DNA of 64,000 bases from Polyangiaceae bacterium (lineage in GTDB: Bacteria; Myxococcota_A; Polyangia; Polyangiales; Polyangiaceae): contig JABSRN010000067.1 of NCBI GenBank assembly GCA_013214025.1, positions 1-64,000 on the forward strand, read 5' to 3'. Below are positions 1 through 64,000 of this stretch, one piece after another. A program made the position numbers and the translations under genes. Under the pieces are notes generated by a model. That model worked only from the letters and a program-made list of their open reading frames with translations. It had not been told where the DNA came from and searched no databases. Position 1 is the stretch's first letter. Each line of letters starts with the position of its first letter.

Positions 1-57
1 AGCGGAATTCTGAGCGAATATCCGCGGGCCTTGCCCCTCCCCGCAATCGGCGGCCCA

Positions 58-675
58 TCAGCGGCGTTTTCGATAGCGGAGCCGGTAAATAGGCAAGCCG
101 TCCTCGATGGCCCGCCGTTCCCGAGGACTGCGGGCGCCATAGGGATTCTCTGCGACCCGGGGGCCGTCCGTTTCCCAAGCTTCGAGTCCGGGATCGGCGG
201 ACGCCACTTCTTCATAGGCGTCAATGCGATCCTCTACGTCGGATTGCACAAAAAGCTCGCCGCCGGGGACCAACACACGCGTGATTCCGGCGATGACCTC
301 GGGCTGGGCGAGGATCCGCTTGTGGTGCCTCTTCTTCCACCAGGGGTCCGGAAAGTGAATGTACACTCGGTGGATGGATGCTTCCGTAAGTCGTAGCAGG
401 GCGAGGCGCGCATCTTCCGCCATACAGCGCGCCCGAGCGCTAAAGCCCAAGCGTCGCAAGCGGTCGTCCACAATGCTCGACGACTTACGGCGGATTTCGA
501 AGCCCAATATCCGCGATTCTGGAGCCGCCTCGAGCCGTTCCACCGTAAACCAGCCCCTGCCCGGACCGATTTCCAGCTCGATCTCACCGTGCTCTTGCTC
601 AAACAAGTCGCCGGGGGATATCACTTCCCCTTCGGGAAGCTCGGCTGCGTTTTCGTAAGGATTCGCCTTCGGCAT
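58..675 (-). CDS. trmB: tRNA (guanine-N7-)-methyltransferase TrmB
   Basis: Methylates G46 of tRNA to m7G using S-adenosylmethionine, in the cytoplasm. The 205-residue protein has the SAM-binding start (ELEIGPGRGWF) near residue 33 and the family signature HFPDPWWKKRHHKRI, which in TrmB joins catalysis and tRNA binding; the C-terminal RSPRERRAIEDGLPIYRLRYRK stretch is also typical. The frame is open further upstream to 756, but that extension would run into the divergent gene at 702 and has no TrmB character, so I chose the ATG giving MPKANPYE. Length fits the family (about 200 to 240). The gene is single and divergent from its neighbour. Identification is from motifs seen plus family knowledge; confidence is high. 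Confidence 0.93.
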   Translation of the reverse strand: MPKANPYENAAELPEGEVISPGDLFEQEHGEIELEIGPGRGWFTVERLEAAPESRILGFEIRRKSSSIVDDRLRRLGFSARARCMAEDARLALLRLTEASIHRVYIHFPDPWWKKRHHKRILAQPEVIAGITRVLVPGGELFVQSDVEDRIDAYEEVASADPGLEAWETDGPRVAENPYGARSPRERRAIEDGLPIYRLRYRKRR

Positions 676-701
676 CGTGCGGCGCGAACTCTTAGCAGGC
701 G

Positions 702-2732
702 ATGACTGGCGTGGAAGCGGAGAAATCGACTTGGCGGCGTTCCGCTGACAATTCACGTCTTTGGCTCGGGCTATTTCTCGCGATCGCCGGGGTCAGCGGC
801 ATCATTGTCGTGCAACGCATGCTCGCGGCCTGCGGGGAACTCTCGCTACCCCTCGACGACAGCTACATTCATCTGCAGTACGCCCGCGCCCTCGCCCAGG
901 GCACGCCATTCGTTTACAGCGCCGATGCAGCGCCCAGCCCCGGCGCCACGTCCTTATTATGGCCCTGCCTGCTCGCCCCCGCATTCTGGCTAGGACTGAG
1001 CGACAGCCAAGCCTGCATTGTCCCGATTGGATACGGGTTCGTCTTTTTTGGATTGCTAGCGTATGAGACGGGACAGAGCGCTCGCGCGTTGACCGGCAGC
1101 CCACTCGGTTGGCTCGCCGGCGTCATGGTTCTCGGCTTTGGCGCAAACTGGTGGTTCGCTGCCAGTGGCATGGCCGTGCTGCCGTTTGCTTGGGTGCTCA
1201 TGCGCTCTGCACGGCGTGCCGCCGATTGGGTCGACACTCCCCCCGAGGAGGAGTTGCGCCCGGGCGCCAGGCGCGAGCTGCTGGCGCTCGCCTGGCTCGC
1301 GCCGCTGACTCGACCCGAAGGCATTCTCGCTACGAGCGTCATCGTTACCGCCTTCGCCCTGCGAGGGCGACGAGCCTACGCGCCGTGGGCGCTGGCTTGC
1401 GCGGGCGGACTGATCGGACCGAGCTGCGTCAATTGGCTGTTCACCGGCTCGGCTGTGTCCACGACCGCGCTGGCCAAATGGATGCCGCTGAATCCGTATT
1501 ATTCGGATTCCATTATATCAATCATCTGGCACTACGTTCAATCGCTCTTTTTGGAGTTACTGAACGGCGAAGCTCATGCCCGGCTGTTTGTGCCATCCGG
1601 TTCCGGCCCGATTGCCGTTCTGAGCCTGCTCGCACTGGCGGCGTTGGCTTGGCGTCGCCCGCGATTCCGCACGCTCGCCATGCTGATCATTGCGGGCGGC
1701 ATGCTGCTGCCCACCAGCTACGAAACCTTTCTAGTCAATCGCCTCCGCTACCTCTGGCCCTTCGCCCCCGCGTGGTTCGTCGGCGCCACCGTGCTCGCCG
1801 TGAGTGGCACCCGTCAGCTACGGAATTGGGCCGCTAGGTACTGCAGCCGTGCACCGCGTGCAGAATATGTCTCGGCTCCCGCACTGGTATTGATGATCCT
1901 GGCCCTGGCAGCTCTTGTGCCCCAGTCGATATCTGATCTGGCGGCGAGTGCCAGCGCCATCTCTCGACAACAGGTCGCGATGGGTCGTTGGATCGCCGCG
2001 AAACTCCCGGCGGATAGTCTGGTGGGCGTAAACGACACGGGCGCCGTGGCGTACTTTGGGCGCCGGCGCACCTTTGACTTGGTGGGCTTGACCACCACCG
2101 GCGAGGCGCGTCATTGGACGGCAGGCGCCGGATCACGCTTTGAGCACTATGAACAGCTGACGGCGGCGAAGCTTCCTGACTATCTGGTGATTTACCCGGA
2201 GTGGCTGAACGTCCCGGCCCTGCTGGGCCAACCGCTGCACGAGCGCCGCGTTCGCTCGACCATTCTCGGCGGCGAGCGCATGGTCGCCTTCGTTGCGGAC
2301 TACAGCACTCTGGGAAGCGGGCAGCAGAGCTCCGAACACCCGGGGACAGCTTTCGATGAGATGGACACGGCAGATCTCAAGAGCGAATCGGTTCACGAAT
2401 TCGAGCTCGGCCCCACTCGAGCCGAATACAATCACGTCGTCGAACACAACGGACGCGTGGACGGTGCACGGGACCATCGAAGCTTTGACCGATTTGTCAT
2501 CCGGCTACAGCCTGGGGGGAACTTCGTGATGCGATTGGGGAGCGAGGTCCGTCAAACCCTTGATGTGCGCATCGATGGGGAGCCCTGGAGCCGCGTCACT
2601 GTCGAGGTCTCTCCTTGGCAAGAACACGAACTCGCCGTTCCCCTAGGAACCAGCACGGGGAACCATCGGATCGAAATTCGTGCCGAGGCGCCGGATGCCT
2701 TCTTCGACTCGCTCCACTACTATAGTTTTTGA
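702..2732 (+). CDS. GT-C type integral membrane glycosyltransferase-like protein
   Basis: A 676-residue protein with about ten hydrophobic segments in its first two thirds and a soluble C-terminal part (from about residue 440). After the first membrane segment comes a loop with LPLDDSYIHLQYARAL. An acidic pair in the first periplasmic loop is the usual catalytic signature of lipid-linked-sugar GT-C enzymes, so transfer of a sugar from a polyprenyl-phosphate donor is inferred. The C-terminal region (about 560 to 676) looks like a beta-sandwich. Acceptor and sugar are unknown. Related membrane proteins lie at 24.4, 27.1 and 30.2 kb, with a possible donor synthase at 29.4 kb. The start is the first ATG after the divergent trmB; no strong ribosome site was seen. 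Confidence 0.7.
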   Translation: MTGVEAEKSTWRRSADNSRLWLGLFLAIAGVSGIIVVQRMLAACGELSLPLDDSYIHLQYARALAQGTPFVYSADAAPSPGATSLLWPCLLAPAFWLGLSDSQACIVPIGYGFVFFGLLAYETGQSARALTGSPLGWLAGVMVLGFGANWWFAASGMAVLPFAWVLMRSARRAADWVDTPPEEELRPGARRELLALAWLAPLTRPEGILATSVIVTAFALRGRRAYAPWALACAGGLIGPSCVNWLFTGSAVSTTALAKWMPLNPYYSDSIISIIWHYVQSLFLELLNGEAHARLFVPSGSGPIAVLSLLALAALAWRRPRFRTLAMLIIAGGMLLPTSYETFLVNRLRYLWPFAPAWFVGATVLAVSGTRQLRNWAARYCSRAPRAEYVSAPALVLMILALAALVPQSISDLAASASAISRQQVAMGRWIAAKLPADSLVGVNDTGAVAYFGRRRTFDLVGLTTTGEARHWTAGAGSRFEHYEQLTAAKLPDYLVIYPEWLNVPALLGQPLHERRVRSTILGGERMVAFVADYSTLGSGQQSSEHPGTAFDEMDTADLKSESVHEFELGPTRAEYNHVVEHNGRVDGARDHRSFDRFVIRLQPGGNFVMRLGSEVRQTLDVRIDGEPWSRVTVEVSPWQEHELAVPLGTSTGNHRIEIRAEAPDAFFDSLHYYSF

Positions 2733-2954
2733 GCGTATCTCGTTTGAGACGGTAGTTCCTGAGCGCGCAGCTCAGATGGGCGCCAGCCCACCCGTGCTGA
2801 CGACGAGCCAAACAGAAAAACGGAAAAACGGAACCGAAGCTTAGGCTGTGACAAATGCGCGCCGCCCGCTGCCGAAAGCTCAGAAACCGCACCCCGTGAT
2901 GCATCGGGACTCTGAAGCTGCTCCTCTAACTCGGGAGGGTGCTATACAAATTAC

Positions 2955-3896
2955 ATGAAGTCTCGAGCTCTGGGCGCCACCGGTGTGAGGTTGCCGGAAG
3001 TAATGCTCGGCACATGGGGCTTGTCTGGGGATGCCTACGGAGCCGTGACCGAAGCCGAGCAAGATCGAGTGATCGAGCGGGCCTATCGCTTGGGCATCCG
3101 CGGCTTTGATGTAGCCGACAGCTACGCCCACGGAGGGATGGAAGAGCGGCTCGGCAAGCGCCTGGCGGACAAGTCCGACAGCTTCATCGTGACCAAGATC
3201 GGCACGGACCGTACGGCCTCACCGGTAAAGCGCTTCGACCGCGGTTTCTTGCTCGCCCAGGTGGACGCTTGCCTCGAACGCCAAGAACGAGACGTGCTCG
3301 ATTGTGTGCTCTTGCACAACCCCTCCGCTGCAGCCTTGCAGCGCGGAGAGGCGACGGACGCCATGAAGGAGCTGGTCGATACCGGCAAGCTCAAGCACTG
3401 GGGGGTCAGCGTCGGCTCGGCGGCTATTGGAGAGGCGGCGCTCGATCAGGACGCACCCATATTGATGCTCGCCCACAACGCCTTCATGGACCGCGACTTG
3501 GCGATACTGCGCGAACGGGTCATCGAGAAGCGCACCGGCGTGTTGGCGCGTTCGGTGCTCTCCCACGGTTTGCTCTGCGGGCAGTGGCCACCCCATAAGG
3601 AATTTCCTGCTACCGATCATCGCTCCGCTCGATGGACTCCGGACGAGTTGCGACGACGAACGGGTCAGCTCGAGGCCCTGCGAGCCTTGATCGGCGACGA
3701 CGTGCTGACCATGAGGAGCAGTGCCCTGCGCTACGTATTGGCAGACCCACAAATCAGCGCCATGGTGATCGGTCCCCGGGATTGCACCCAGCTCGATCAA
3801 CTGGTTCGGGAGTCCGGACGAGGCGCGCCTTACCTGGATGAACAACGCCTCAAGCGATTTGCGAACCGCCTGATGGACGTGGGTGTAACTCGGTGA
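2955..3896 (+). CDS. Aldo/keto reductase
   Basis: A 313-residue cytosolic NAD(P)H-dependent oxidoreductase of the AKR superfamily. The catalytic tetrad is visible: Asp52 and Tyr57 in FDVADSYAHG, Lys81 in IVTKIG and His121 in VLLHNP. The N-terminus (MKSRALGATGVRLPEVMLGTWGLSG) is typical of the AKR subfamily that includes YajO/YdhF-like and ion-channel-beta-like proteins. The C-terminal IGPRDCTQLDQLV matches the cofactor-binding end. The substrate cannot be told from sequence. The gene lies 58 bases before the phosphatase at 3955 in the same direction, so the two may be co-transcribed. A GGGAGG sits about 20 bases before the ATG, rather far for a ribosome site. Confidence 0.88.
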   Translation: MKSRALGATGVRLPEVMLGTWGLSGDAYGAVTEAEQDRVIERAYRLGIRGFDVADSYAHGGMEERLGKRLADKSDSFIVTKIGTDRTASPVKRFDRGFLLAQVDACLERQERDVLDCVLLHNPSAAALQRGEATDAMKELVDTGKLKHWGVSVGSAAIGEAALDQDAPILMLAHNAFMDRDLAILRERVIEKRTGVLARSVLSHGLLCGQWPPHKEFPATDHRSARWTPDELRRRTGQLEALRALIGDDVLTMRSSALRYVLADPQISAMVIGPRDCTQLDQLVRESGRGAPYLDEQRLKRFANRLMDVGVTR

Positions 3897-3954
3897 AGGC
3901 TCTGAGCGCGCAGCGCCGGACACGGAGCGAAAACGTCGACGGGACCGTGAGACG

Positions 3955-4797
3955 ATGAACGATCCAGTCCTGGACGAGATGGTGCGGATCGCCGAGGCAG
4001 CCAGCCCGCTGATACTCGAAGTGTACAAGACGGATTTTTCCGTGGACTACAAGGCTAAGGACGATCCGGTGACCCAGGCGGACCAGCGCGCCAACGAGCA
4101 AATCTGCGCCAGCCTGGCCGACGCCTTTCCGGACGCCGGCATCGTGGCCGAAGAAAGCGATCCTGAGGGATTCCGCCGGGCCCAGGCGGCCGAACGCATC
4201 TTCTTCGTGGATCCCTTGGATGGGACTCGGGAGTTCGTGGCCAAAAATGGCGAGTTCGTCATCATGATAGGGCTGGTGGAGGGAGATCGCGCCACGCATG
4301 GGGTGGTCCTGGCTCCGGCGTCGGGGATCCTGTGGGCCGCTAGCCCATCGACAGCTGCCTGGCGTTCCCGCCCTGGCGAGAACCGCTCCATGATACATGT
4401 AGGCAACTGTGGGCGCTTAGAAGACACTATGGTGGTCGCGTCCCGAAGTCACCGAACCGAGGTCCTCGAGCAGGTGCTTGAATTTTTCGGCACCAGCACG
4501 GTAATGGCGCTGGGCTCCGCAGGGCTCAAGGGCGCTGCCATCGCGGACGCCAGCGCGGATCTCTATGTGGCTCCGGGCCATGCGGGAAAACGCTGGGATT
4601 CGTGCGCCGTCGACGCATTGGTCCACCAAGCGGGAGGGGTCTATACGGACGCTTATGGAACGCTGATGGACTATCGAAGTCGTGACTTAACGAATCGCCG
4701 AGGCGTTGCCGCATGCAATAAAACTTTGCACCCGCTGCTGATCAGCCGCCTCGCCGACGCGAGAGCCACCCATCCCGACGCACCCGAGCTCAAGTAG
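3955..4797 (+). CDS. cysQ: CysQ/inositol monophosphatase family phosphatase
   Basis: A 280-residue magnesium-dependent phosphatase of the FIG/IMPase superfamily. Seen motifs: DPVTQADQRANEQI (about 37 to 50), the acidic pair EES (66 to 68), the metal-binding FFVDPLDGTREF (Asp86, Asp89) and the late WDSCAVDALVHQAGG. The order and the phrase DPLDGTREF fit 3'(2'),5'-bisphosphate nucleotidase (CysQ), which removes PAP made during sulfate assimilation, better than inositol monophosphatase, but substrate calling within this family is unsafe. No sulfate assimilation genes are nearby. The start is the ATG just after GTGAGACG; it follows the aldo/keto reductase closely. Confidence 0.8.
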   Translation: MNDPVLDEMVRIAEAASPLILEVYKTDFSVDYKAKDDPVTQADQRANEQICASLADAFPDAGIVAEESDPEGFRRAQAAERIFFVDPLDGTREFVAKNGEFVIMIGLVEGDRATHGVVLAPASGILWAASPSTAAWRSRPGENRSMIHVGNCGRLEDTMVVASRSHRTEVLEQVLEFFGTSTVMALGSAGLKGAAIADASADLYVAPGHAGKRWDSCAVDALVHQAGGVYTDAYGTLMDYRSRDLTNRRGVAACNKTLHPLLISRLADARATHPDAPELK

Positions 4798-5079
4798 ACC
4801 AATAAAACCCCGCAGATCCTCTTCGCGCAGCAAGAATCTGCCAATGCCGAGGCCACTCCGATCGGTCCAGCCGCATCGATACATCTCTCCGCCGACGGCT
4901 CGGACGCCTGTTTCGGACGATTTCATATGCCACAGACTGGGGGCTCTCATTGACACCACTCCAACCCCTGCCTTACCGTCCCCCTGGGAACGTCGAATTC
5001 GCGGAGATTGCGGGACCTTAGGGTCTACCCAACCCGTGACTACGGCATGCCCAGAACACAATCCTCGGGAGGAAATTAC

Positions 5080-6819
5080 ATGCGCTCCATAGTAACGGCC
5101 GCGTCACTCATCCGCTCTCTCGTGCTCGGCACGATCACGACGACTGCCACCATCGGCATGGTGACTTCTGTTGTCGGCTGCAAAGACGAAAGTCAGCCGG
5201 AATACTGGGTCGACAAGCTCGAAGACGACAAATGGCGACCCACTGCCATCAAACGCCTAGCGCAGTTCTTCGAAGACGCCGTCACCAAAGCCGGCAGCGA
5301 CCACACCAAACCCGAGGTCACCCAGCTGCTCGACCAGGTGGTTGAACCCCTGTCGAAAAGCTACGTCGACCACTACGGGGATCTAAACCAAAAATCCCGC
5401 ATCGCCCTGATCAAACTGATCGGTTCGATGAAGGACCCACGCTCGGAACCCGCTCTGATCAAGGCCTTCGAAGAGTTCGCCTCGAGCGGGCGTGACGGTG
5501 CCGACGACGTTCGTTGGGCGGCTCTGGCAGCCGGCGAGCTCAAGCTAGAAGGCACCGCCCCATCGATGCTAGCCGCCTTCGACAAGATTCGTGCGGGTAG
5601 CAAGGAAGGAGCCAAGTCCTACCAAGATCTGAATCAGGCCATGGTGAAGATGCCCAACAAGGCGTGGGTGGAGCCTCTCCTTCAGAAACTCGTGGCGGAC
5701 ATCGAAAAGCCCAACGCGAAAGACACGGACTCCGTTGCCGATTTCAAGAACCAGCTGTTCTGGCAAACCACCGCCGCCCAAATCCTAGGTGAAATCGGTG
5801 ATGCCTCCGCAGTCGAGCGCTTGTTGAAGGTGATGCTGGATCCGCACAAGGCAGACATTCAGATGACGACCATCGTCGCCCTAGCCAAAATCGGCAAGCC
5901 CGCCGTCGACCGCACCGTTAAGCTGCTCAACGACGAAGACAAGGGGCTAGCAGACTTTGCAGCCATCAAGATCAAGAAAGCCACCAAGAAAGCGCCCACG
6001 GGCAAGCCGCACATTCAGACGGCGGCATTGGTGTTGGGAACCATCGGAAACTCCGCTGCTGAAATCGCCATGATTACCGCTCTAGGCAAGCAGGAAGACG
6101 AGTCGAACAAGGCAGTGATCGCACGCGAACTAGCGAAGCTGCCGCACACGGCCAAGAGCCAAGCCGCCTTCAAAGCGGCCGTCGAGTCCATCTCGGCGGA
6201 CACGCTGATTCCGCCCCATCGGAACGCTCTCGCGGTGTTATCAGAATCCGCGGGCATGTTCTTCGACAGCAGCATGACGCCGTGGCTGCTGGAAACCGCC
6301 GGCAAGGTAAAGGGCGACTCGGAGATGAGGCGCAACGCACAGGTCGCCATGACCGTGACTGCCATGAAGCTGATGGACAAGTCTCAATTAAGCAAGGTGA
6401 AGCGCGCCGTGAACCGCTACGGCAGCAAGATGGAGAAAGACTCCTTCAAGCTCGCCGAAGCCATGGTCACCAAGTGCGACAAGAACCTCGCTTGTTATCT
6501 CGATGAGTCCGAAAAGAGCGCCAACCAGGAACGCAAGACCCAGTTCGCGGGAATCAAGGCGGCGTATATGGTCGGTACTCTGGGACAAGCGGCCACAGCC
6601 GACGAGGTCATCAAGCGCCTCGACGGCATCGAAAACTACGCCGTTCGGTACGTCGCCGGTCAGGCCATCGACCACTTGTTGCCCGCAGGCTCGGGGACGG
6701 TCGCAGACGCGTTGGAGAAAATCATCGAACGGAACAAGAAAACCGCTGACAAGAAGCGAATCGGCGCCGATGCACCCATCAAACAGGTGATGTATCGAGT
6801 CCGCAGTCGGGCCCGCTAG
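5080..6819 (+). CDS. HEAT-repeat lipoprotein
   Basis: A 579-residue secreted lipoprotein. The start is chosen at the ATG preceded by GGGAGGAAATTAC, a strong ribosome site; the open frame begins further upstream without support. The N-terminus is a signal peptide with a lipobox ending VVGC (Cys about 31), so the mature protein is probably lipid-anchored. The rest is alpha-helical with HEAT/armadillo-like repeats, for example EPALIKAFEEFA, WAALAAGELKLEG, AAQILGEIGDASAVERLLKVML and TIVALAKIGKPAVDRTVKLL. Such solenoids mediate protein contacts; no enzyme motif is visible. It is followed by a clear terminator. The downstream gene is a sigma-54 activator on the same strand but in a separate unit. 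Confidence 0.8.
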   Translation: MRSIVTAASLIRSLVLGTITTTATIGMVTSVVGCKDESQPEYWVDKLEDDKWRPTAIKRLAQFFEDAVTKAGSDHTKPEVTQLLDQVVEPLSKSYVDHYGDLNQKSRIALIKLIGSMKDPRSEPALIKAFEEFASSGRDGADDVRWAALAAGELKLEGTAPSMLAAFDKIRAGSKEGAKSYQDLNQAMVKMPNKAWVEPLLQKLVADIEKPNAKDTDSVADFKNQLFWQTTAAQILGEIGDASAVERLLKVMLDPHKADIQMTTIVALAKIGKPAVDRTVKLLNDEDKGLADFAAIKIKKATKKAPTGKPHIQTAALVLGTIGNSAAEIAMITALGKQEDESNKAVIARELAKLPHTAKSQAAFKAAVESISADTLIPPHRNALAVLSESAGMFFDSSMTPWLLETAGKVKGDSEMRRNAQVAMTVTAMKLMDKSQLSKVKRAVNRYGSKMEKDSFKLAEAMVTKCDKNLACYLDESEKSANQERKTQFAGIKAAYMVGTLGQAATADEVIKRLDGIENYAVRYVAGQAIDHLLPAGSGTVADALEKIIERNKKTADKKRIGADAPIKQVMYRVRSRAR

Positions 6820-6838
6820 TCCCGATTGGCACGTACTG

Positions 6839-6866
6839 AAAAAGGGCTCCTCGCGGGGTCCTTTTT
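6839..6866 (+). terminator. Rho-independent terminator of the HEAT lipoprotein gene
   Basis: A 12-pair stem (AAAAAGGGCTCC / GGGGTCCTTTTT with two G-T pairs) closes on the tetraloop TCGC and ends in a T run. It lies 20 bases after the stop codon at 6819. Confidence 0.85.
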
Positions 6867-6992
6867 CTATTTTGTGAGTCTGCTGCCCGACGCCGGGCAG
6901 CAGCGCCGAGCACGGACGCCAGCCACGGACGCCAGCCACGACGGCCCCCAGCGCCAGAGCTGACCACCATTTCTCTCGATATCCAACGACAG

Positions 6993-8951
6993 TTGGTTGA
7001 CCCGTGGCCCGTCTCGCTAGACCCTGAAGTCGTGGCCCGCCTTAGTCTTCAGTATGCCCAAGCGGGGAAATCCACGTTGTTTCACGCAGACCGCGACATC
7101 GTGCTGATAGGGCGCGGCGCCCAAGCCGATTTGGTCCTTGAGGAAAACTTCGTAGCGGCTCGCCACGCCCAGTTGGTCATCAGTCAGAGCGAAGTGAACG
7201 TGCTCAACCTATCGGGCAGGGCGGCAAGCCGTGTCCTCAGAGGCGACGAGGTCATCGAACTGGGGGAGACGTCCGTCGAGTTGCTCGCTCGCGATCGACT
7301 GGAGCTCGGGATGGCTGCGGGCCCTACTGTCGTACTGAACGTTCTGATTGGCGCCGAAGACGAGCCCGCCCATGTGGTCGATCTGCGGTCGCTGGCCGAC
7401 GTGGTCGGCGCGCATACGAGCCGCCAGGACGCGGCACTCAAGGAGCTACTAACGGTCCAATCCCGCATCGGCGAGGCCGACGATCTGGACGGCGTCTTGT
7501 GCCGAGTCGCCGACGCCGCCCTCGATTTGGTTCCGCGTGCCACACACGTGACCTTGGTGCTCCGCGACGAAACCACCAAGACCGACAAACTGGGCAGCTA
7601 CGTGCCCGTTCTGACTCGGGTTCGGGGAAACGACGGACGAGGCACCACGCCCAGCTCGCCCGTCCAAATTACCCGAAGCGTGTTCCGGAAAGTCGTGGAG
7701 GAACGCGCTTTCGTACTCGCCGCAGACACCGAGAACGCGGGATTGGCATCCGAGTCCTTCCTCGGTGCGAGCATCATGAGCACCATCGGCGTGCCCTTGT
7801 TCAAGGGCGAAAAGATCGTCGGCGTGATCCAAGTCGACGCGAGGGAAAGCCAAGCACCCTTCGATTCTACGGACGTCGACGCGCTCGGTGTGCTCGCAGC
7901 CAACGCATCCTTGGCTGTTGCAAACGCTCGATTGATTTCGCAACTCGAAAGCGCTGAACGGAGACTGACTGCCGAGGTGAACTTCCTGAAGGGAGCCCGC
8001 CGCGCGCCGCCCGCTATCATCGGCGAGTCACCGCCGATGATACGCCTCAGCGAACAACTCAAGAAAGTGAGCCCAACCCGGGTCAGCGTTCTCATTGAAG
8101 GGGAAACCGGCACTGGCAAAGAACTGGTCGCAGCCGCTCTCCACCACGGCAGCCCACGCGCGAACCGACTCTTTGTCGCGCAAAACTGTGCGGCCCTGCC
8201 CGCTAATCTGCTGGAGAGCGAGCTGTTCGGACACATACGAGGTGCCTTCACCGGAGCGCGCGACGACAAGCGTGGGCTGTTTGAGGTGGCCGACGGAGGC
8301 AGCTTATTCTTGGACGAGATAGCTGAACTGCCCTTGGAGCTGCAGGGGAAACTGCTGCGGGTGCTGCAAGAAGGCGAAGTCCGTCCTCTGGGAGCCACTG
8401 CGTCCAAACAGGTCGACGTCCGGATTATCGCCGCCTGCAATATCGATTTGGAAGCACGAGTTCGCGAGGGAAAGTTTCGTGAGGATCTGTTGTATCGATT
8501 GAAGGTATTCCCCCTCGCGGTCCCGCCGCTTCGGGAGCGACAAGAGGACATCCCCCGACTGATTCGACATTTTCTGAAGCACTACGCCATTGAGTTCGGC
8601 TTCCCCGAGGCGCGACTGGCCCAGAACACACTAGATTTGCTCACCGACTATCGGTGGCCGGGCAATGTTCGCCAGCTGCAGAACGAAGTGCAGCGCCTAC
8701 TCATTGAAGCCGAACCCGGCGCGATCGTCGTGCCCGACATGTTGAGTCCCGACATCCAACGCACCAACGGCCTCGTGGAGAAGGCCCGGCGAAAACGTGG
8801 CTCTCTCAAACAGATGGTGGAGGAGGTCGAGCGGCACCTGGTCAGCGAGTGCCTGCGCGAACACGACGGCAACAAGACCGCCACGGCAAAGACTCTCGGC
8901 ATTACTCGGGAGGGTTTGCACAAGAAGTTGAAACTGCTGGGCCTTAGCTGA
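6993..8951 (+). CDS. FHA-GAF-AAA+-Fis sigma-54-dependent transcription activator
   Basis: A 652-residue enhancer-binding protein. Order seen: FHA domain (about 28 to 105; IGRG and ARHAQLVI), which in known cases binds phosphothreonine; GAF domain (about 155 to 310); AAA+ domain (342 to 565) with Walker A GETGTGKE, the sigma-54 contact loop GAFTGA (about 417 to 422) and Walker B SLFLDEI; C-terminal Fis-type helix-turn-helix (NKTATAKTLGITREGLHKKLK). All parts needed to remodel sigma-54 polymerase are intact. The FHA domain suggests control by a Ser/Thr kinase; the convergent kinase-activator at 9617 is an obvious candidate partner, but that is inference. The start is uncertain: a TTG at 6993 is used, and GTG codons just inside are alternatives. 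Confidence 0.9.
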   Translation: MVDPWPVSLDPEVVARLSLQYAQAGKSTLFHADRDIVLIGRGAQADLVLEENFVAARHAQLVISQSEVNVLNLSGRAASRVLRGDEVIELGETSVELLARDRLELGMAAGPTVVLNVLIGAEDEPAHVVDLRSLADVVGAHTSRQDAALKELLTVQSRIGEADDLDGVLCRVADAALDLVPRATHVTLVLRDETTKTDKLGSYVPVLTRVRGNDGRGTTPSSPVQITRSVFRKVVEERAFVLAADTENAGLASESFLGASIMSTIGVPLFKGEKIVGVIQVDARESQAPFDSTDVDALGVLAANASLAVANARLISQLESAERRLTAEVNFLKGARRAPPAIIGESPPMIRLSEQLKKVSPTRVSVLIEGETGTGKELVAAALHHGSPRANRLFVAQNCAALPANLLESELFGHIRGAFTGARDDKRGLFEVADGGSLFLDEIAELPLELQGKLLRVLQEGEVRPLGATASKQVDVRIIAACNIDLEARVREGKFREDLLYRLKVFPLAVPPLRERQEDIPRLIRHFLKHYAIEFGFPEARLAQNTLDLLTDYRWPGNVRQLQNEVQRLLIEAEPGAIVVPDMLSPDIQRTNGLVEKARRKRGSLKQMVEEVERHLVSECLREHDGNKTATAKTLGITREGLHKKLKLLGLS

Positions 8952-8993
8952 GCTGTCTGCTCCACGTTCGCAGGTCCTGATTAGAATGGGCTC

Positions 8994-9620
8994 TTACTTG
9001 CCATCATCGAGGGCCGCCCGCAGGGCCGGAACATATCCCTGAACCGAAAGATTCTCGAACACATGGGTGATGCGACGGTCCTTGCCCACCAGAAACATCA
9101 TTCGTGCTGGCGCTCCGAAGGCTGTGGTGGCGCCAAAGGCCGCCCGCAAATGGGACTCCTCTTCGGACGCCATGAGAAACGGCAGCTTTTGCTCGCTAGC
9201 GAACGCCCGGTGGCTCACGTGATCTCCGGGAGCGACTGCCAGGGTCGCTCCGAGCGTTTGATTGAAAAGCAACCAGCCATCGCGCAGCACACTCAGATCA
9301 GCGATGCCCGCGGGCGTGGCACCTTCGATAAACACCACCAGTACCGGTTTGTCAGGATAATCCGCCAACCGAAACATCAAGCCATTGTGCGTGACGGCTT
9401 CGAAGCCCGTGACCTCGTCGCCCACTACCAGTCTCTTCTTCGGTGCGCCCTCCAGCCAGTCCGGGGGCGCAGCGCTCGCCGCCGCCGACGCTGCGCTGGC
9501 GCTGCCTCCGTCGCGTTCGCAGGCAGTCAGCGTCACCGCTGCTACCAGACCCACGGCACCCGCGAGGAGTGCGAGCTTGGTGCCGTCGTGAGGCCGGCCA
9601 CTCTCTGACGGCTTCTTCAT
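8994..9620 (-). CDS. Peroxiredoxin-like lipoprotein lacking catalytic cysteines
   Basis: A 208-residue protein with a signal peptide and lipobox LTAC (Cys about 34), then a Ser/Ala-rich linker and a thioredoxin-fold domain resembling bacterioferritin-comigratory-protein peroxiredoxins: [47 protein letters not shown] and [15 protein letters not shown]. In the family the active site reads TPGC with a second Cys five residues later; here it reads TPAGIADLS, so both cysteines are missing and peroxidase activity is unlikely. The ATG overlaps the stop of the kinase-activator gene by four bases (ATGA), so the two are translationally coupled. It may be a sensor or scaffold in that pathway; this is inference. 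Confidence 0.75.
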
Positions 9621-12600
9621 TGAATGCCGTATTCGCGCAGTCGTCGGTAGAACGTCCGTCTAGGAATACCGCTGATCTCTGCTGCCTTAACGCGATTCCA
9701 ATTGCAGCTCTTGAGGGCTTGAACGATCCGCTCCTTTTCTTCTCTTCGATGCTTGAAGGCGGTCTCTTTTCGAGCCCGCCCTTTGCCCGGCGCACCGCTC
9801 AGCGCGACGGTTGAGGCGACAACGGGATCCGCTTCGCTCACCTGGTAACCGTCCGGGATCGTGAAGTCCTCCGGCTCCAATTCTTCGAGATCACTCAGCA
9901 CCCAGGCGTTGAGCAGCACGTGTTCGAGCTGACGGACGTTTCCGGGCCAGTCGTAGTCCATCAAGCGACGAAGGGACGCTCGGGTCACCGTCTTCTTCTC
10001 GCGTTTGTAGCGGGCGGCGAAAATCCCGAGGAAGTGGTCCACCAACGGCGGAATGTCGTCCGTTCGGTCGCGCAAGGCCGGGAGCGGCAGTTCCACTACG
10101 TGGATCCGATAGTACAGATCCTCGCGGAAACTGCCATCCCGCACCAGTGACTGCAAATCGCGATGGGTCGCGAAGAGGAAGCGTACATCGACCGGCTGCT
10201 CCTCGGCTCCCCCCACGGGGCGCACTGCGTGTTCCTGCAGTACCCGCAGGAGCGCTGCCTGCATCTTGTGGGGCATCTCGCCGATTTCATCGAGCAAAAT
10301 CACGCCGCCAGCCGCTTCCCGAATCAATCCAGGTCGCGCTCGGTCGGCACCTGTAAATGCACCGCGCACGTGACCGAAGAGTTCGCTCTCCAGTAGGTGC
10401 TCGGGGATCGCGCCGCAGTTGATTCCGATGAAGGGTTTGTCGCTACGGCTCGACACCCGGTGTACTGCCCGGGCCGCTACCTCTTTGCCCGTACCGCTCT
10501 CCCCTGTGATGAGCACGGGAATATCAGTGTCCTTCACCCGCTCGATGAGGGAATAGCAGCGACGCATCGCCTCACTGGTCCCGACGAGCCCCTGATAACC
10601 GAAATGGCCGTACAGCGTGTCCCGTGCGTCCAACAACTTTCGCCGGGTGCGTTTCAACCGAGCGGTGCGGTCCGCCAACAGTTCCTTCAGTTCGTCTTGG
10701 GCTTCCAATAGCTGTGAGTTCGCCGCCTCCAGCTGCTCTGCCCGTCCGCGATTCTCGGAAACGAGCCGAGCGGTTTCGAAGGCTAGGCCGACCTGATCCG
10801 CAAAAGCACAGAGACTGGGTAGCTCTTGCTCGAAGTGCCGCCCCGGCTTGAGCCGCGTTTCCAAGTAGAGAGCCCCGTTGGCTTCACCGGAACGAAAGAA
10901 TATCGGAACGCAAGCCACCGATTTGAGCTGCAGCTGATGCACGGAGGCATAACCCTGGATGCGGTCGTCATCCCCAGCGTTAATGCTGAGCAATGGCTCG
11001 CAACTCCGAATGACTTTTTCAGCAATGGATTTTGAAAATTCGAGGTGCTCGCTATCACCGACTCGAGTTCGAGACGTGTGCACGGCAAGACCGCCGTCCT
11101 TTTCGAGCAGCAGCACGAAGCCGCGCTCAGCGTCCACAAGCTCAACTGCGAAATCGGTGACCCGTTCGGCGAGACGGCCCAAGTCGAATTCTTGAAGTAG
11201 CTCGTGGTTGATCTCCAGAAGCTGGGCCAATCGTTTTTCGATCGGAGTTGTCGCGTGGGCGGACAGTTCGCTCGTGCGCCCACTACGCCGTGTAATCAGC
11301 GGAGCCGACGTGACAAAATGGGTCGAAGCGTGACCCATCAGCTGGTCTACCTGGAGGCGAAGGGCGCTCCGCCGCGGCTCGTTCCAGAACACTTCCCTCA
11401 GGTCCCGGGGCAAACGAGCCGCGATGGCCTCCAACTCCGTCAGAGCTTCTTCACGATCCCGGCGAGCGGTGAGAGGTTGCCCGCTCGCTTCGTTCAGTTG
11501 CGCCCGGGCGGCGAGAGTACGCCAAACGAACTCCCGCTGACGGGCGTCGCGCGCCGCCTCCAGAGCCTTGTCCAAATGCTCCGTCGCGCGAACTTCATCG
11601 CCGGCGGCCTCCGAAAAATGGGCGCTCGCCAGATAGTACAGCGCTCGGTGGGAACTCCCGTCGCCGAGACCTGCCTCTGCGCTCGCCAGGCGCTCCGTCA
11701 AAGTTGCGAGATCCACGATCTTGGTTCGAGCCGCGACCACGATGCCTTCTAGTCGAGCCTCGGCGGCATCCATGCCGAGCCCCAGCTCTTCGTAGGCCGC
11801 CGCACATTCTTCGTAGGCCCGCGCCGCCCGGTCGAAAGCGTCTTCGCAGCCCGCGTGCTCCGCTTGTAGACCGATCAGCTGCGCGCGCATCACCGGCGTC
11901 AGCTGATCTCGCTGAGCTTCCAAGGTGGAGATACTGGTCTGGGCGCGGGAGAGTCGACCCAGATAGAGATCAGCGTTGGCGAGATTCAACAGAGCTTGGC
12001 GCACCGTGGAGAGCCGGCCCGATCGACGTCCCATGTCGACCGCCGCCTCATAGCGCTCCATTGAGCGCGCCAGATCGCCGCTGATTTTGAGCAAACCGGC
12101 TGAATTGAGCAATACCGTGGCCAAGGTCCCCGCGTCCGACGCCTTTTCCGCGGCATTCAAGGCTTCTTCGTAGGCCTCGCGAGCCCCCGGGACGTCGTCA
12201 CCCCGTTGCAGTACCAAGGCGAGGCAGGCCCAAGACAGCGCCACCATGCGGTCGCTGCCAATCCGGCCGGCGTTTGATACAGCCGCCCGCAGAGACTTGA
12301 GGGCTTCCTGCTCTTCCCCCATGTAACAAAGCGCCAGCCCCATATAGGCCTTGCCCTCGATGGCTATCGCCCCCTCGCCGTCGCTGATGGGCTCGAGCAG
12401 GCTGAGAGCCTTGCTGTAGTCACCGGTGCCCACATGGGAACGACCCAAGTAAACCTGCCAGGCTAACGCGTCTGGAGTTCCCTCTTGAGACTCGGCGGCC
12501 GTGCGCACTGCCTCGAGCTGAGCCTGGGCCGACTTGGCTTGGCCTAGCCCCAGATCCAGTCGTGCGCGGGCTATCGCCATCGGCAGTGCATCCACGTCGG

Positions 12601-14038
12601 TGACGAGATCCAACGCCTCGCTGGCGTCGCGAAATTGGCCATGTTCCAAGAGCTCCAGCCCACGGAGATAAGGATTTTCAGGGAAGTCGGATCTGTTGCG
12701 GGTGATGCCCGCCAGCACTCGTTCCAAGTCCGCATCGCCCGCAACAGCTTCGCGTGCGACCAGCGACACCGTGCGACGAAGTTCACCGGGCCGCCCTCGC
12801 GAGACGCCGTATATGCGCGCGACCATCTTGTCGGTGAGCGAAGGGACCACCCGGCGCAACAGGGCCTTGGCGGCGTGCTCCCCCAGAGGAGGGATCGAAA
12901 AGGGCTGCGCTTCGATACCCAACGGGCTCACGCCAACGATGACCAAGCGGGCACCGGCCTCAACGGCCTGCGATAGAGCGGCTTGGCCCGCCTCGCTCAG
13001 ACGGTCAGCGTCATCCACCAAGATGACCAGGCCACGGTGTTGGGGATGGTCGTTCAATTCCTCTACTACCGCATCACGATCGATGACTGCGCGATCCAAC
13101 CAAGCCAACGGGCGGCCTTCGATTCCCAGAGTCCACGCGAGACGACGCAGCAGAGTTGATCGACCGGCCCCCCGCTCGCCCGAGAGCTGCAGGCAGCTGC
13201 CGATGGGCAAGGCGTAAACCACCTCGACCAATTGCGTCGACAAGGCATCGATCTCGACGATCGGCCAGAGACCCCCAGGATCCGTGGCGATAAAAGTATC
13301 CGAATTACCAAGAGCCAACCTCAGAGCGTTTGAGAACTCATCCGCCGACGGATAACGCTCATTGGGAGACTCGTTGGTCGCTCGCTCTGCCACATCGGCG
13401 AGCGCTCGTTGTCGGTCTTCGCTCCAGCGCCGATCCCCCACTTCGAGGATCTCCTGGAGAGTCGCGCCCAAAGCGTATATTTCGGCGCGCACTCCCACCG
13501 GCTCCCCTGCGAGTAGCTCGGGGGCGGCGTAGCGAGGTGTCAAGCCTTGCGCCAGGGTGCCGCCATCCCGCCACGGGGACGCCAAGCCGAGATCGACAAG
13601 GGTCGCCCGCTGAGGCGATTCCACAATGATGTTGGCTGGCTTGATATCACCGTGCAGCAGACCCGATCGGTGCACAGCCGTGACTTGATCCGCCGCATGC
13701 ACCAGGGCGTCCAACAGCACATCCGGCAGCTCTCCGTCGTCGATCAGTTCGAGCAGACTCTGACCCTCCACCAGCTCACGGACCATATAGGGGCGCCGAC
13801 TGCCCGGTAGGCGACCGAAGTGAATCACCCGGGGAACCCCCAAGCCCTCCAAACCCGAGAGCGTAACAGCCTCGCGAACCAAAGCCGCCATCTCGACTTC
13901 GCTCGCGTCTTCAGCCAGCACCTTCAGCGCTAGACGATCGCCCGTATGTCGGTCCTGAACGGCCCAGACTTCGCCACCGCCGCCCTCCCCCAGTTGAGAG
14001 AGAGCGCGATAACGGCTCGGCAACTCGAGCCGGGACAT
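9617..14038 (-). CDS. Ser/Thr kinase - AAA - TPR - GAF - sigma-54 activator fusion
   Basis: A 1473-residue cytoplasmic regulator. Domains in order: protein kinase (about 9 to 250) with Lys39, the catalytic loop [10 protein letters not shown] (Asp131, Asn136), DLG at 149 and AAPE; a STAND/AAA-like ATPase whose Walker A reads GERGAGRST (287 to 295, Arg in place of Lys) with Walker [12 protein letters not shown]; a long TPR-like helical region (about 450 to 880); a GAF domain (about 930 to 1085); a coiled coil (about 1090 to 1140); a sigma-54 AAA+ domain from about 1150 with [14 protein letters not shown] (about 1226) and VILLDEI; and a Fis-type helix-turn-helix at the end. It joins kinase signalling and direct promoter activation in one chain. 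Target promoters are unknown. Confidence 0.92.
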
Positions 14039-14044
14039 CGTGGC

Positions 14045-14968
14045 CTACAACCCGTAGTCGGCGCCGAGTCCGATGAAGAAACCGCTGGTTCCGAAACCGA
14101 GATCGAGTCGGGTTACAACATCGCGAGTGGGTTTGTAGCGAAAACCGGTCTGCAAGGCGAGCCACGGAAAGAGGATCGCCTTGCTGCCGCCGTCTGCCCA
14201 ACTGGGCTCGGTGTAACCGTTGTAGTGATCGCCTTGGTCGTCGCAGTAGCCAGGCTCAGCTACGCCGGGGGCTCCAAAGCCGGGGCCAGAGCACGGGAGA
14301 ATCTCGTCGCCGTTGCGGTACGCTTCGGTTCGAACCAAGTCGCCAAACACAAATCCCAAACCCACGCCGGTGCCGTAGATGAGCGAGAACTCGGGACTGA
14401 ATTCATTGCTCCACATGAAATCGTTCTGCAGGTAGAGAATACCAAGCTCGCTATCGATGATTTCCCATGCGTCGTCGGGTTCGGTGCTGGACTTAAAATC
14501 CATGCCGTCGATGGAATAGTCGGCCCAGCTGAGGCCCATATTGTATTCGAAGCCGTCCTTGCGAACGATGAACTCAAGACCGTAGTTGGGGATGTTTACC
14601 GTCTGCCCGCCCTCGGCGAACATGTTGAGCATGAACTTGGGCACGGTAATCAGACGGAAGCGCGCGCCCACGAACAGGTATGTCTCTCCCGGCAGCTCGG
14701 CTGCGCTCTGACCCAAGGCCGCCGCGTCGATTTGCTCCTGCATCTCGGCACTGACGTCGCCCTGCCCCTCTGGCTGCTCCTCCGCTTGCACATCGCTATC
14801 GGCGGCGCCTACATCGCCGACCTTCTCTGTGGTGACGTCGCTATCGGCAATGGCCTTTTCCGTCGGCGTGTCGCCACCTTCGGGTTGAGCCACCGCCGTC
14901 GCGCTCAAGAGGGGAAGCACGAGGGCCAAGCTGCCCCGACAAACACGACTAATATTTAATGATTTCAT
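14045..14968 (-). CDS. Predicted outer-membrane beta-barrel protein
   Basis: A 307-residue exported protein. A signal peptide ends near AVAQPEGG; residues about 28 to 85 are an acidic low-complexity linker; from about 95 the chain has alternating, aromatic-rich strands (ETYLFVGARFRLITVPKFML, YNMGLSWADYSIDG, FSLIYGTGVGLGFVFGDLV) and ends TSGFFIGLGADYGL, as expected for an outer-membrane barrel. A mid-chain extracellular-type loop carries two cysteines (LPCSGPG and PGYCDDQ). No named family recognised. The stop lies six bases before the kinase-activator gene, so they probably form one operon; the upstream region carries repeated TGTGCCA/TGGCACA half-sites. Confidence 0.7.
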   Translation of the reverse strand: MKSLNISRVCRGSLALVLPLLSATAVAQPEGGDTPTEKAIADSDVTTEKVGDVGAADSDVQAEEQPEGQGDVSAEMQEQIDAAALGQSAAELPGETYLFVGARFRLITVPKFMLNMFAEGGQTVNIPNYGLEFIVRKDGFEYNMGLSWADYSIDGMDFKSSTEPDDAWEIIDSELGILYLQNDFMWSNEFSPEFSLIYGTGVGLGFVFGDLVRTEAYRNGDEILPCSGPGFGAPGVAEPGYCDDQGDHYNGYTEPSWADGGSKAILFPWLALQTGFRYKPTRDVVTRLDLGFGTSGFFIGLGADYGL

Positions 14969-15015
14969 AAGTTTCCCCTAGACCCTTCGAGACAACACCA
15001 CACTGCAGCTCGGAG

Positions 15016-15216
15016 TGTGCCACAAACGCCTGGCACATCCAAGACGGGACTCTTCGGCGGTCTGGAACTGCCAAATTCCGCATAGTCGCGCTGGCGCCAC
15101 TCGTACTAAACCAGTGTGCCAAATGGCCCAGATCGGCACAATATACGCCACATTTGCACACAACAGCCGGGCCCCCCACGGACTATCGGCTCTGACACCG
15201 GACCCTAACTGGCACA
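15016..15216. promoter_or_regulatory. Cluster of TGTGCCA/TGGCACA half-sites
   Basis: Five copies of the heptamer TGTGCCA or its complement, one of them with one mismatch, occur in 200 bases upstream of the gene that starts at 14968. A perfect inverted repeat TGTGCCA-N8-TGGCACA lies at 15016 to 15037; a second pair, TGTGCCA at 15115 and CGGCACA at 15134, is spaced by 12 to 13 bases; a further TGGCACA is at 15210. This looks like an array of binding sites for a dimeric regulator. Which protein binds is unknown; the Fis-type domain encoded just downstream is a candidate. No other gene lies in 14969 to 15241. Confidence 0.45.
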
Positions 15217-15241
15217 GCTGCCCGCGGATGCTCGAGAAGCG

Positions 15242-15526
15242 TCAGCCAGCGCGACGTGCGTCGCTTAGTCGCGCCACTTCGCATTCGAGTCTCTTGATGC
15301 AGCGACGCAGCTCTCGAACCTCTTCAGCGGTGGAAAGACCGAGCGTCCTTGCCAGCCGGTCCATTTGCTCGGCAGTAAAATCGTTCACGATACCCGTTAC
15401 CTGCACCACGCTCATGAGCATTCGGAGCAGCTGCTCATTCTGCATCAGCTTCGCGACCCGCGGCTCCGCGATCAGTTCGAGGCCCATGCGCTTCATGTCT
15501 TGGCGGAGGTGATCAGTGATGCTCAT
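15242..15526 (-). CDS. Small helical protein, coiled-coil C-terminus
   Basis: A 94-residue soluble protein of unrecognised family. The first 60 residues are amphipathic helix (MSITDHLRQDMKRMGLELI, NEQLLRMLMSVVQVTGIV), followed by a heptad-like helix (AEEVRELRRCIKRLECEVARL) that should form a coiled coil. The pattern recalls the short helical proteins that bind polyhydroxyalkanoate granules or chaperone partners, but I cannot assign it. Codon use looks like its neighbours. It has its own ATG and stands alone between the half-site cluster and prkA; the 237 bases after it hold no recognised feature. Confidence 0.6.
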   Translation of the reverse strand: MSITDHLRQDMKRMGLELIAEPRVAKLMQNEQLLRMLMSVVQVTGIVNDFTAEQMDRLARTLGLSTAEEVRELRRCIKRLECEVARLSDARRAG

Positions 15527-15763
15527 CAGCGTACCCTTGGGCTCGACGGGTCAGCCCCGCCTCTAAGCTCCCCAAATGTACGCTGGGCCAACGCCCTGTG
15601 CAAGGCCGGGGAGCCGACGGAGGCGCTAGACGCGCCCCGGTGTCGCTACTTGGGCGAGCCCCTGCCGCGTCGGCGGACACTCCGCGCGCTGATCGTGACA
15701 TCGCCGCCAGCCTGCTAACGGCGATGCTGATCTCTGCAGCGACCGTGCGGGACCCTGTGGCAG

Positions 15764-17827
15764 TTATTCGGCGGCGTCACCGCGCGCGAAGATGGATGCC
15801 ACATAGTTCAATACATCCGTGGCACTGACTTCGTTGTAGCCGAAGTAGCGCATTAAGCGACTCTTGATGATGTCGATCTTCTCTTGGGTCTCTTTGTCCA
15901 CCACAGCGCTAACCAAGGTTTTCAGCTTGATGCTGTCCTTCTGGTCCTCGAACAATTTCAGTTCCAACGCGCGTCGCAATCGGTCATTCGTCTGCCAGTC
16001 GAACTGCTTGCCTTCAATGGCTTTGGCGCCAATGAAGTTCATGATCTCGCGGCGGAAGTCCTCTTTGCGGTTGTCCGCAATATCGATTTTTTCTTCGATG
16101 CTGCGCATCATGCGCTCGTCGGGCTCCTCCGCCTGGCCCGTGTAGCGATTCTTGACCTTCTCCTTGAGAGTGTAGGCCTTGATGTTGTCGATGTAATTCG
16201 ACGCCAGTTTCGCGATGGCTTCCTCATCAGCACTGATGGCACGCTGGACCTCGTTCTTGACGATCTCTTCGTACTCACGCTTGACGACGCCGATAAGCTC
16301 GCCGTACTGCCGGCGCTCTTCGTCGTTCGTGATCAGTGAATGATTGGTGAGGCCCTTCTCCAGCTCATTGAGGACCATGAAAGGGTTGATCGTGCCGTCT
16401 GCGATATCGCTCACCAAAGCATTCGAGATCTTGTCCTGGACGTAACGGGGACTGATCCCGGCCATGCCCTCTCGGCTGCTCTCCTTGCGTAGCTCCTTGA
16501 CGGTGTCCTGGGTGTAGCCGGGAAGCACCTTGCCGTCGTAGAGCTTCATTTTCTGAATGAGCTGGAGATTGTGTTTCTTAGGCTCTTCCAAACGCGTGAG
16601 CACCGCCCACATGGCCGCGACCTCAAGAGTGTGAGGAGCGATGTGACGCCCCTTGACCTTGGCTTGGCTGAACTCTTTTTCGTAGATCTTGATCTCGTCA
16701 CTTAGGCGAGTGATGTACGGAATGTCGATCTTGATCGTCCTGTCCCGCAGCGCCTCCATGAACTCGTTGTTCAAGAGCCGGCGATACTCCGCCTCATTGG
16801 TGTGGCCGATGATCACCTCGTCGATGTCCGTCTGAGCGAACTTTTTCGGCTTGACACGATGCTCCTGGGAAGCTCCCAGCAGATCGTAGAGGAAGGCAAC
16901 ATCCAGCTTCAGCATCTCCACGAACTCGATCATGCCCCGGTTGGCGATGTTGAATTCGCCGTCGAAGTTGAAGGCACGCGGATCAGAGTCCGAACCGTAT
17001 TCGGCGATCTTGCGATAGTTGATGTCACCGGTCAGTTCCGTGCTGTCCTGGTTCTTCTCGTCCTTGGGCTGGAATGTGCCAATGCCCACGCGATCTTTTT
17101 CGCTGAGAATGAAGCGAAAAACTCGGATGTGTTTGGTGACGACCTTGGCCCAGTCGCCTTCGTATTTTTCCATCAAGCCTTGGAAGATGAACCGACTGGC
17201 GGGATCCAAATCGCCGTCGACGACCACTGGGAAGAGCTCGTTGGAAAGCCCGAGCTCTTCGATGGCCTTGCTGCGCCAATCTTGCGGAATGAGACGCAGG
17301 GGCTCTTCTCGCATGGGGGAGATGAAATCTTCGCCGTCGCTGCTCGCCAGCCCGGTGCCTGTCAGATTCACCCACTTGAAGGTGTAGAGAGCTCCGTCCG
17401 GTTTGGTGGAATAGGCCTCCAAGCCCTTCTTCAGCGCCCGGGCGATGGTCGACTTGCTGGAGCCCACTGGGCCATGCAGCAGAATCACCCGTTTTTCAGG
17501 GCCGTAACCCTCGGCGGCTGCCTTGAGCACGTTGATGAGACGCATGAGCGGAATGTCCAACCCGAACACCGCATCCTTGCCTGAGTCTTCGGGGTCCTGG
17601 AAGAAGCGGTAGCGAACCAGCTTTTTCTTGTTGTCGATGTACTCATCGTGGCCTGCGGCGATGATCATATCGAAACACCGCTGGAAGGCGTTGCGAGTTA
17701 CCTTTGGGGTCTTTCGGACAATTTCCAGGTAATCCTCAAAACCCCCTTCCCACGCGAGGTCTCGATACAGGTCGTAGTCCTGCATCGCTGCCACGGTTTT
17801 GATCATGCTGCCTTCTGATTCGCCCAT
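15764..17827 (-). CDS. prkA: PrkA-type AAA+ serine protein kinase
   Basis: A 687-residue protein of the PrkA (YeaG) family, slightly longer than the about 640-residue E. coli protein. The N-terminal AAA part has [12 protein letters not shown], a Walker [10 protein letters not shown] and [16 protein letters not shown]; the C-terminal PrkA part holds [37 protein letters not shown] and the [23 protein letters not shown] stretch. In other bacteria PrkA is produced under starvation or sporulation and works with YeaH and SpoVR; neither is next to it here. The start chosen is the ATG of MGESEGS with GGGGAG upstream; the ATG of MIKTV seven codons later, after AGAAGGCAGC, is about as likely. Confidence 0.93.
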
Positions 17828-18175
17828 AACCCCAAGTCTCCCCGGCTCCTGCAGCCTCCTCGGACACAGAAAAGCTCTCTTTATGATTAGCACAATCGAC
17901 AGCTCAGCTCTGCCCGGCCGTGAGCCGCAATGTGTAGGGGTCTTCACCACCCACAACGATTCCAGACTGCGAGGAAAAACCGGACAACGCGCAATACGCT
18001 AGTCACCGCTCCAAGTGAGTTCCGACAATCAGCTCAGTCTGTCAGGAGATTTGGTAAAACCGTCCAAGCAGCCGACGACAAAGAGAAGCGCGCGCGAGTT
18101 TTCAGCTCCCCGATCCGAGCGACAAACAATGGCGGCCGCTGAGCCGTTTACCGATCGCCGTCGGTCAACTTTCCG
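17828..18175. other. Intergenic region upstream of prkA
   Basis: No credible coding frame, RNA or strong promoter was seen in these 348 bases. It should hold the promoter of prkA and the end of the lipoprotein gene unit, but no clear sigma-70 or sigma-54 boxes could be picked. Confidence 0.5.
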
Positions 18176-18727
18176 TCAAGGCGAGCGAGGAAGCATGTCC
18201 AGCGGCATGCTCGGCGCGCCTTCATGAATCGCGCCGTTGCCTACCCAATAAACTACCCGTGGGTCAGCCACGCCATCGGTCAAAACGTCCAGTCGCAACA
18301 CTTCGGATTGGGGGAGCTGCAGGTACAGCCCGTCCTTATCCTCAGCAGTGACAGCTACCCAGCGAATCGCTCCGTCATCCATTCGTTGAGCGTAGTCGTG
18401 GGGCTCCAACTGATCGCCGCTGAAGCTCGTGATGGTCGCCTCCGATGTGGTGCTCGCGATGACGTCGAACACGCAGAGGTAACCGCTGATCAAGGAGTCA
18501 CAGGTGGTAAAAATGTGCCAACCGCGCGCTGCTGAGTATTCGACAAAGACGCCTACCCCCACGCCGGACTCCGCGACTAGGCGCTCGTCGACATCCACGT
18601 CCACCGACTCAACGATGCCTCCGCCGTCAGCGGGCCCAGGCTCGTCGAAATCGTAAACGGGAGCGGAGGCACACGCACACATCAGCAAACTGAGGCTGGC
18701 AATGGCAGATCGAGCGGGAATGGTCAT
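18176..18727 (-). CDS. Hypothetical lipoprotein
   Basis: A 183-residue exported protein. The N-terminus has a short positive region, a hydrophobic stretch and a lipobox (SLLMCAC), so lipid anchoring is likely. The mature part has an acidic segment (VDVDVDERLVAES) and then a beta-rich domain with three cysteines (TTCDSLISGYLCVFDV). No enzyme motif and no family recognised. It stands in the same direction as the DUF6600-like gene upstream, about 60 bases apart, so they may be co-transcribed. Confidence 0.6.
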   Translation of the reverse strand: MTIPARSAIASLSLLMCACASAPVYDFDEPGPADGGGIVESVDVDVDERLVAESGVGVGVFVEYSAARGWHIFTTCDSLISGYLCVFDVIASTTSEATITSFSGDQLEPHDYAQRMDDGAIRWVAVTAEDKDGLYLQLPQSEVLRLDVLTDGVADPRVVYWVGNGAIHEGAPSMPLDMLPRSP

Positions 18728-18762
18728 GGGCTGTGTGCCTGCATGCCTAGCACGGCCCCGTC

Positions 18763-18792
18763 CCGGCTGCGCTAACGCCGGCTGCGCTAACG
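18763..18792. repeat. Two tandem 15-base repeats
   Basis: CCGGCTGCGCTAACG is repeated twice head to tail, with a further CCGGC following. The repeat overlaps the stop codon of the reverse gene ending at 18787, so each unit carries a potential stop on that strand. Confidence 0.8.
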
Positions 18793-19857
18793 CCGGCGTG
18801 GAGCCGCTCGCCTACGATGCCGAGGGTCAACGGCCGGGCGTGCCCTTGAGCGGGGGTCGTCATAGGGTCGCGAATATCGGCGCCGCGGCGCCCCGGTTGC
18901 CGGAGTCGCCCGAGCTGCCCCAGCGCGTACTGGAGATGCACGTCGCCGGGACCGGGAGCGCACCACTTCAGCCGGAGAAGCCCGCACCGCCCCCAAGCTG
19001 GGCCCCCCATGGGCGAGCCTGTACCGGCTGGGGCGAAGGTAACGCCGCGACGAGCGCACGTAGGAAGCGCGTCTCGCGCTATCGGCCACCAGATGACTGT
19101 GCAGATGGGGGCTAAACAGCGAGGCGCTGGGACAGAACACGTAATAGGCCGGAGCCCGATAGTGCAAGCTGACCGCCACCCCTCGCCGCCAGATGTACAA
19201 CGGCGGGGTCGCGGCCCAACCCAGGAACGCACCACGCCCGGACGGGACCCGAAAGTTCACCCACGCTGGAGAATATCGCCGACCGGCGATCCATGCCCAG
19301 CCAACCCGTGGCACCCACACCCAACGGCCGTGATGAAACACAACCCAGCCGAACGCCAAATCGCTCTCCCAGACCCAGTCATCGTTGGTGTTCAACGCCC
19401 AGTGACCCTGGGTCACGTAGGGGGAAAAATTCTCCCCCACCACGTTGCCGTGGGGGATCCAAACGGTACCGTACTGGGGATCCTCGCGCCAGTAGCCGTA
19501 CTCTTTGAGGTGGGGAGAGAAGTACTCGATGGTGCCCGACTCGGTCTCAGACACCGGAGGCGAGTTGGATGGCGGCACCAGAGTGGAGGGCGCCGGCGGC
19601 ATGGGTCCCGCTTGATCCGGCGGCAACGGGCCTGTCGCTCCTGGAGGCAACGGGCCTGTCGGCGCGCTCTTGGGGCGAAGACGGATACGCGTCACGCCAT
19701 TCTCTTTGGTCACGATGGAGGCCGCGGGCTGGGGGGCTTTGCTGCCCGGCTTCGCTGTGCCGGCCGGTTCCGGTGGCTTGGCCCCGGGCTCGTCGGCCCG
19801 GACCACCGAAGCCATAAAAACCAGCATCACCACCCCCAGAACGCCGCGCCACACCAT
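18787..19857 (-). CDS. DUF6600-like secreted protein with Arg-rich tail
   Basis: A 356-residue exported protein. The start used is the ATG of MVWRGVLGVVMLVF, which gives a clean signal peptide cleaved near VVRADEP; an ATG 14 codons earlier is possible, while longer starts would overlap moeA. After a Pro-rich linker (PLPPGATGPLPPDQAGPMPP) comes a Trp/Tyr-rich region of the type found in DUF6600 proteins: LKEYGYWREDPQYGTVWIPH, GHWALNTNDDWVWESDLAFG and HHGRWVWVPRVGWAWIAGRR. The last 110 residues are Arg/Ser/Pro rich and low in complexity. Function is unknown; an envelope role is likely. It is divergent from moeA. Confidence 0.7.
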   Translation of the reverse strand: MVWRGVLGVVMLVFMASVVRADEPGAKPPEPAGTAKPGSKAPQPAASIVTKENGVTRIRLRPKSAPTGPLPPGATGPLPPDQAGPMPPAPSTLVPPSNSPPVSETESGTIEYFSPHLKEYGYWREDPQYGTVWIPHGNVVGENFSPYVTQGHWALNTNDDWVWESDLAFGWVVFHHGRWVWVPRVGWAWIAGRRYSPAWVNFRVPSGRGAFLGWAATPPLYIWRRGVAVSLHYRAPAYYVFCPSASLFSPHLHSHLVADSARRASYVRSSRRYLRPSRYRLAHGGPSLGAVRASPAEVVRSRSRRRASPVRAGAARATPATGAPRRRYSRPYDDPRSRARPAVDPRHRRRAAPRRR

Positions 19858-19980
19858 GCTGCCAGTGTGAAGCGCCGGGACGGACACGGCAAGGCTCATG
19901 GGGCGCCACCGCGAAGCTGGCGCTGAAAGCGCCACTCCTTGACGCAGCGGGGCGACACGTTCATCAACATAGGCAGAATC

Positions 19981-21171
19981 ATGTTGTCCTTCGACGAAGC
20001 TCGCGAGAAAATCATGCACGGCATCGCGTGCCTCGATACCGAAAAAGTGCCGTTGAGCGAGGCTAGCGGGCGTGTACTGGGCGCCCAGCTCACAGCCCAA
20101 TCGCCGCTGCCGCCAAGGAATTACAGCGCCATGGACGGCTACGCGCTGCGCCTAGCGGACTTGTCCGGTGAAGGCCCCTGGAGCCTGCCGGTCATCGGTG
20201 AAAGCCGCACAGGACACCCCACACCCACGCTTTCGCCAGCGAGCGTTGTTCGAATTTTTACCGGTGCCACCTTGCCGGCAGGCGCTGACACGGTCGAAAT
20301 GCAGGAAAACGTCACCCGCCGTGGCGACAACGCCAGCTTCGAACAGCGACCCAAGCTGGGACGACACATTCGGCGGGCAGGAGAAGACTTAGCGACCGGC
20401 TCCGTGGCCCTAGAGGCCGGAACCCGGATCGGGCCGTTTGCACTCAGTTTGCTCGGCGCCCTCGATCTCGGGGAGCTGGAGGTACGCCGACTGCCACGAG
20501 TGCACATCCTGGCGACCGGGGATGAACTCCGCGATCCCGGTTCCCCGGCCACGCCCGGCAGCATCCCCGAGTCCAACGGGCTCACCATCGCCGCCCTCGC
20601 GAAGCAAGCCGGCGCTGAGGTGACACGTTGGCCCCGCAGCGGTGACGACAGGGATGCCACGACCGAAGCTGTCAAAAGCGCTCTCAAAGACTGTGACTTA
20701 CTGGTCACCATCGGCGGCGTTTCCGTTGGCGATCACGATCACGTTCGCCCTGCCTTGGAGGCCGCGGGAGTCAATCTTGAGTTCTGGAAGGTAGCTATCA
20801 AACCCGGCAAGCCGTTGGTCTTGGGAAATAGTGGGGCCACCCGAGTCCTGGGACTGCCGGGAAATCCCGTCTCCGCCATGATCACATTCGCGCTCTTCGG
20901 CTTGCCGTTGCTGCGAGCGCTCCAAGGCTGCTCAAGAATCTCCCCAAGCCTGCTCCGAGGCACGCTGACCTGTAGCATGACTCAAAAGCCAGGTCGACAC
21001 GGCTTCTATGCGGCCCGACTCGACGGAGACCAACTCACGCCGCTGAGCAACCAATCTTCAGGCTCGACCGTTAATTTGGCGTGGGCCGATGTGCTGATCC
21101 AATTGCCAGCTGAAGCCGACGGCGCCAATGCCGGCGACGCGGTAGACTATTTACGCATCGCCGAGCTCTAA
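19981..21171 (+). CDS. moeA: Molybdopterin molybdenumtransferase MoeA
   Basis: Inserts molybdate into adenylylated molybdopterin, the last general step of molybdenum cofactor synthesis. The 396-residue protein has MoeA hallmarks: LSFDEAREKIM, PPRNYSAMDGYALR, RIFTGATLPAGADTVEMQE, the central ATGDEL, SNGLTIAALAKQAGAEV, the MPT-binding TIGGVSVGDHDH and KPGKPLVLG...LGLPGNPVSAMITF, and a beta-sandwich end. The ATG at 19981 starts MLSFDEA, where family members begin; a longer frame upstream is unsupported. mobA follows 21 bases after the stop, so the two form an operon. Confidence 0.95.
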   Translation: MLSFDEAREKIMHGIACLDTEKVPLSEASGRVLGAQLTAQSPLPPRNYSAMDGYALRLADLSGEGPWSLPVIGESRTGHPTPTLSPASVVRIFTGATLPAGADTVEMQENVTRRGDNASFEQRPKLGRHIRRAGEDLATGSVALEAGTRIGPFALSLLGALDLGELEVRRLPRVHILATGDELRDPGSPATPGSIPESNGLTIAALAKQAGAEVTRWPRSGDDRDATTEAVKSALKDCDLLVTIGGVSVGDHDHVRPALEAAGVNLEFWKVAIKPGKPLVLGNSGATRVLGLPGNPVSAMITFALFGLPLLRALQGCSRISPSLLRGTLTCSMTQKPGRHGFYAARLDGDQLTPLSNQSSGSTVNLAWADVLIQLPAEADGANAGDAVDYLRIAEL

Positions 21172-21192
21172 GGTGCGACCGAACGCGGCCCT

Positions 21193-21810
21193 ATGACTGA
21201 TCCCGAGCCTTCCGCAGACGTCGTCGTCGGACTCTTCATCGGCGGGGCGTCGCGACGCATGGGAGGACAAGCCAAGGGCATGTTGCCGGCCCCCGGCGGC
21301 AGCGAAACCGTCAGCGCCCGGCTCATCCGCATCGTGCAAGACACGCTGCCACGCGCCAGTATCGTGTTGGTCGGCAAACATTCCAATTACGATTCACTAC
21401 AACTGCCGAGCCTGACAGACCGACCGCCAGGTATCGGTCCTTTGGGGGGACTGCTCGCGCTCCTGCACCATACGCTCGACCAGGCGACGGAACCAGGCAG
21501 CCCCGCCGTTGCCCTCGCCCTAGCCTGCGACATGCCCTATGTCTCCCATGAACTACTGCATCGATTGAACGACGAATCCCCCGATGCTGCCGCCCTCGCC
21601 CCCTGTGTAGACGGCCGCTACCAACCCTTCTTCGCACGATACAAAGCTTCCCTCGCCCTCCGTGCCGCAGAGAGCTGCCAAGCCAAGCAGTTACATTCCC
21701 TGCAGCATGTATTGCGCTCTCTCGACACCGAGGCGCTGAGCCTCGACGAGTCTGAAACGCTGCAGCTGCGCGATTGGGATCGTCCAGAAGACGTACAAGG
21801 CCCCAGCTAA
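21193..21810 (+). CDS. mobA: Molybdenum cofactor guanylyltransferase MobA
   Basis: Transfers GMP from GTP to Mo-molybdopterin to give the guanine dinucleotide cofactor used by DMSO-reductase-family enzymes. The 205-residue protein has the nucleotidyltransferase start VVGLFIGGASRRMGGQAKGML, the DRPPGIGPLGGLLALL region and the metal-binding ALACDMPYVS. The length fits MobA. It lies directly after moeA in the same direction. Its presence implies the organism makes an MGD-type molybdoenzyme, none of which is in this window. Confidence 0.88.
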   Translation: MTDPEPSADVVVGLFIGGASRRMGGQAKGMLPAPGGSETVSARLIRIVQDTLPRASIVLVGKHSNYDSLQLPSLTDRPPGIGPLGGLLALLHHTLDQATEPGSPAVALALACDMPYVSHELLHRLNDESPDAAALAPCVDGRYQPFFARYKASLALRAAESCQAKQLHSLQHVLRSLDTEALSLDESETLQLRDWDRPEDVQGPS

Positions 21811-21827
21811 CTCGAACTCGCTCTGGA

Positions 21828-22274
21828 TCATTCGTGATCGTGTGCGACGCAGCGGGCGTCTTTCCAGTCAACCCAGTAGGGACCGTCGGGGCCATGTTCA
21901 CGCTTCCAGATCGGCACATCCGCTTTGATGCGATCGATCAAGGCTCGGGCGCCGGTGAAGGCTTCTCCGCGATGGGGAGCGCTCGCCGAACAGATCACCG
22001 CGATGTCGCCCACCTTCAGCGCGCCCACCCGATGCAGTACCGCCAACCGAACGTCGGGGATCTCCGACTGAATGCCGCTCATAATCTTGAGCATTTGTTT
22101 CTTCGCCATGGATTCGTAGGCTTGGTACTCCAGCAGCGTAACCGTTTGACCGTCGCTGTGATCCCGGACTGTGCCCACGAATAAGGTAATGCCGCCCGCC
22201 TCGGGACGAGAAACCGCCGCCAAACATTCGTCTGCGGTGATAGCGGAGTCGCGTACATCGGCGAGCTGAGTCAC
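21828..22274 (-). CDS. moaE: Molybdopterin synthase large subunit MoaE
   Basis: The large, catalytic subunit of molybdopterin synthase, which converts cyclic pyranopterin monophosphate to molybdopterin with sulfur from MoaD. The 148-residue protein shows GGITLFVGTVRDHSDGQTV, LEYQAYESMAKKQM, VLHRVGALKVGDIAVI and the active-site lysine region VPIWKREHG. It starts with GTG, overlapping the TGA of moaC by four bases, so translation is coupled. The small subunit MoaD was not found in the window. Confidence 0.93.
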   Translation of the reverse strand: MTQLADVRDSAITADECLAAVSRPEAGGITLFVGTVRDHSDGQTVTLLEYQAYESMAKKQMLKIMSGIQSEIPDVRLAVLHRVGALKVGDIAVICSASAPHRGEAFTGARALIDRIKADVPIWKREHGPDGPYWVDWKDARCVAHDHE

Positions 22275-23158
22275 TGGTCGAAGTCTCCGGAGCGACCACC
22301 AGTCTTGCTCACCAATCGTGTCATGCCGATAGTCATGCTTCGGTCGAAGGACTTAAGCATATCGTAGATGGTGAGCGCCGCCGTGCTTGCCGCCACCATG
22401 GCTTCCATCTCGACACCGGTCCGGTCGTAACACTCGACGTCAGCTGTGATCTTTACGGCCCGGGTGACGGGCTCCAACTTCAGCTCGATGTCGATGCGTG
22501 TGAGCGAGATGGGGTGACAGAGCGGTACGATTTCCGACGTCTTTTTGGCGGCCATGATGCCAGCCAGTCTCGCCGTACCCATGACATCACCCTTGGGGGC
22601 GTCCGCGCGCTGCAGCCGGCCGAAGGCGTCCACGTTCATGGTGACGCGACTCTCTGCAACCGCACGGCGCAGGGTCACTTCTTTTGCTGATACAGCCACC
22701 ATGCGAACGCCACCCGCAGGAGACAGATGCGTCGACAAAGCAGAATGCCCGATGAGTTCCTGATAAGCGGCGTCCAGACGTCCGGCATTTCCCTTTCTGG
22801 ATATCTTCGCGAGGACATAGCGATCGAGAGCCCGGAGAGAGACCCAAACAGCGCCGCCGATGGGACGATCATCGCCGAAAACTTTCACCACACTCAGTGG
22901 CGGGTTGGCGGCGGGCGGATCTTCGATAGGATCGATTTTCACCGCCTCCGGTGTGGCCCCTTTGATGGACTCGATCACCGGTTGCACGTCCACAAGAGCC
23001 GCCGAACCCACCTCGGCAATGCGTCGGCGATGCTCCAGGCTGAGGCTTTTCCAACCGTCTAGACTCAACTTGCGACCCGCGCGATCCAGAGCCCGACGCG
23101 CCGCCATCGGCAAAATTTCAAGCCGTTCGTCGACTTCGTCTAGACCGTATAAAATCAC
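22271..23158 (-). CDS. moaC: MoaC with N-terminal nitrate-reductase-associated-like domain
   Basis: A 295-residue protein in two parts. Residues about 130 to 295 are a complete MoaC, which with MoaA turns GTP into cyclic pyranopterin monophosphate: SPAGGVRMVAVSAKEVTLRRAV, MGTARLAGIMAAKKTSEIVP, LCHPISLTRIDIEL and DRTGVEMEAMVAASTAALTI. Normal MoaC has about 160 residues. Residues 1 to about 125 (LEILPMAARRALDRAGRKL, SLDGWKSLSLEHRRRIAEVG) resemble the small nitrate-reductase-associated family of cyanobacteria (Pfam PF09655), whose genes lie beside molybdenum cofactor genes. The fusion is seen directly; the identity of the first domain is from memory of the family. moaE is translationally coupled behind it. 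Confidence 0.88.
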   Translation of the reverse strand: MILYGLDEVDERLEILPMAARRALDRAGRKLSLDGWKSLSLEHRRRIAEVGSAALVDVQPVIESIKGATPEAVKIDPIEDPPAANPPLSVVKVFGDDRPIGGAVWVSLRALDRYVLAKISRKGNAGRLDAAYQELIGHSALSTHLSPAGGVRMVAVSAKEVTLRRAVAESRVTMNVDAFGRLQRADAPKGDVMGTARLAGIMAAKKTSEIVPLCHPISLTRIDIELKLEPVTRAVKITADVECYDRTGVEMEAMVAASTAALTIYDMLKSFDRSMTIGMTRLVSKTGGRSGDFDQ

Positions 23159-23292
23159 GGGGAGAATCCTATCACCCCATTGTTAGTCATGTCCGCTTAG
23201 ATACAGCCGGGCAATCCCAGCGGATTGATGCTAAGGGAAGCTGCAAGTAGCGCGTACGCCGACCCAAAGGGCTGCGGCATCGCGATTGAGTC

Positions 23293-24321
23293 ATGCGACA
23301 CCATCTACCTGTTCAGTCTGCCTCCCCCCGGGATACCCGTGGGCGGATTCTACGAGATTTGCGTATTTCCGTGACCGACCGCTGCAATTTTCGCTGCACT
23401 TATTGCATGCCTCGAGCGGTCTACAACAGCTCCTTCCGCTTCTTGCCGCGCGCGGAAATCCTCAGCTTTGAAGAGATCGAACGGCTCGCCAAAATCTTCG
23501 TGTCCATGGGCGTGCGCAAGATCCGCATCACGGGCGGCGAACCGCTATTGCGACGAGATCTGCCCAAGCTGATCGCGCGCTTGAGCCGGCTCGACGTAGA
23601 TCTCGCACTGACTACCAACGGAACCCAACTCGCGGAGATGTCCAAGGATCTGGTCGCCGCCGGACTCAAGCGCGTGACCGTGAGTTTGGACAGTCTCGAT
23701 CAAGATCAGTTTCAGAAGGTCACCGACTCGACAGCAACCGTGGAGAGCGTGCTCGACGGAATTGAAGCCGCCCACCTTGCCGGACTGCGCCCCGTCAAAA
23801 TTAACGCCGTCATCCGACAGGGCAGCAATGACGATAGCGTGCTGGCCCTCGCCGAACACTTTCGCGGCACTCCGCATATCCTGCGCTTCATCGAGTTCAT
23901 GGATGTTGGCGCCACCAACGACTGGCGCGCGCCCGAGGTACTCTCTGCCCGCACGATGATCGATCAAATCCACAAAGCGTATCCCATCGAGCCAGTCGAA
24001 GCTGAGTATCCCGAAGAGGTCGCCAAGCGCTGGCGCTACTCTGACGGTCAAGGGGAGCTGGGGTTCATCACATCCATCAGTCAACCATTTTGCGGCGACT
24101 GCAGTCGTGCTCGCCTTTCCGCGGAGGGCAAGCTGTACACTTGCCTATTTGCCAGCGAGGGCAAGAGCCTGCTGGAACCGCTCCGCGGCGGTGCCACGGA
24201 CGACGACTTACTCCGGCTTCTCGGCGGGATCTGGTCTCGCCGTGACGACCACTATTCGGAAATCCGTTCGCAGCAGAGCCAGCGCACCGAACGCGTTGAG
24301 ATGAGTCACATCGGCGGCTGA
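23293..24321 (+). CDS. moaA: GTP 3',8-cyclase MoaA
   Basis: Radical SAM enzyme for the first step of molybdenum cofactor synthesis. The 342-residue protein has the N-terminal 4Fe-4S motif CNFRCTYC (CxxxCxxC), GGEPLLRRDLPKLI, TTNGTQL, VSLDSLDQDQF, and the second cluster ligands in FCGDCSRARLSAEGKLYTC. It ends in the Gly-Gly needed for activity. Divergent from moaC with 134 bases between. The ATG at 23293 was used; family members often begin near GRILRDLRISVTDRC, so the first 15 residues are less certain. Confidence 0.95.
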   Translation: MRHHLPVQSASPRDTRGRILRDLRISVTDRCNFRCTYCMPRAVYNSSFRFLPRAEILSFEEIERLAKIFVSMGVRKIRITGGEPLLRRDLPKLIARLSRLDVDLALTTNGTQLAEMSKDLVAAGLKRVTVSLDSLDQDQFQKVTDSTATVESVLDGIEAAHLAGLRPVKINAVIRQGSNDDSVLALAEHFRGTPHILRFIEFMDVGATNDWRAPEVLSARTMIDQIHKAYPIEPVEAEYPEEVAKRWRYSDGQGELGFITSISQPFCGDCSRARLSAEGKLYTCLFASEGKSLLEPLRGGATDDDLLRLLGGIWSRRDDHYSEIRSQQSQRTERVEMSHIGG

Positions 24322-24389
24322 GCCCGTCCCGCGACCACCAGCACGAGAGCGACAGCACCGGCTCCGGTAGGCCTGCGCCTAGCGCGATT

Positions 24390-26135
24390 CTACGGGCGGG
24401 TATAAACCCAGACGATCGGCACACCATTGTGATGGCCGACGTGACCGGGGGCGACGACGCCGTAGTCCGTCCATATCTGGTAGTCGACCTGCAGCATGTG
24501 CGGCTCATGGTGATAGACTGCGATGTTCGATCCTGCGACGCCCAGTTGGCGGTGCATCCCCTTTCGAAGACGCCCGTCTTTCACCATCATGTCCCAGCTC
24601 TGCAACGCCGTATCGTGGACGAAGGCGCGAGCGCGAGGTGGCGCCTTGTCGTTGATGAAGTCCTGTACCGAACCGGTGGCATATCCCCAGAAGGTCCGAT
24701 TCAGACCCAGAGTAGCAGCACCGGGCGCGCCGCCGACTAACGGCGTGTAGCAACTCAGACCCCAGGGGTGCGAATTCTGCGTCATCGCGAGCGGTCCCAC
24801 CAGACAGCTCAGGGTCATCGCCGGCGCGGCGATGCGCCCGAGCCAGGGAGCCGAAGACAAGCTGCGGATCTCGCGAAGCACCCAGTCAAATCCGAGGCCT
24901 CCCAAGAGACACACGAAGGGATAGGCGGTGATCCAATGCTTGGTCCCGCCGAAGATAGGTGAATTCGATGATATCCACGGCGCGTAACTAACGAGGACGC
25001 ACAATAGCCAAAACGAACGCGCCGATTTGTGGCGTCTAGCATCCGAGCCCAGGGCTCGTCGCGAGCGAAAGCGCGCAAACACACCGGCGCCGACATCGAA
25101 GTACGCCTCTTTGAGGGCCCGATAGCTCCCCAGCAAGAAGAGACCTAGCGTAATCGCGGGCACGGTTCCCGCAGTCATCAGCCAGGCATAGAGGCGAGGC
25201 ATAGGAGGACGAAAGAAGGTCTCCCCGAGGAATTCCATATTGTAAAATACGTGTCCGGTGTGGAATGCGACGTACTCGGCCAAGCGGTTGCCGGTGTCGA
25301 ACCAGATCCACGGCCACGTCAGGTAGAATACCACCGGCCCGATAATGGCCATGGTGAACAGGGCCAGCGGAACGCGCGCGTGACCTACCTTCAGGTTACG
25401 ACCCACTCGCGGGCCGCGCATCACCAACCAGTGCACAATCAGCACACCGGGAAACAACCAAGAGTTGTGCTTGGTATTGAGAAAGAAGCCATACAAGACG
25501 CCGGCTAGCAACGCCCAGGGAAGGCCGCCGCCGACCGTACTGCGCCAATACACATAGCTCGTCAGCAGCCACATACTCAGCACCGGCATGTCGAAGCAGT
25601 CCAGATGCGAGTGGTAGAAGACCCGGGGGATCAGCGCAAAGGAGGCGGCGGCAAACAGCCCCGCCGTTCGACTGATAGCCCTGCTCCCCCACAAATAGGT
25701 AATGGACACCGAAGCCGCGCTCATCACCATCGCTGGAAAGCGAAAGGCCGTGCCCTCCTCGCTGAACCAATGCCACTTCAGGTAGAGATACTTATACGAC
25801 AGCGCGAACAGGGTCTTGATGAACGCCGGGTGTTCGTGATTGTTGCCCCAGTAGCGGTCCACGGAGGAGCGCAGCATGGCGCGATCGAAATCCGTGAAGA
25901 GCAAATCGATCCAGCGGGCGTAGCTCTTCCCCGCGCCAAAGTAGAAACCCTCATCGCGAGCGTAACCCAGGTCGGCTACCGTGAGCAGCAGTGCCGCCAT
26001 ATACCCACCCGCCAAGGCCAGAGCGATGCTCCAATCCATGGCGCGATGAGCGAGCAGACGCTGAGCGAAGCTAAGCTGCACGGGACCGGAAGGCTCGCGG
26101 GCGCCGACCGGACCGCTATCCCCTTCTGCCGTCAT
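24390..26135 (-). CDS. GT39 (PMT-type) membrane glycosyltransferase
   Basis: A 581-residue polytopic membrane protein of the dolichyl-phosphate-mannose-protein mannosyltransferase fold. After the first membrane segment comes YARDEGFYFGAGKSY, with the Asp-Glu pair that is catalytic in this family, then NNHEHPAFIKTLFAL and further membrane helices (about ten). The last 130 residues form a soluble tail. It probably transfers a sugar from a polyprenyl phosphate to a protein or lipid at the outer face of the inner membrane. The start chosen overlaps the stop of the upstream gene (ATGA), which supports coupling and replaces a longer frame to 26252. The polyprenol-P-mannose synthase at 29381 could supply its donor. 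Confidence 0.82.
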   Translation of the reverse strand: MTAEGDSGPVGAREPSGPVQLSFAQRLLAHRAMDWSIALALAGGYMAALLLTVADLGYARDEGFYFGAGKSYARWIDLLFTDFDRAMLRSSVDRYWGNNHEHPAFIKTLFALSYKYLYLKWHWFSEEGTAFRFPAMVMSAASVSITYLWGSRAISRTAGLFAAASFALIPRVFYHSHLDCFDMPVLSMWLLTSYVYWRSTVGGGLPWALLAGVLYGFFLNTKHNSWLFPGVLIVHWLVMRGPRVGRNLKVGHARVPLALFTMAIIGPVVFYLTWPWIWFDTGNRLAEYVAFHTGHVFYNMEFLGETFFRPPMPRLYAWLMTAGTVPAITLGLFLLGSYRALKEAYFDVGAGVFARFRSRRALGSDARRHKSARSFWLLCVLVSYAPWISSNSPIFGGTKHWITAYPFVCLLGGLGFDWVLREIRSLSSAPWLGRIAAPAMTLSCLVGPLAMTQNSHPWGLSCYTPLVGGAPGAATLGLNRTFWGYATGSVQDFINDKAPPRARAFVHDTALQSWDMMVKDGRLRKGMHRQLGVAGSNIAVYHHEPHMLQVDYQIWTDYGVVAPGHVGHHNGVPIVWVYTRP

Positions 26136-27106
26136 CGCGTGTCCGCCTGAAAGCAAAAATGCCGTGAGCGCGGGCGGGCTGAGCTGATCACGAACTCGAC
26201 CTCCGCTGTTTGCCCCGCCCACCTTGCCGTGGGAAATTCGAAACCCTTCCAACCATCGTAGTTGTCGTGGACGGTCTCACCAATGAGCGTGCCGTCCACA
26301 CTGACAGAGAGCTTCACTTTGCCGCCCTTGCCATCTCGTGCCTTGAGCTCGCTCAATCCCGTGTAACCTCGGATCTGAGCGGCCATGGCTACACGCCCGA
26401 AGTTCACCTTGAGAGGCGCGCGACCGGGATGAGCCCAAATACAGCGACGTGGACGAAATCTCGCTGAATCAATGACGGTCTCACCGATAAATACGTGATC
26501 GGGTCCGGAACACTGGAAGCGCTTCTTGGGAAAGGTAGCGTGACCTGCCAGGGCTCCGTTGCTCACCCGGGCATTACGTCGGTAGGCGCAGTTCTTGTTG
26601 CCAAGATGAACCTGCAAATCGTCCGGCGTCAGATGATCAACAAATCGATACTGGGGTTTTGCCGGAGCCGGGTTCTCCAATACGCGGAGGCGGAATTTTC
26701 CGAACGTTTCCGTGCTGATGACTTTCCAACCTTCGAGCTCGTTCGCCGACTGGTTGAGGATGCTGATCTCAATCGCACGCGGGTAGGCGCTCTCGTCTGC
26801 CCGCGCCACGTCTCGGAGCGGCATCCAACGCTCCCCCAAGCCGTATCGCGCGTTGGGCTCAGCCCACTCCGGGGTCATCAGGACAAGATCGCCTGACTTG
26901 GCGAGCTTGGCTACTCGGGGGCCGAGCTCTCGATATGCCTCGGGGGCAGGCGCTCGGCCCGCGAAAAAGAAGTGCGCCGTCAGCTCCAGGACTCCGAAGA
27001 GAGGAACCAGCAACCATAGAAGTTTCGCGGTTGGCACGGCGAGCGGACCTTGCCACAAAGCAGGGTCCCCAGGAGCCACAAAGCTCGATAGTCTGGGCCC
27101 ACCCAT
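26132..27106 (-). CDS. Membrane-anchored protein of unknown function, coupled to GT39
   Basis: About 324 residues. One hydrophobic segment near the N-terminus (AKLLWLLVPLFGVLELTAHFF) is followed by a domain with DLVLMTPEWAEPNARYGLGE, LEGWKVISTETFGKFRLRVLEN, a pair of Cys-containing segments (NKNCAYRRNA, RFQCSGPDHVF) and a C-terminal beta-sandwich (KVKLSVSVDGTLIGETVHDN, AEVEFVISSARP). The tail resembles carbohydrate-binding-like sandwiches. It overlaps the GT39 gene by four bases. The ATG at 27106 overlaps the divergent start at 27105 on the other strand; an internal GTG near 27037 is another choice. No known family assigned. Confidence 0.6.
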   Translation of the reverse strand: MGGPRLSSFVAPGDPALWQGPLAVPTAKLLWLLVPLFGVLELTAHFFFAGRAPAPEAYRELGPRVAKLAKSGDLVLMTPEWAEPNARYGLGERWMPLRDVARADESAYPRAIEISILNQSANELEGWKVISTETFGKFRLRVLENPAPAKPQYRFVDHLTPDDLQVHLGNKNCAYRRNARVSNGALAGHATFPKKRFQCSGPDHVFIGETVIDSARFRPRRCIWAHPGRAPLKVNFGRVAMAAQIRGYTGLSELKARDGKGGKVKLSVSVDGTLIGETVHDNYDGWKGFEFPTARWAGQTAEVEFVISSARPRSRHFCFQADTR

Positions 27107-28730
27107 GGGCAAACCCGACGTTTTCCTGCCTTCCCGATGGATTCGGCAATGTGCAGCCTGGCTGCGGGACCATCCAACGGACTCCGCTGCCATCGTGGCA
27201 GCGCTAACGCTGTCGCTACTAGTCATCGTGGGACCGTTTTTCGCCACCGATCGCCCCCCGCTAGTGGACCTTCCCACCCACGCCGCACAGATTTCCATAT
27301 TCCGACACTATTTCGACCCGGCGTTTCACTTCCGCGAGCAGTTCACGCTGCACCCTCTGCAGGTCCCGTACCTTTCGATGTTCGCGGTGGGATCGATCGC
27401 CGCCCTCGTCTTCCCCATCACGGGAGCGGCAAAAATATCCGTCTTGAGCATGCTCTGCTTGCTGCCGGTGGGTCTCGCAGTATTTTTTCTCGGCATGAAG
27501 AAGAGTCCCTACTGGGGACTGCTCGGTCTCGGACTGATTTGGACCGAAGTGCTGTCGTGGGGCTTCGCGAGTTATCTCGGCGCTCTGGGACTGTCCGCGA
27601 TGGCCATCGGGATCGCGTTGATGGTTCTCGATTCGCCGTCGCGGAAGAAACAGATCGCCCTGGCTTTGGTGCTGCTCGTGATATTTTTTACTCACATTTA
27701 CCGCTTGCCGTTCACCCTCCTCTGCATCGGGCTCACCGCCGGCGTTCTCTATCCCGCCTGTGGTCGCCTGCGCCCCGTGCTGCTGCCAATGTTACCGGCA
27801 CTGCTGGCCTTGAGCTGTTGGTTAGGGGTACGAACCGTAGACACGGCCCTGAGCTTGGGCGAACTGAGGCTAGAAATCGGGCGCCTCCCGACGCTGGGCC
27901 GCCATGTGTTCGGAAGCTATTTGCACGCCGCCGGCGCTCGAGAAACTCAACTTGGCGGGTGGCTGCTCACCGCTGCGGCCGGCTTGGGACTGCTGGCTAC
28001 CGCCCTGTTCTTCGTGCAGGGTCGCCACCGAACTGAGACGCGCCGCAAGCGCTACTGGGGCGCCGGCGTCACAGCACTGCCCGCCCTGATAGCGGTCGCC
28101 TATCTCTTCACCTTCCTGGTGCTCCCGCTAAACATCGGACAGTGGTATTTCGTCTATCCGCGGGAGGCAGTCAGCGTTGTCTTTTTCGCGCTGGGAATGA
28201 TGCCCGATCTGCCTCGCGCCTGGTCGTGGAGAGTCCCCATGTTCGCGGTGGTGGCTGCCACTACCCTCCCCATGTCCTCCTTCGTGTTCGATCGGTGGTC
28301 GGAGTTTCAGTCAGAATCAGAGCAACTCGACCAAGCCATCTCCCGAATGCGGCCGGCTCCGAAGCTTAGTTATCTGATCTTCGAGCCCCAGGGCGACACG
28401 AGTCAGGCGCACCCGCCGGTTCTGCACTTTCCCGCTTGGGTTCAAGCGGAGCTGGGAGGCGCCCAGTCGTTTAGCGTGCTCCAATTTGGACACAGCCCGA
28501 TCCGCTACCGGAAGGATTCAACCTGGACCCCACCACTGGCGCCGGCGCGTTGGGAGTGGACACCCCAGCAGTTCGACATAGGCGAACACGGCACATGGTT
28601 CGACACCTTCCTCGTCCGCATGCACTCGAACGTCGATCCCTCGTCATTGTTTCATGCTGACCCGAGTATCAGACTAAGCGGCCACTTCGGACGTTGGTGG
28701 TTGTTCTCCCGAGACCGCACAAACAATTAG
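27105..28730 (+). CDS. Polytopic membrane protein, possible GT-C enzyme
   Basis: A 541-residue protein with about ten membrane segments and a C-terminal soluble region of about 110 residues. The first outer loop reads FATDRPPLVDLPTHAAQISIFRHYF; an Asp followed by a conserved His in this loop is reminiscent of GT-C glycosyltransferases, but the identification is weaker than for the neighbours. The start is the ATG of MGKPDVFLPS inside a CCATGG palindrome shared with the divergent gene. Followed by the hairpin array. Function unknown; an envelope glycan role is suggested by context only. Confidence 0.62.
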   Translation: MGKPDVFLPSRWIRQCAAWLRDHPTDSAAIVAALTLSLLVIVGPFFATDRPPLVDLPTHAAQISIFRHYFDPAFHFREQFTLHPLQVPYLSMFAVGSIAALVFPITGAAKISVLSMLCLLPVGLAVFFLGMKKSPYWGLLGLGLIWTEVLSWGFASYLGALGLSAMAIGIALMVLDSPSRKKQIALALVLLVIFFTHIYRLPFTLLCIGLTAGVLYPACGRLRPVLLPMLPALLALSCWLGVRTVDTALSLGELRLEIGRLPTLGRHVFGSYLHAAGARETQLGGWLLTAAAGLGLLATALFFVQGRHRTETRRKRYWGAGVTALPALIAVAYLFTFLVLPLNIGQWYFVYPREAVSVVFFALGMMPDLPRAWSWRVPMFAVVAATTLPMSSFVFDRWSEFQSESEQLDQAISRMRPAPKLSYLIFEPQGDTSQAHPPVLHFPAWVQAELGGAQSFSVLQFGHSPIRYRKDSTWTPPLAPARWEWTPQQFDIGEHGTWFDTFLVRMHSNVDPSSLFHADPSIRLSGHFGRWWLFSRDRTNN

Positions 28731-28831
28731 GCCGTCCGTCCGTAATTTTCGGTATTGGCGAAGCGCAATTTCAATCTTGAACGAAGAGCGCTCAAGACGC
28801 CCCTAAGCGCACGAACCGTTGCGCCAAAATT

Positions 28832-28848
28832 TTGGCACGGGCTGTGCT
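28832..28848 (+). promoter_or_regulatory. Sigma-54-type promoter before the hairpin array
   Basis: TTGGCACG-N4-GTGCT matches the sigma-54 consensus TTGGCACG-N4-TTGCW at 12 of 13 defined positions, with GG at 28834-28835 and GC at 28846-28847, the required ten-base separation. Transcription would start near 28859. The upstream half overlaps a perfect palindrome GCCAAAATTTTGGC (28823 to 28836). An inverted repeat CTTGA-N11-TCAAG about 40 bases upstream might bind an activator. No coding start follows for over 500 bases, so the product is most likely RNA. Confidence 0.72.
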
Positions 28849-28858
28849 CTACAAGTGT

Positions 28859-29196
28859 GGCAAGGCACGAACTTCTGGCCCTCCAGCCAGGGTTCCTGCC
28901 GAGATTTTCGCACAGCGGCCCATCAGAGTCCCCCCCTCCGGGCCGCTGTGTTTTTTTTCGCACAGCCATTCGACGAATCCCCCCCTCCGCTGAATGGCTG
29001 TGTTTTTTTCTCTCACGGCGACCCGGCCCCCCCCTTTGGGTCGCCGTGAACCTCTTCTCACAGTCGCTGAACCTTCCCCCCCCTCGGTGAAGCGACTGTG
29101 TTTTTTTATCACGGCGGCCTGAATACCCCCCCCATGAGGGTCGCTGTGACCTTTTCCCGAAGCCATCTGGACCCCCAGATGGCTTTGTCTTTTTTG
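28859..29196 (+). ncRNA. Tandem C-rich-loop hairpin array, candidate regulatory RNA
   Basis: Six hairpins follow at about 50-base spacing: stems 28911-28921/28940-28950, 28961-28971/28992-29002, 29013-29024/29038-29049, 29059-29068/29091-29100, 29109-29119/29139-29149 and 29160-29170/29175-29185. Stems are 10 to 12 pairs and differ from each other, but runs of 7, 7, 8, 8, 8 and 5 cytosines sit in the loops (in the last, partly in the stem); the first two read CCCCCCCTCC. T runs of 8, 7, 7 and 6 follow hairpins 1, 2, 4 and 6. A small hairpin with loop CCTCCA (28875 to 28890) precedes them. Different stems with retained C-loops indicate conserved structure. The loops could pair with Shine-Dalgarno sequences. 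Related in idea to actinobacterial 6C RNA and to Myxococcus Pxr RNA; identity is not established. Confidence 0.75.
29160..29195 (+). terminator. Final terminator of the hairpin array
   Basis: Stem AAGCCATCTGG / CCAGATGGCTT, loop ACCC, followed after four bases by six T. It is the shortest-looped hairpin of the array and the most likely end point of the full-length transcript. Confidence 0.75.
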
Positions 29197-29380
29197 TCCC
29201 TCCCGCATCGAGAAACTATGAAAACCACCCTACCAAAGCGGCGACTTGGCCTCGGGTTTCAGCATGCCAGTGCAGTCTCCGTTGGCCGTTTCAGCTCTGA
29301 AGCAAGCTCCCGGCGAAGGACCGACCGCCTTGTCCTCGGGCAGCCTCATTCGTTAGGATCAGCCCGATCGGCCACGATGA

Positions 29381-30151
29381 ATGAGCAATGACCCGCAGAT
29401 GGACGACGTCCAGAGACCGAAAGCCAACCGCCAGCGGAATTGCCTGATCGTCACTCCCACCTACAACGAGCGGGAGAACCTACAGCTGTTCCTCCAGGGG
29501 GTGTTCGCTGCTGCGCCCGACGTTCGGGTGATGATCGTCGACGATGCCTCACCCGATGGCACAGGTGAGCTCGCAGACCAGATCGCCCGAGAGGACAAAC
29601 GAGTGTCGGTACTGCACCGCCCGAAGAAACTCGGGCTGGGCACGGCCTACATCGAGGCCTTCCAGCGAGGCCTACTCGACGGCTTCGATTACTTCATCGA
29701 AATGGATACCGATCTGTCCCACGACCCCGGCTATCTGCCTGACTTTTTCCGCGCCTTCGAGAGCGGAGCCGACGTCGTTGCCGGTAGCCGGAACATCCCC
29801 GGTGGCAGCGTCGAAGGGTGGGGACCTGCCCGCCATCTATTGAGTCGCGGGGGCTCGATTTATTCACGGTGGATCCTAGGCGTAGACGTGGCGGATCTCA
29901 CCACCGGCTACAAGGGCTTCACCCGCAGCGCCCTCGAGCGGATCGATCTCTTTCAAGTCCGCAGTAACGGATACTCATTCCAAATTGAAATGACCTTCCG
30001 CGCTCTGCAAGCCGGCCTTCGGGTCCTCGAAGTCCCTATAGTCTTCGTCGATCGCCGGGCGGGGCAGAGCAAAATGAATCGCCGCATCTTCGCAGAGGCG
30101 ATCGGCGTGGTCTGGAAACTGCGCTACGCCGCCGCGCGGGGCCAGCTGTAG
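29381..30151 (+). CDS. Polyprenol monophosphomannose synthase (GT2, Dpm1-like)
   Basis: A 256-residue cytoplasmic family 2 glycosyltransferase. It shows CLIVTPTYNERENLQLFL, the nucleotide-sugar motif VDDASPDGTGELAD, the metal-binding FIEMDTDLSHDP, ADVVAGSRNIPGG and a GYSFQIEMTFRA region, all typical of dolichol- or polyprenol-phosphate mannose synthases. No C-terminal membrane domain is present, as in bacterial Ppm1 catalytic domains. It would make polyprenyl-phosphate-mannose (or a related sugar) from a GDP-sugar. This donor is what the GT-C enzymes on either side would use. The sugar is inferred from family only. Confidence 0.88.
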   Translation: MSNDPQMDDVQRPKANRQRNCLIVTPTYNERENLQLFLQGVFAAAPDVRVMIVDDASPDGTGELADQIAREDKRVSVLHRPKKLGLGTAYIEAFQRGLLDGFDYFIEMDTDLSHDPGYLPDFFRAFESGADVVAGSRNIPGGSVEGWGPARHLLSRGGSIYSRWILGVDVADLTTGYKGFTRSALERIDLFQVRSNGYSFQIEMTFRALQAGLRVLEVPIVFVDRRAGQSKMNRRIFAEAIGVVWKLRYAAARGQL

Positions 30152-30191
30152 CTTTCCATTTCTGGGTCTGGTCCGTCTTCAGCACGAAGTC

Positions 30192-30227
30192 CTCCGGACG
30201 CGGCGTGACGCCGACCAAGCTCCGGAG
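30192..30227. other. Nested hairpin between convergent genes
   Basis: An outer stem CTCCGGA/TCCGGAG encloses an inner stem GGCGT-G-ACGCC. There is no T run, but the place, between the convergent ends at 30151 and 30238, fits a bidirectional termination or RNA-stabilising structure. Confidence 0.4.
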
Positions 30228-30237
30228 AGGCGCACGC

Positions 30238-32073
30238 TCAACGTGGGATACGTCGCACGTAGACTTCGAAGTCCTCGATCTCACTGTCCAGCCGATACTC
30301 CCGCATCAACATCGTGTTGAGCTCAGGGAAAGTCGCCAGAGCCTGACGGGAATCCAGCTTGTCGCCCGTGACGTATTGAAAACGGTCTCCACGCTGGACG
30401 ATGATCGACTCCGGTAGTTCGCGCCGCAGATCCGTCATCAGCTCCCGACGAGCCCGTTGGCGAGCCTCTTCCCAGACGACTCTCTGAGGGACGTCGTAAA
30501 TGTATCGCGAGACCGGCAAGCGATCACTCAGCCAGTAAATCAGTGGCTCGAAACCCCAAACGAATATCGCGTCGGTCGCCGCTGTGATCTCGCGCACACG
30601 GGCGGCCACCTGCCTGTCTGCGCTCAAGCGGTAGTCGGCGACGTAATACAGCTTCTTGTCCAAGCCTTCTCTTGTATCAATGTCACCGAGCTGAAGAGTG
30701 AACAGCATGCGATAGCCACATCGAGCCCAGAAGCCGTGAGGCACGTCCCGAACCCCGTTTTGCATCACGCTCAACGCGCCCCAGAGAGCAACAAAAGCCA
30801 GCGACCCTGTGAGACGGCGACGGAGCAGCGCGATGCTCGGACACCAGATGGCGTGTAGTTTGTCCAGGCCGACGCCAGCAACAAAAGCCAACAAAATCAG
30901 TGTCGCGCCATAGTGGTATTGAAAGAACTTCGCCTGCAGTGCGATGCCAGCGACATGCATGAACACCACACCCAGAAACAGGTTCACGCCTTCTCGCTCA
31001 GCGCTATGCCGTTGGGGCAACGCGAAGGCCAAGACACAGCCTAGGGGCAACCACCACGAAAAGTGGGCCAGGGCCTCTTTGAAGCCGTAATAAAACATCC
31101 AAATCGGCGAGCCGTGCCAACCCAGTCGCGTGTAGCCCGGTGTGAACTCGAACAGCGTCCAGGCAAGATCGGGCCACGCGCCGCGAGCCACGAACCAGGC
31201 GGTACACAAGAGTATCGGCAGCAAGCTCGCGACTCCGATGATCACAATCGGCAGCAAGGACTGGAGCCCGGATGCCCCAGCCACACGCCGGCGCCCCGCG
31301 ATGTGCGCGGCACACACGACAGCACCACCGCCTAGCGGCGGTTTCAACAAGAAGGCCAAACCAAAGAGCGCACCGATGGCGATCCACGACAAGTAGTTGG
31401 AGCGCAACGACGCCTGATCGATAGCTCGCTCAAGACCGGGAGGGATGGAAGACCGGCGCTGTTCCGATCCGGCGTCTTCGATGCCCAAGCTCGAGCGTTC
31501 AGTGACGCCCTCCGCGGCAGGCTTTCGCTCGCGGGCCACCAGATACAGTGCAACCAAAGTGAGGGGGCCACCGAAACTCTCGGGTTGCCCGCTGTGCCAA
31601 AATTCGAACTTGGCGTGCAGCAACGCCCCCAGTGCGCCGGCGATCATGCCCGCCTGAACACGCCCCGTGTAGATGGTTGAGATGCCTCTGAGCGCGAACA
31701 CCCCAGCCAGCAAGAAGCCAACTTCGAAGATCCGTATGCTCGACATAGCTTTGCCGAACAGGGCTTGTGCCGCCGCGAACAAAACGAAAATGCCGGGGGT
31801 TTTGAAATCCCAGGCGTCCCGATACGGCATGTCTCCGGCGAGCATGCGGTCCGCGACCAGCGCGTAGATCGACTGATCCCGGCCGTAGGAGAAGAGCAGG
31901 ATCTGCCAGCAAGAGAAGACGACCACTGCCCAGGTCAGCACCGACAGCAATCGCGTGGGCTCCAACAGGCGCCACAAGGCCTGAACCCATGGCGAGGCCT
32001 CCGCCGCCAGGCTCGACGACGAGAGCGGTGGACGATTCGCAGAAAGAGGCGGACGCGAGGCCGGAGTGCCCAT
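30238..32073 (-). CDS. GT-C type membrane glycosyltransferase-like protein
   Basis: A 611-residue protein with about ten membrane segments. The first periplasmic loop carries FSYGRDQSIYALVADRMLAG and MPYRDAWDFKTPGIFVLF, a pattern common in GT39/ArnT-like enzymes in which an Asp in this loop is catalytic. The last 110 residues are soluble and contain a WGFEPLIYWLSDRLPVSRYI segment frequent in this group. The N-terminal 30 residues are Pro/Ser rich. Convergent with the polyprenol-P-mannose synthase; likely an envelope glycan or protein glycosylation enzyme. Substrate unknown. Confidence 0.72.
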   Translation of the reverse strand: MGTPASRPPLSANRPPLSSSSLAAEASPWVQALWRLLEPTRLLSVLTWAVVVFSCWQILLFSYGRDQSIYALVADRMLAGDMPYRDAWDFKTPGIFVLFAAAQALFGKAMSSIRIFEVGFLLAGVFALRGISTIYTGRVQAGMIAGALGALLHAKFEFWHSGQPESFGGPLTLVALYLVARERKPAAEGVTERSSLGIEDAGSEQRRSSIPPGLERAIDQASLRSNYLSWIAIGALFGLAFLLKPPLGGGAVVCAAHIAGRRRVAGASGLQSLLPIVIIGVASLLPILLCTAWFVARGAWPDLAWTLFEFTPGYTRLGWHGSPIWMFYYGFKEALAHFSWWLPLGCVLAFALPQRHSAEREGVNLFLGVVFMHVAGIALQAKFFQYHYGATLILLAFVAGVGLDKLHAIWCPSIALLRRRLTGSLAFVALWGALSVMQNGVRDVPHGFWARCGYRMLFTLQLGDIDTREGLDKKLYYVADYRLSADRQVAARVREITAATDAIFVWGFEPLIYWLSDRLPVSRYIYDVPQRVVWEEARQRARRELMTDLRRELPESIIVQRGDRFQYVTGDKLDSRQALATFPELNTMLMREYRLDSEIEDFEVYVRRIPR

Positions 32074-32144
32074 GAACGCACGCTATCATGCGGGGCTGCG
32101 ACTAGCCCTACCGAGCACAGCGCACCTCAGCCGGGCGAAGCTCC

Positions 32145-32172
32145 TTGACCCGCATGACAAACCCCTGATATT
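32145..32172 (+). promoter_or_regulatory. Candidate sigma-70 promoter of tRNA-Arg
   Basis: TTGACC, 16 bases, then GATATT, placed 12 bases before the mature tRNA end. The -35 box is close to consensus; the -10 box matches at four of six positions. Confidence 0.45.
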
Positions 32173-32184
32173 CCGCCAGATATC

Positions 32185-32258
32185 GCGCCCCTAGCTCAGC
32201 TGGATAGAGCATCGGACTTCGAATCCGAGGGTCGAAGGTTCGAATCCTTCGGGGCGCA
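32185..32258 (+). tRNA. tRNA-Arg (anticodon TCG)
   Basis: A complete 74-base cloverleaf: acceptor GCGCCCC/GGGGCGC, D stem GCTC/GAGC, anticodon stem TCGGA/TCCGA with loop CTTCGAA (anticodon TCG at 32219 to 32221), T stem GAAGG/CCTTC with loop TTCGAAT, discriminator A. No CCA is encoded. It reads CGN arginine codons. Confidence 0.96.
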
Positions 32259-32363
32259 CTAAGCCGCACACACGACGAACAGGCATACGCCGGGAGCTAG
32301 CACGGTGCCGGGGCTAACCGAGGCTCCAGGCCACGTTGCGCCCAACGAACACGACCACTCGCA

Positions 32364-32516
32364 CTAGTTCAAGGCGGCCATGATATCGTCGTTCATCGAG
32401 GGCCACGCAGTGTGCACGGCCTCATCGTGGACGGACCAGCCACGAAACTTCGTGTAACTGGCCGTTATCAAATACACGTGACCGTGGGCACTTGGCTCTA
32501 GGTACTGTCGCGCCAT
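32364..32516 (-). CDS. Possible small protein, 50 residues
   Basis: An ATG-started frame just after the lipoprotein gene at 32524, overlapping nothing. The product (MARQYLEPSAHGHVYLITAS...) has no recognised motif and no signal or membrane segment. There is no clear ribosome site. The same frame is open upstream into the lipoprotein gene, so it could also be a displaced end of that gene after a frameshift. Low confidence. Confidence 0.25.
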   Translation of the reverse strand: MARQYLEPSAHGHVYLITASYTKFRGWSVHDEAVHTAWPSMNDDIMAALN

Positions 32517-32523
32517 GGGGGTC

Positions 32524-33300
32524 TTACGCTTGGGCAGCCGTATGCCGTTCCGAGGATTCCCAGAGATGCAGTGCAAAGCGCGTCCCGTCCTTGTCGTAAG
32601 TGATCTGTAGTGCATCGGAAGCGGGCGTCTTGCGATTGCTCAGGATAACCCGCGGGGTGGAATCCATCTGCGCTGTCCAATCGCCGTTGGGCAGGATGGC
32701 CGCGATTTGATCGAAGAACCGGTGCTGGCTCGGTAGCGTTCCCGGCAATACTTCGAAGGCGACCAGATTGGACTTCAGACTTTGCTTTGCGTGTCCGCTT
32801 TCCGGCGCGGAGAAGTCCACACCGCCCACACACTGCACGGTGAATTTCTGGGGCGTGGTCAACGCGAAGTGCTCGAAGAGATCGAGCTCGAGTACTACCG
32901 CGGTACGGCCGGGCGCTACGGTCAAGGGATGCGCGCCAGACTGACGGCTCGAATCCCGCATGTACGGCACAGTCCGTCCGGCGGAGTTGCGTAGACGAAT
33001 CACAGCGGAGATGTCCTCCAACCCGCTGGCGTCCAGCTCCAACGGCGCGGTGCCCAGGTTGCGCACTTCCACGCGAATCACCATGAGCTGACCCACCGAG
33101 AATGCGTCGCCCACGGGCGCAATGCGCATCTGAGCGCCGCCAACGGTTTCACCCCAGTGCGGGTCCGGTACTGGCACAGGCTTCGATGGCTGACTCGAAG
33201 TGGCAGGAGCTGCCGGCGTCTTGACGTTAGGGCTGTAGGTATGGGGCCCGCACGCGAGCGATGCGATGCCCAGGATGAAACAGAGAGGCGAGTACTTCAT
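32524..33300 (-). CDS. Hypothetical lipoprotein
   Basis: A 258-residue exported protein. Signal peptide MKYSPLCFILGIASLACGP with lipobox SLAC, then a Pro/Thr/Ser linker and a beta-sandwich domain (FSVGQLMVIRVEVRNLGTAPLEL, VAPGRTAVVLELDLFEHFAL) like those of domains that carry a protein on the cell surface. The C-terminal 60 residues (HRFFDQIAAILPNGDWTAQM) are less typical. Function unknown. It is divergent from the Asp/Cys repeat protein, with 267 bases between that contain no recognised site. Confidence 0.65.
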   Translation of the reverse strand: MKYSPLCFILGIASLACGPHTYSPNVKTPAAPATSSQPSKPVPVPDPHWGETVGGAQMRIAPVGDAFSVGQLMVIRVEVRNLGTAPLELDASGLEDISAVIRLRNSAGRTVPYMRDSSRQSGAHPLTVAPGRTAVVLELDLFEHFALTTPQKFTVQCVGGVDFSAPESGHAKQSLKSNLVAFEVLPGTLPSQHRFFDQIAAILPNGDWTAQMDSTPRVILSNRKTPASDALQITYDKDGTRFALHLWESSERHTAAQA

Positions 33301-33567
33301 ATTGGGACAGCCGACGGAATTCGCCGGTCCCCCAATGTACGTGGGCCTTCGTTACAATCTCCCCTGGAGGGCTCAGGCGCGAACGATCGCGCGACACGAT
33401 TGCCGTGGCCGCGATATCTCTCCGCTCCAACACAAGCCAAAATCGCGACGCCTATTGTCCCCACGCACAATATACGTCGCGGAACACTGATTTAGTGGCT
33501 AAAACGTCGCTTGCTCGGGGTGTTTCCAAAGTCTCCCACGCCACCAGAGGGCGCTACACTGAGAGCG

Positions 33568-34494
33568 GTGGCAACGGGGCGGAAGCAACTCAGGACAACC
33601 AGCCATGTTTGGATCCGGACCGCGCTGCGGGGCGCGCTGTGTAGACTCTGGCTGACAGCAATCGCCGGCGTCAGTCAATCCTGCACGCCAGATCCCACCG
33701 CCGACGAACAGGTGGACTGGTTATCTGGCAGGCTCGACAGCGGAATCGTCACACGATTGCCCGGTGATGGCAGCTCCAATCCGATCCCGGGCGCGGAAAT
33801 CTGCAACGACCGCACGGACAACGACGGCGACGGACGAACGGACTGCGACGATTCCGAATGCTGGTACGATCCTGCATGCACGGGACCCGAAATATGTGAC
33901 GACTACGTGGACAACAATGGAGACGGCCTCACTGACTGCGCCGATCCCAGCTGTTGCCGGGAGCGAGGTCCCCTCTGCATCGACTACATGGACAACGACG
34001 ATGACCGCCTCGTCGACTGCCATGACCCAGACTGTGTACTGGCCGACAATTGCCGCGAGACCGGGGCCGGGTGCGACGACGGACTGGACAATGACGGCGA
34101 TGGGCTAACCGACTGCGACGACCCAGAATGTTGCCATGAAGGCGGCGACGCCTGCGCAGACACCATCGACAATGACGGTGACGGCCTGGTCGACTGCGAC
34201 GACCCAGACTGTAGCTCAGCCCCCCGTTGCGTCGAGACAGGCCCGGAGTGTCGAGATGGCTTCGACAATGACCTCGACGGACTGATCGACTGTGACGACT
34301 CGGACTGTAAATGGCTGTGCACGGAGAGTCTCGACTGCGACGATGGCGTCGACAACGACTCGGATCGCCTCACCGATTGCGACGCTGACCCCAACTGTTT
34401 TGAGTACTCTTGCGACAACCAGACCGACGACGACAACGACCAACTCACAGACTGCGATGACCCTGACTGCAGCGGCGTCGCCCCGTGTCCTTGA
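33568..34494 (+). CDS. Secreted Asp/Cys-rich calcium-type repeat protein
   Basis: About 308 residues. The GTG start gives a positively charged N-terminus and a hydrophobic stretch ending GVSQSC, so a lipoprotein signal is likely; a TTG at 33511 is a longer option. From about residue 75 the chain is eight repeats of about 25 to 35 residues with the core CxDxxDNDxDGLxDCxDPxC, for example DNDGDGLTDCDDPECC and DNDGDGLVDCDDPDC. The DxDxDG pattern is that of calcium-binding loops, and each repeat has paired cysteines. Such proteins are frequent in myxobacterial envelopes. A structural or adhesive surface role is inferred. Confidence 0.75.
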   Translation: MATGRKQLRTTSHVWIRTALRGALCRLWLTAIAGVSQSCTPDPTADEQVDWLSGRLDSGIVTRLPGDGSSNPIPGAEICNDRTDNDGDGRTDCDDSECWYDPACTGPEICDDYVDNNGDGLTDCADPSCCRERGPLCIDYMDNDDDRLVDCHDPDCVLADNCRETGAGCDDGLDNDGDGLTDCDDPECCHEGGDACADTIDNDGDGLVDCDDPDCSSAPRCVETGPECRDGFDNDLDGLIDCDDSDCKWLCTESLDCDDGVDNDSDRLTDCDADPNCFEYSCDNQTDDDNDQLTDCDDPDCSGVAPCP

Positions 34495-34553
34495 GCGCGT
34501 GTGCTGGAGCGCGGTGTGCGCGAGCGCGTGTGCTGGAACGGCGCGGCCAGTCC

Positions 34554-35546
34554 CTAGCAGAGCGGAGCGATTTCCGTCGGGCAGCCGAAGACCACGGCAA
34601 TCTGCCCTGAGTTGTCGGACTGAATCGATTCGCAGGTGGAGGGACAGGCCATCAAAGCCGTCGGCGCATCGGCAGAATCATAGAACCAACCGCCGCCAGC
34701 CTCTTCACAGCGAGAATCATCCGGTACATTGAATAGTCGGATGACCTCGCCGGAATCGTCCGTGAACTCGACGTTGACTTCGCTCACTTCAAAGTCACCG
34801 TCTTCGGAACCCGAGGGGATGCCCCACTGACACGGCACAGCGACCCCGGTATCGATGACTCCGCGCGCGAGCTCATCAAATATTTCTGACCAATCCAACA
34901 ACGGCACACCGAGATCTGCCGTCACACCGCCGCTATTGATAGCCAGGTTGAAGTACACATCTCCGGCGCCCGAGCAGTTGTAGCCGTACATGCCACCCAC
35001 GCGCTCCGGAAGGCAGAAAATTCCGGCGAGACGCCACTCATCCACATAGTACGTATCCGCCCAAGCGCGGAAGGATTGCGCCGGCAAGCCTGATTCGTCA
35101 TCGGATACCACAACGAAGAACTTGTCGGCATTCGGCCGAAGAATTGAACGCCAATCGTATCGGGTCGCGATGAAGGCATCGAGAGAATTTCGGCTACTCA
35201 CCGGGTATTCCACACAAGTGATCTCTTGACAGACTTCAGGAAAATACGTCTGCACGTCTTCAGTGACGAGGGCGATGCGCACGTCGATACCGGCGCGAAT
35301 GATGGACGAGAAAAACTCACGCATTCGGCTGCGCACAGCTTCGATTTCTTCGTTCATGCTACCGGAATCATCGAGCGTCCAAATCACGTCAGCGGTGCCC
35401 TCGAAGCGAGGCTCGCCCGCACTAGCAAAGCTCGCGCACTCCCCAGGTTGCGACGTCAGGCTAGCGTCATTCGAGAACATTCGACCGCCGCCGGCAGCGG
35501 TCCTAGAGCCGTCGGAGCCCGAGTCAGCTCGGGGTTCCGTCGCCAT
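34554..35546 (-). CDS. von Willebrand A-type lipoprotein, apparent 5' frameshift
   Basis: This frame encodes 330 residues with a vWA domain: ADVIWTLDDSGSMNEEIEAV holds the MIDAS metal motif DxSxS, followed by FFSSIIRAGIDVRIALVTED and FFVVVSDDESGL. Cysteines are many, as expected outside the cytoplasm. The N-terminus of this frame (MATEPRADSGSDGS) has no signal peptide. A perfect lipoprotein leader exists in the next frame immediately upstream and overlapping (35524 to 35631). Removing one base from the GGGG at 35531 to 35534 would join the two. It is therefore either a pseudogene, a sequencing error or a programmed shift. Function probably surface adhesion. Confidence 0.7.
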   Translation of the reverse strand: MATEPRADSGSDGSRTAAGGGRMFSNDASLTSQPGECASFASAGEPRFEGTADVIWTLDDSGSMNEEIEAVRSRMREFFSSIIRAGIDVRIALVTEDVQTYFPEVCQEITCVEYPVSSRNSLDAFIATRYDWRSILRPNADKFFVVVSDDESGLPAQSFRAWADTYYVDEWRLAGIFCLPERVGGMYGYNCSGAGDVYFNLAINSGGVTADLGVPLLDWSEIFDELARGVIDTGVAVPCQWGIPSGSEDGDFEVSEVNVEFTDDSGEVIRLFNVPDDSRCEEAGGGWFYDSADAPTALMACPSTCESIQSDNSGQIAVVFGCPTEIAPLC

Positions 35547-35631
35547 CGTCCAAACCGGTGTCTTCGGAGCAGGATCCGAGGTAACATGCCACCACTACAG
35601 CGAAGGATGCGACAGAGGAACGCCGAACCAT
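35524..35631 (-). other. Detached lipoprotein leader of the vWA gene
   Basis: ATG-started frame of 35 residues, MVRRSSVASFAVVVACYLGS followed by CSEDTGLDDGDGTPS and a stop. It has a positive start, a hydrophobic core and a lipobox LGSC, and so is a textbook lipoprotein signal. The vWA frame continues in the +1 frame from the same place, at a run of four C on the coding strand. Confidence 0.7.
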
Positions 35632-35745
35632 CGATCGCCAGCTTACTCCGAGCCGCCGTCGCTGGCCACTCCAGCGACTCCCAACCTCCATGCCCGGGGA
35701 GAAACCCGAGCGCGTGGGCTCCGAGAATCCAGTAGCTTACGGCAC

Positions 35746-36342
35746 CTATCTAGGGTCTGGCAGGACGCTGTCGGTCGCCAGGGTCTTGGCGAAAAGGCTT
35801 TCGGTCATGCGGATCCACGGATGCACCCGCTGCTCGCTCGGGGACGCCGACGCCGTGCTGCGTTGCGCAGCTCGACCGTTGGAATACTCGTAGTCGATCC
35901 GGGTACCCATGATGTGGTCGAACCAGGGCTGGGTTACACACCAGTTCGCATCTTGGTTGCGGCCCATGTGATGATCGTAGTGGTGCTTCATATGCTTCCG
36001 ACACCAGTCCGCATCGGCGTGTGACTTTTGGTGTTTGTACAAATAATTGAGTGAGGAGTACCAAACAGTCGCCGTGAACCACGGCGCCACGGAGAACAGC
36101 GGTACATGCAAGGCCATCAACCCCAGAATACTGAGCGTCTCTTTCTTCGGACCATTCCACGTGAAGAAGGGCTCGTCGTACTGGCCGTCGCAAAAATCGT
36201 TCTGTCGCGAGTTCTTGTGATGCTCACCCCAATGAAAATTCCAGATGCTCGACTTCTTTTTGCCGACGCCATGCAAAATATTCTTGTGGATCCACCATTC
36301 GGCGGCGTTGGAGTAGAGCAATCCGAGGGGAATGCCTATCAT
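35746..36342 (-). CDS. Fatty acid hydroxylase/sterol desaturase-like protein
   Basis: A 198-residue protein with clusters of histidines arranged as in di-iron membrane hydroxylases: EWWIHKNILHG, WGEHHKNSRQ, HKSHADADWCRKHMKHHYDHHMG. One or two hydrophobic stretches (LSILGLMALHVPLFSVAPWF) lie between the first two and the last group. This matches the fatty acid hydroxylase superfamily, which uses oxygen and an electron donor to hydroxylate or desaturate lipids. It is short compared with usual members (about 250 or more), so the substrate range cannot be told. The next gene upstream is 370 bases away. Confidence 0.75.
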   Translation of the reverse strand: MIGIPLGLLYSNAAEWWIHKNILHGVGKKKSSIWNFHWGEHHKNSRQNDFCDGQYDEPFFTWNGPKKETLSILGLMALHVPLFSVAPWFTATVWYSSLNYLYKHQKSHADADWCRKHMKHHYDHHMGRNQDANWCVTQPWFDHIMGTRIDYEYSNGRAAQRSTASASPSEQRVHPWIRMTESLFAKTLATDSVLPDPR

Positions 36343-36711
36343 CAGAACCTCCCAATCATTCTTGGTGTGAGAGCGCCCAGTCGCTACCCATTAAGTCTGC
36401 ACCCCGCGATCGAGTCTCGCCAGCCGCTCGCCCCGCCCGCGCCCGGCCGAAAGCCGTAGAATCGCGAGGGCGTCGCGACTTATCTAACTCCTACGGAGGT
36501 TCTGCTGTCACCGCTCGGAACGCACCACACCAGATTACGGTGAGTTCTAGGCCTCCAAGGACAATTCCATGACGCTCGGCTGCGGGTACGAGGCGGCCCC
36601 ACATGACCGATTTAGTTCGGCTGCGAAGTTGTAGAAATCGTCACAGCGGCGGTGGCGGCACCGGCGATGGGTGACTGCCCCCACACCGGCGCGCACCGGC
36701 AGAGCCGCTGC
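36343..36711. other. Intergenic region without recognised feature
   Basis: 369 bases between the hydroxylase start and the end of the acyl-CoA synthetase, both on the minus strand. A CTCCTACGGAGG inverted repeat lies near 36487; otherwise no coding frame, RNA or clear promoter was seen. Confidence 0.5.
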
Positions 36712-38481
36712 TTACAGTCGCCGCTCGCCGCTTTCGATTTCCGCGAACACTGCCGGACTCAGCGGAACGTAGGTTTTCGCCTTGGGATCGCAGACGAAGA
36801 GCGGGTCGCTCACCTTGGCAGGATCGAAGCCGCTCTTCTGAAGATCGACCTTCTTGAGCTTGAGCGTGCCTGTTTGATCGATTTCTTGGCTCAACCGAAC
36901 GAACAGCGGGCGAGCGTAACTCGGCAGGTCGGCAGCGGCTTTTTCGTAGAAAGCGGCTGCGTCAAAGTCTTCGCCCTCGCCCAATACGACGGCGGTCATG
37001 CCAGCGCGGCCATCCGCACCGGGCACTTTGACGCCGTAAACATTCGCGGTCACAACACCCGGCGCACCGTTGAGCACTTCTTCCACCTCTTGGGTGGCAA
37101 CGTTCTCGCCCTTCCATCGGAAGGTGTCTCCCAGGCGATCAACGAAGTAAAAATAACCGCCGGCGTCGCGGCTCAGCATGTCTCCGGTACGAAACCAAAC
37201 ATCGCCCTTGGCAAAGCCATCTCGTACCAGTTTCTTCTCGGAAGCCTTCTTGTCGACGTAGCCGTCAAACTGAATCGGTCCCTTACCGACACGGCTCAAA
37301 CACTCGCCGGGCTCACCGAAGTCACATTCAATCAATCGCCCCGAGCTATCGCGTACGAGCTCCGCTTCTTCCACGTCGTATTTTGCGACTCGTATGTTGT
37401 TGAACTGGAAGGGATTCGGCTTACCGATACTCCCTACTTTGCCAGACCGATTGATCAGGCTGACGTTGCCTTCCGTGGCCCCGTACATTTCAAAAACTTT
37501 GTCGATACCAAAACGAGAAGTGAACAGCTCCCACACATCGGGTCGCATACCTGCGCCGGCACACTTCCTGAGAAGGTGACTCTTGTCCATCGGCCCGGGC
37601 GGCTGCGCCAAGATGTAACGACAGAGCTCGCCAACATAGACAAACATCGTCGCATCGTGACGTCGAACATCGCTCAGGAATTCCGACGCGCTGAACTTGC
37701 GCCGTGTGGCAAAGGCGCCACCAGCACGCATGGCAACCGCGTAGCCCGCGAACTTGCTAAAGCCGTGGTACATCGGCATCGCACCGTAGATGGTGTCCGT
37801 CTCGCCGATGTCGAAGATGCCACCGAGGGCGATGCCTCCCATCGTGAACTTCATGTGCCGCACCAGAGCCGGCTTTGGAAAGCCTGTTGTGCCCGATGTG
37901 TAAATGTAGAGAAACAAGTCGGAGCCCGTCAGTGCCAGAACTGGCGGCTCTTTCTCGTCGGCCGACGCGATGGCACTATCCAGACTTTGAACGCCCGTGG
38001 GCAGATCCGCTCCAGCGCAGAAAATGGGGAACTCAGGTTGAGCGCCTAGGACCTGCTCAACGGTACTCGGCTCACAGATAGCCACTTTCGCGCCTGAGGT
38101 GCCCAACACATGTTTCATGCTCGAACCGGTGAGAAAATTGTTTACCAGCGCGCCGATGGCGCCCAGTTTCGCGCAGGCCATCTCCGCCATGAAGAATGCA
38201 GGGCAGTTGCTCATCACGATAGCCACTACGTCCCCGCGACCCACGCCCTCGCGGCTGAGCATATCGCAGTAGCGATTCACCCCGAGATTGAAGGCACCGT
38301 AGCTGAGCTCCTCTTCCTCGAATTTTAGGAAGGTACGATTGGGGTGAGCCTCCGCCTTTTCGACGATGAGTCGACCACAGGTGTCCTCGCCATCTGCCCC
38401 CGCGCGCTTCAGAGCGGAGGACATTTTGATGAACACAGGAAGTTCGCGAATATCACTGAGAGCCCAACTTAGTCGTTTCAT
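36712..38481 (-). CDS. Long-chain/very-long-chain acyl-CoA synthetase (FATP/FadD6-like)
   Basis: A 589-residue AMP-forming ligase that activates fatty or sterol-type acids to CoA thioesters. Motifs: the AMP-binding loop YIYTSGTTGFPKPALV, FEMYGATEGNVSLIN, the hinge region WFRTGDMLSRDAGGYFYFVDRLGDTFRWKGENVATQEVEEVL and GTLKLKKVDLQKSGFD. The N-terminal start MKRLSWALSDIRELP and the phrase GIALGGIFDIGETDTIYGAMPMYH are typical of the fatty acid transport protein branch (SLC27/FadD6). Divergent from the SDR gene at 38743, with 261 bases between. Confidence 0.9.
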   Translation of the reverse strand: MKRLSWALSDIRELPVFIKMSSALKRAGADGEDTCGRLIVEKAEAHPNRTFLKFEEEELSYGAFNLGVNRYCDMLSREGVGRGDVVAIVMSNCPAFFMAEMACAKLGAIGALVNNFLTGSSMKHVLGTSGAKVAICEPSTVEQVLGAQPEFPIFCAGADLPTGVQSLDSAIASADEKEPPVLALTGSDLFLYIYTSGTTGFPKPALVRHMKFTMGGIALGGIFDIGETDTIYGAMPMYHGFSKFAGYAVAMRAGGAFATRRKFSASEFLSDVRRHDATMFVYVGELCRYILAQPPGPMDKSHLLRKCAGAGMRPDVWELFTSRFGIDKVFEMYGATEGNVSLINRSGKVGSIGKPNPFQFNNIRVAKYDVEEAELVRDSSGRLIECDFGEPGECLSRVGKGPIQFDGYVDKKASEKKLVRDGFAKGDVWFRTGDMLSRDAGGYFYFVDRLGDTFRWKGENVATQEVEEVLNGAPGVVTANVYGVKVPGADGRAGMTAVVLGEGEDFDAAAFYEKAAADLPSYARPLFVRLSQEIDQTGTLKLKKVDLQKSGFDPAKVSDPLFVCDPKAKTYVPLSPAVFAEIESGERRL

Positions 38482-38742
38482 CGAGTTGCCTTTTCGTGGT
38501 CTGCGCCGATTTGTCTAGCTAGCGCCGCCAGGCCCGATGGTTCGGGCTCCGTGAGGCCGCTCTTGTCCCATAGATCCACGGCGCCCGGGGAAAATTTGCG
38601 TGCCCCGACGCTCTTGACGCGCACGGTCAACGACGACGCATTCAATCGACCGAATTCTAACTGGCCTGAGCGAAACTGTTTTCGCAACCGGACAATTATC
38701 TTCCGATCTGCAAAGCTCGCGTCCCACAGGAGTCAGCACGCC

Positions 38743-39555
38743 ATGGCCAAACTAGAGAACTACCAAGATCGCGTCGTCATCGTAACGGGAGCATCCAGTG
38801 GCATTGGACGTGAACTCGCCCGACAGCTGGCAGCCCGCGGTGCCACCGTCGCTTTGGTGGCACGCCGCACCGACCGATTGGACGAAGAAGTCTCCGCGAT
38901 TCGTAGCGCCGGCGGCAAGGCGTCGGCACATCCTTGCGATGTGTCCGACCGAACCGCAGTGAACCGCGTCTGTCAGGCCGTATTGAAGCTCTACGGTCGC
39001 ATCGATGTGCTCGTGAACAACGCGGGATACGGCCGGCACGTGTTGTTCAAGGACCACGAGGTCGAGGACATCGAACGTATGATGCAGACAAACTACATGG
39101 GGGTCGTCTACTGGATGAAGGCCGTGCTGCAACCAATGCGCGACCGAGGGGAAGGCTTCATCCTGAATTTTTCGAGCTTCGCAGGCGTCGTCTCGCAACC
39201 CGATGAATCCGCCTATTGCGCCACAAAATTTGCCATCGCCGGTCTCAGCGAATCCGTCTCTTACGAGCTTCGGCCCTTGAACATCCAGGTAAGTACGGCT
39301 TACCCCGTATTGGTCAAAACGGAGCTGTTCACTAACGAAGTCATGGCGCGCATGCCAAAGGAATCCCTCAATGGGTTTATGGATGTCGGTGACTTCGTAA
39401 AACAAACCCTGCACGAGTTCGAAAAGGGACAAATCAACATCCTGATCCCAAAGAGGTACGCGTGGGTCCAGAAGCTGAAGGCGCTGTTCCCTACAATGAT
39501 GGGCAACAAGATCAGTGCCGTGAAGTTAGAGGGCTTACCCGACGTCACTAGCTAA
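38743..39555 (+). CDS. Short-chain dehydrogenase/reductase
   Basis: A 270-residue NAD(P)-dependent oxidoreductase. The Rossmann motif TGASSGIG, the structural VLVNNAGYGRH, the catalytic Ser in LNFSSFAG and YCATKFAIAGLSES (YxxxK) are all present. The ATG at 38743 follows CAGGAGT and starts MAKLENYQDRVVIVTGA, as expected; the longer upstream frame is not supported. The divergent partner is a very-long-chain acyl-CoA synthetase, so a lipid substrate is likely. The specific reaction cannot be read. Confidence 0.9.
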   Translation: MAKLENYQDRVVIVTGASSGIGRELARQLAARGATVALVARRTDRLDEEVSAIRSAGGKASAHPCDVSDRTAVNRVCQAVLKLYGRIDVLVNNAGYGRHVLFKDHEVEDIERMMQTNYMGVVYWMKAVLQPMRDRGEGFILNFSSFAGVVSQPDESAYCATKFAIAGLSESVSYELRPLNIQVSTAYPVLVKTELFTNEVMARMPKESLNGFMDVGDFVKQTLHEFEKGQINILIPKRYAWVQKLKALFPTMMGNKISAVKLEGLPDVTS

Positions 39556-39887
39556 AGCCGCTAGGGCGGGCGACGGGCATACCAGCCGTCGCCATCCAGC
39601 GCGTCGACCACCGCGACGGCGCGCCGTTAAGGAATGACGCTCCCGATCGCGTAGTCGTGCACGATGCAAATTCACCAGATCGGAGGTGTGGGAATCGTCG
39701 GCATGAGCCGCTCGCTATATCCCGGGTGCCGCAGCCCCCGCCTGCGCGACTGAAGCTTGGACAGCCTGACCCATTTTCGAACGGACGAGCTCGGCGTTCT
39801 TCGACTTCAAAATCCAAGTCTAAATAACTACGCTACAGGTCGTTTCGCCCTAGGAGGCCGGGCGCCTGATGGCGCGGGTTAGTGGTA
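39556..39887. other. Intergenic region without recognised feature
   Basis: No credible coding frame or RNA gene was seen in these 332 bases between the SDR stop and the start of the broken STAS-like gene. Confidence 0.5.
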
Positions 39888-40434
39888 GTGAACCAAGCCA
39901 GAGCAGTCCCCCAAGATAATGGTCCGCTAATCATCGGAGTCGATGAAGCGGGTCTGCGCGCAGAGTGGAAGAACATATTCATCAGTTGTCCGCACGGCGA
40001 CAACACGGCGACAACACGGCGACAACGGAGCTGATTGATTTCGTCGTCCGCGTGCCCGCACCTGTCGGCGTGCTGATCTCTTGGTGGAGCCTCAGACGCT
40101 CGTGCCCGACGCCGAGTGCCGCTCAGCGATTCAGCGCTTCCTGAAAACTCCAACCGCCAATGTGGGAGCGTGCGTAGTGCTGGTGCACGCCAAGGGCTTT
40201 CTCGGAAGCGCCCGGCTGAGCGTTGGCTCGACAATCCTAGACGCGGTCGATGCGCGAACATCAGTCCTTCAATCGCCGCTGTCGGCAGCCAAGCGCCTGA
40301 TTGAAACAGTGGCTCCCGAACATACGACGGCTGTAGAGCTGACGGGAATCATCGGCGAGTTGTGCGAGACCGATTTTGCGCCAAGAGGCTCACCAGCGAG
40401 CCAAAACTTCGATTCCTACGGCCCACGCCACTAA
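39888..40434 (+). pseudogene. Broken paralogue of the STAS-like gene at 40576
   Basis: Reading from a GTG at 39888, the translation VDEAGLRAEWKNIFISCP aligns with VADEAATRAEWSNIFFIQP of the next gene. The frame breaks at three tandem 11-base repeats (39994 to 40026) and resumes one frame over as ELIDFVVRVPAPVGVLIS, matching EIALFARRCGRRVNVVIVID. A second break near 40078 leads into VEPQTLVPDAECRSAIQRF, matching DPGAPIPDTAPRMAIQAL, and it then runs to the stop at 40434. Removing one 11-base unit repairs the first break. Two lesions make this a pseudogene rather than one sequencing error. Confidence 0.75.
39994..40026. repeat. Three tandem 11-base repeats
   Basis: ACGGCGACAAC three times without mismatch. 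Eleven is not a multiple of three, so a gain of one unit shifts the reading frame; it sits exactly at the first break of the STAS-like pseudogene. Confidence 0.9.
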
Positions 40435-40575
40435 TCTGAGGACCCAGCGCCGAGAGCCGGGAGTTCTGCGAAACTGAGCTTGGCTATGGCGAAGCGATTT
40501 GCCCACTACGAACGGGAAGCACGTAGCCTAATTCGCAGGATCATTTGGCTCTCCCATCATGTTAGAGTCCCCGCT

Positions 40576-41196
40576 GTGAAGTCAGCGCCTCCCAAGACCA
40601 TCGTTGCCGATGAGGCTGCCACTCGTGCAGAGTGGAGCAATATCTTCTTCATCCAACCCATCGGCCAATGTTCCGTCCGGCACGTCAACGAGGTCGAAGG
40701 AGAAATCGCGCTATTTGCCCGACGCTGCGGCCGCCGCGTCAACGTCGTGATTGTTATCGACCCCGGGGCACCCATTCCGGACACCGCGCCCCGGATGGCG
40801 ATTCAGGCGCTCATGCGCAATCGCGAGTTGGATATCGCTTCGACGGTGTTGCTTGTGCGCGCCGAGGGCTTTGTCGGAAGCGCGTTGTTGAGCGTCGGCG
40901 CCGCCATTTTTGGCGGCCTCGGCCTGAAAACTTTGGTTACCCGCAACAGCTCGCAGGCGGCCTCCCGGATCATGGACAGCCCGGTTCCCCCCGACGCACA
41001 GGAACCGGAACTCAAGTGCGTTATCGACGAGCTCGGCCAGGACCGCGCCAGCTCCCAGATGACAGCCAGTTTCCGCGCAGCCGTCGAATCGCCCGCTTCG
41101 CGACGGGCAGCCGGACCGGGTCGCGCGTGGACTGACGCTCGGAGCCAATCCGTCAGAACGGGCCGCCGCGCCGCTAACCGGCTCATGGGCCGGTAG
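40576..41196 (+). CDS. STAS-like protein, intact paralogue
   Basis: About 206 residues. The GTG start is chosen because the broken paralogue before it begins at the matching GTG; longer starts at 40480 (TTG) and 40486 (ATG) exist. The alternating beta/alpha pattern (VNVVIVIDPGAPIPDTAPRM, DIASTVLLVRAEGFVGSALLS, GGLGLKTLVTRNSSQAASRI) resembles SpoIIAA/STAS-like domains found in myxobacteria, which bind partners or small ligands. The last 50 residues are Arg/Ala/Ser rich and probably disordered. No assigned function; a regulatory role is possible. Confidence 0.55.
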   Translation: MKSAPPKTIVADEAATRAEWSNIFFIQPIGQCSVRHVNEVEGEIALFARRCGRRVNVVIVIDPGAPIPDTAPRMAIQALMRNRELDIASTVLLVRAEGFVGSALLSVGAAIFGGLGLKTLVTRNSSQAASRIMDSPVPPDAQEPELKCVIDELGQDRASSQMTASFRAAVESPASRRAAGPGRAWTDARSQSVRTGRRAANRLMGR

Positions 41197-41547
41197 CCAG
41201 GCGCTCTCCCCGCGGCGCTGAACCGACGGGCGCGTTCTCAATTGGCATATCGGCCCGCGATCCAGCTGCCTGACGACTTGCCCTGAACCCCGAAAAACGG
41301 AGACCTGCACGCAGTCCCAGTACTGCCGGGAGGTCCCCGCAAAGTCCCGGTTTTTCTTGCCTTGAGCCCCCTGGGCCCTATAAATCTGACGCCCCGTCAG
41401 GTGTACCTCCTTGAGGACGGCACGGCGCCCATACAGTCGAAGCTCGCGGGACCGCGGGACCGCGACGGAACGCTTTGAGGCCGGCGGGAAATGTGGTGAG
41501 TAAGCCGCGCCCAATCTGCGGCAACAGCAAGGAACCCGGAAGATCCC
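41197..41547. other. Regulatory region of the catabolic operon
   Basis: 351 bases with no gene. It holds the palindromic operator described at 41382 and, before it, an imperfect long inverted repeat (GAAAAACGGAGACC near 41294 with GTCCCGGTTTTTC near 41345), perhaps a weak terminator of the upstream gene. Confidence 0.5.
41382..41404. promoter_or_regulatory. Operator-like palindrome, site A
   Basis: AAATCTGAC-GCCCC-GTCAGGTGT: two nine-base half-sites, core ATCTGAC/GTCAGGT with one mismatch, five-base spacer. It lies 144 bases before the MaoC-type gene. The same design occurs at 49784 and 63884. Probable binding site for the TetR protein encoded at 47509. Confidence 0.65.
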
Positions 41548-42705
41548 ATGAGCGAAGAGAAACTAGATACGTCGGATGTAGATCGCTGGCTCGGAGTGCC
41601 ATTGGGTGGCGGACACCTGATTGAGCCCATCGCCAAGAACGACATCCGTCGTTGGACCCAGGGCATGCAGAACCCGAACCCGCTCTACTTCGACCGTGAC
41701 TACGCGGCCGAGAGTCGCTTCGGCGAGATCGTCGCGCCCCAGTCCTTTGGTGTTTGCACCAGCGACACCCATGGAGCTGGCCCGGCGATCCAGGGACTCA
41801 TCGAGGGATCCCACATGCTCTTCGGCGGTGACGAGTGGTGGTTCTACGGACCCATCATCCGCCCCGGCGACAAGATCCGCCTCGAACGCATGCTCTACGA
41901 CTACAAGGTGCGCGACACCTCCTTCGCCGGCGAGACCATGTTCGCCCGCGGAGACACGACCTACATCAACCAGCGCGGTGAGGTCGTGTGCAAGCAGCGC
42001 TCCACCTCGATCCGCTACGTCGTCGAGTGGGCCTCCAAGCGCGCCAAGTTCGAGGAAGGCAGCGAATTTGAGCCCGAGTGGACCGACGACCAGATCGAAG
42101 AGATCGAGTCCACGCGCATGAAGTACTTCAAGGACTTCCAGGCGCTAGGTCACAAGAAGCGCTTGAACGTCAAAGTCGGCGACAAACTTCTCAGCCGCCC
42201 CATCGGTCCCCATACCGTGGCGACCTTCACCACCGAGTGGCGCTCCTTCATGAACGCTGTTTGGGGTGCCTTCGAGCAGGATGGCAAGGCCAACTCCGTA
42301 CTTGAAAGCGGCTGGCTCAAAGAGATGAGCAAGGATCTAGACGCCGCCAAGATCGACCCGGCAGAAAAGGACGGCCTCTACAAGGGCCCGTCCCGCGGTC
42401 ATACCCAGGCCCGCTACGCCAAGCTCATCGGCATGCCCCGAGGCTACGGCTACGGCGCGAGCATGTGCTCTTGGCTGCTCGACTACGTGGGCAACTGGGC
42501 CGGCGAGCACGGCTACATCGTGCACACGAAATTCCCCTACATGGCCCCCGCCCTCACCGGCGACGTGACCTTCCTCGACGGCGAAGTCATCGAAGTGACT
42601 CCAGGCGACGACGAAATCATCGCTAAGGTTCGCGTCATCATGACCAACCAAGACAAGAAGAAGATGGCCGACGGCGTCGCCACCGTTCGATTGCCGAAAG
42701 AGTAA
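41548..42705 (+). CDS. MaoC/FAS1-type double hot-dog dehydratase
   Basis: A 385-residue protein probably hydrating or dehydrating enoyl-CoA / 3-hydroxyacyl-CoA. The first half carries a hot-dog start NDIRRWTQGMQNPNPLYFDRDYA and IVAPQSFGVC, as in MaoC N-terminal (FAS1-like dehydratase) domains, followed by a long helix; the second half is another hot-dog domain (HTQARYAKLIGMPRGYGYGA, FPYMAPALTGDVTFLDGEVI). A two-domain form is common where one half is catalytic. It is first of five close genes of a putative catabolic operon, 12 bases before the ligase gene. ATG start preceded by GGAAGATCCC. Confidence 0.82.
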   Translation: MSEEKLDTSDVDRWLGVPLGGGHLIEPIAKNDIRRWTQGMQNPNPLYFDRDYAAESRFGEIVAPQSFGVCTSDTHGAGPAIQGLIEGSHMLFGGDEWWFYGPIIRPGDKIRLERMLYDYKVRDTSFAGETMFARGDTTYINQRGEVVCKQRSTSIRYVVEWASKRAKFEEGSEFEPEWTDDQIEEIESTRMKYFKDFQALGHKKRLNVKVGDKLLSRPIGPHTVATFTTEWRSFMNAVWGAFEQDGKANSVLESGWLKEMSKDLDAAKIDPAEKDGLYKGPSRGHTQARYAKLIGMPRGYGYGASMCSWLLDYVGNWAGEHGYIVHTKFPYMAPALTGDVTFLDGEVIEVTPGDDEIIAKVRVIMTNQDKKKMADGVATVRLPKE

Positions 42706-42717
42706 GGGGACAACAGC

Positions 42718-44388
42718 ATGGCAGAGGCAACCGAGATCGATAATGAGCGACTCACTATGGGTCGTTTTCTCACCGAGATTGCGGATGAGTTTGGCGAGAG
42801 CTGCGCCATTCGCTTTAACAGAGAGGACATCAGTTACATCGAACTCCAGAGCCGTAGCCGTGCTTTAGCCAAGGCACTGGTAGCCGCGGGCGTCGTCAAA
42901 GGCGCCCGCGTTGCCGTGCAAATGGCGAATCGCCCCGAATGGGCGGTCGCCTCCTTTGCGACGGGATTGATCGGGGCCGTATTGGTTCCGATCAACACCT
43001 TCGCCACCAGCGAAGAGCGCGACTACATCCTGCGCCACAGCGATGCTTCCTTGCTCATCGTGCAGCCTCAGCTGCTCAAGCACCGCTACCTCGAATCCCT
43101 GTTGACGGACCACCCGAGCATTTGCGAGGTCCCCGCGGGTCAACTCTACCTCAACGCGCTACCCCAACTGCGGCGTGTGGTGTGTCTAGAAGCCGGACAA
43201 GGCACAGTCGCCGACTACGACAGCTTCATCGAAGCCGGCGCCACGGTACCGGACGCGATCATCGACGAGATGTCCTCCGAGATGCATCCGATGGATGATT
43301 GTTGCATCATCTATACGAGCGGCACGACGTCGAATCCTAAGGGAGTTCTGCACGCCCACCGCGCGCCTGTTCTCCAGGGCCACCGCTTCGCTGAACTCGT
43401 ATTGTTCACGACCGAAGACCGGCTCTACACCAGCTACCCCTTCTTCTGGACTGCCGGCATGGCGATGAGCCTGATGGCGCCGTTGGCGAAGGGCACCAAG
43501 CTGATTCTGCAAGAGGTCTTCAATCCTGAAGAGGCCCTGCTCGCCATCGAGCAAGAGAAGGTCACGTGTATTCACGCCTGGCCCCACCAGCACAAAGCCC
43601 TGGGCGAGCACCCGAGCTGCAAGGAACGGGATCTGACTTCCCTCGTGAAGCTCGACGCCTTCAGCGCACTGAAGCCCTACGCCGGAATCAAAGACGACAA
43701 CTACGGGGTGCACGGCTCCGCCTACGGACTGACCGAGACCTTCACCATCGCGAGCATGACGAAGGCAGACGCCGACGCCAGCATCCGCGAGAAGACCACG
43801 GGCCTGCCGCTCTACGGCAACATCTTCCGAATTGTCGATCCCGATAGCGGCGAGCGGCTACCCCAAGGCAAAGAAGGCGAGATCACCCTCAAGGGCCTCA
43901 GCTTCATGCGCGGCTACTACAAACGTCTGCCGGAAGACTACTTGGACGACGACGGCTTCTTCCACACCCAGGACGGCGGCTTCATCGATGATGATGGCTA
44001 CCTGCACTGGACGGGGCGCATCTCCAGCATGATCAAGACCGGTGGCGCCAACGTGTCGCCGCTTGAGATCGAGAACGCCGCTGGCAAAATGCCCGAGCTA
44101 CGCGTGGGCCTGCCTGTGGGTATCAGCCACCCCATCATGGGTCAGGTGATCGTACTCTGCGCGCTGAAGACCGCCGGCGCCGACACCGATGAGGCCCGTG
44201 TTCGCGCCTTCCTCAAGCAGCATCTCGCCGCCTACAAGCTTCCCAAGTGTGTTCTCTTTTTCAAAGAGGACGAGCTCAGCTTTACCGGCAGCGCGAAAAT
44301 TCAGGTCGGCCCCCTGCGGGAAGCCGCCATCGCTCGGCTCAAGAGCGAAAACATCACCATCGACGACCACAACTACGGAAGCGCCTGA
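42718..44388 (+). CDS. AMP-forming acyl-CoA ligase
   Basis: A 556-residue ligase of the ANL superfamily activating an acid to its CoA ester. Motifs: IIYTSGTTSNPKGVLHAH (AMP loop), HGSAYGLTETFTIAS, GFFHTQDGGFIDDDGYLHWTGRI, then ISSMIKTGGANVSPLEIENA and FTGSAKIQVGPLRE with the usual C-terminal lysine. Its substrate is presumably the entry acid of the pathway; the neighbours suggest a cyclic or aromatic acid, which is inference. Twelve bases separate it from the MaoC gene, and the thiolase follows after 54 bases. Confidence 0.9.
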   Translation: MAEATEIDNERLTMGRFLTEIADEFGESCAIRFNREDISYIELQSRSRALAKALVAAGVVKGARVAVQMANRPEWAVASFATGLIGAVLVPINTFATSEERDYILRHSDASLLIVQPQLLKHRYLESLLTDHPSICEVPAGQLYLNALPQLRRVVCLEAGQGTVADYDSFIEAGATVPDAIIDEMSSEMHPMDDCCIIYTSGTTSNPKGVLHAHRAPVLQGHRFAELVLFTTEDRLYTSYPFFWTAGMAMSLMAPLAKGTKLILQEVFNPEEALLAIEQEKVTCIHAWPHQHKALGEHPSCKERDLTSLVKLDAFSALKPYAGIKDDNYGVHGSAYGLTETFTIASMTKADADASIREKTTGLPLYGNIFRIVDPDSGERLPQGKEGEITLKGLSFMRGYYKRLPEDYLDDDGFFHTQDGGFIDDDGYLHWTGRISSMIKTGGANVSPLEIENAAGKMPELRVGLPVGISHPIMGQVIVLCALKTAGADTDEARVRAFLKQHLAAYKLPKCVLFFKEDELSFTGSAKIQVGPLREAAIARLKSENITIDDHNYGSA

Positions 44389-44442
44389 GCGCGTTCCTCC
44401 CCCCACGTTATCGCCGGCAATCCCGGCCCCTGGAGACCCTCC

Positions 44443-45600
44443 ATGAATCCCGAAGCTATCCGAGATAAAGCCGCCATCGTAGGAGTGGGTTGTTGCAAGT
44501 TCGGTGAGAACTGGGACAAGGGCCCCGAAGACATGATCGTCGAAGCGACCTTTGAAGCCTACAAAGACGCCGGCATCGACGAGCCCCAGAAGCAAATCGA
44601 CGCCGTGTTTTGCGGCAGTGTGTACCCGTCTCGCGGAACGGCCGAGGTCGCCGAGTCTTTGAAGTTGTTCGACCGCCCGATCAGCATGGCGCAGAACTAT
44701 TGCGCCACCGGCACGGACGCTCTGCGTTTGGGCGCTATGAGCATCGCCGCTGGCATGTACGACACCGTGTTGGTGGTCGGATACGACAAGCCGAAGGACC
44801 GCGGCGTCTCCGGACCCACCGTCAACATGACCACCGTGCGCGGTCTCCCCCAGACACCCGCCGGCTGGTTCGCCCTGTGTGCAGCGAAGTACTTCGACAC
44901 CTACGGCCTCACTCGAGAGCATCTCGCCAAGATCGCCGTGAAGAACCATCACAACGGCACGCTCGCTCCCAAGAGCATGTTGAAAAAGGAAATCACCGTA
45001 GACGACGTGATCAACGCCCGCATGATCTCCTGGCCCTTCGGTCTGTACGACTGCGCCGCTCAGTCTGATGGAGCCGCCGCCGTCGTCCTCAGCAAGACGT
45101 CCTTGGCGAAAAACTTTCGGGATGACTACATATTGGTCAAAGGCGTCGAAATCAGCCTCTCCCCCAATCCCCAGACGGATCCCAACTTCGATTTCCTCGC
45201 TTGGAAACCCACCATTCAGTGCGCCAAGATGGTGTACGCCCAGGCCGGCATCAGTGACCCTATGAAGGAGATCAGCCTCAGCCAGGTGCATGACTGCTTC
45301 ACCCTGACCGAACTGCTGACCTACGAAGATCTCGGTCTGATCCCCAAAGGCTCCGGCAAAGAGCACGTGGAGAGCGGCACCTTCGAGCTGACCGGCGAAC
45401 ACCCGGTCAACACGGACGGCGGTCTCAAGACCTTTGGTCACCCCACCGGCGCTACCGGCGTGCGCATGATTTACGAGAACGTGCTGCAGCTCCGCGGAGA
45501 GGCCGGCGCACGCCAAGTAAAGGACGCCACGGTCGCTCTTTCGCACAACATTGGTGGTGCTCCCCAAGCTTGCGGCATCGCGATCATCGCGACTCCCTAG
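44443..45600 (+). CDS. Thiolase / SCP-x type acyl-CoA C-acyltransferase
   Basis: A 385-residue thiolase-fold enzyme. Cys87 in NYCATGTDAL is in the position of the nucleophile; GHPTGATGVRM carries the catalytic His and LSHNIGGAPQACG the second Cys region. The lineage is that of lipid-transfer or sterol-carrier-protein-x thiolases (VGVGCCKFGENWDKGPEDMI), members of which work on branched or steroid side chains, or as aldolases. No DUF35 partner gene is adjacent, which argues for ordinary thiolytic cleavage. Together with the MaoC hydratase and ligase it forms a beta-oxidation-like set. Confidence 0.88.
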   Translation: MNPEAIRDKAAIVGVGCCKFGENWDKGPEDMIVEATFEAYKDAGIDEPQKQIDAVFCGSVYPSRGTAEVAESLKLFDRPISMAQNYCATGTDALRLGAMSIAAGMYDTVLVVGYDKPKDRGVSGPTVNMTTVRGLPQTPAGWFALCAAKYFDTYGLTREHLAKIAVKNHHNGTLAPKSMLKKEITVDDVINARMISWPFGLYDCAAQSDGAAAVVLSKTSLAKNFRDDYILVKGVEISLSPNPQTDPNFDFLAWKPTIQCAKMVYAQAGISDPMKEISLSQVHDCFTLTELLTYEDLGLIPKGSGKEHVESGTFELTGEHPVNTDGGLKTFGHPTGATGVRMIYENVLQLRGEAGARQVKDATVALSHNIGGAPQACGIAIIATP

Positions 45601-45698
45601 ACTGCGCCCTTAGAATACGGCCCGGGCTCACCATGCCCGACGTCTCAGACGACGCCCCGACCCGAACCCGAAGCAAATAGCGAACCACAGGAACCAAA

Positions 45699-46670
45699 AT
45701 GACCGAGACCACCACCGTCGACCGCACCCGCTTGGGCATCAACGATCGTTATCCGTTCCCGGCCTACCCCAACGGGTGGTTCCGTGTTGCCTACTCCAAG
45801 GATCTCGCCAAAGGGGATGTGAAGGCGCTCAAGTACTTCGGAACAGATCTCGTCGTCTTCCGTGACGAAGAGGGAACAGCACACGTCACGGACGCCTTCT
45901 GCGGACACTTGGGGGCTCACCTCGGTCACGGCGGCAAGGTCGAAGGCTGCGCCATCCGCTGCCCCTTCCACGCGTGGAAATGGGACGGCAAGACCGGCTC
46001 GCTGCTGGACGTGCCCTACGCCAAACGTTTGCCGCGCGCCGACATCAAGGCGTGGCCCACCGTCGAACTCAACGGCATCGTCATGGTGTGGCATCACGCC
46101 GAAGATAAAGCGCCGACCTTTGAGATCCCCCTGGTCCCGGAGACCGAGAAGGACGCCGGCTACACGGAGCCCAGTGAGCACTACTGGAAGATCCGTAGCC
46201 GTTGGTTGGATATGAACGAGAACGCGGTGGACAACGTACATTTCAAGTACATCCACGGCACGCCGGTCATCCCCGAAAGTTTCCCCGAAGTCCGTGACCA
46301 CATCCTCGAGGTGAAGAACATCACCAAAATGACGACGCCGCGCGGCCCTATCGAAGCCGTACTGGTAACCATTGACCACGGTCCCGGCTTTCAGATCGTG
46401 CGCATCGACGGCGCAATCAAGACCGTCATGATCAACACGGCAACGCCCATCGACGAGCACTACTCGGACGTCAGCTTCACCTACGCCGTCGAAGACAAGG
46501 GCGGCAACGTGGGAGCTGCGCGCATCAAGGACCTGCTCAGCCAGTTCGAGAACGACCTGCCCGTATGGGAGAACAAAGCGTACTTCAAGAAGCCTCGCCT
46601 CTGCGACGGCGACGGCAAGTTCGGCCTCTACCGCAAGTGGATGAAGCAGTTCTTCAGCTGTGAGTGGTAA
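45699..46670 (+). CDS. Rieske non-heme iron oxygenase, catalytic subunit
   Basis: A 323-residue oxygenase. The Rieske 2Fe-2S ligands are CGH (Cys68, His70) and CPFH (Cys88, His91). The mononuclear iron site is visible as DNVHFKYIHG (Asp178, His181, His186). The size and sequence are like the KshA/VanA-type subunits that hydroxylate steroids, aromatic ethers or related compounds. It needs an electron-transfer partner; no reductase or ferredoxin was seen in the window. A ribosome site (ACAGGAACCAAAATG) precedes the ATG. The next gene begins just after or overlaps its stop. Confidence 0.9.
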   Translation: MTETTTVDRTRLGINDRYPFPAYPNGWFRVAYSKDLAKGDVKALKYFGTDLVVFRDEEGTAHVTDAFCGHLGAHLGHGGKVEGCAIRCPFHAWKWDGKTGSLLDVPYAKRLPRADIKAWPTVELNGIVMVWHHAEDKAPTFEIPLVPETEKDAGYTEPSEHYWKIRSRWLDMNENAVDNVHFKYIHGTPVIPESFPEVRDHILEVKNITKMTTPRGPIEAVLVTIDHGPGFQIVRIDGAIKTVMINTATPIDEHYSDVSFTYAVEDKGGNVGAARIKDLLSQFENDLPVWENKAYFKKPRLCDGDGKFGLYRKWMKQFFSCEW

Positions 46671-46674
46671 CAGG

Positions 46675-47490
46675 GTGAGCGATACCAAAGCTATCGACTG
46701 CTGGGTCAACGTCAACCTCGGGGAGCTGGGCACACCCGACTACTTGGTGGACGTCGCCGCCAAGCTGTTCAAGCGGGGCCAAGATCTCTTCCGCGACATG
46801 TCCATCGAGGAAACCCTCGATGGCATGGACAAAGCCGGCATCGAGAAGACCATCCTCACCGTTCAAGCCGAGGAGCCTAGCGCCCACGTCCTGAGCTTCA
46901 TCAAAGCTCACCCGGACCGTTTCTTTCTCGGGGCGGAAATCGATCCCCGCCGCGGAATGAAAGCGATCCGCGCACTGGAGTCGGTCACGAAGGAACATGG
47001 CGCGCTGTTGGCACGCATTACTCCGTTCTATTCGGGCATCGCTCCCAGCGACGCGATTTACTACCCCGTGTATTCGAAATGCATCGAGCTCGATCTGCCG
47101 ATCACGATCAACACGGGCATTCCCGGGCCGCCAGCGCCGGCGCGATGTCAGGATCCCCTCGAGCTGGATCCCGTGTGTTTGCACTTCCCCGAGCTCAAGC
47201 TCGTGATGTGCCACGGCGCCGATCCCTGGTGGGACGTCGCGATGCGCCTGATGCTCAAGTACGAGAACCTCTACTTGATGACCTCCGCCTACCTGCCCAA
47301 GTACCTCCCCCCCGAGTTGATTCAGTGGATGAACACCCGCGGCAAGACCAAGGTCATTTACGCGTCCGACCACCCGTCGATTCCCATGAACCGCGGCCTC
47401 GAAGAAGCCAAGAAGCTGGAGTTCCGCCCCGGCGTCTTGGACCGCTACATTCGTGAGAATGCCCAGGACCTGTTCTTCTCGAAGAAATAA
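46675..47490 (+). CDS. Amidohydrolase family 2 metal-dependent hydrolase
   Basis: About 271 residues of a TIM-barrel hydrolase/decarboxylase family (ACMSD/LigW-like). It has FFLGAEIDPRRGMKAIRAL, the metal-site segments LVMCHGADPWWDVAM and VIYASDHPSIPMNRGL. The canonical N-terminal DxH metal ligands are not obvious (IDCWVNVN), so the metal site may be altered. The start is GTG at 46675; a GTG at 46660, overlapping the Rieske gene, is also possible. Position right after the oxygenase suggests it acts on the oxygenated or ring-opened product. Confidence 0.75.
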   Translation: MSDTKAIDCWVNVNLGELGTPDYLVDVAAKLFKRGQDLFRDMSIEETLDGMDKAGIEKTILTVQAEEPSAHVLSFIKAHPDRFFLGAEIDPRRGMKAIRALESVTKEHGALLARITPFYSGIAPSDAIYYPVYSKCIELDLPITINTGIPGPPAPARCQDPLELDPVCLHFPELKLVMCHGADPWWDVAMRLMLKYENLYLMTSAYLPKYLPPELIQWMNTRGKTKVIYASDHPSIPMNRGLEEAKKLEFRPGVLDRYIRENAQDLFFSKK

Positions 47491-47508
47491 TCGATATCCG
47501 GCACACCG

Positions 47509-48174
47509 ATGAGTGACGCAGAAACACCGCCTGGGACCGCTACGGTTCCCGCCGAGGTCGACCAAAGTGGTCGGGAGCTCGGGCCGCGCGCATTACAAAC
47601 CCGCACGCGCCTGATGGAAGCAACCCGTGCCCTGCTCACAGAGCGCTCGGTGCGCGACATCTCCGTGGTCGAAATTGCCCGGCGCGCGGAGACGTCTCCC
47701 GCAACCTTTTATCAGTACTTCAAAGACGTCGGCGAAGTCACCCTTCGGCTGGCGGACGACGCAGCGAAGGAAATCCCGAAAGTCATCGAACTGATTGACG
47801 GTGACTGGGAGGGCGAGGCGGGCCTGCAGACCGCCATCGCGATCACCACTGCCTTTACCGAGTACTGGGAGGAACACCGAGCGGTGCTGCTCGTACGTAA
47901 CCTGGCCGCTGACGAAGGCGACCAACGCTTCATGGATGTTCGCGGCAAAGTCGTGAGCCCCATCATCGCGCGCTTCACTGAAAAAATTACGGCTTCGCAA
48001 CAAGCCGGAAGAGTCCCCGCCGACGTGCACCCCCAGGCGGCCGCCGTGGCGATGACCACCATCCTGGAACGACTCGCGGCGTACCAACGCGAGCTCGAAG
48101 CCTTCGGTGTTACGCGCAAAGACATCATCGCGTCCACGGCGCGGATCTTGTTTCAAACCGTCACCGGTAAGTGA
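47509..48174 (+). CDS. TetR-family transcription regulator
   Basis: A 221-residue regulator with the N-terminal helix-turn-helix RSVRDISVVEIARRAETSPA and TFYQYFKD, and a helical ligand-binding region. It stands among the catabolic genes on the same strand, 18 bases after the amidohydrolase. Palindromes of identical design lie upstream of the operon start (41382), of the amidohydrolase at 49938 and of the gene at 63948; these are the best candidate operators. TetR proteins usually repress until a pathway intermediate, often an acyl-CoA, binds; the ligand is unknown here. Confidence 0.88.
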   Translation: MSDAETPPGTATVPAEVDQSGRELGPRALQTRTRLMEATRALLTERSVRDISVVEIARRAETSPATFYQYFKDVGEVTLRLADDAAKEIPKVIELIDGDWEGEAGLQTAIAITTAFTEYWEEHRAVLLVRNLAADEGDQRFMDVRGKVVSPIIARFTEKITASQQAGRVPADVHPQAAAVAMTTILERLAAYQRELEAFGVTRKDIIASTARILFQTVTGK

Positions 48175-48351
48175 GCCGCCCCTCAGTTCGTCGCGACGTC
48201 ACTTATCCGGCCAATGCCGCGGCGCCCAATTAGGGCGCGCGATTCGTTCAGTCGTCGTGCACGCACGAGATGTCTCAAGCGCCCAGACCGACGGCAACGC
48301 CGGGCAGATTCCGCCGGCCGCACTGGTCGTCACAGCCCAGCTCTGTCAAAG

Positions 48352-49545
48352 ATGCCGGCTATGGAATTCGACCCCTTCTCGGACGTGTTTTTCAACGACC
48401 CCTACCCGACGTACCGCGCGCTGCGGGATGAGTCGCCCGTCTATCACAACCGTGAGCAGAGCTTTTACGCGCTCTCTCGTTACGAAGACGTGCTCATGGC
48501 GACGCTAAAGCCGCTGCTGTTTAGCTCCGCCGAAGGAGTCGAGGTGCAAGGCCGGGACAAGTCCGAACTCGGTGTGCTGCCGATGATCATCTCGATGGAC
48601 CCGCCGAAACAGATCCGGCAGCGCAAGCTAGTGTCCATGGCGTTTACGCCCAAGACCATCGCCGTGCTCGAGGACCGCATCCGCGAGTGCGTCGGCGAGT
48701 TTTTGGACCCGTTGCTTGAGCGCGGCGAGGGCGACTTCGTCAAGGAGTTCACCAGCTGCGTTCCCGCGGACGTCATCAGCCTGTTGCTTGGTGTGCCCAA
48801 GAGCGAGCGGCAACGCTTACGCGAGCTAGTGGAAACCGAGCTTACCCTGGAGCCCGGCACCACGACGGTGGGAGCCAAAGGCAAGGGAGCCGCGATGAGC
48901 CGCGTGCAGTACTTCATTGAGCTAGTCATGACGCGACGAGCCTCTCCCGAAATGGACATGATCAGCGCTCTCATCGCAGCCGAGATCAAGAACGACGACG
49001 GCGAGATGGATCAACTCTCGGATATCGAGATCGTTGGTTTTTGTATGCTCCTGCAAGCCGCCGGTGCCGAGACCGCGACAAAGCTAATGAGCAATACTCT
49101 TCTCTTGTTGCAACGTAATCCCGAAAGCCTAAGACGAGTACGCGCCGATCACTCCCTTCTCCCCGGAGCCATTGAAGAGGCACTGCGGTTCTGGCCCCCC
49201 GCGCAAATCCTCGGCCGTCAGGCGACCGAAGAGATCACGATGCATGGGGTCACGATTCCGAAGGACGCCCGAGTCATGTTGCTCGCCGGCTCCGCCTCCC
49301 GCGACGAACGCCAGTTCGACAAGCCAGACGATTACGATATCGATCGCGAGATCAACATCCAGCTTGCCTTCGGACACGGCGTGCACAAGTGCATCGGTGC
49401 GGCGTTGGCGCGTTTGGAGACACGAGTCGCGCTCGAAGAAGTTCTTGGGCGCGCTGAATCCTACGAGATGGACGAGAGCCGCACCGAGCGCGTGAAGATG
49501 ATCAACGTCGCGGGTTACTCGTCCATCCCGATCCGCTTCAGCTGA
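48352..49545 (+). CDS. Cytochrome P450
   Basis: A 397-residue soluble P450 mono-oxygenase. The oxygen-binding I-helix (MLLQAAGAETATKL), the ExxR pair in EEALRFWPP and the heme loop LAFGHGVHKCIGAALARLE with the axial Cys are all present. The start is one of two near ATGs (MPAMEFDPF); the longer upstream frame has no support. Closest in style to CYP107/CYP125-like bacterial hydroxylases, but the substrate cannot be told. It comes after the TetR gene with 177 bases between, in the same direction. Confidence 0.92.
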   Translation: MPAMEFDPFSDVFFNDPYPTYRALRDESPVYHNREQSFYALSRYEDVLMATLKPLLFSSAEGVEVQGRDKSELGVLPMIISMDPPKQIRQRKLVSMAFTPKTIAVLEDRIRECVGEFLDPLLERGEGDFVKEFTSCVPADVISLLLGVPKSERQRLRELVETELTLEPGTTTVGAKGKGAAMSRVQYFIELVMTRRASPEMDMISALIAAEIKNDDGEMDQLSDIEIVGFCMLLQAAGAETATKLMSNTLLLLQRNPESLRRVRADHSLLPGAIEEALRFWPPAQILGRQATEEITMHGVTIPKDARVMLLAGSASRDERQFDKPDDYDIDREINIQLAFGHGVHKCIGAALARLETRVALEEVLGRAESYEMDESRTERVKMINVAGYSSIPIRFS

Positions 49546-49937
49546 TTCGACGTCGCCGGCGCGTTGGCCGCAGCGGGTCGCTGACGGCCTCTCGGTCACC
49601 GCTGAGTGAATCGGCGGGTGGCCGGAATCGGCAAAGCCGTCCCAAACAGCCAAATCGGCGAGCATCGAACCGTGGGCCGAAAAGGTGCAAATACCTGAAC
49701 TCATTGGCAGGATCGGGCCTACGGGCGACAAAATCGCCCTAGATGCCCACCATCCGGCTTGCTCTAACGGAAAGCCGCGACTACAAATCTGACACACCGT
49801 CAGATTTGGCGACCGCGGATGTTCCCGGCCACCCAGCGCGGCTTTTTTGAGCGACCTCCCGAATTGAGAGACCGTTCAAAACAGAACTCCGAATCCAACA
49901 TTTCCGGCTAACCGAGCCAAACAATCAAGGAGCCCCC
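49546..49937. other. Regulatory region before the second amidohydrolase
   Basis: 392 bases without a gene. It contains the best operator palindrome of the window at 49784 to 49808. The 130 bases after this palindrome lead to the gene at 49938 and should hold its promoter; no clear -35/-10 pair was picked. Confidence 0.5.
49784..49808. promoter_or_regulatory. Operator-like palindrome, site B
   Basis: CAAATCTGAC-ACACC-GTCAGATTTG, a perfect inverted repeat with ten-base arms and a five-base spacer, 130 bases before the gene at 49938. Strongest member of the three related sites. Confidence 0.75.
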
Positions 49938-51269
49938 ATGAAACTTGAAGACATGATCCTAGTCAGCGTGGACGACCACATCGTGGAGCCGCCGACGCTC
50001 TTCGACAAGCACTTGCCCGCTGCGTACAAAGACAAGGCTCCGAAAGTCATCAAGAAGAATGGCGCCGACATGTGGGAGTGGGGCAACGTTCCGATCCCGA
50101 ACCTGGCGCTGAACGCCGTGGTGGGTCGCCCCAAGCACGAGTACGGCATGGAGCCCACCAGCTACGAGCAGCTTCGTAAGGGCACCTGGGACATCGATGC
50201 CCGCATCGACGACATGAACGCGAACGGTCAGCTCGCCTCCTTGTGTTTCCCCTCCTTCCCCGGCCTCAACGGCTCGTTGTTCTGCAAGCAAGAGGACAAG
50301 AAGCTCGCCCACGTCATCCTCCAGGCCTACAACGACTGGCACGTCGATGAGTGGTGTGGCTCCAAGCCCGGCCGCTTCATCCCCAACGGCCTGGTTCCCC
50401 TTTGGGATCCGCAGCTCATGGCTGACGAAGTCCGCCGTCTCGCCAAGAAGGGCTGCCACGCCGTCAGCTTCAGCGAGAACCCCGAGAAGATGCAGCTCGG
50501 TCTGCCCAGCCTCCACAGCAAGAAGTGGGATCCATTCTGGCAGGCCTGCTCGGACGAAGGCACCATCGTCAACGTTCACATCGGCAGCGGCGAAGGCATG
50601 GCTGTTACCTCGATGGAAGCTCCCGTCGACGTCATGATCACCATTCAGCCCATGGCCATCGCCAGCGCCGCCAGCGACATCCTCTGGTCCAGCGTCTTGC
50701 GCCGGTTCCCCAAGCTCAAGTTTGCTCTCTCCGAGGGTGGCATCGGCTGGATTCCGTACTTCCTAGAGCGGGTCGACTACGTCTACGAGGGCCATCACCA
50801 GTGGACCCACCAGGACTTCGGCGACAAGAAGCCGAGCGACGTGTTCAAAGAGCAAATCGCCACCTGCTTCATCGACGACCGCGCCGGCGTTGCCATGCGC
50901 AAGCTGGTCGGTGTCGACAACATCAACTGGGAGTGCGACTACCCGCACTCAGATACTTCTTGGCCCAAAGCGCCCGAGGCCCTCTGGGAGCACTTCGAGG
51001 ACGGCGTCTCCGATGAGGACATCAACAAGATGACTCACCTCAACGCCATGAAGCTCTACAGCTTCGACCCATTCAAGCACATCAAGCGTGAGGACTGCAC
51101 TGTCGGTGCCCTTCGCGCCCAGGCCAAGGATGTCGACTTGAGCATCAAGGGTAGCCAAGGCGGCAAGGCTCCGATCACGGACGGCAGCGCCCGCCCCGTG
51201 ACCATCATGGACGTCGCCGTTCAGTTGATGGAAGCCCAGAAGCCGGTCGACAAGAGCGTCTCCAAGTAG
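49938..51269 (+). CDS. Amidohydrolase family 2 protein
   Basis: A 443-residue TIM-barrel metal hydrolase or decarboxylase. The N-terminal metal motif appears as VSVDDHIVEPP, and further ligands in IVNVHIGSGEG, FALSEGGIGWIPYF and WECDYPHSDTSW. Proteins of this subfamily are found beside oxygenases in aromatic and steroid degradation, and some are non-oxidative decarboxylases. The gene has its own upstream palindrome and a strong terminator, so it is a single transcription unit. A ribosome site AAGGAG lies before the ATG. Reaction unknown. Confidence 0.83.
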   Translation: MKLEDMILVSVDDHIVEPPTLFDKHLPAAYKDKAPKVIKKNGADMWEWGNVPIPNLALNAVVGRPKHEYGMEPTSYEQLRKGTWDIDARIDDMNANGQLASLCFPSFPGLNGSLFCKQEDKKLAHVILQAYNDWHVDEWCGSKPGRFIPNGLVPLWDPQLMADEVRRLAKKGCHAVSFSENPEKMQLGLPSLHSKKWDPFWQACSDEGTIVNVHIGSGEGMAVTSMEAPVDVMITIQPMAIASAASDILWSSVLRRFPKLKFALSEGGIGWIPYFLERVDYVYEGHHQWTHQDFGDKKPSDVFKEQIATCFIDDRAGVAMRKLVGVDNINWECDYPHSDTSWPKAPEALWEHFEDGVSDEDINKMTHLNAMKLYSFDPFKHIKREDCTVGALRAQAKDVDLSIKGSQGGKAPITDGSARPVTIMDVAVQLMEAQKPVDKSVSK

Positions 51270-51306
51270 TCGCCACCGAACGGCGCGCAACACTGCGCGA
51301 ATCGAG

Positions 51307-51339
51307 ACAGCGGGCCTTCGGGCTCGCTGTTTCCGTTTT
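51307..51339 (+). terminator. Rho-independent terminator after the amidohydrolase
   Basis: Ten-pair stem ACAGCGGGCC/GGCTCGCTGT (one G-T pair) with a TTCG tetraloop, followed by TTCCGTTTT. It lies 37 bases after the stop at 51269. Confidence 0.8.
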
Positions 51340-51385
51340 GTGCTGCAGCCCAGCCCGGCGCTCAGATGGCTACGCGGCGCCAACC

Positions 51386-51733
51386 TCAGTTGCCGCGTTC
51401 GAACATTTCGGTGACGTAGCGTTCCAAGACATTCAGCGCGCTATCGCTCAAGTCCTCGAACTCTACGCCACAGATCCCGCCCTCGGTCGCCGCCTTGTGT
51501 CGAATCACCGCCGGCAATTCGACGGCCCCTCCACCGGTGGTTTTCCAGTGAATGGGCATGACGTCGCCCACATTGCGCGTCATCAGCGCATCATCCACGA
51601 TCAGCGCGAGCCCGCCGAGGCTCACGTCCATGACCTGGAGCGACTGGGAGATCATGCCGTCCCCACAGGTCAGCACGAGCGGCATATCCGCCGTCGGGCA
51701 TACCCGAACGTGTTTCCGCCTCTCCGCTCCCAT
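51386..51733 (-). CDS. PilZ-domain protein
   Basis: A 115-residue protein made of a single PilZ domain, which in other bacteria binds cyclic di-GMP. The binding signature is complete: an Arg-rich start ERRKHVR followed after about 30 residues by VMDVSLGGLAL (D/NxSxxG). The ATG at 51733 follows GAGGGAC and starts MGAERRKHVRV; the longer frame upstream would add non-conserved sequence. It could act on motility, surface polysaccharide or another local system; nothing nearby settles this. It follows the beta-propeller gene on the same strand with 97 bases between. Confidence 0.82.
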   Translation of the reverse strand: MGAERRKHVRVCPTADMPLVLTCGDGMISQSLQVMDVSLGGLALIVDDALMTRNVGDVMPIHWKTTGGGAVELPAVIRHKAATEGGICGVEFEDLSDSALNVLERYVTEMFERGN

Positions 51734-51830
51734 GTCCCTCAAGTCTACGTGATGCTGGGTACAATCGGAACATTCCTGCCAATTACGGGGATTTAGTGAT
51801 GTCCCGCAGGCCCCCCGATGGCCGGCCGCG

Positions 51831-53105
51831 CTAGAAAGCGGCCAGGTAACGCGGCGGCTGGCCGATGCCATCGTCGACTCGGTGCGGACCCCAGTGCTCC
51901 AGCCAGCCGTTATCCCCCGCCACGAGGCGCTGTACCGAACCCGCAGCATCCGGCGACCTGGCGTCCGCGACGAAACAGACATCGCAGCCCAACGTGCACA
52001 CGAAACCACCGAGGGAGAAGGCGGCACCAGAGAGCAGCTCTCGGGATTCGCGGCTAGCCAGATCCAATTCGAACACTCGATCTGATCGCCCGCCCTGCTC
52101 CCCGAAGCTCGAATAGATCACACGCTCATCGTTACGAAAGACCGCGCTGAAACCTAGCGGACCGTCGGCTAACTCGGAGGCCAAGAAGCGTTGTTCTTCC
52201 CCCAGCACACCATCGCTGACATCGATCAGCACGAGACCACTCTGTTCGCGGGCACTGTCCTCACCACCGATTTCCAGCCCGCTACAACTCACCAGCAGTC
52301 GGGCCCCCTCGGGAGACAGCGCCACTCCAGCACATCCCTTCAAACCGTCGAGGGGCCGTGCCTCCTGCACACGGTCGGTCGCAGTATGCACTCGGGCGAT
52401 CCAGCTAAAGCCCCCGAGCAGAGGGTTGGCGTAACGCGAACCGAGAACCACATACAACTGGGAACCCGCCAGCGTCATACCGTCCACCCGCGGCAACGCT
52501 TCTGGATCCTCGGCGACCACATTCAACAAATCGATGGATCCGAGTATCGCGGGCACGGAAGGGTCGATGATCAATACGTCGTCTCCCGCATCAAAACTCT
52601 GCTCACGTGCCGAAGCGTTGTGCCCCCAACGCGACACATAGGCGCGCGTCTCAGTCAGCGAGACATAGTCGTGGGGGTTCGCACCAAAACCCGTAGCCAC
52701 CGACAACTGAGCTCGCACCTCAGCGGTGCTCAAGTTGACAAAACTAATGACCGCGTTCGTCCGATCAATGAGCACCGCCTCTTCGCCTTCCTGGATCATG
52801 GACGGCATCAGCACGTCACCGGACAAGGGCGCGGCAAGTCCAACGTTGCTCGTGGCGGACGATATCAACGATGGCGTCAGCAGCTGCCCGTCCCAGCCCA
52901 TGAGCGAAATATTCACCGATCGGTAGTCGTCCCCCGTGCTCGAGATGATCACCCCCCGGCCACAAGCTGTGCCGTCAAAATTCCCGAGGCCGCGCGCTTC
53001 CGTGCCCACCGGCTCCACATTGCAGGCCCCAGCCAACAGCGTGAACAAGAGTGCCGACGTTAGTCTCGCCCGCCGACAGGCTCGATTTTCGTGTCCGCTC
53101 ATCAT
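51831..53105 (-). CDS. Beta-propeller lipoprotein, BtuG-like
   Basis: A 424-residue exported lipoprotein: signal peptide with lipobox LAGAC, then a repeated beta-propeller of YncE/SMP-30 style (VLIDRTNAVISFVNLSTAEV, VLIIDPSVPAILGSIDL, GVALSPEGARLLVSCSG, VFELDLASRESREL). In Bacteroides the lipoprotein BtuG is a beta-propeller that captures B12 at the surface for BtuB. Here the gene overlaps the TonB receptor gene by four bases (ATGA) in an operon led by a cobalamin riboswitch, which supports the same role; the similarity is by architecture and context, not proven by sequence. Confidence 0.72.
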   Translation of the reverse strand: MMSGHENRACRRARLTSALLFTLLAGACNVEPVGTEARGLGNFDGTACGRGVIISSTGDDYRSVNISLMGWDGQLLTPSLISSATSNVGLAAPLSGDVLMPSMIQEGEEAVLIDRTNAVISFVNLSTAEVRAQLSVATGFGANPHDYVSLTETRAYVSRWGHNASAREQSFDAGDDVLIIDPSVPAILGSIDLLNVVAEDPEALPRVDGMTLAGSQLYVVLGSRYANPLLGGFSWIARVHTATDRVQEARPLDGLKGCAGVALSPEGARLLVSCSGLEIGGEDSAREQSGLVLIDVSDGVLGEEQRFLASELADGPLGFSAVFRNDERVIYSSFGEQGGRSDRVFELDLASRESRELLSGAAFSLGGFVCTLGCDVCFVADARSPDAAGSVQRLVAGDNGWLEHWGPHRVDDGIGQPPRYLAAF

Positions 53106-55105
53106 CGCCACCAATATTCTCCGCTCGCGTACACACCTCGACGGGCAAGCGGAAAGCCTACCGTATCTTGCTGAGTACTATCCAACACGTTGCGCCACGC
53201 GAACCGCACAGCCCACTGCTCCGATTTGCCCACAGCTTCAATGTCCACGTTGTGGTTCGGTGCCATCACGATCAATCCCGCCCGGTCGGCGAAGCGGGAA
53301 CTACGGTAGTGATATCGAGCGCCCAGACTCAGTTCCTCAAACAGTCCCATTTGTGCGGGCTCGGTGGAGAACACCTCCAACCACTGGCTCAGCAGCATCC
53401 GCGATCGAAAAGGCATAACGTCATTCACCAGGCCGTCCGTGGTCAGATCCCTCGGATCCAGTAAGGTCAGCGCCGTATCGCTACGAAAATTGCGTAGGAG
53501 TGTCGCGCCGAGCGCGAGCTCCGTCCCCAGCACTCTCGCCTCTCGGAGATTGTACGGAGCCATGGATCCGAAGCTATTCTGACGATAGTTAATGGCGTCC
53601 TGGGACTGTCGCGCGAAACCGAAGAGCTCAGCGCTCAATTCTAGATCGTCGAAGCGACTATTTCCCAAGCGGACTCCTATATCGCCCTGCCAACTGCTCT
53701 CGGGGCGGAGCTCGGCGGTGCCCGTGACAGCGGGAGAGATACCGAACATCTCAGCTAGGGTCGGTACCCGCACCCCACGACCCAGATTCGCCAGTAGCGA
53801 CCAAGGTCCGGCGATATGCCAACGTGCGCCCACGCGACCAACTGGCTCCAGTACTCCGCACGTGGCATTGGAGCTGGGACCGCGAGTCGTATGGCACTCG
53901 GCCGCCGCCACCGCGTGAAGACTCAACGGCGAGCCGGTCCCCCAGCGCCAATCGCCCGCCAGACGCGATTGCGCCCTGCGAGAATCGATGGCGCTCTCAT
54001 CGCGGGTCACTAGCAACGACTCGGACGATTGCAGCCATGCCAAGCCAACGAGCCAATCGTCGTTCGGCGCCAACTGCAAACGCGCGTTGCCAGAAAATCG
54101 CCGGCCGCCGTTGTGAGTTCGTGCACTGGTCACCGACAGCTCGCGCGCCGGGTCGAAGGTCGTCGTAGCTGCCACCAGAGCGGATGTATTGACAGCAAAC
54201 GAACAACTCTCACCGTCAGCCGAGCAGGGGGAGCGCAATGACACAGCAGCCAGCAATCTTCGAATTTGCGTCCGCGCGCGCTGGGCCGGGATCAACAACA
54301 GTCCTGGGCTGCCCTGTTCACGGTCCAAGGCATGCAACACGCTGGTGACCCGTGTCCGACCGAAGCGATGTCTCGAGATGCTCCACAACTCGTTACTGGC
54401 GTAGTCGGCGTTGTCCCGCGCACGGTCGCTGTCGTCAGAACTATCGAACAGCGTTCCATTGTTGTTCTCGTAGCGATAATCGTTGACCGCTGCATCGTGG
54501 CGCAGGGCCAATAGGGCACCGTGGTTCCGGTCGCCCACAGAACCCAGCGTCCAGCCCCCTTGGGTGCCAAAACTACCCAGCTCGGCGCCCCCCGCCAGCT
54601 CAGCGCGGGTGGGTAATCGAGGAGTCATGAAGATCGCTCCGCCCATGCCAAAACGGTCCGTGTTAACCGGAGCGTGCCCGCGAAACACCGTGATGCTGTC
54701 GAGCAACCAGAGGGGCACGGTCGACAGATCGGCGGTTCCCGTCACATCGTCATTCAAGCGCACCCCCGCGAGATACACGGGGGTCTGCGCGCTGGTCGAC
54801 CCGCGGATCGCCGCGGTCGACAGCTCATTACGCCCGCCCGATCGCGCCACCTGAACGCCCGGGACGCGGGTGAGGATCTCGGCGGAAGTCGTACCCGCAC
54901 CCTGCAGCTGGGAGCGCGGGATCACTGTGGAAGCGAGAGTGGGATCACCGCTGGACGGGCGAGAGCCCCTCGCGGCTTGCACCACCACCTCCTCCTCTTC
55001 TTCTGGCGGGTCTGGCGGCGTCTGGGCGCGCACCGATCCCACCATCAGCAGCAGACTGAGGCTAAAACCGTGGCGTGCCCGGCGACGAGCAGACCCCACG
55101 CCCAC
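53102..55105 (-). CDS. btuB: TonB-dependent outer-membrane receptor, probable B12 receptor
   Basis: A receptor of about 667 residues. After a signal peptide comes an acidic linker (PPDPPEEEEEVVVQAARG) with a TonB-box-like VVVQA, then the plug (STVIPRSQLQGAGTTSAEIL, PGVQVARSGGRNELSTAAIRG, DSITVFRGHAPVNTDRFGMGG) and a 22-strand-type barrel ending GVYASGEYWWR. The start is uncertain: GTG at 55105 is used, just after the previous stop; a TTG at 55120 would overlap. The operon begins with a cobalamin riboswitch and holds two lipoproteins, hence B12 or a cobamide as ligand. Confidence 0.8.
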   Translation of the reverse strand: MGVGSARRRARHGFSLSLLLMVGSVRAQTPPDPPEEEEEVVVQAARGSRPSSGDPTLASTVIPRSQLQGAGTTSAEILTRVPGVQVARSGGRNELSTAAIRGSTSAQTPVYLAGVRLNDDVTGTADLSTVPLWLLDSITVFRGHAPVNTDRFGMGGAIFMTPRLPTRAELAGGAELGSFGTQGGWTLGSVGDRNHGALLALRHDAAVNDYRYENNNGTLFDSSDDSDRARDNADYASNELWSISRHRFGRTRVTSVLHALDREQGSPGLLLIPAQRARTQIRRLLAAVSLRSPCSADGESCSFAVNTSALVAATTTFDPARELSVTSARTHNGGRRFSGNARLQLAPNDDWLVGLAWLQSSESLLVTRDESAIDSRRAQSRLAGDWRWGTGSPLSLHAVAAAECHTTRGPSSNATCGVLEPVGRVGARWHIAGPWSLLANLGRGVRVPTLAEMFGISPAVTGTAELRPESSWQGDIGVRLGNSRFDDLELSAELFGFARQSQDAINYRQNSFGSMAPYNLREARVLGTELALGATLLRNFRSDTALTLLDPRDLTTDGLVNDVMPFRSRMLLSQWLEVFSTEPAQMGLFEELSLGARYHYRSSRFADRAGLIVMAPNHNVDIEAVGKSEQWAVRFAWRNVLDSTQQDTVGFPLARRGVYASGEYWWR

Positions 55106-55110
55106 AGAGC

Positions 55111-55851
55111 CTAGTTGCAAGCCGGGTGCACGATCGCCACCGCATCGAGATCGAACACCCCGTCCAGATCGCTATCGAGATCCAGTCGATCGGTGATGCG
55201 TACGTAGCGCACGTAAGGCAAACCCAGATCCGCAAGATCAAAAGCATCGCCGCCCGCTAGCTCGGGATCGGTAGCGTCGATATCGTTCTCTTCGGCGTGA
55301 GCGAGAACGGGGCGCCAGCCAGCGCAGTCGCCGTACTCCGGCTCGCTCGCGGTGCACGAGAACTCGTAGAAGGTCTCGCCATCTTGGCTCACGCTCACGG
55401 TGGCGAGCTCGGCGAATACGGTGTCGCTACCCTGGGGAACGAAAGCGTTCTCAAACACGATAAAATCGGGCCCATCGCCGTCGACGATGGCGTTGCCACC
55501 GAAGGCCAAGGTCACCTCCCCGCCATTGCCGAGGGCGACTACGTCGAAGGAACCGGAGGCGGCTCCCGCGCCTCGCGGCGGGCCGAAAATGTTGTCGGGG
55601 AATTCGTCTTGGCCGTAATCCTGGCCAGTACCGAACTCGTGCTCGATAACTTCGCTGGCGAATACCGATAGCGGTACTTCGCAGGCGTCCAGACTGTCGA
55701 GTCCAAGAACGGCTACCGCCTCGGCGGCGCCGTCCGCGCTGCTCACGCCGGCGTCGTTGCCGACGATGTTGTCGGTAGTTTCATCCGTACCGCAGGCCGA
55801 AAGGCCGACGACGGTACAGATACATAAGAAAATTAGAGAATGCTGGGTCAC
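55111..55851 (-). CDS. Surface lipoprotein of the B12 operon
   Basis: A 246-residue lipoprotein. GTG start with GAGGAG nine bases upstream, lipobox LSAC, Asp/Ala-rich linker, then a beta-rich domain with [36 protein letters not shown] and [20 protein letters not shown], a pattern of cell-surface proteins often encoded beside BtuB-like receptors. The Asp-rich end may bind calcium. It is the first gene behind the reverse cobalamin riboswitch and ends just before the receptor gene. A cobalamin-binding or capping role is inferred. Confidence 0.7.
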
Positions 55852-55865
55852 TGGGATCTCCTCGA

Positions 55866-56060
55866 GCGAGCTCGCGCTCTCGAGAGAAAGTTCCTCGAAC
55901 GATATTGTTCGAGCGTTGCAACCCGGGTCATCCGACTCCCCTCGTGCTCCCTAGAACATTGATAGTTCTGTAGAACCCGAAGGTTACGGCGGCGGCTCCG
56001 CGCCGGACTCTCACCGGCTTCCCACTAGTGCCAAAGCACCACCCCGTGCTCACGGGGACA
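55866..56060 (-). ncRNA. Cobalamin riboswitch controlling the receptor operon
   Basis: Reading on the minus strand: GGTGCTTTGGCAC, GTGGGAAGCCGGTGAGAGTC, CGGAGCCGCCGCCGTAAC, and a B12 box GAGTCGGATGACCCGGGTTG near 55940 to 55920. These are the core segments of the class in order. Behind it lies a hairpin CTCGAAC/GTTCGAG, then a CTCGAG-rich stem that includes the ribosome site GAGGAG of the first gene. Control is probably by hiding that site when adenosyl- or other cobalamin is bound. Confidence 0.82.
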
Positions 56061-56164
56061 TCACAACGCCGGGACTCAATCACAAGCGCCCCCTGCTTGG
56101 CAAGCTGCTCGGATTGACACCTCAGTGAAAGGGGCGTTAAGAATTCAGCTAATTACATAGTTAT

Positions 56165-56365
56165 TTCAACGTCACGGGTGCCCGCGCTGGGCATAACAGG
56201 GAAGTTCGGTGAAATGCCGACGCGGTTCCCGCCACTGTAAGGGGTCAACACCCCGAGCCAGGATACCTACCCGAGACAAACCAACAGCATTGCGTGGACA
56301 CAGAGCTGTTGGTCGAGAGCTCTCGCTCTACCCGACGTCCTCACGACCTTGGGTTTTTTCGTTTG
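56165..56365 (+). ncRNA. Cobalamin riboswitch controlling the lipoprotein at 56387
   Basis: Plus-strand core: GGGTGCCC, AACAGGGAA, GGTGAAATGCC, CCCGCCACTGTAA and the B12 box AGCCAGGATACCT (about 56236 to 56270). Downstream is a stem CCAACAGC/GCTGTTGG (56281 to 56312), a likely part of the kissing-loop region, and then GGGTTTTTTCG before the gene, which may be the U run of a terminator-type switch. The two riboswitches are back to back in one 535-base gap. Confidence 0.9.
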
Positions 56366-56386
56366 TTCAGTTCAGAAAGCTAGCTC

Positions 56387-57046
56387 ATGCGTACTTCATC
56401 TATCCTTTTATCCGCCCTCGCTATCAGTGCTCTCTCCCTCGTCGCCTGCGAGGACGACAAGAAAACGACCGGCCGCACCGATTCCGGCTCCAACAACGGC
56501 ACGACAGATTCCGGCAGCGGCGACTCGACCGCCAGCGACTCCAACTCCAGCGTCACGACTACCCCCTGTACCATCACCGCCCGCGCCGGCGCCGATGCAT
56601 CCCAGATGCCCCCGGGCAGGATGACCGATGAATGGGGCACCAGTTGGACGATTACCGGCGATACCATCACCACCGGATCCGAGGACTGGGGATACACGAT
56701 CTACATCGTAGATGTTATCGACGCGACCACCTTGACGGTCATCGCTCAAACCGCCTGCGACTCAACCTACAACCCGGGCGACTGGGCTGTATTCGAATTC
56801 GAGATGGAGGGCGGGGACTTGTACACTTGCCAGAGCACGTACAACGCCAAGAGTGCCGAGGAAGCGGCGACCGCCGAACGCGCCAACAAGGCCGACCTGC
56901 TGGTAGCAGGCTGCAACGGCTCGCCTTGGACTAATATGGGCCCGCCGAACTCGGCTGAGGCCGGAGCCGGAACTGACAGCGGCAGCGCGGTCGACAGCGG
57001 TAACACCGATAGCGGCAACCCGGTCGATAGCGGCGACGCCGGCTGA
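56387..57046 (+). CDS. B12-riboswitch-controlled lipoprotein of unknown function
   Basis: A 219-residue lipoprotein: signal peptide with lipobox LVAC (Cys about 21), a Ser/Asp/Thr/Gly-rich linker (about 25 to 60), a compact central domain (GTSWTITGDTITTGSEDWGY, ATTLTVIAQTACD, GDWAVFEFEMEGGDLYTCQS) with several cysteines and a Gly/Ser/Asp-repeat tail (DSGNTDSGNPVDSGD). The domain is not recognised. Its strict placement behind a cobalamin riboswitch and opposite a B12-receptor operon suggests a role in cobamide capture or in a B12-replaced process. Confidence 0.8.
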   Translation: MRTSSILLSALAISALSLVACEDDKKTTGRTDSGSNNGTTDSGSGDSTASDSNSSVTTTPCTITARAGADASQMPPGRMTDEWGTSWTITGDTITTGSEDWGYTIYIVDVIDATTLTVIAQTACDSTYNPGDWAVFEFEMEGGDLYTCQSTYNAKSAEEAATAERANKADLLVAGCNGSPWTNMGPPNSAEAGAGTDSGSAVDSGNTDSGNPVDSGDAG

Positions 57047-57070
57047 GCCACTTCGCTCAACACGCCAAGG

Positions 57071-57097
57071 CCCCGGGGTGTAGCGCCTCGGGGTTTT
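57071..57097 (+). terminator. Rho-independent terminator after the lipoprotein gene
   Basis: Stem CCCCGGGGTG/CGCCTCGGGG with loop TAG and a T4 run. It also faces the end of the reverse gene at 57115. Confidence 0.75.
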
Positions 57098-57114
57098 CGC
57101 GTTTGGAGTCGAGG

Positions 57115-58515
57115 TCACTCGCCGAAGGAAACGCGGCCGGCTACCATTGTCATGCGAATATCGCCAGAGTCGAGAGTGTCGCGAACCTTCGCCCACGGCT
57201 TCGTCATCAAGCAGAGATCGGCGGCTACCCCGACTTGAACGCGTCGTGGGATGCCGCCGGGGCACGCCGGTGGCGTCGTAAATAGCGCCAGCGCCTGCTC
57301 TGGCGACAGTGCTTCCTTAGCACCGATGCATTGGCCCTTCGCTGTTTTTCGGTCCACCGCGGCCTGCATGCACACCCAGGGATCCGCATCTCCGAATGGG
57401 GCATCGGTGCCGCCGCCGAGATGCACTCCCGCCTCCAACCAGCCTTGGCAGCGATACAACCACGGTTGATCCGCCGGGCTCACGTCCTCCAGGTATTGAT
57501 CGCCGCGCTGACGAATGAACTGCGGCTGGGTCACGATAGTGAGCGGAGACGCCGCCACGAGCTTCAGCGCATCCGGAGGCGCCACGGCTGCGTGTTCCAG
57601 GCGATCACCGCGTATCACACCGGCGGCTGCAAACGCCGCTGTGGCGAACACCAGCTCCGTGCGGGTCACGCAATGAATCGCCACCTGCCGGCGATCCTTG
57701 TGCACCGTGCGTATGGTCGCCGTGAGTTCATCGAGACTCGGCAGGCGGTCTTCGTCCAATAGCAATTTCACGGCGCCCAGCACGACAAATGGCGGAACCG
57801 GGATCCTCGATCCCAGCTCCGCTACCCCCATGGCCACCAGTCGTTGCGGCAAAGCCCCGCTCGCCATCTCGGAACTGAAGAGCTGGAGCTCCCGCAAGGC
57901 GTTGTGCGGCGTGGTATCGGTCACGCCCGTGACGCCGTAGCTCGACAGCTGTCTCCCCACATCGCTAAGACTCACTTCGACTTTGGGCCACCCCAGTTGA
58001 CTGCGCAGCCAATCGTCGCTACGAAATATTCTGCCGCTGACTCGACCGTTGATTCGCTCAAGCCCCGGTAGATCACCCTGCCCATCCAGCGCCAGGACTT
58101 CGAGGGCCAAGCTATTGAGCATCCATAGGGCTCCGCTCCGGTGCTGCAATCGCAGTGGGGCGTGGGAACAAATCGCGTCGAGACGATCGCGATCGAGCGG
58201 ACCGGCAACCGACTCATGATACTGCACGCCGCGAATCCAGCCGCTCGCCCCCGGAGTCGCCATTCCGAGAGCGTTGGCCAGGTCCGCTTCATCGGCGAGC
58301 CGCTCAGGTCCACACGCCACCGAATTCCTAGCCGCAGCCAGGGCCATCAAGTGGATGTGATGGTCGTGCAAGCCCACAATCAACGCGCCACCGTCTGCCT
58401 CGAGCACTGTCTCATTCGGCGCAGCACTCAGGGACGTATCCAGCTCGGTAATCACGCCATTGGCGATGCGCAGATCTTGACGTTCGCGCGCCACTTCCGC
58501 GTTTCGAATCAACAT
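57115..58515 (-). CDS. YtcJ-like amidohydrolase (amidohydrolase 3 family)
   Basis: A 466-residue metal-dependent hydrolase. The N-terminus MLIRNAEVARERQDLRIANG and the metal motif LIVGLHDHHIHL are typical; VAIHCVTRTEL, GDRLEHAAVAP and GGGTDAPFGDADPW carry further metal and active-site residues. The first ATG, MLIRNAE, was chosen because the frame runs over the previous gene. These enzymes cleave amides or exocyclic bonds in diverse substrates. It is followed or preceded on the same strand by a CoA-transferase; the two are 19 bases apart and probably in one operon. Confidence 0.85.
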   Translation of the reverse strand: MLIRNAEVARERQDLRIANGVITELDTSLSAAPNETVLEADGGALIVGLHDHHIHLMALAAARNSVACGPERLADEADLANALGMATPGASGWIRGVQYHESVAGPLDRDRLDAICSHAPLRLQHRSGALWMLNSLALEVLALDGQGDLPGLERINGRVSGRIFRSDDWLRSQLGWPKVEVSLSDVGRQLSSYGVTGVTDTTPHNALRELQLFSSEMASGALPQRLVAMGVAELGSRIPVPPFVVLGAVKLLLDEDRLPSLDELTATIRTVHKDRRQVAIHCVTRTELVFATAAFAAAGVIRGDRLEHAAVAPPDALKLVAASPLTIVTQPQFIRQRGDQYLEDVSPADQPWLYRCQGWLEAGVHLGGGTDAPFGDADPWVCMQAAVDRKTAKGQCIGAKEALSPEQALALFTTPPACPGGIPRRVQVGVAADLCLMTKPWAKVRDTLDSGDIRMTMVAGRVSFGE

Positions 58516-58534
58516 GCCGCGCAACCTTCGCAAC

Positions 58535-60034
58535 TCATGACGCGGCAATCCCGAACTCGCGTAACACCGCTGCGGTGTCGGCGCCCAAGGCGGCAGCCGT
58601 TGGCATGCCCTCGCGGCTTTTCGGCTCACTCACCGAATAACCAGTGCCATCCACGACGACGCAGTCACTGGTAGGATCTGACTCGAGCTCAATGGTGAGA
58701 ACGCGCGCCGGCTCCAGAGAGGCCGCGTAACCCGCCACACCAGCCAGGGATAAATCCACCAGCACGCCGCCGCCAGCGCGCCACGATGCCAGCGCAGCCA
58801 CTGCGGCATGAAGCCCCGTTAGTGGATCGGCGATAGCATCGCCGCAAAACCGCGAGCCTTCAGCGGACTCCGTGTACAGCCCGGCGCTCACAGCGGCGTC
58901 ATCTCCAAATGCCACCCACTCGCCCTCGGGCATGGCCCTGCCGTAACCCGTAATGCTAATCCAACTGAGCCCCTTTGTGTCCCGCACCAAGTCTTCAGCC
59001 ACGATCCCCAACTGACGCAAAGCGCGGGGACGGGAACTTTCAATCACGATGTCGGCTTGTTTGATTAGGTCGGTGAGCGTCGCCACGCCGTGTTCCGTCC
59101 CAAGATCGACGGCACAACTGCGTTTGCCCCCGTTCAGAAGACGAAAAAATCCAGCGTCGCCTAGCCGCGCGCCATCGGGGCGGGATTCACTTTCCACTTT
59201 GATCACTCGGGCGCCATGACTGAGAAGCAATTGCGCCGCCAAAGGGCCGGCCCAAAGAGCGCTCAAGTCGAGTACGACCGGTCTCGCCAACGCGATAGAG
59301 TCGCCCGAGACCCTATCCGCAGCGGATCGCCAACGCTCGATTTGACACCACTCGGTCACAGTCTCGCGAGACTTTGCCTGGGACACCGCCATGCCCATCA
59401 GGCGGGCTCGTGAAACCAACGCGTCGCAACTCTGATGTCGAAGTTGCGACGCTAGGGAGGCCCACGCCGAATCATCCTTTTCATCTGCCTTGGAGAGTTC
59501 AGCGGCAGCCAACGTGCTGTCCTTAGCTTCCAACCAAGCGGGCACTAGCTCCCAGTCAGAATGCCGCGGCAGATTCACGGCGAGTTCGCCGTCGCTCAGC
59601 TTCATCAGCCGGGCGGACCCCGACACCGAAACTCGCCCGCGCCTGGAGTATCGATAGTGAGCAGCGCGCTCGCCGAGCAACGCGGGACCGTCTAAGTCGG
59701 CCGGCGCTCCAGCCAAAGCGCTCAGCGCCCATGCCGCCCCAGACATGGCGCTCGCCACGGGAGCGGGGGGCAAGTCAGGCAGTTCCGCTTGCCCGCTCAG
59801 CGCCATCGCGCCGGATGAAGCCCAGAGCGATGTGTCGCTATCTCCGGGATCTAGCTCTACATTTGTCCAGTCAACGGTCGCCCCCAACTGGGACAGCACA
59901 CGATCGGCGTGCAGCTGTGCCGGCGCGGTGCGCGGCAGGCATCGGCCCTCCCCCGCGCAATAGCGAAGGGCTGACAATATCTCGCCGTCAGCGCTCATTT
60001 GCCTGGCCTGAGCATGTACGAAACATAGCCCCAT
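58535..60034 (-). CDS. CaiB/BaiF family III CoA-transferase
   Basis: A 499-residue acyl-CoA:carboxylate CoA-transferase. The C-terminal half is a clear family III core: VVLDLSALWAGPLAAQLL, GARVIKVESESRPDGARLGD, FRLLNGGKRSCAVDLGTEHG, DIVIESSRPRALRQLG and a glycine-rich end. The N-terminal half is a degenerate second copy, as in longer BaiF proteins. It moves CoA between acids without ATP. The start at 60034 follows GAGG; an ATG 12 codons later (MSADGEIL) is also supported. Probably part of the acid-activation pathway encoded by the divergent ligase and crotonase genes. Confidence 0.85.
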   Translation of the reverse strand: MGLCFVHAQARQMSADGEILSALRYCAGEGRCLPRTAPAQLHADRVLSQLGATVDWTNVELDPGDSDTSLWASSGAMALSGQAELPDLPPAPVASAMSGAAWALSALAGAPADLDGPALLGERAAHYRYSRRGRVSVSGSARLMKLSDGELAVNLPRHSDWELVPAWLEAKDSTLAAAELSKADEKDDSAWASLASQLRHQSCDALVSRARLMGMAVSQAKSRETVTEWCQIERWRSAADRVSGDSIALARPVVLDLSALWAGPLAAQLLLSHGARVIKVESESRPDGARLGDAGFFRLLNGGKRSCAVDLGTEHGVATLTDLIKQADIVIESSRPRALRQLGIVAEDLVRDTKGLSWISITGYGRAMPEGEWVAFGDDAAVSAGLYTESAEGSRFCGDAIADPLTGLHAAVAALASWRAGGGVLVDLSLAGVAGYAASLEPARVLTIELESDPTSDCVVVDGTGYSVSEPKSREGMPTAAALGADTAAVLREFGIAAS

Positions 60035-60171
60035 CGGGGCCTCGAATCACGCTCCACTGACAGCGGTCCCAGAAGGGCTCAGATTGTCCGATAGCTGTGT
60101 GACTGCCGCACCCCATCGGGTATAAGGCCGACCTCATTCGCAGTCCCCTCTGCACACAAGGAAGAACAGAA

Positions 60172-60480
60172 ATGGCTCAGCTGAAAGCAGGAACCAGGCT
60201 CAAGAGTTCGGTCTGCGCGACCGAGGTGATGGTGATCGCCGCCCCCGACAACGAAGTGGCCGTGACCTGCGGCGGAGCCGCCATGGTGGGCATGAAGGAC
60301 GACCCGATCAGCGGCGCGACCCTCGAAGCGGGCGGCGAGCCCCCGAAAATGGGCAAGCGCTACGTGAACGAAGAGGGCTCCCTAGAATTGCTCTGCACCA
60401 AACCCGGCGAAGGCTCGCTTGCGGTCGGTGGTACGGCCATGGCCATCAAGGGCGCCAAGCCCCTCCCCGCTTCCGACTGA
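60172..60480 (+). CDS. Small conserved protein before an acyl-CoA ligase
   Basis: A 102-residue soluble protein of unnamed family. It contains Cys residues at about 15, 33 and 75 in short motifs (SSVCATEVMVIAAPD, VTCGGAAMVGM, LELLCTKPGEGSLAVGG), with a Gly-rich end. I recall similar proteins beside acyl-CoA ligases in actinobacteria and myxobacteria, but the function is unknown. A ribosome site AAGGAAG precedes it. It lies 10 bases before the ligase gene, so it is co-translated. A metal or iron-sulfur role is possible because of the cysteines, but not shown. Confidence 0.65.
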   Translation: MAQLKAGTRLKSSVCATEVMVIAAPDNEVAVTCGGAAMVGMKDDPISGATLEAGGEPPKMGKRYVNEEGSLELLCTKPGEGSLAVGGTAMAIKGAKPLPASD

Positions 60481-60490
60481 GGACTGAACC

Positions 60491-61990
60491 ATGAACGTGA
60501 TGATGCTGCTGGAGATGGCGGCCACGACCTTCGAGGACCGAGTCGCTATCAAAAACGGCAAGGAAACGCTGACCTACGGCGAGCTCTTTGCCGCCGCGGG
60601 AGCTGCCGCCGAAAAGATCAAGGCGAGCGACGCTCGACGATTGGCAGTGCTCGACGTGAGCACCCTGGCCATTCCCATCGGGCTTTTCGCAGCGGGCTGT
60701 GCCGGCGTGCCCTTTGTACCGCTTAACTACCGACTCACCAAAGAGGAAGTCGAAAAGCTCATCGCGCGGATCACTCCTGCGTACCTCATCACCGATGCGG
60801 CCCGTACGGACGAGCTAGCCAAACTCGACGGCACCCAGGTCATAGCGACCGGAGATTTCGTGAAAGCCGCCCGGGAGGGCAAGGCGGAGACCTCCTGGCC
60901 GATGGACCCCGAGGACGTCGCCGTATTGCTCTTCACCAGCGGTACCACTGGAGCGCCCAAGGCCGCCGTGCTGCGCCAAAAACACCTCGTCAGCTACATC
61001 CTCGGCTCGGTCGAGTTCGCTGGCGCCGGCGAAGACGACTCCACCCTAGTGTGTGTGCCGCCCTATCACGTGGCGGGCATGGCCGCGATTCTCAGCTCGG
61101 TCTACGCTGGGCGGCGCATCATCCAGCTGGCGAATTTCAAGGCCGACGAATGGATCCGTCTGGTCCGCGAAGAAAAGGTCACCAACGCATTCGTGGTCCC
61201 CACCATGCTCACGCGAGTCATCGAAGCCCTCGAAGGTGAAGACTCCGCCAACATGCCGTCTCTCCGCGCCATCTCCTACGGCGGCGGCAAGATGCCCCTC
61301 AGCGTGATCACCAAGGCCATGAAACTCTTTCCGGAGACGGACTTTACGAATGCCTACGGACTGACAGAAACCAGCAGCACCATCGCCGTGCTGGGCCCCG
61401 ACGACCATCGGGAAGCCGCCTCCAGTGATGACCCGAAAATTCAGCGACGCCTCGTCAGCGTCGGAAGACCGCTTCCGACCCTGGAGCTCGAAATCCGAGA
61501 CGACGAGGGCAAAGTTCTCGGCGCTGGGCAACGCGGTGAAATTTACGTGCGCGGCGAGCAAGTCTCCGGCGAGTACGAAGGCAAGGGCAGCCTGCTCGAC
61601 AAGGAGGGCTGGTTCCCCACCCGCGATGCCGGATCCATCGATGAGGGCGGCTATCTCTTCATCGAGGGTCGCGCCGACGATGTGATCGTCCGTGGTGGCG
61701 AAAACATGTCCCCGGGCGAGATCGAAGACGTGATGCTCGAACACGAAGCTGTCGCCGATGCCGCAGTGGTCGGCATCCCCGACGAACAGTGGGGCGAAGC
61801 CGTCGCCGCCGCTGTCGTGCTCAAAGAAGGGCAATCCGTCAGCGTCGAAGCCCTGCAAGCTTTCGTGAAGGAACATCTCCGGTCCTCGCGTGTGCCCCAA
61901 GTCATCAAGTTCAACAAGGAACTGCCCTACAACGAGACGGGCAAGCTGCTCCGTCGCGTCGTCAAAGCCGAGCTCTCCGGCAAGGCCTGA
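60491..61990 (+). CDS. AMP-forming acyl-CoA ligase
   Basis: A 499-residue ANL ligase. Motifs: VLLFTSGTTGAPKAAVLR, FTNAYGLTETSSTIAVLG, GWFPTRDAGSIDEGGYLFIEGRADDVIVRGGENMSPGEIEDVM and the terminal lysine of LPYNETGKLLRRV. All catalytic parts are intact. It is shorter than long-chain FadD enzymes and similar to ligases for cyclic or medium acids. It is in line with the small conserved protein and a crotonase (61997), so the three probably form an operon with an acid-degradation role. Confidence 0.9.
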   Translation: MNVMMLLEMAATTFEDRVAIKNGKETLTYGELFAAAGAAAEKIKASDARRLAVLDVSTLAIPIGLFAAGCAGVPFVPLNYRLTKEEVEKLIARITPAYLITDAARTDELAKLDGTQVIATGDFVKAAREGKAETSWPMDPEDVAVLLFTSGTTGAPKAAVLRQKHLVSYILGSVEFAGAGEDDSTLVCVPPYHVAGMAAILSSVYAGRRIIQLANFKADEWIRLVREEKVTNAFVVPTMLTRVIEALEGEDSANMPSLRAISYGGGKMPLSVITKAMKLFPETDFTNAYGLTETSSTIAVLGPDDHREAASSDDPKIQRRLVSVGRPLPTLELEIRDDEGKVLGAGQRGEIYVRGEQVSGEYEGKGSLLDKEGWFPTRDAGSIDEGGYLFIEGRADDVIVRGGENMSPGEIEDVMLEHEAVADAAVVGIPDEQWGEAVAAAVVLKEGQSVSVEALQAFVKEHLRSSRVPQVIKFNKELPYNETGKLLRRVVKAELSGKA

Positions 61991-61996
61991 TCGCTG

Positions 61997-63022
61997 GTGG
62001 CGTCCGTTGCCCGCTTCCTTTCACTGGGTGAAGGAATCCGGCTATTGGAATCGCCAGACGCCCGCGAAGAGTTCAGTACTCTTGGCGGCACGGCCCTCTT
62101 GGTCCTGGAGGACGACGGCTCCGTACAAGAGCCAGCGTCCCGGAAGGTCAGCGAGGCACTGCGCCAGTTGCCATGTCCGACACTGCTATGCCCGACAGAA
62201 TCGCATGCAGTGTTGGAGGCGAATCGGCGCGAGTACTTTCCCCACATCGACGTAGTGCTCGACGACCGCAAGGCCCTGCCCAACATCGTCGACAACGCCG
62301 GAGCCGCCCCGCTCGCCGCTCTCACCACCGTTCAGCTACTTCGCCACAGTAGGGCTCGCAGCATTCCCGAAGGGCTCTTCGCTGAGAGTCTCGCCTACGG
62401 CATATTGCAAGCAGGACCGGAGTTCGCCAGCTGGCGAAAACGAACACCGCTAATGAACAAGGCGATTGTGAGCGACGGCCCTCCAGTACTCGTCAGCCGT
62501 GAGCAGAGCGTGCTCCGACTGGTCTTCAATCGTCCCGAGATCCGCAACGCGTTTTCCTATGCGGCCCGGGACGCCCTCGTCGAAGCACTGCAGCTCCCGC
62601 TGTTGGACGACAGCATCGAACGCATCGAGTTCAGCGCCGTCGGCAGTTCCTTCTGTAGCGGCGGGCACCTCGACGAATTCGGCAGCTTGAGCGATGCGGT
62701 CAGTGCGCATGCGACGCGCACCACCCGCAGTGCGGGAGCCGAGCTGAATCGCTCCCGCGAACGCGCCTTTGCCCGCGTACACGGCGCGTGCATCGGCGCG
62801 GGCGTGGAACTGCCGAGCTTTTGCGGGCATGTGACCGCTGCGAGGGAAACGTTCTTTCAGCTGCCGGAAATCGCCATGGGTCTGTGCCCAGGTGCCGGTG
62901 GCACCGCGAGCATCCCCGCGCGGATCGGTCGGGAACGCACCACCTATATGGCGCTCAGCGCCGAGCGCATCGATACCGAGCGGGCTCTCGCGTGGGGCCT
63001 GATCGACAAACTAGAAGACTGA
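61997..63022 (+). CDS. Enoyl-CoA hydratase/isomerase family protein
   Basis: A 341-residue protein in two parts. Residues about 1 to 150 are a separate region (VARFLSLGEGIRLLESPD) resembling nothing I can name. The rest is a crotonase: VLRLVFNRPEIRNAFSYAARDALVEAL, the oxyanion-hole FCSGGHLDEFG, ARVHGACIGAGVELPSFCG and the second region FFQLPEIAMGLCPGAGGTASIPARIG. Glu residues of the classical active site are partly replaced, so an isomerase or hydrolase reaction is possible. GTG start, seven bases behind the ligase stop. Confidence 0.8.
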   Translation: MASVARFLSLGEGIRLLESPDAREEFSTLGGTALLVLEDDGSVQEPASRKVSEALRQLPCPTLLCPTESHAVLEANRREYFPHIDVVLDDRKALPNIVDNAGAAPLAALTTVQLLRHSRARSIPEGLFAESLAYGILQAGPEFASWRKRTPLMNKAIVSDGPPVLVSREQSVLRLVFNRPEIRNAFSYAARDALVEALQLPLLDDSIERIEFSAVGSSFCSGGHLDEFGSLSDAVSAHATRTTRSAGAELNRSRERAFARVHGACIGAGVELPSFCGHVTAARETFFQLPEIAMGLCPGAGGTASIPARIGRERTTYMALSAERIDTERALAWGLIDKLED

Positions 63023-63033
63023 CAGTCTTCCGT

Positions 63034-63786
63034 TCAGAGGTCGCTCAATAGCTCGTCGGCGCGGTGAGTGAACTCGTGGCTGGTATTCGGCGTGCGGATT
63101 GCCTTTTGCGCGATACCTTCGGTGAAAGTGTGGCAGCTGCCGCCGATCATAGGCAGGTAAGCACTTGCGTCGCGCACCTCATCGAGGTCCATCATGCGAC
63201 CACTGGAGATGATGCAGGCGCGCCGCAGAGCGATGGCGCCTACGGCGGCTTCAGCGCCCATCACGCTCTCTACCCAAGCGGGGAAGGTCGAGCGGAGGGT
63301 CTGGCCTGCGTAGAGCTCGGGCCCGACGAAATTTAGCCCATCGACTTCCCACTCCAACTTGAGCTCTCCGTTTTGCCGAAGTGTGGTCAGACCGCGACTC
63401 TTGGCGCGATCCGGAACGGCAATATCGTAAACTAAGTCCGCTGTACCCAGTGCGGTATGCGCAATTGCCAGGCAGCTCAGGTCGAACAAGTGTGTGCACT
63501 GGGACCGGCGATCGGCGCCGCCGAGTTTCAAGGTGTCAGTGACTCGCGGCGTTAACGGCATGCCAACCAGTTGATCCAACTTCGGGATGGCATCGGGACA
63601 GGCGGACCACGGCGCGCGAATGGTTTCGGCACTGACACCGGTCACGCTGTTGCCGTCGTGACGCAGCTCCAGATGAAAACGATGAAAGTCGTCTTCCAAA
63701 TCGATCACGACGAGAGCCGACTGGAATGCGAAACGAATACGCCGACGAAAAATTCCTTCGCTGTAAGGGAGCTGGGTCCGAGGCAT
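63034..63786 (-). CDS. DUF2889-like protein
   Basis: A 250-residue soluble protein that fits the DUF2889 pattern: RRRIRFAFQSALVVIDLEDDFHRFHLELRHD, APWSACPDAIPKLDQLVGMPL and ALGTADLVYDIAVPD. Members occur beside acyl-CoA metabolism genes; no biochemical role is known to me. The start ATG is at 63786, about 100 bases from the palindrome at 63884 and divergent from the gene at 63948, so it may be co-regulated with the catabolic cluster. Confidence 0.72.
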   Translation of the reverse strand: MPRTQLPYSEGIFRRRIRFAFQSALVVIDLEDDFHRFHLELRHDGNSVTGVSAETIRAPWSACPDAIPKLDQLVGMPLTPRVTDTLKLGGADRRSQCTHLFDLSCLAIAHTALGTADLVYDIAVPDRAKSRGLTTLRQNGELKLEWEVDGLNFVGPELYAGQTLRSTFPAWVESVMGAEAAVGAIALRRACIISSGRMMDLDEVRDASAYLPMIGGSCHTFTEGIAQKAIRTPNTSHEFTHRADELLSDL

Positions 63787-63883
63787 AGCTGAGTTCCGTT
63801 ATATAGGCCGAAGTCGCCGGTTGGCCATGGGGGGCGCTAGTTCAGGGGTAATGCGTAACCCATCAGAACTACAAGGAAAACAG

Positions 63884-63916
63884 AAATGTGACGATGTGTC
63901 AGATTTGTCTGACACA
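63884..63916. promoter_or_regulatory. Operator-like palindrome, site C
   Basis: AAATGTGAC-GATGT-GTCAGATTT repeats the design of sites A and B (one mismatch). It overlaps a second, tighter inverted repeat, TGTGTCAGA-TTTG-TCTGACACA (63895 to 63916). It lies between the divergent genes at 63786 and 63948, 41 bases before the latter. Confidence 0.7.
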
Positions 63917-63947
63917 GCCGGGGACTCACTGCTACGGTCTGCCCCCT

Positions 63948-64000
63948 ATGGCCGACAACCCCTTCCGAGTCCCGCCGAGAATTACAAAACAGAACAGCCA
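63948..64000 (+). CDS. Partial coding region at the window edge
   Basis: ATG followed by ADNPFRVPPRITKQNS, cut by the end of the window. No identification is possible. Its start follows the operator site C at 63884, so it is a predicted member of the same regulon. Confidence 0.5.
   Translation, partial: MADNPFRVPPRITKQNS

Follow-up and report, generated by a model that had tools for sequence, protein, structure and literature searches.

A predicted sigma54-controlled array of six C-loop hairpins and a wider family of C-loop RNAs in Polyangiaceae

The 64,000-nucleotide stretch of Polyangiaceae DNA analysed here (the window) contains an intergenic array of six C-loop hairpins, the largest member we found of what is apparently a conserved and so far undescribed family of structured RNAs with selected C-loops. 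Comparison of sequences suggests that a single promoter type, common to the members, activates this family in most Polyangiaceae. We consider it fairly probable that the array encodes a non-coding small RNA (sRNA) of Polyangiaceae that acts in trans, is driven by an activator and sigma54, and has C-loops that would pair with G-tracts without Hfq.

The array, its promoter and its enhancer palindrome

The array (28859-29196) lies in a gap of ~650 bases between a 625-aa ORF and a family-2 glycosyltransferase (GT2) gene. Folding of the 372-nt stretch gives -167.8 kcal/mol, compared with -104 +/- 5.6 for shuffled sequences (z = -11.5; 0/100), and seven hairpins in all, a leader and six C-loop hairpins (Table 1). 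A first, sequence-only reading had placed the six here with 7, 7, 8, 8, 8 and 5 cytosines in their loops, and both the places and the C-runs were recovered, as was the small hairpin with the loop CCTCCA ahead of them, which forms in the minimum-energy fold. The same reading had called the stems all different; indeed no two are alike, although they have 10-16 pairs and not 10 to 12. Five of the hairpins follow a CACRG...CYGTG pattern (28911-28950, 28961-29002, 29014-29048, 29059-29100 and 29110-29148), and the sixth spans 29158-29187. Hairpins 1, 2, 4 and 6 resemble intrinsic terminators, since T-runs directly adjoin them (TTTTTTTT, TTTTTTT, TTTTTTT and TCTTTTTT, respectively); these runs had gone unmentioned before. 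No U-tract follows hairpin 3 or hairpin 5. Used as a DNA query, the whole array showed similarity nowhere beyond its own genome, a draft of 184 contigs. A tRNA gene (32185-32258, plus strand) lies ~3 kb downstream, and two cobalamin riboswitches stand back to back further on (55905-56078, minus strand, and 56159-56288, plus strand, with 80 bases between them).

Table 1. Positions of the array, its control elements and selected genes in the window
Feature	Position	Strand	Remark
Sigma54 activator gene, 652 aa	6993-8951	+	GETGTGKE and GAFTGA motifs
Sigma54 activator gene, 1473 aa	9617-14038	-	Apparent protein kinase domain first, activator domain last
ORF, 625 aa	26853-28730	+	Upstream of array; no Pfam family
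Enhancer (UAS) palindrome TTTCA-ATCT-TGAAC	28769-28782	+	TTTCAATCTTGAAC; 9/10 match to TTTCAN4TGAAA
Sigma54 -24/-12 promoter	28833-28847	+	TGGCACGGGCTGTGC, from sequence; CM match 28833-28908
Leader hairpin, loop CCUCCA	28864-28900	+	Minimum-energy fold
C-loop hairpin 1 (C7UCC), then T8	28910-28958	+	R2 match 28906-28961
C-loop hairpin 2 (C7UCC), then T7	28960-29009	+	R2 match 28956-29013
C-loop hairpin 3 (C8), no U-tract	29013-29049	+	R2 match 29009-29059
C-loop hairpin 4 (C8UC), then T7	29059-29107	+	R2 match 29054-29111
C-loop hairpin 5 (C8), no U-tract	29109-29149	+	R2 match 29105-29159
Final hairpin 6 (C5) and intrinsic terminator	29158-29195	+	TCTTTTTT; terminator scan
GT2 glycosyltransferase gene	29381-30151	+	Downstream of array

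Upstream of the hairpins stands a box with the correct spacing for a sigma54 -24/-12 element, also absent from the earlier reading, and from its position the RNA is predicted to start near 28859. A box with identical internal spacing was present upstream in 7/7 of the arrays found first. A scan for sigma70 promoters returned none on the array strand.

The enhancer-like palindrome of the window stands 64 bp upstream of the box. In a set of 75 loci, TTTCAN4TGAAA was found at a match of at least 8/10 upstream of 64/75, against 6/74 downstream and 2.4 expected from shuffles; at 9/10 the counts were 41 upstream and 1 downstream, with 0.05 from shuffles. The distances from palindrome to box cluster at about -56, -66, -77, -88 and -97 (R = 0.76 at 10.5 bp, with a p-value that is only nominal because the loci are related). 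As a helically phased palindrome precedes nearly all family loci, one activator probably serves them all; and as it is common to single hairpins and arrays, the two appear to belong to one sigma54 regulon, probably under that one putative activator.

A search for an activator gene adjoining the array, like the one at pxr, had no result, and motifs of sigma54 activators or kinases were absent close to the array and to the related loci examined. In the window, enhancer-binding-protein motifs come no closer to the array than 18-20 kb. The two activator genes of the window (Table 1) are 15-20 kb distant, and no tie was found between them and the array palindrome.

Orthologous arrays and a wider family of single hairpins

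A loose pattern search of relatives uncovered four hairpins at 55-57 base spacing in genome G020, with ATCCCCCCTCCG in every loop. A tighter pattern detected two hairpins each in G112, G116, G117 and G012, with 0 matches in reversed-pattern controls, and the array of G122 has three. Three spaced CCCCCTCC units used as a probe returned mostly coding repeats, yet recovered G020 and G122; the exact loop motif GAYGANTCCCCCCTCC gave only chance and coding matches and was set aside. Homologues of two genes of the window, one of PMT type (24390-26252) and the ORF at 26132-27298, adjoin the array in 6/6 other genomes, and a homologue of the 625-aa ORF does so in G116 and G122. Because the flanking ORFs match, the seven arrays represent one orthologous locus, present in three other genera, which therefore carries 2, 2, 2, 2, 3, 4 or 6 hairpins at one place.

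Among these orthologues the C-loops are constant and the stems change freely. In 16 array hairpins 95.5% of the cells are paired and double changes occur in 9/11 pairs, giving a covariation score of 0.639 vs 0.202 for shuffled and at most 0.148 for slid alignments. The C-run is kept by all array hairpins, including several that lay outside the strict-pattern selection (G020, G112 and the g13 genomes). With stems that covary in relatives and C-runs that are kept, the proposal of a structured RNA with selected C-loops on divergent stems is borne out.

The T-runs after hairpins 1, 2, 4 and 6 would also suit a run of terminators, or a 5' leader, serving to insulate or attenuate the GT2 gene downstream and lacking a function in trans; this gene shares the strand of the array, and a homologue occupies that side of the G122 array too. 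Such a role is quite improbable, as the array has a dedicated sigma54 promoter with a phased enhancer site, its C-loops stay constant while the stems vary, and its relatives number in the hundreds, many next to unrelated genes. Downstream genes differ among genera in identity and orientation, and for this reason the idea of a leader for the gene that follows was discarded.

The wider family consists as a rule of single hairpins. A pattern for single members (sigma54 box, 15-45 bases, C6, 8-38 bases, T4) matched 50/184 genomes of the order, against 7 matches in 6 genomes for the reversed control; matches of this kind had first turned up in a scan of the phylum. Nearly all matches in the order fold as a hairpin with the C-run in the loop; L070, L075, L078 and similar matches formed no C-loop hairpin and were dropped. 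The hairpins begin ~12 bases past the -12 element, so that on this model the RNA of a single member would amount to a terminator hairpin with a C-loop and little else. In 38 single hairpins the outer helix is 94.7% paired. Part of this figure, and the invariance of box and C-run in the set, are given by construction, since the search pattern contained the box and C6 and a stem filter was used to collect the set. Double changes occur in 10/11 pairs, and the covariation score is 0.709 vs 0.254 shuffled and at most 0.198 slid. The double changes, the phased palindrome, the synteny of the arrays and the unselected array hairpins are free of selection by the pattern. The upstream gene is constant across many genera at several loci between L076 and L168 (a HemE-like protein at six, another protein at thirteen), which makes the single C-loop genes stable orthologous loci.

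A covariance search over relatives, which the sequence-only reading had proposed, gave matches to model R1 in 129/318 genomes of the class, including 93/108 of the family Polyangiaceae, with as many as 13 per genome. Beyond the class, E 0.01 or better was reached in four genomes of the phylum sample, mostly weakly; one of them, G285, has a clear two-hairpin array with sigma54 box and palindrome. The hosts include Sorangium cellulosum, Minicystis rosea, Byssovorax and Polyangiaceae metagenome-assembled genomes. Arrays of two to five hairpins recur, for instance five and four in G127 and four in G149. The array of six, to which the sequence-only reading knew no equal, is the longest contiguous array seen, but it is no one-off and belongs to a large sigma54 family. 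A region of G031 (C1:9573500-9578200, L250) has nine separate C-loop hairpins at ~380-570 base spacing, 8/9 with a sigma54 box and with almost identical stems; from its sequence it is a tandem gene array, not a hairpin array. The genome of the window carries a further C-loop hairpin of the common single type (C129:80966-81013), with neither box nor T-run, perhaps a relic or decayed copy. The window array shares with the family the sigma54 box, the phased TTTCAN4TGAAA, loops with at least C6 and a T-run. It has a leader hairpin between box and first C-loop, unlike single members; the first hairpin lacks a C-run in most other arrays too.

Relation to known C-loop RNAs

No Rfam family reached its threshold for the array or its relatives, in keeping with the earlier suggestion of a new RNA. 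The 6C RNA (RF01066) scored 25.3 bits against a threshold of 47, alphaproteobacterial ar7 (RF02342) 35.6 against 60, and CcsR1/cuckoo RNA (RF02791) 14.4 against 65.3. A literature search, with subscription journals largely outside its reach, found no paper on such RNAs in Polyangia.

The closest known RNA is Pxr of Myxococcus xanthus, which blocks fruiting-body development. The parallels with Pxr and 6C drawn by the sequence-only reading were apt. Pxr depends on sigma54, carries a C-run on its first hairpin, of which TTCCCCCC and CCCCCCACCCC are pieces taken from published primers and probe (PMC5568312), is likewise without Hfq, and occurs in Cystobacter as tandem paralogues (PMC5568312, PMC5684412). 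When one C in the loop of its stem-loop SL1 was changed to A, function was lost although the RNA was still produced (PMC5568312, PMC5684412). The array likewise has a sigma54 promoter directly upstream and C-run loops, six of them. A true Pxr orthologue with added hairpins would account for the sigma54 promoter, the C-run hairpin, the terminal terminator and the absence of Hfq (PMC5684412, PMC5568312), but it is very improbable. Pxr has three stem-loops with one C-loop and a separate terminator, SL3, whereas members of the present family have 1-6 C-loops, mostly with T-runs of their own; pxrR and pxrK (NtrC-like regulator and kinase) adjoin pxr, whereas no regulator adjoins the array; and Pxr is reported only from Cystobacterineae, whereas the family here is found in Polyangia, its model matching few genomes outside the class, mostly weakly.

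The 6C/B11 RNAs of Actinobacteria also have C-rich loop hairpins, whose partners are G-tracts at ribosome sites. One C-rich loop of B11, no matter which of the two, is enough for repression by way of a 5' UTR that contains six G (PMC10470900), and 6C binds mRNAs by C-rich loops without chaperones, to go by a title cited in the same paper. Their loops number two, and sigma54 control and long arrays fall outside that family as described. By the tests made, the array RNA is neither Pxr nor 6C, though similar in its predicted working, because pxrR/pxrK do not adjoin it, its stem layout is different and its scores lie far under the Rfam thresholds. Repeated C-rich pairing motifs are also carried by the copies of LhrC of Listeria. 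LhrC is a multicopy sRNA with several similar copies (PMC4132741); it is LisRK-controlled and from a Firmicute, and its likeness to the array is one of description. The alphaproteobacterial CcsR1-4/cuckoo RNAs (RF02791) are neighbouring homologous RNAs with an anti-Shine-Dalgarno (anti-SD) C/U motif in their loops. They differ from the array family in being RpoH-controlled, processed by RNase E from the ccaF1 transcript and Hfq-binding (PMC8307010).

Proposed function and its meaning for Polyangiaceae

The hairpins, covariation, promoter box, enhancer palindrome, conserved position and family come from sequence comparison; from here we infer transcription, an activator, termination, target pairing and an effect of loop number. 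A putative enhancer-binding activator on TTTCAN4TGAAA would drive sigma54 RNA polymerase from the box in front of the array. The RNA would be a chain of hairpins, and as most of these are terminator-like, nested RNAs with one to six C-loops may result. Each exposed C6-8(UCC) loop could be a ready-made seed for G-tracts in selected mRNAs, most often close to ribosome sites, where pairing would reduce translation, and more hairpins would give more seeds per transcript. The sRNA would work without Hfq, of which none was recognisable in 9 Polyangiaceae genomes including that of the window, with positive control genomes detected. Pairing of C-loops with G-tracts is the best supported reading because of the Pxr mutant, the B11/6C data and the lack of Hfq. 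A series of terminators near the start of the array would restrict the distal loops, which counts against the proposal, as does the absence of U-tracts from hairpins 3 and 5.

The sequence-only reading had suggested that the loops mask many ribosome sites at once. This was not supported: at 435 predicted starts, a small and crude sample, GGAGG was modestly enriched (18 vs 4 and 8), and runs of G5 were not (6 vs 7 and 10), a comparison in which a few targets would stay invisible. Single members have plain C7-9 loops without CCUCC. On this analysis the C-loops more likely pair with specific G-tract targets than with SD sites at large.

RNAs can also act by binding proteins, as CsrB does with CsrA and the sigma54-driven CrcZ with Hfq/Crc. 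The C-loops might in the same way titrate a poly(C)-binding protein (KH, S1 or cold-shock type) off mRNAs, which is possible above all for the arrays; the same loop motif is repeated on divergent stems in arrays of up to six, many paralogues stand under one activator, and the loop flanks are weakly conserved, the C-run excepted. We hold this to be unlikely, as single hairpins, most of the family, would titrate poorly, a candidate protein was not found, and published C-loop RNAs (6C/B11) act through base pairing.

One may tentatively go further and picture a Polyangia regulon whose sRNAs number up to twelve or more, each a terminator body with a poly-C seed loop, under one activator, in which loops are amplified in place from one to six and the terminator string sets the seed dose. 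A terminator string that fixes the seed dose would, if true, be an RNA architecture without earlier description. Since one enhancer palindrome is common to many sRNA genes, the regulator should be findable, and the cultured hosts Sorangium cellulosum and Minicystis rosea make the family directly testable. Polyangiaceae, which include Sorangium, are a major source of natural products, and RNA regulation in them is little known. If our reading is true, they have a large sRNA family that has gone undescribed until now, and the lone Pxr of Myxococcus would take its place among wider sigma54-driven C-loop RNAs.
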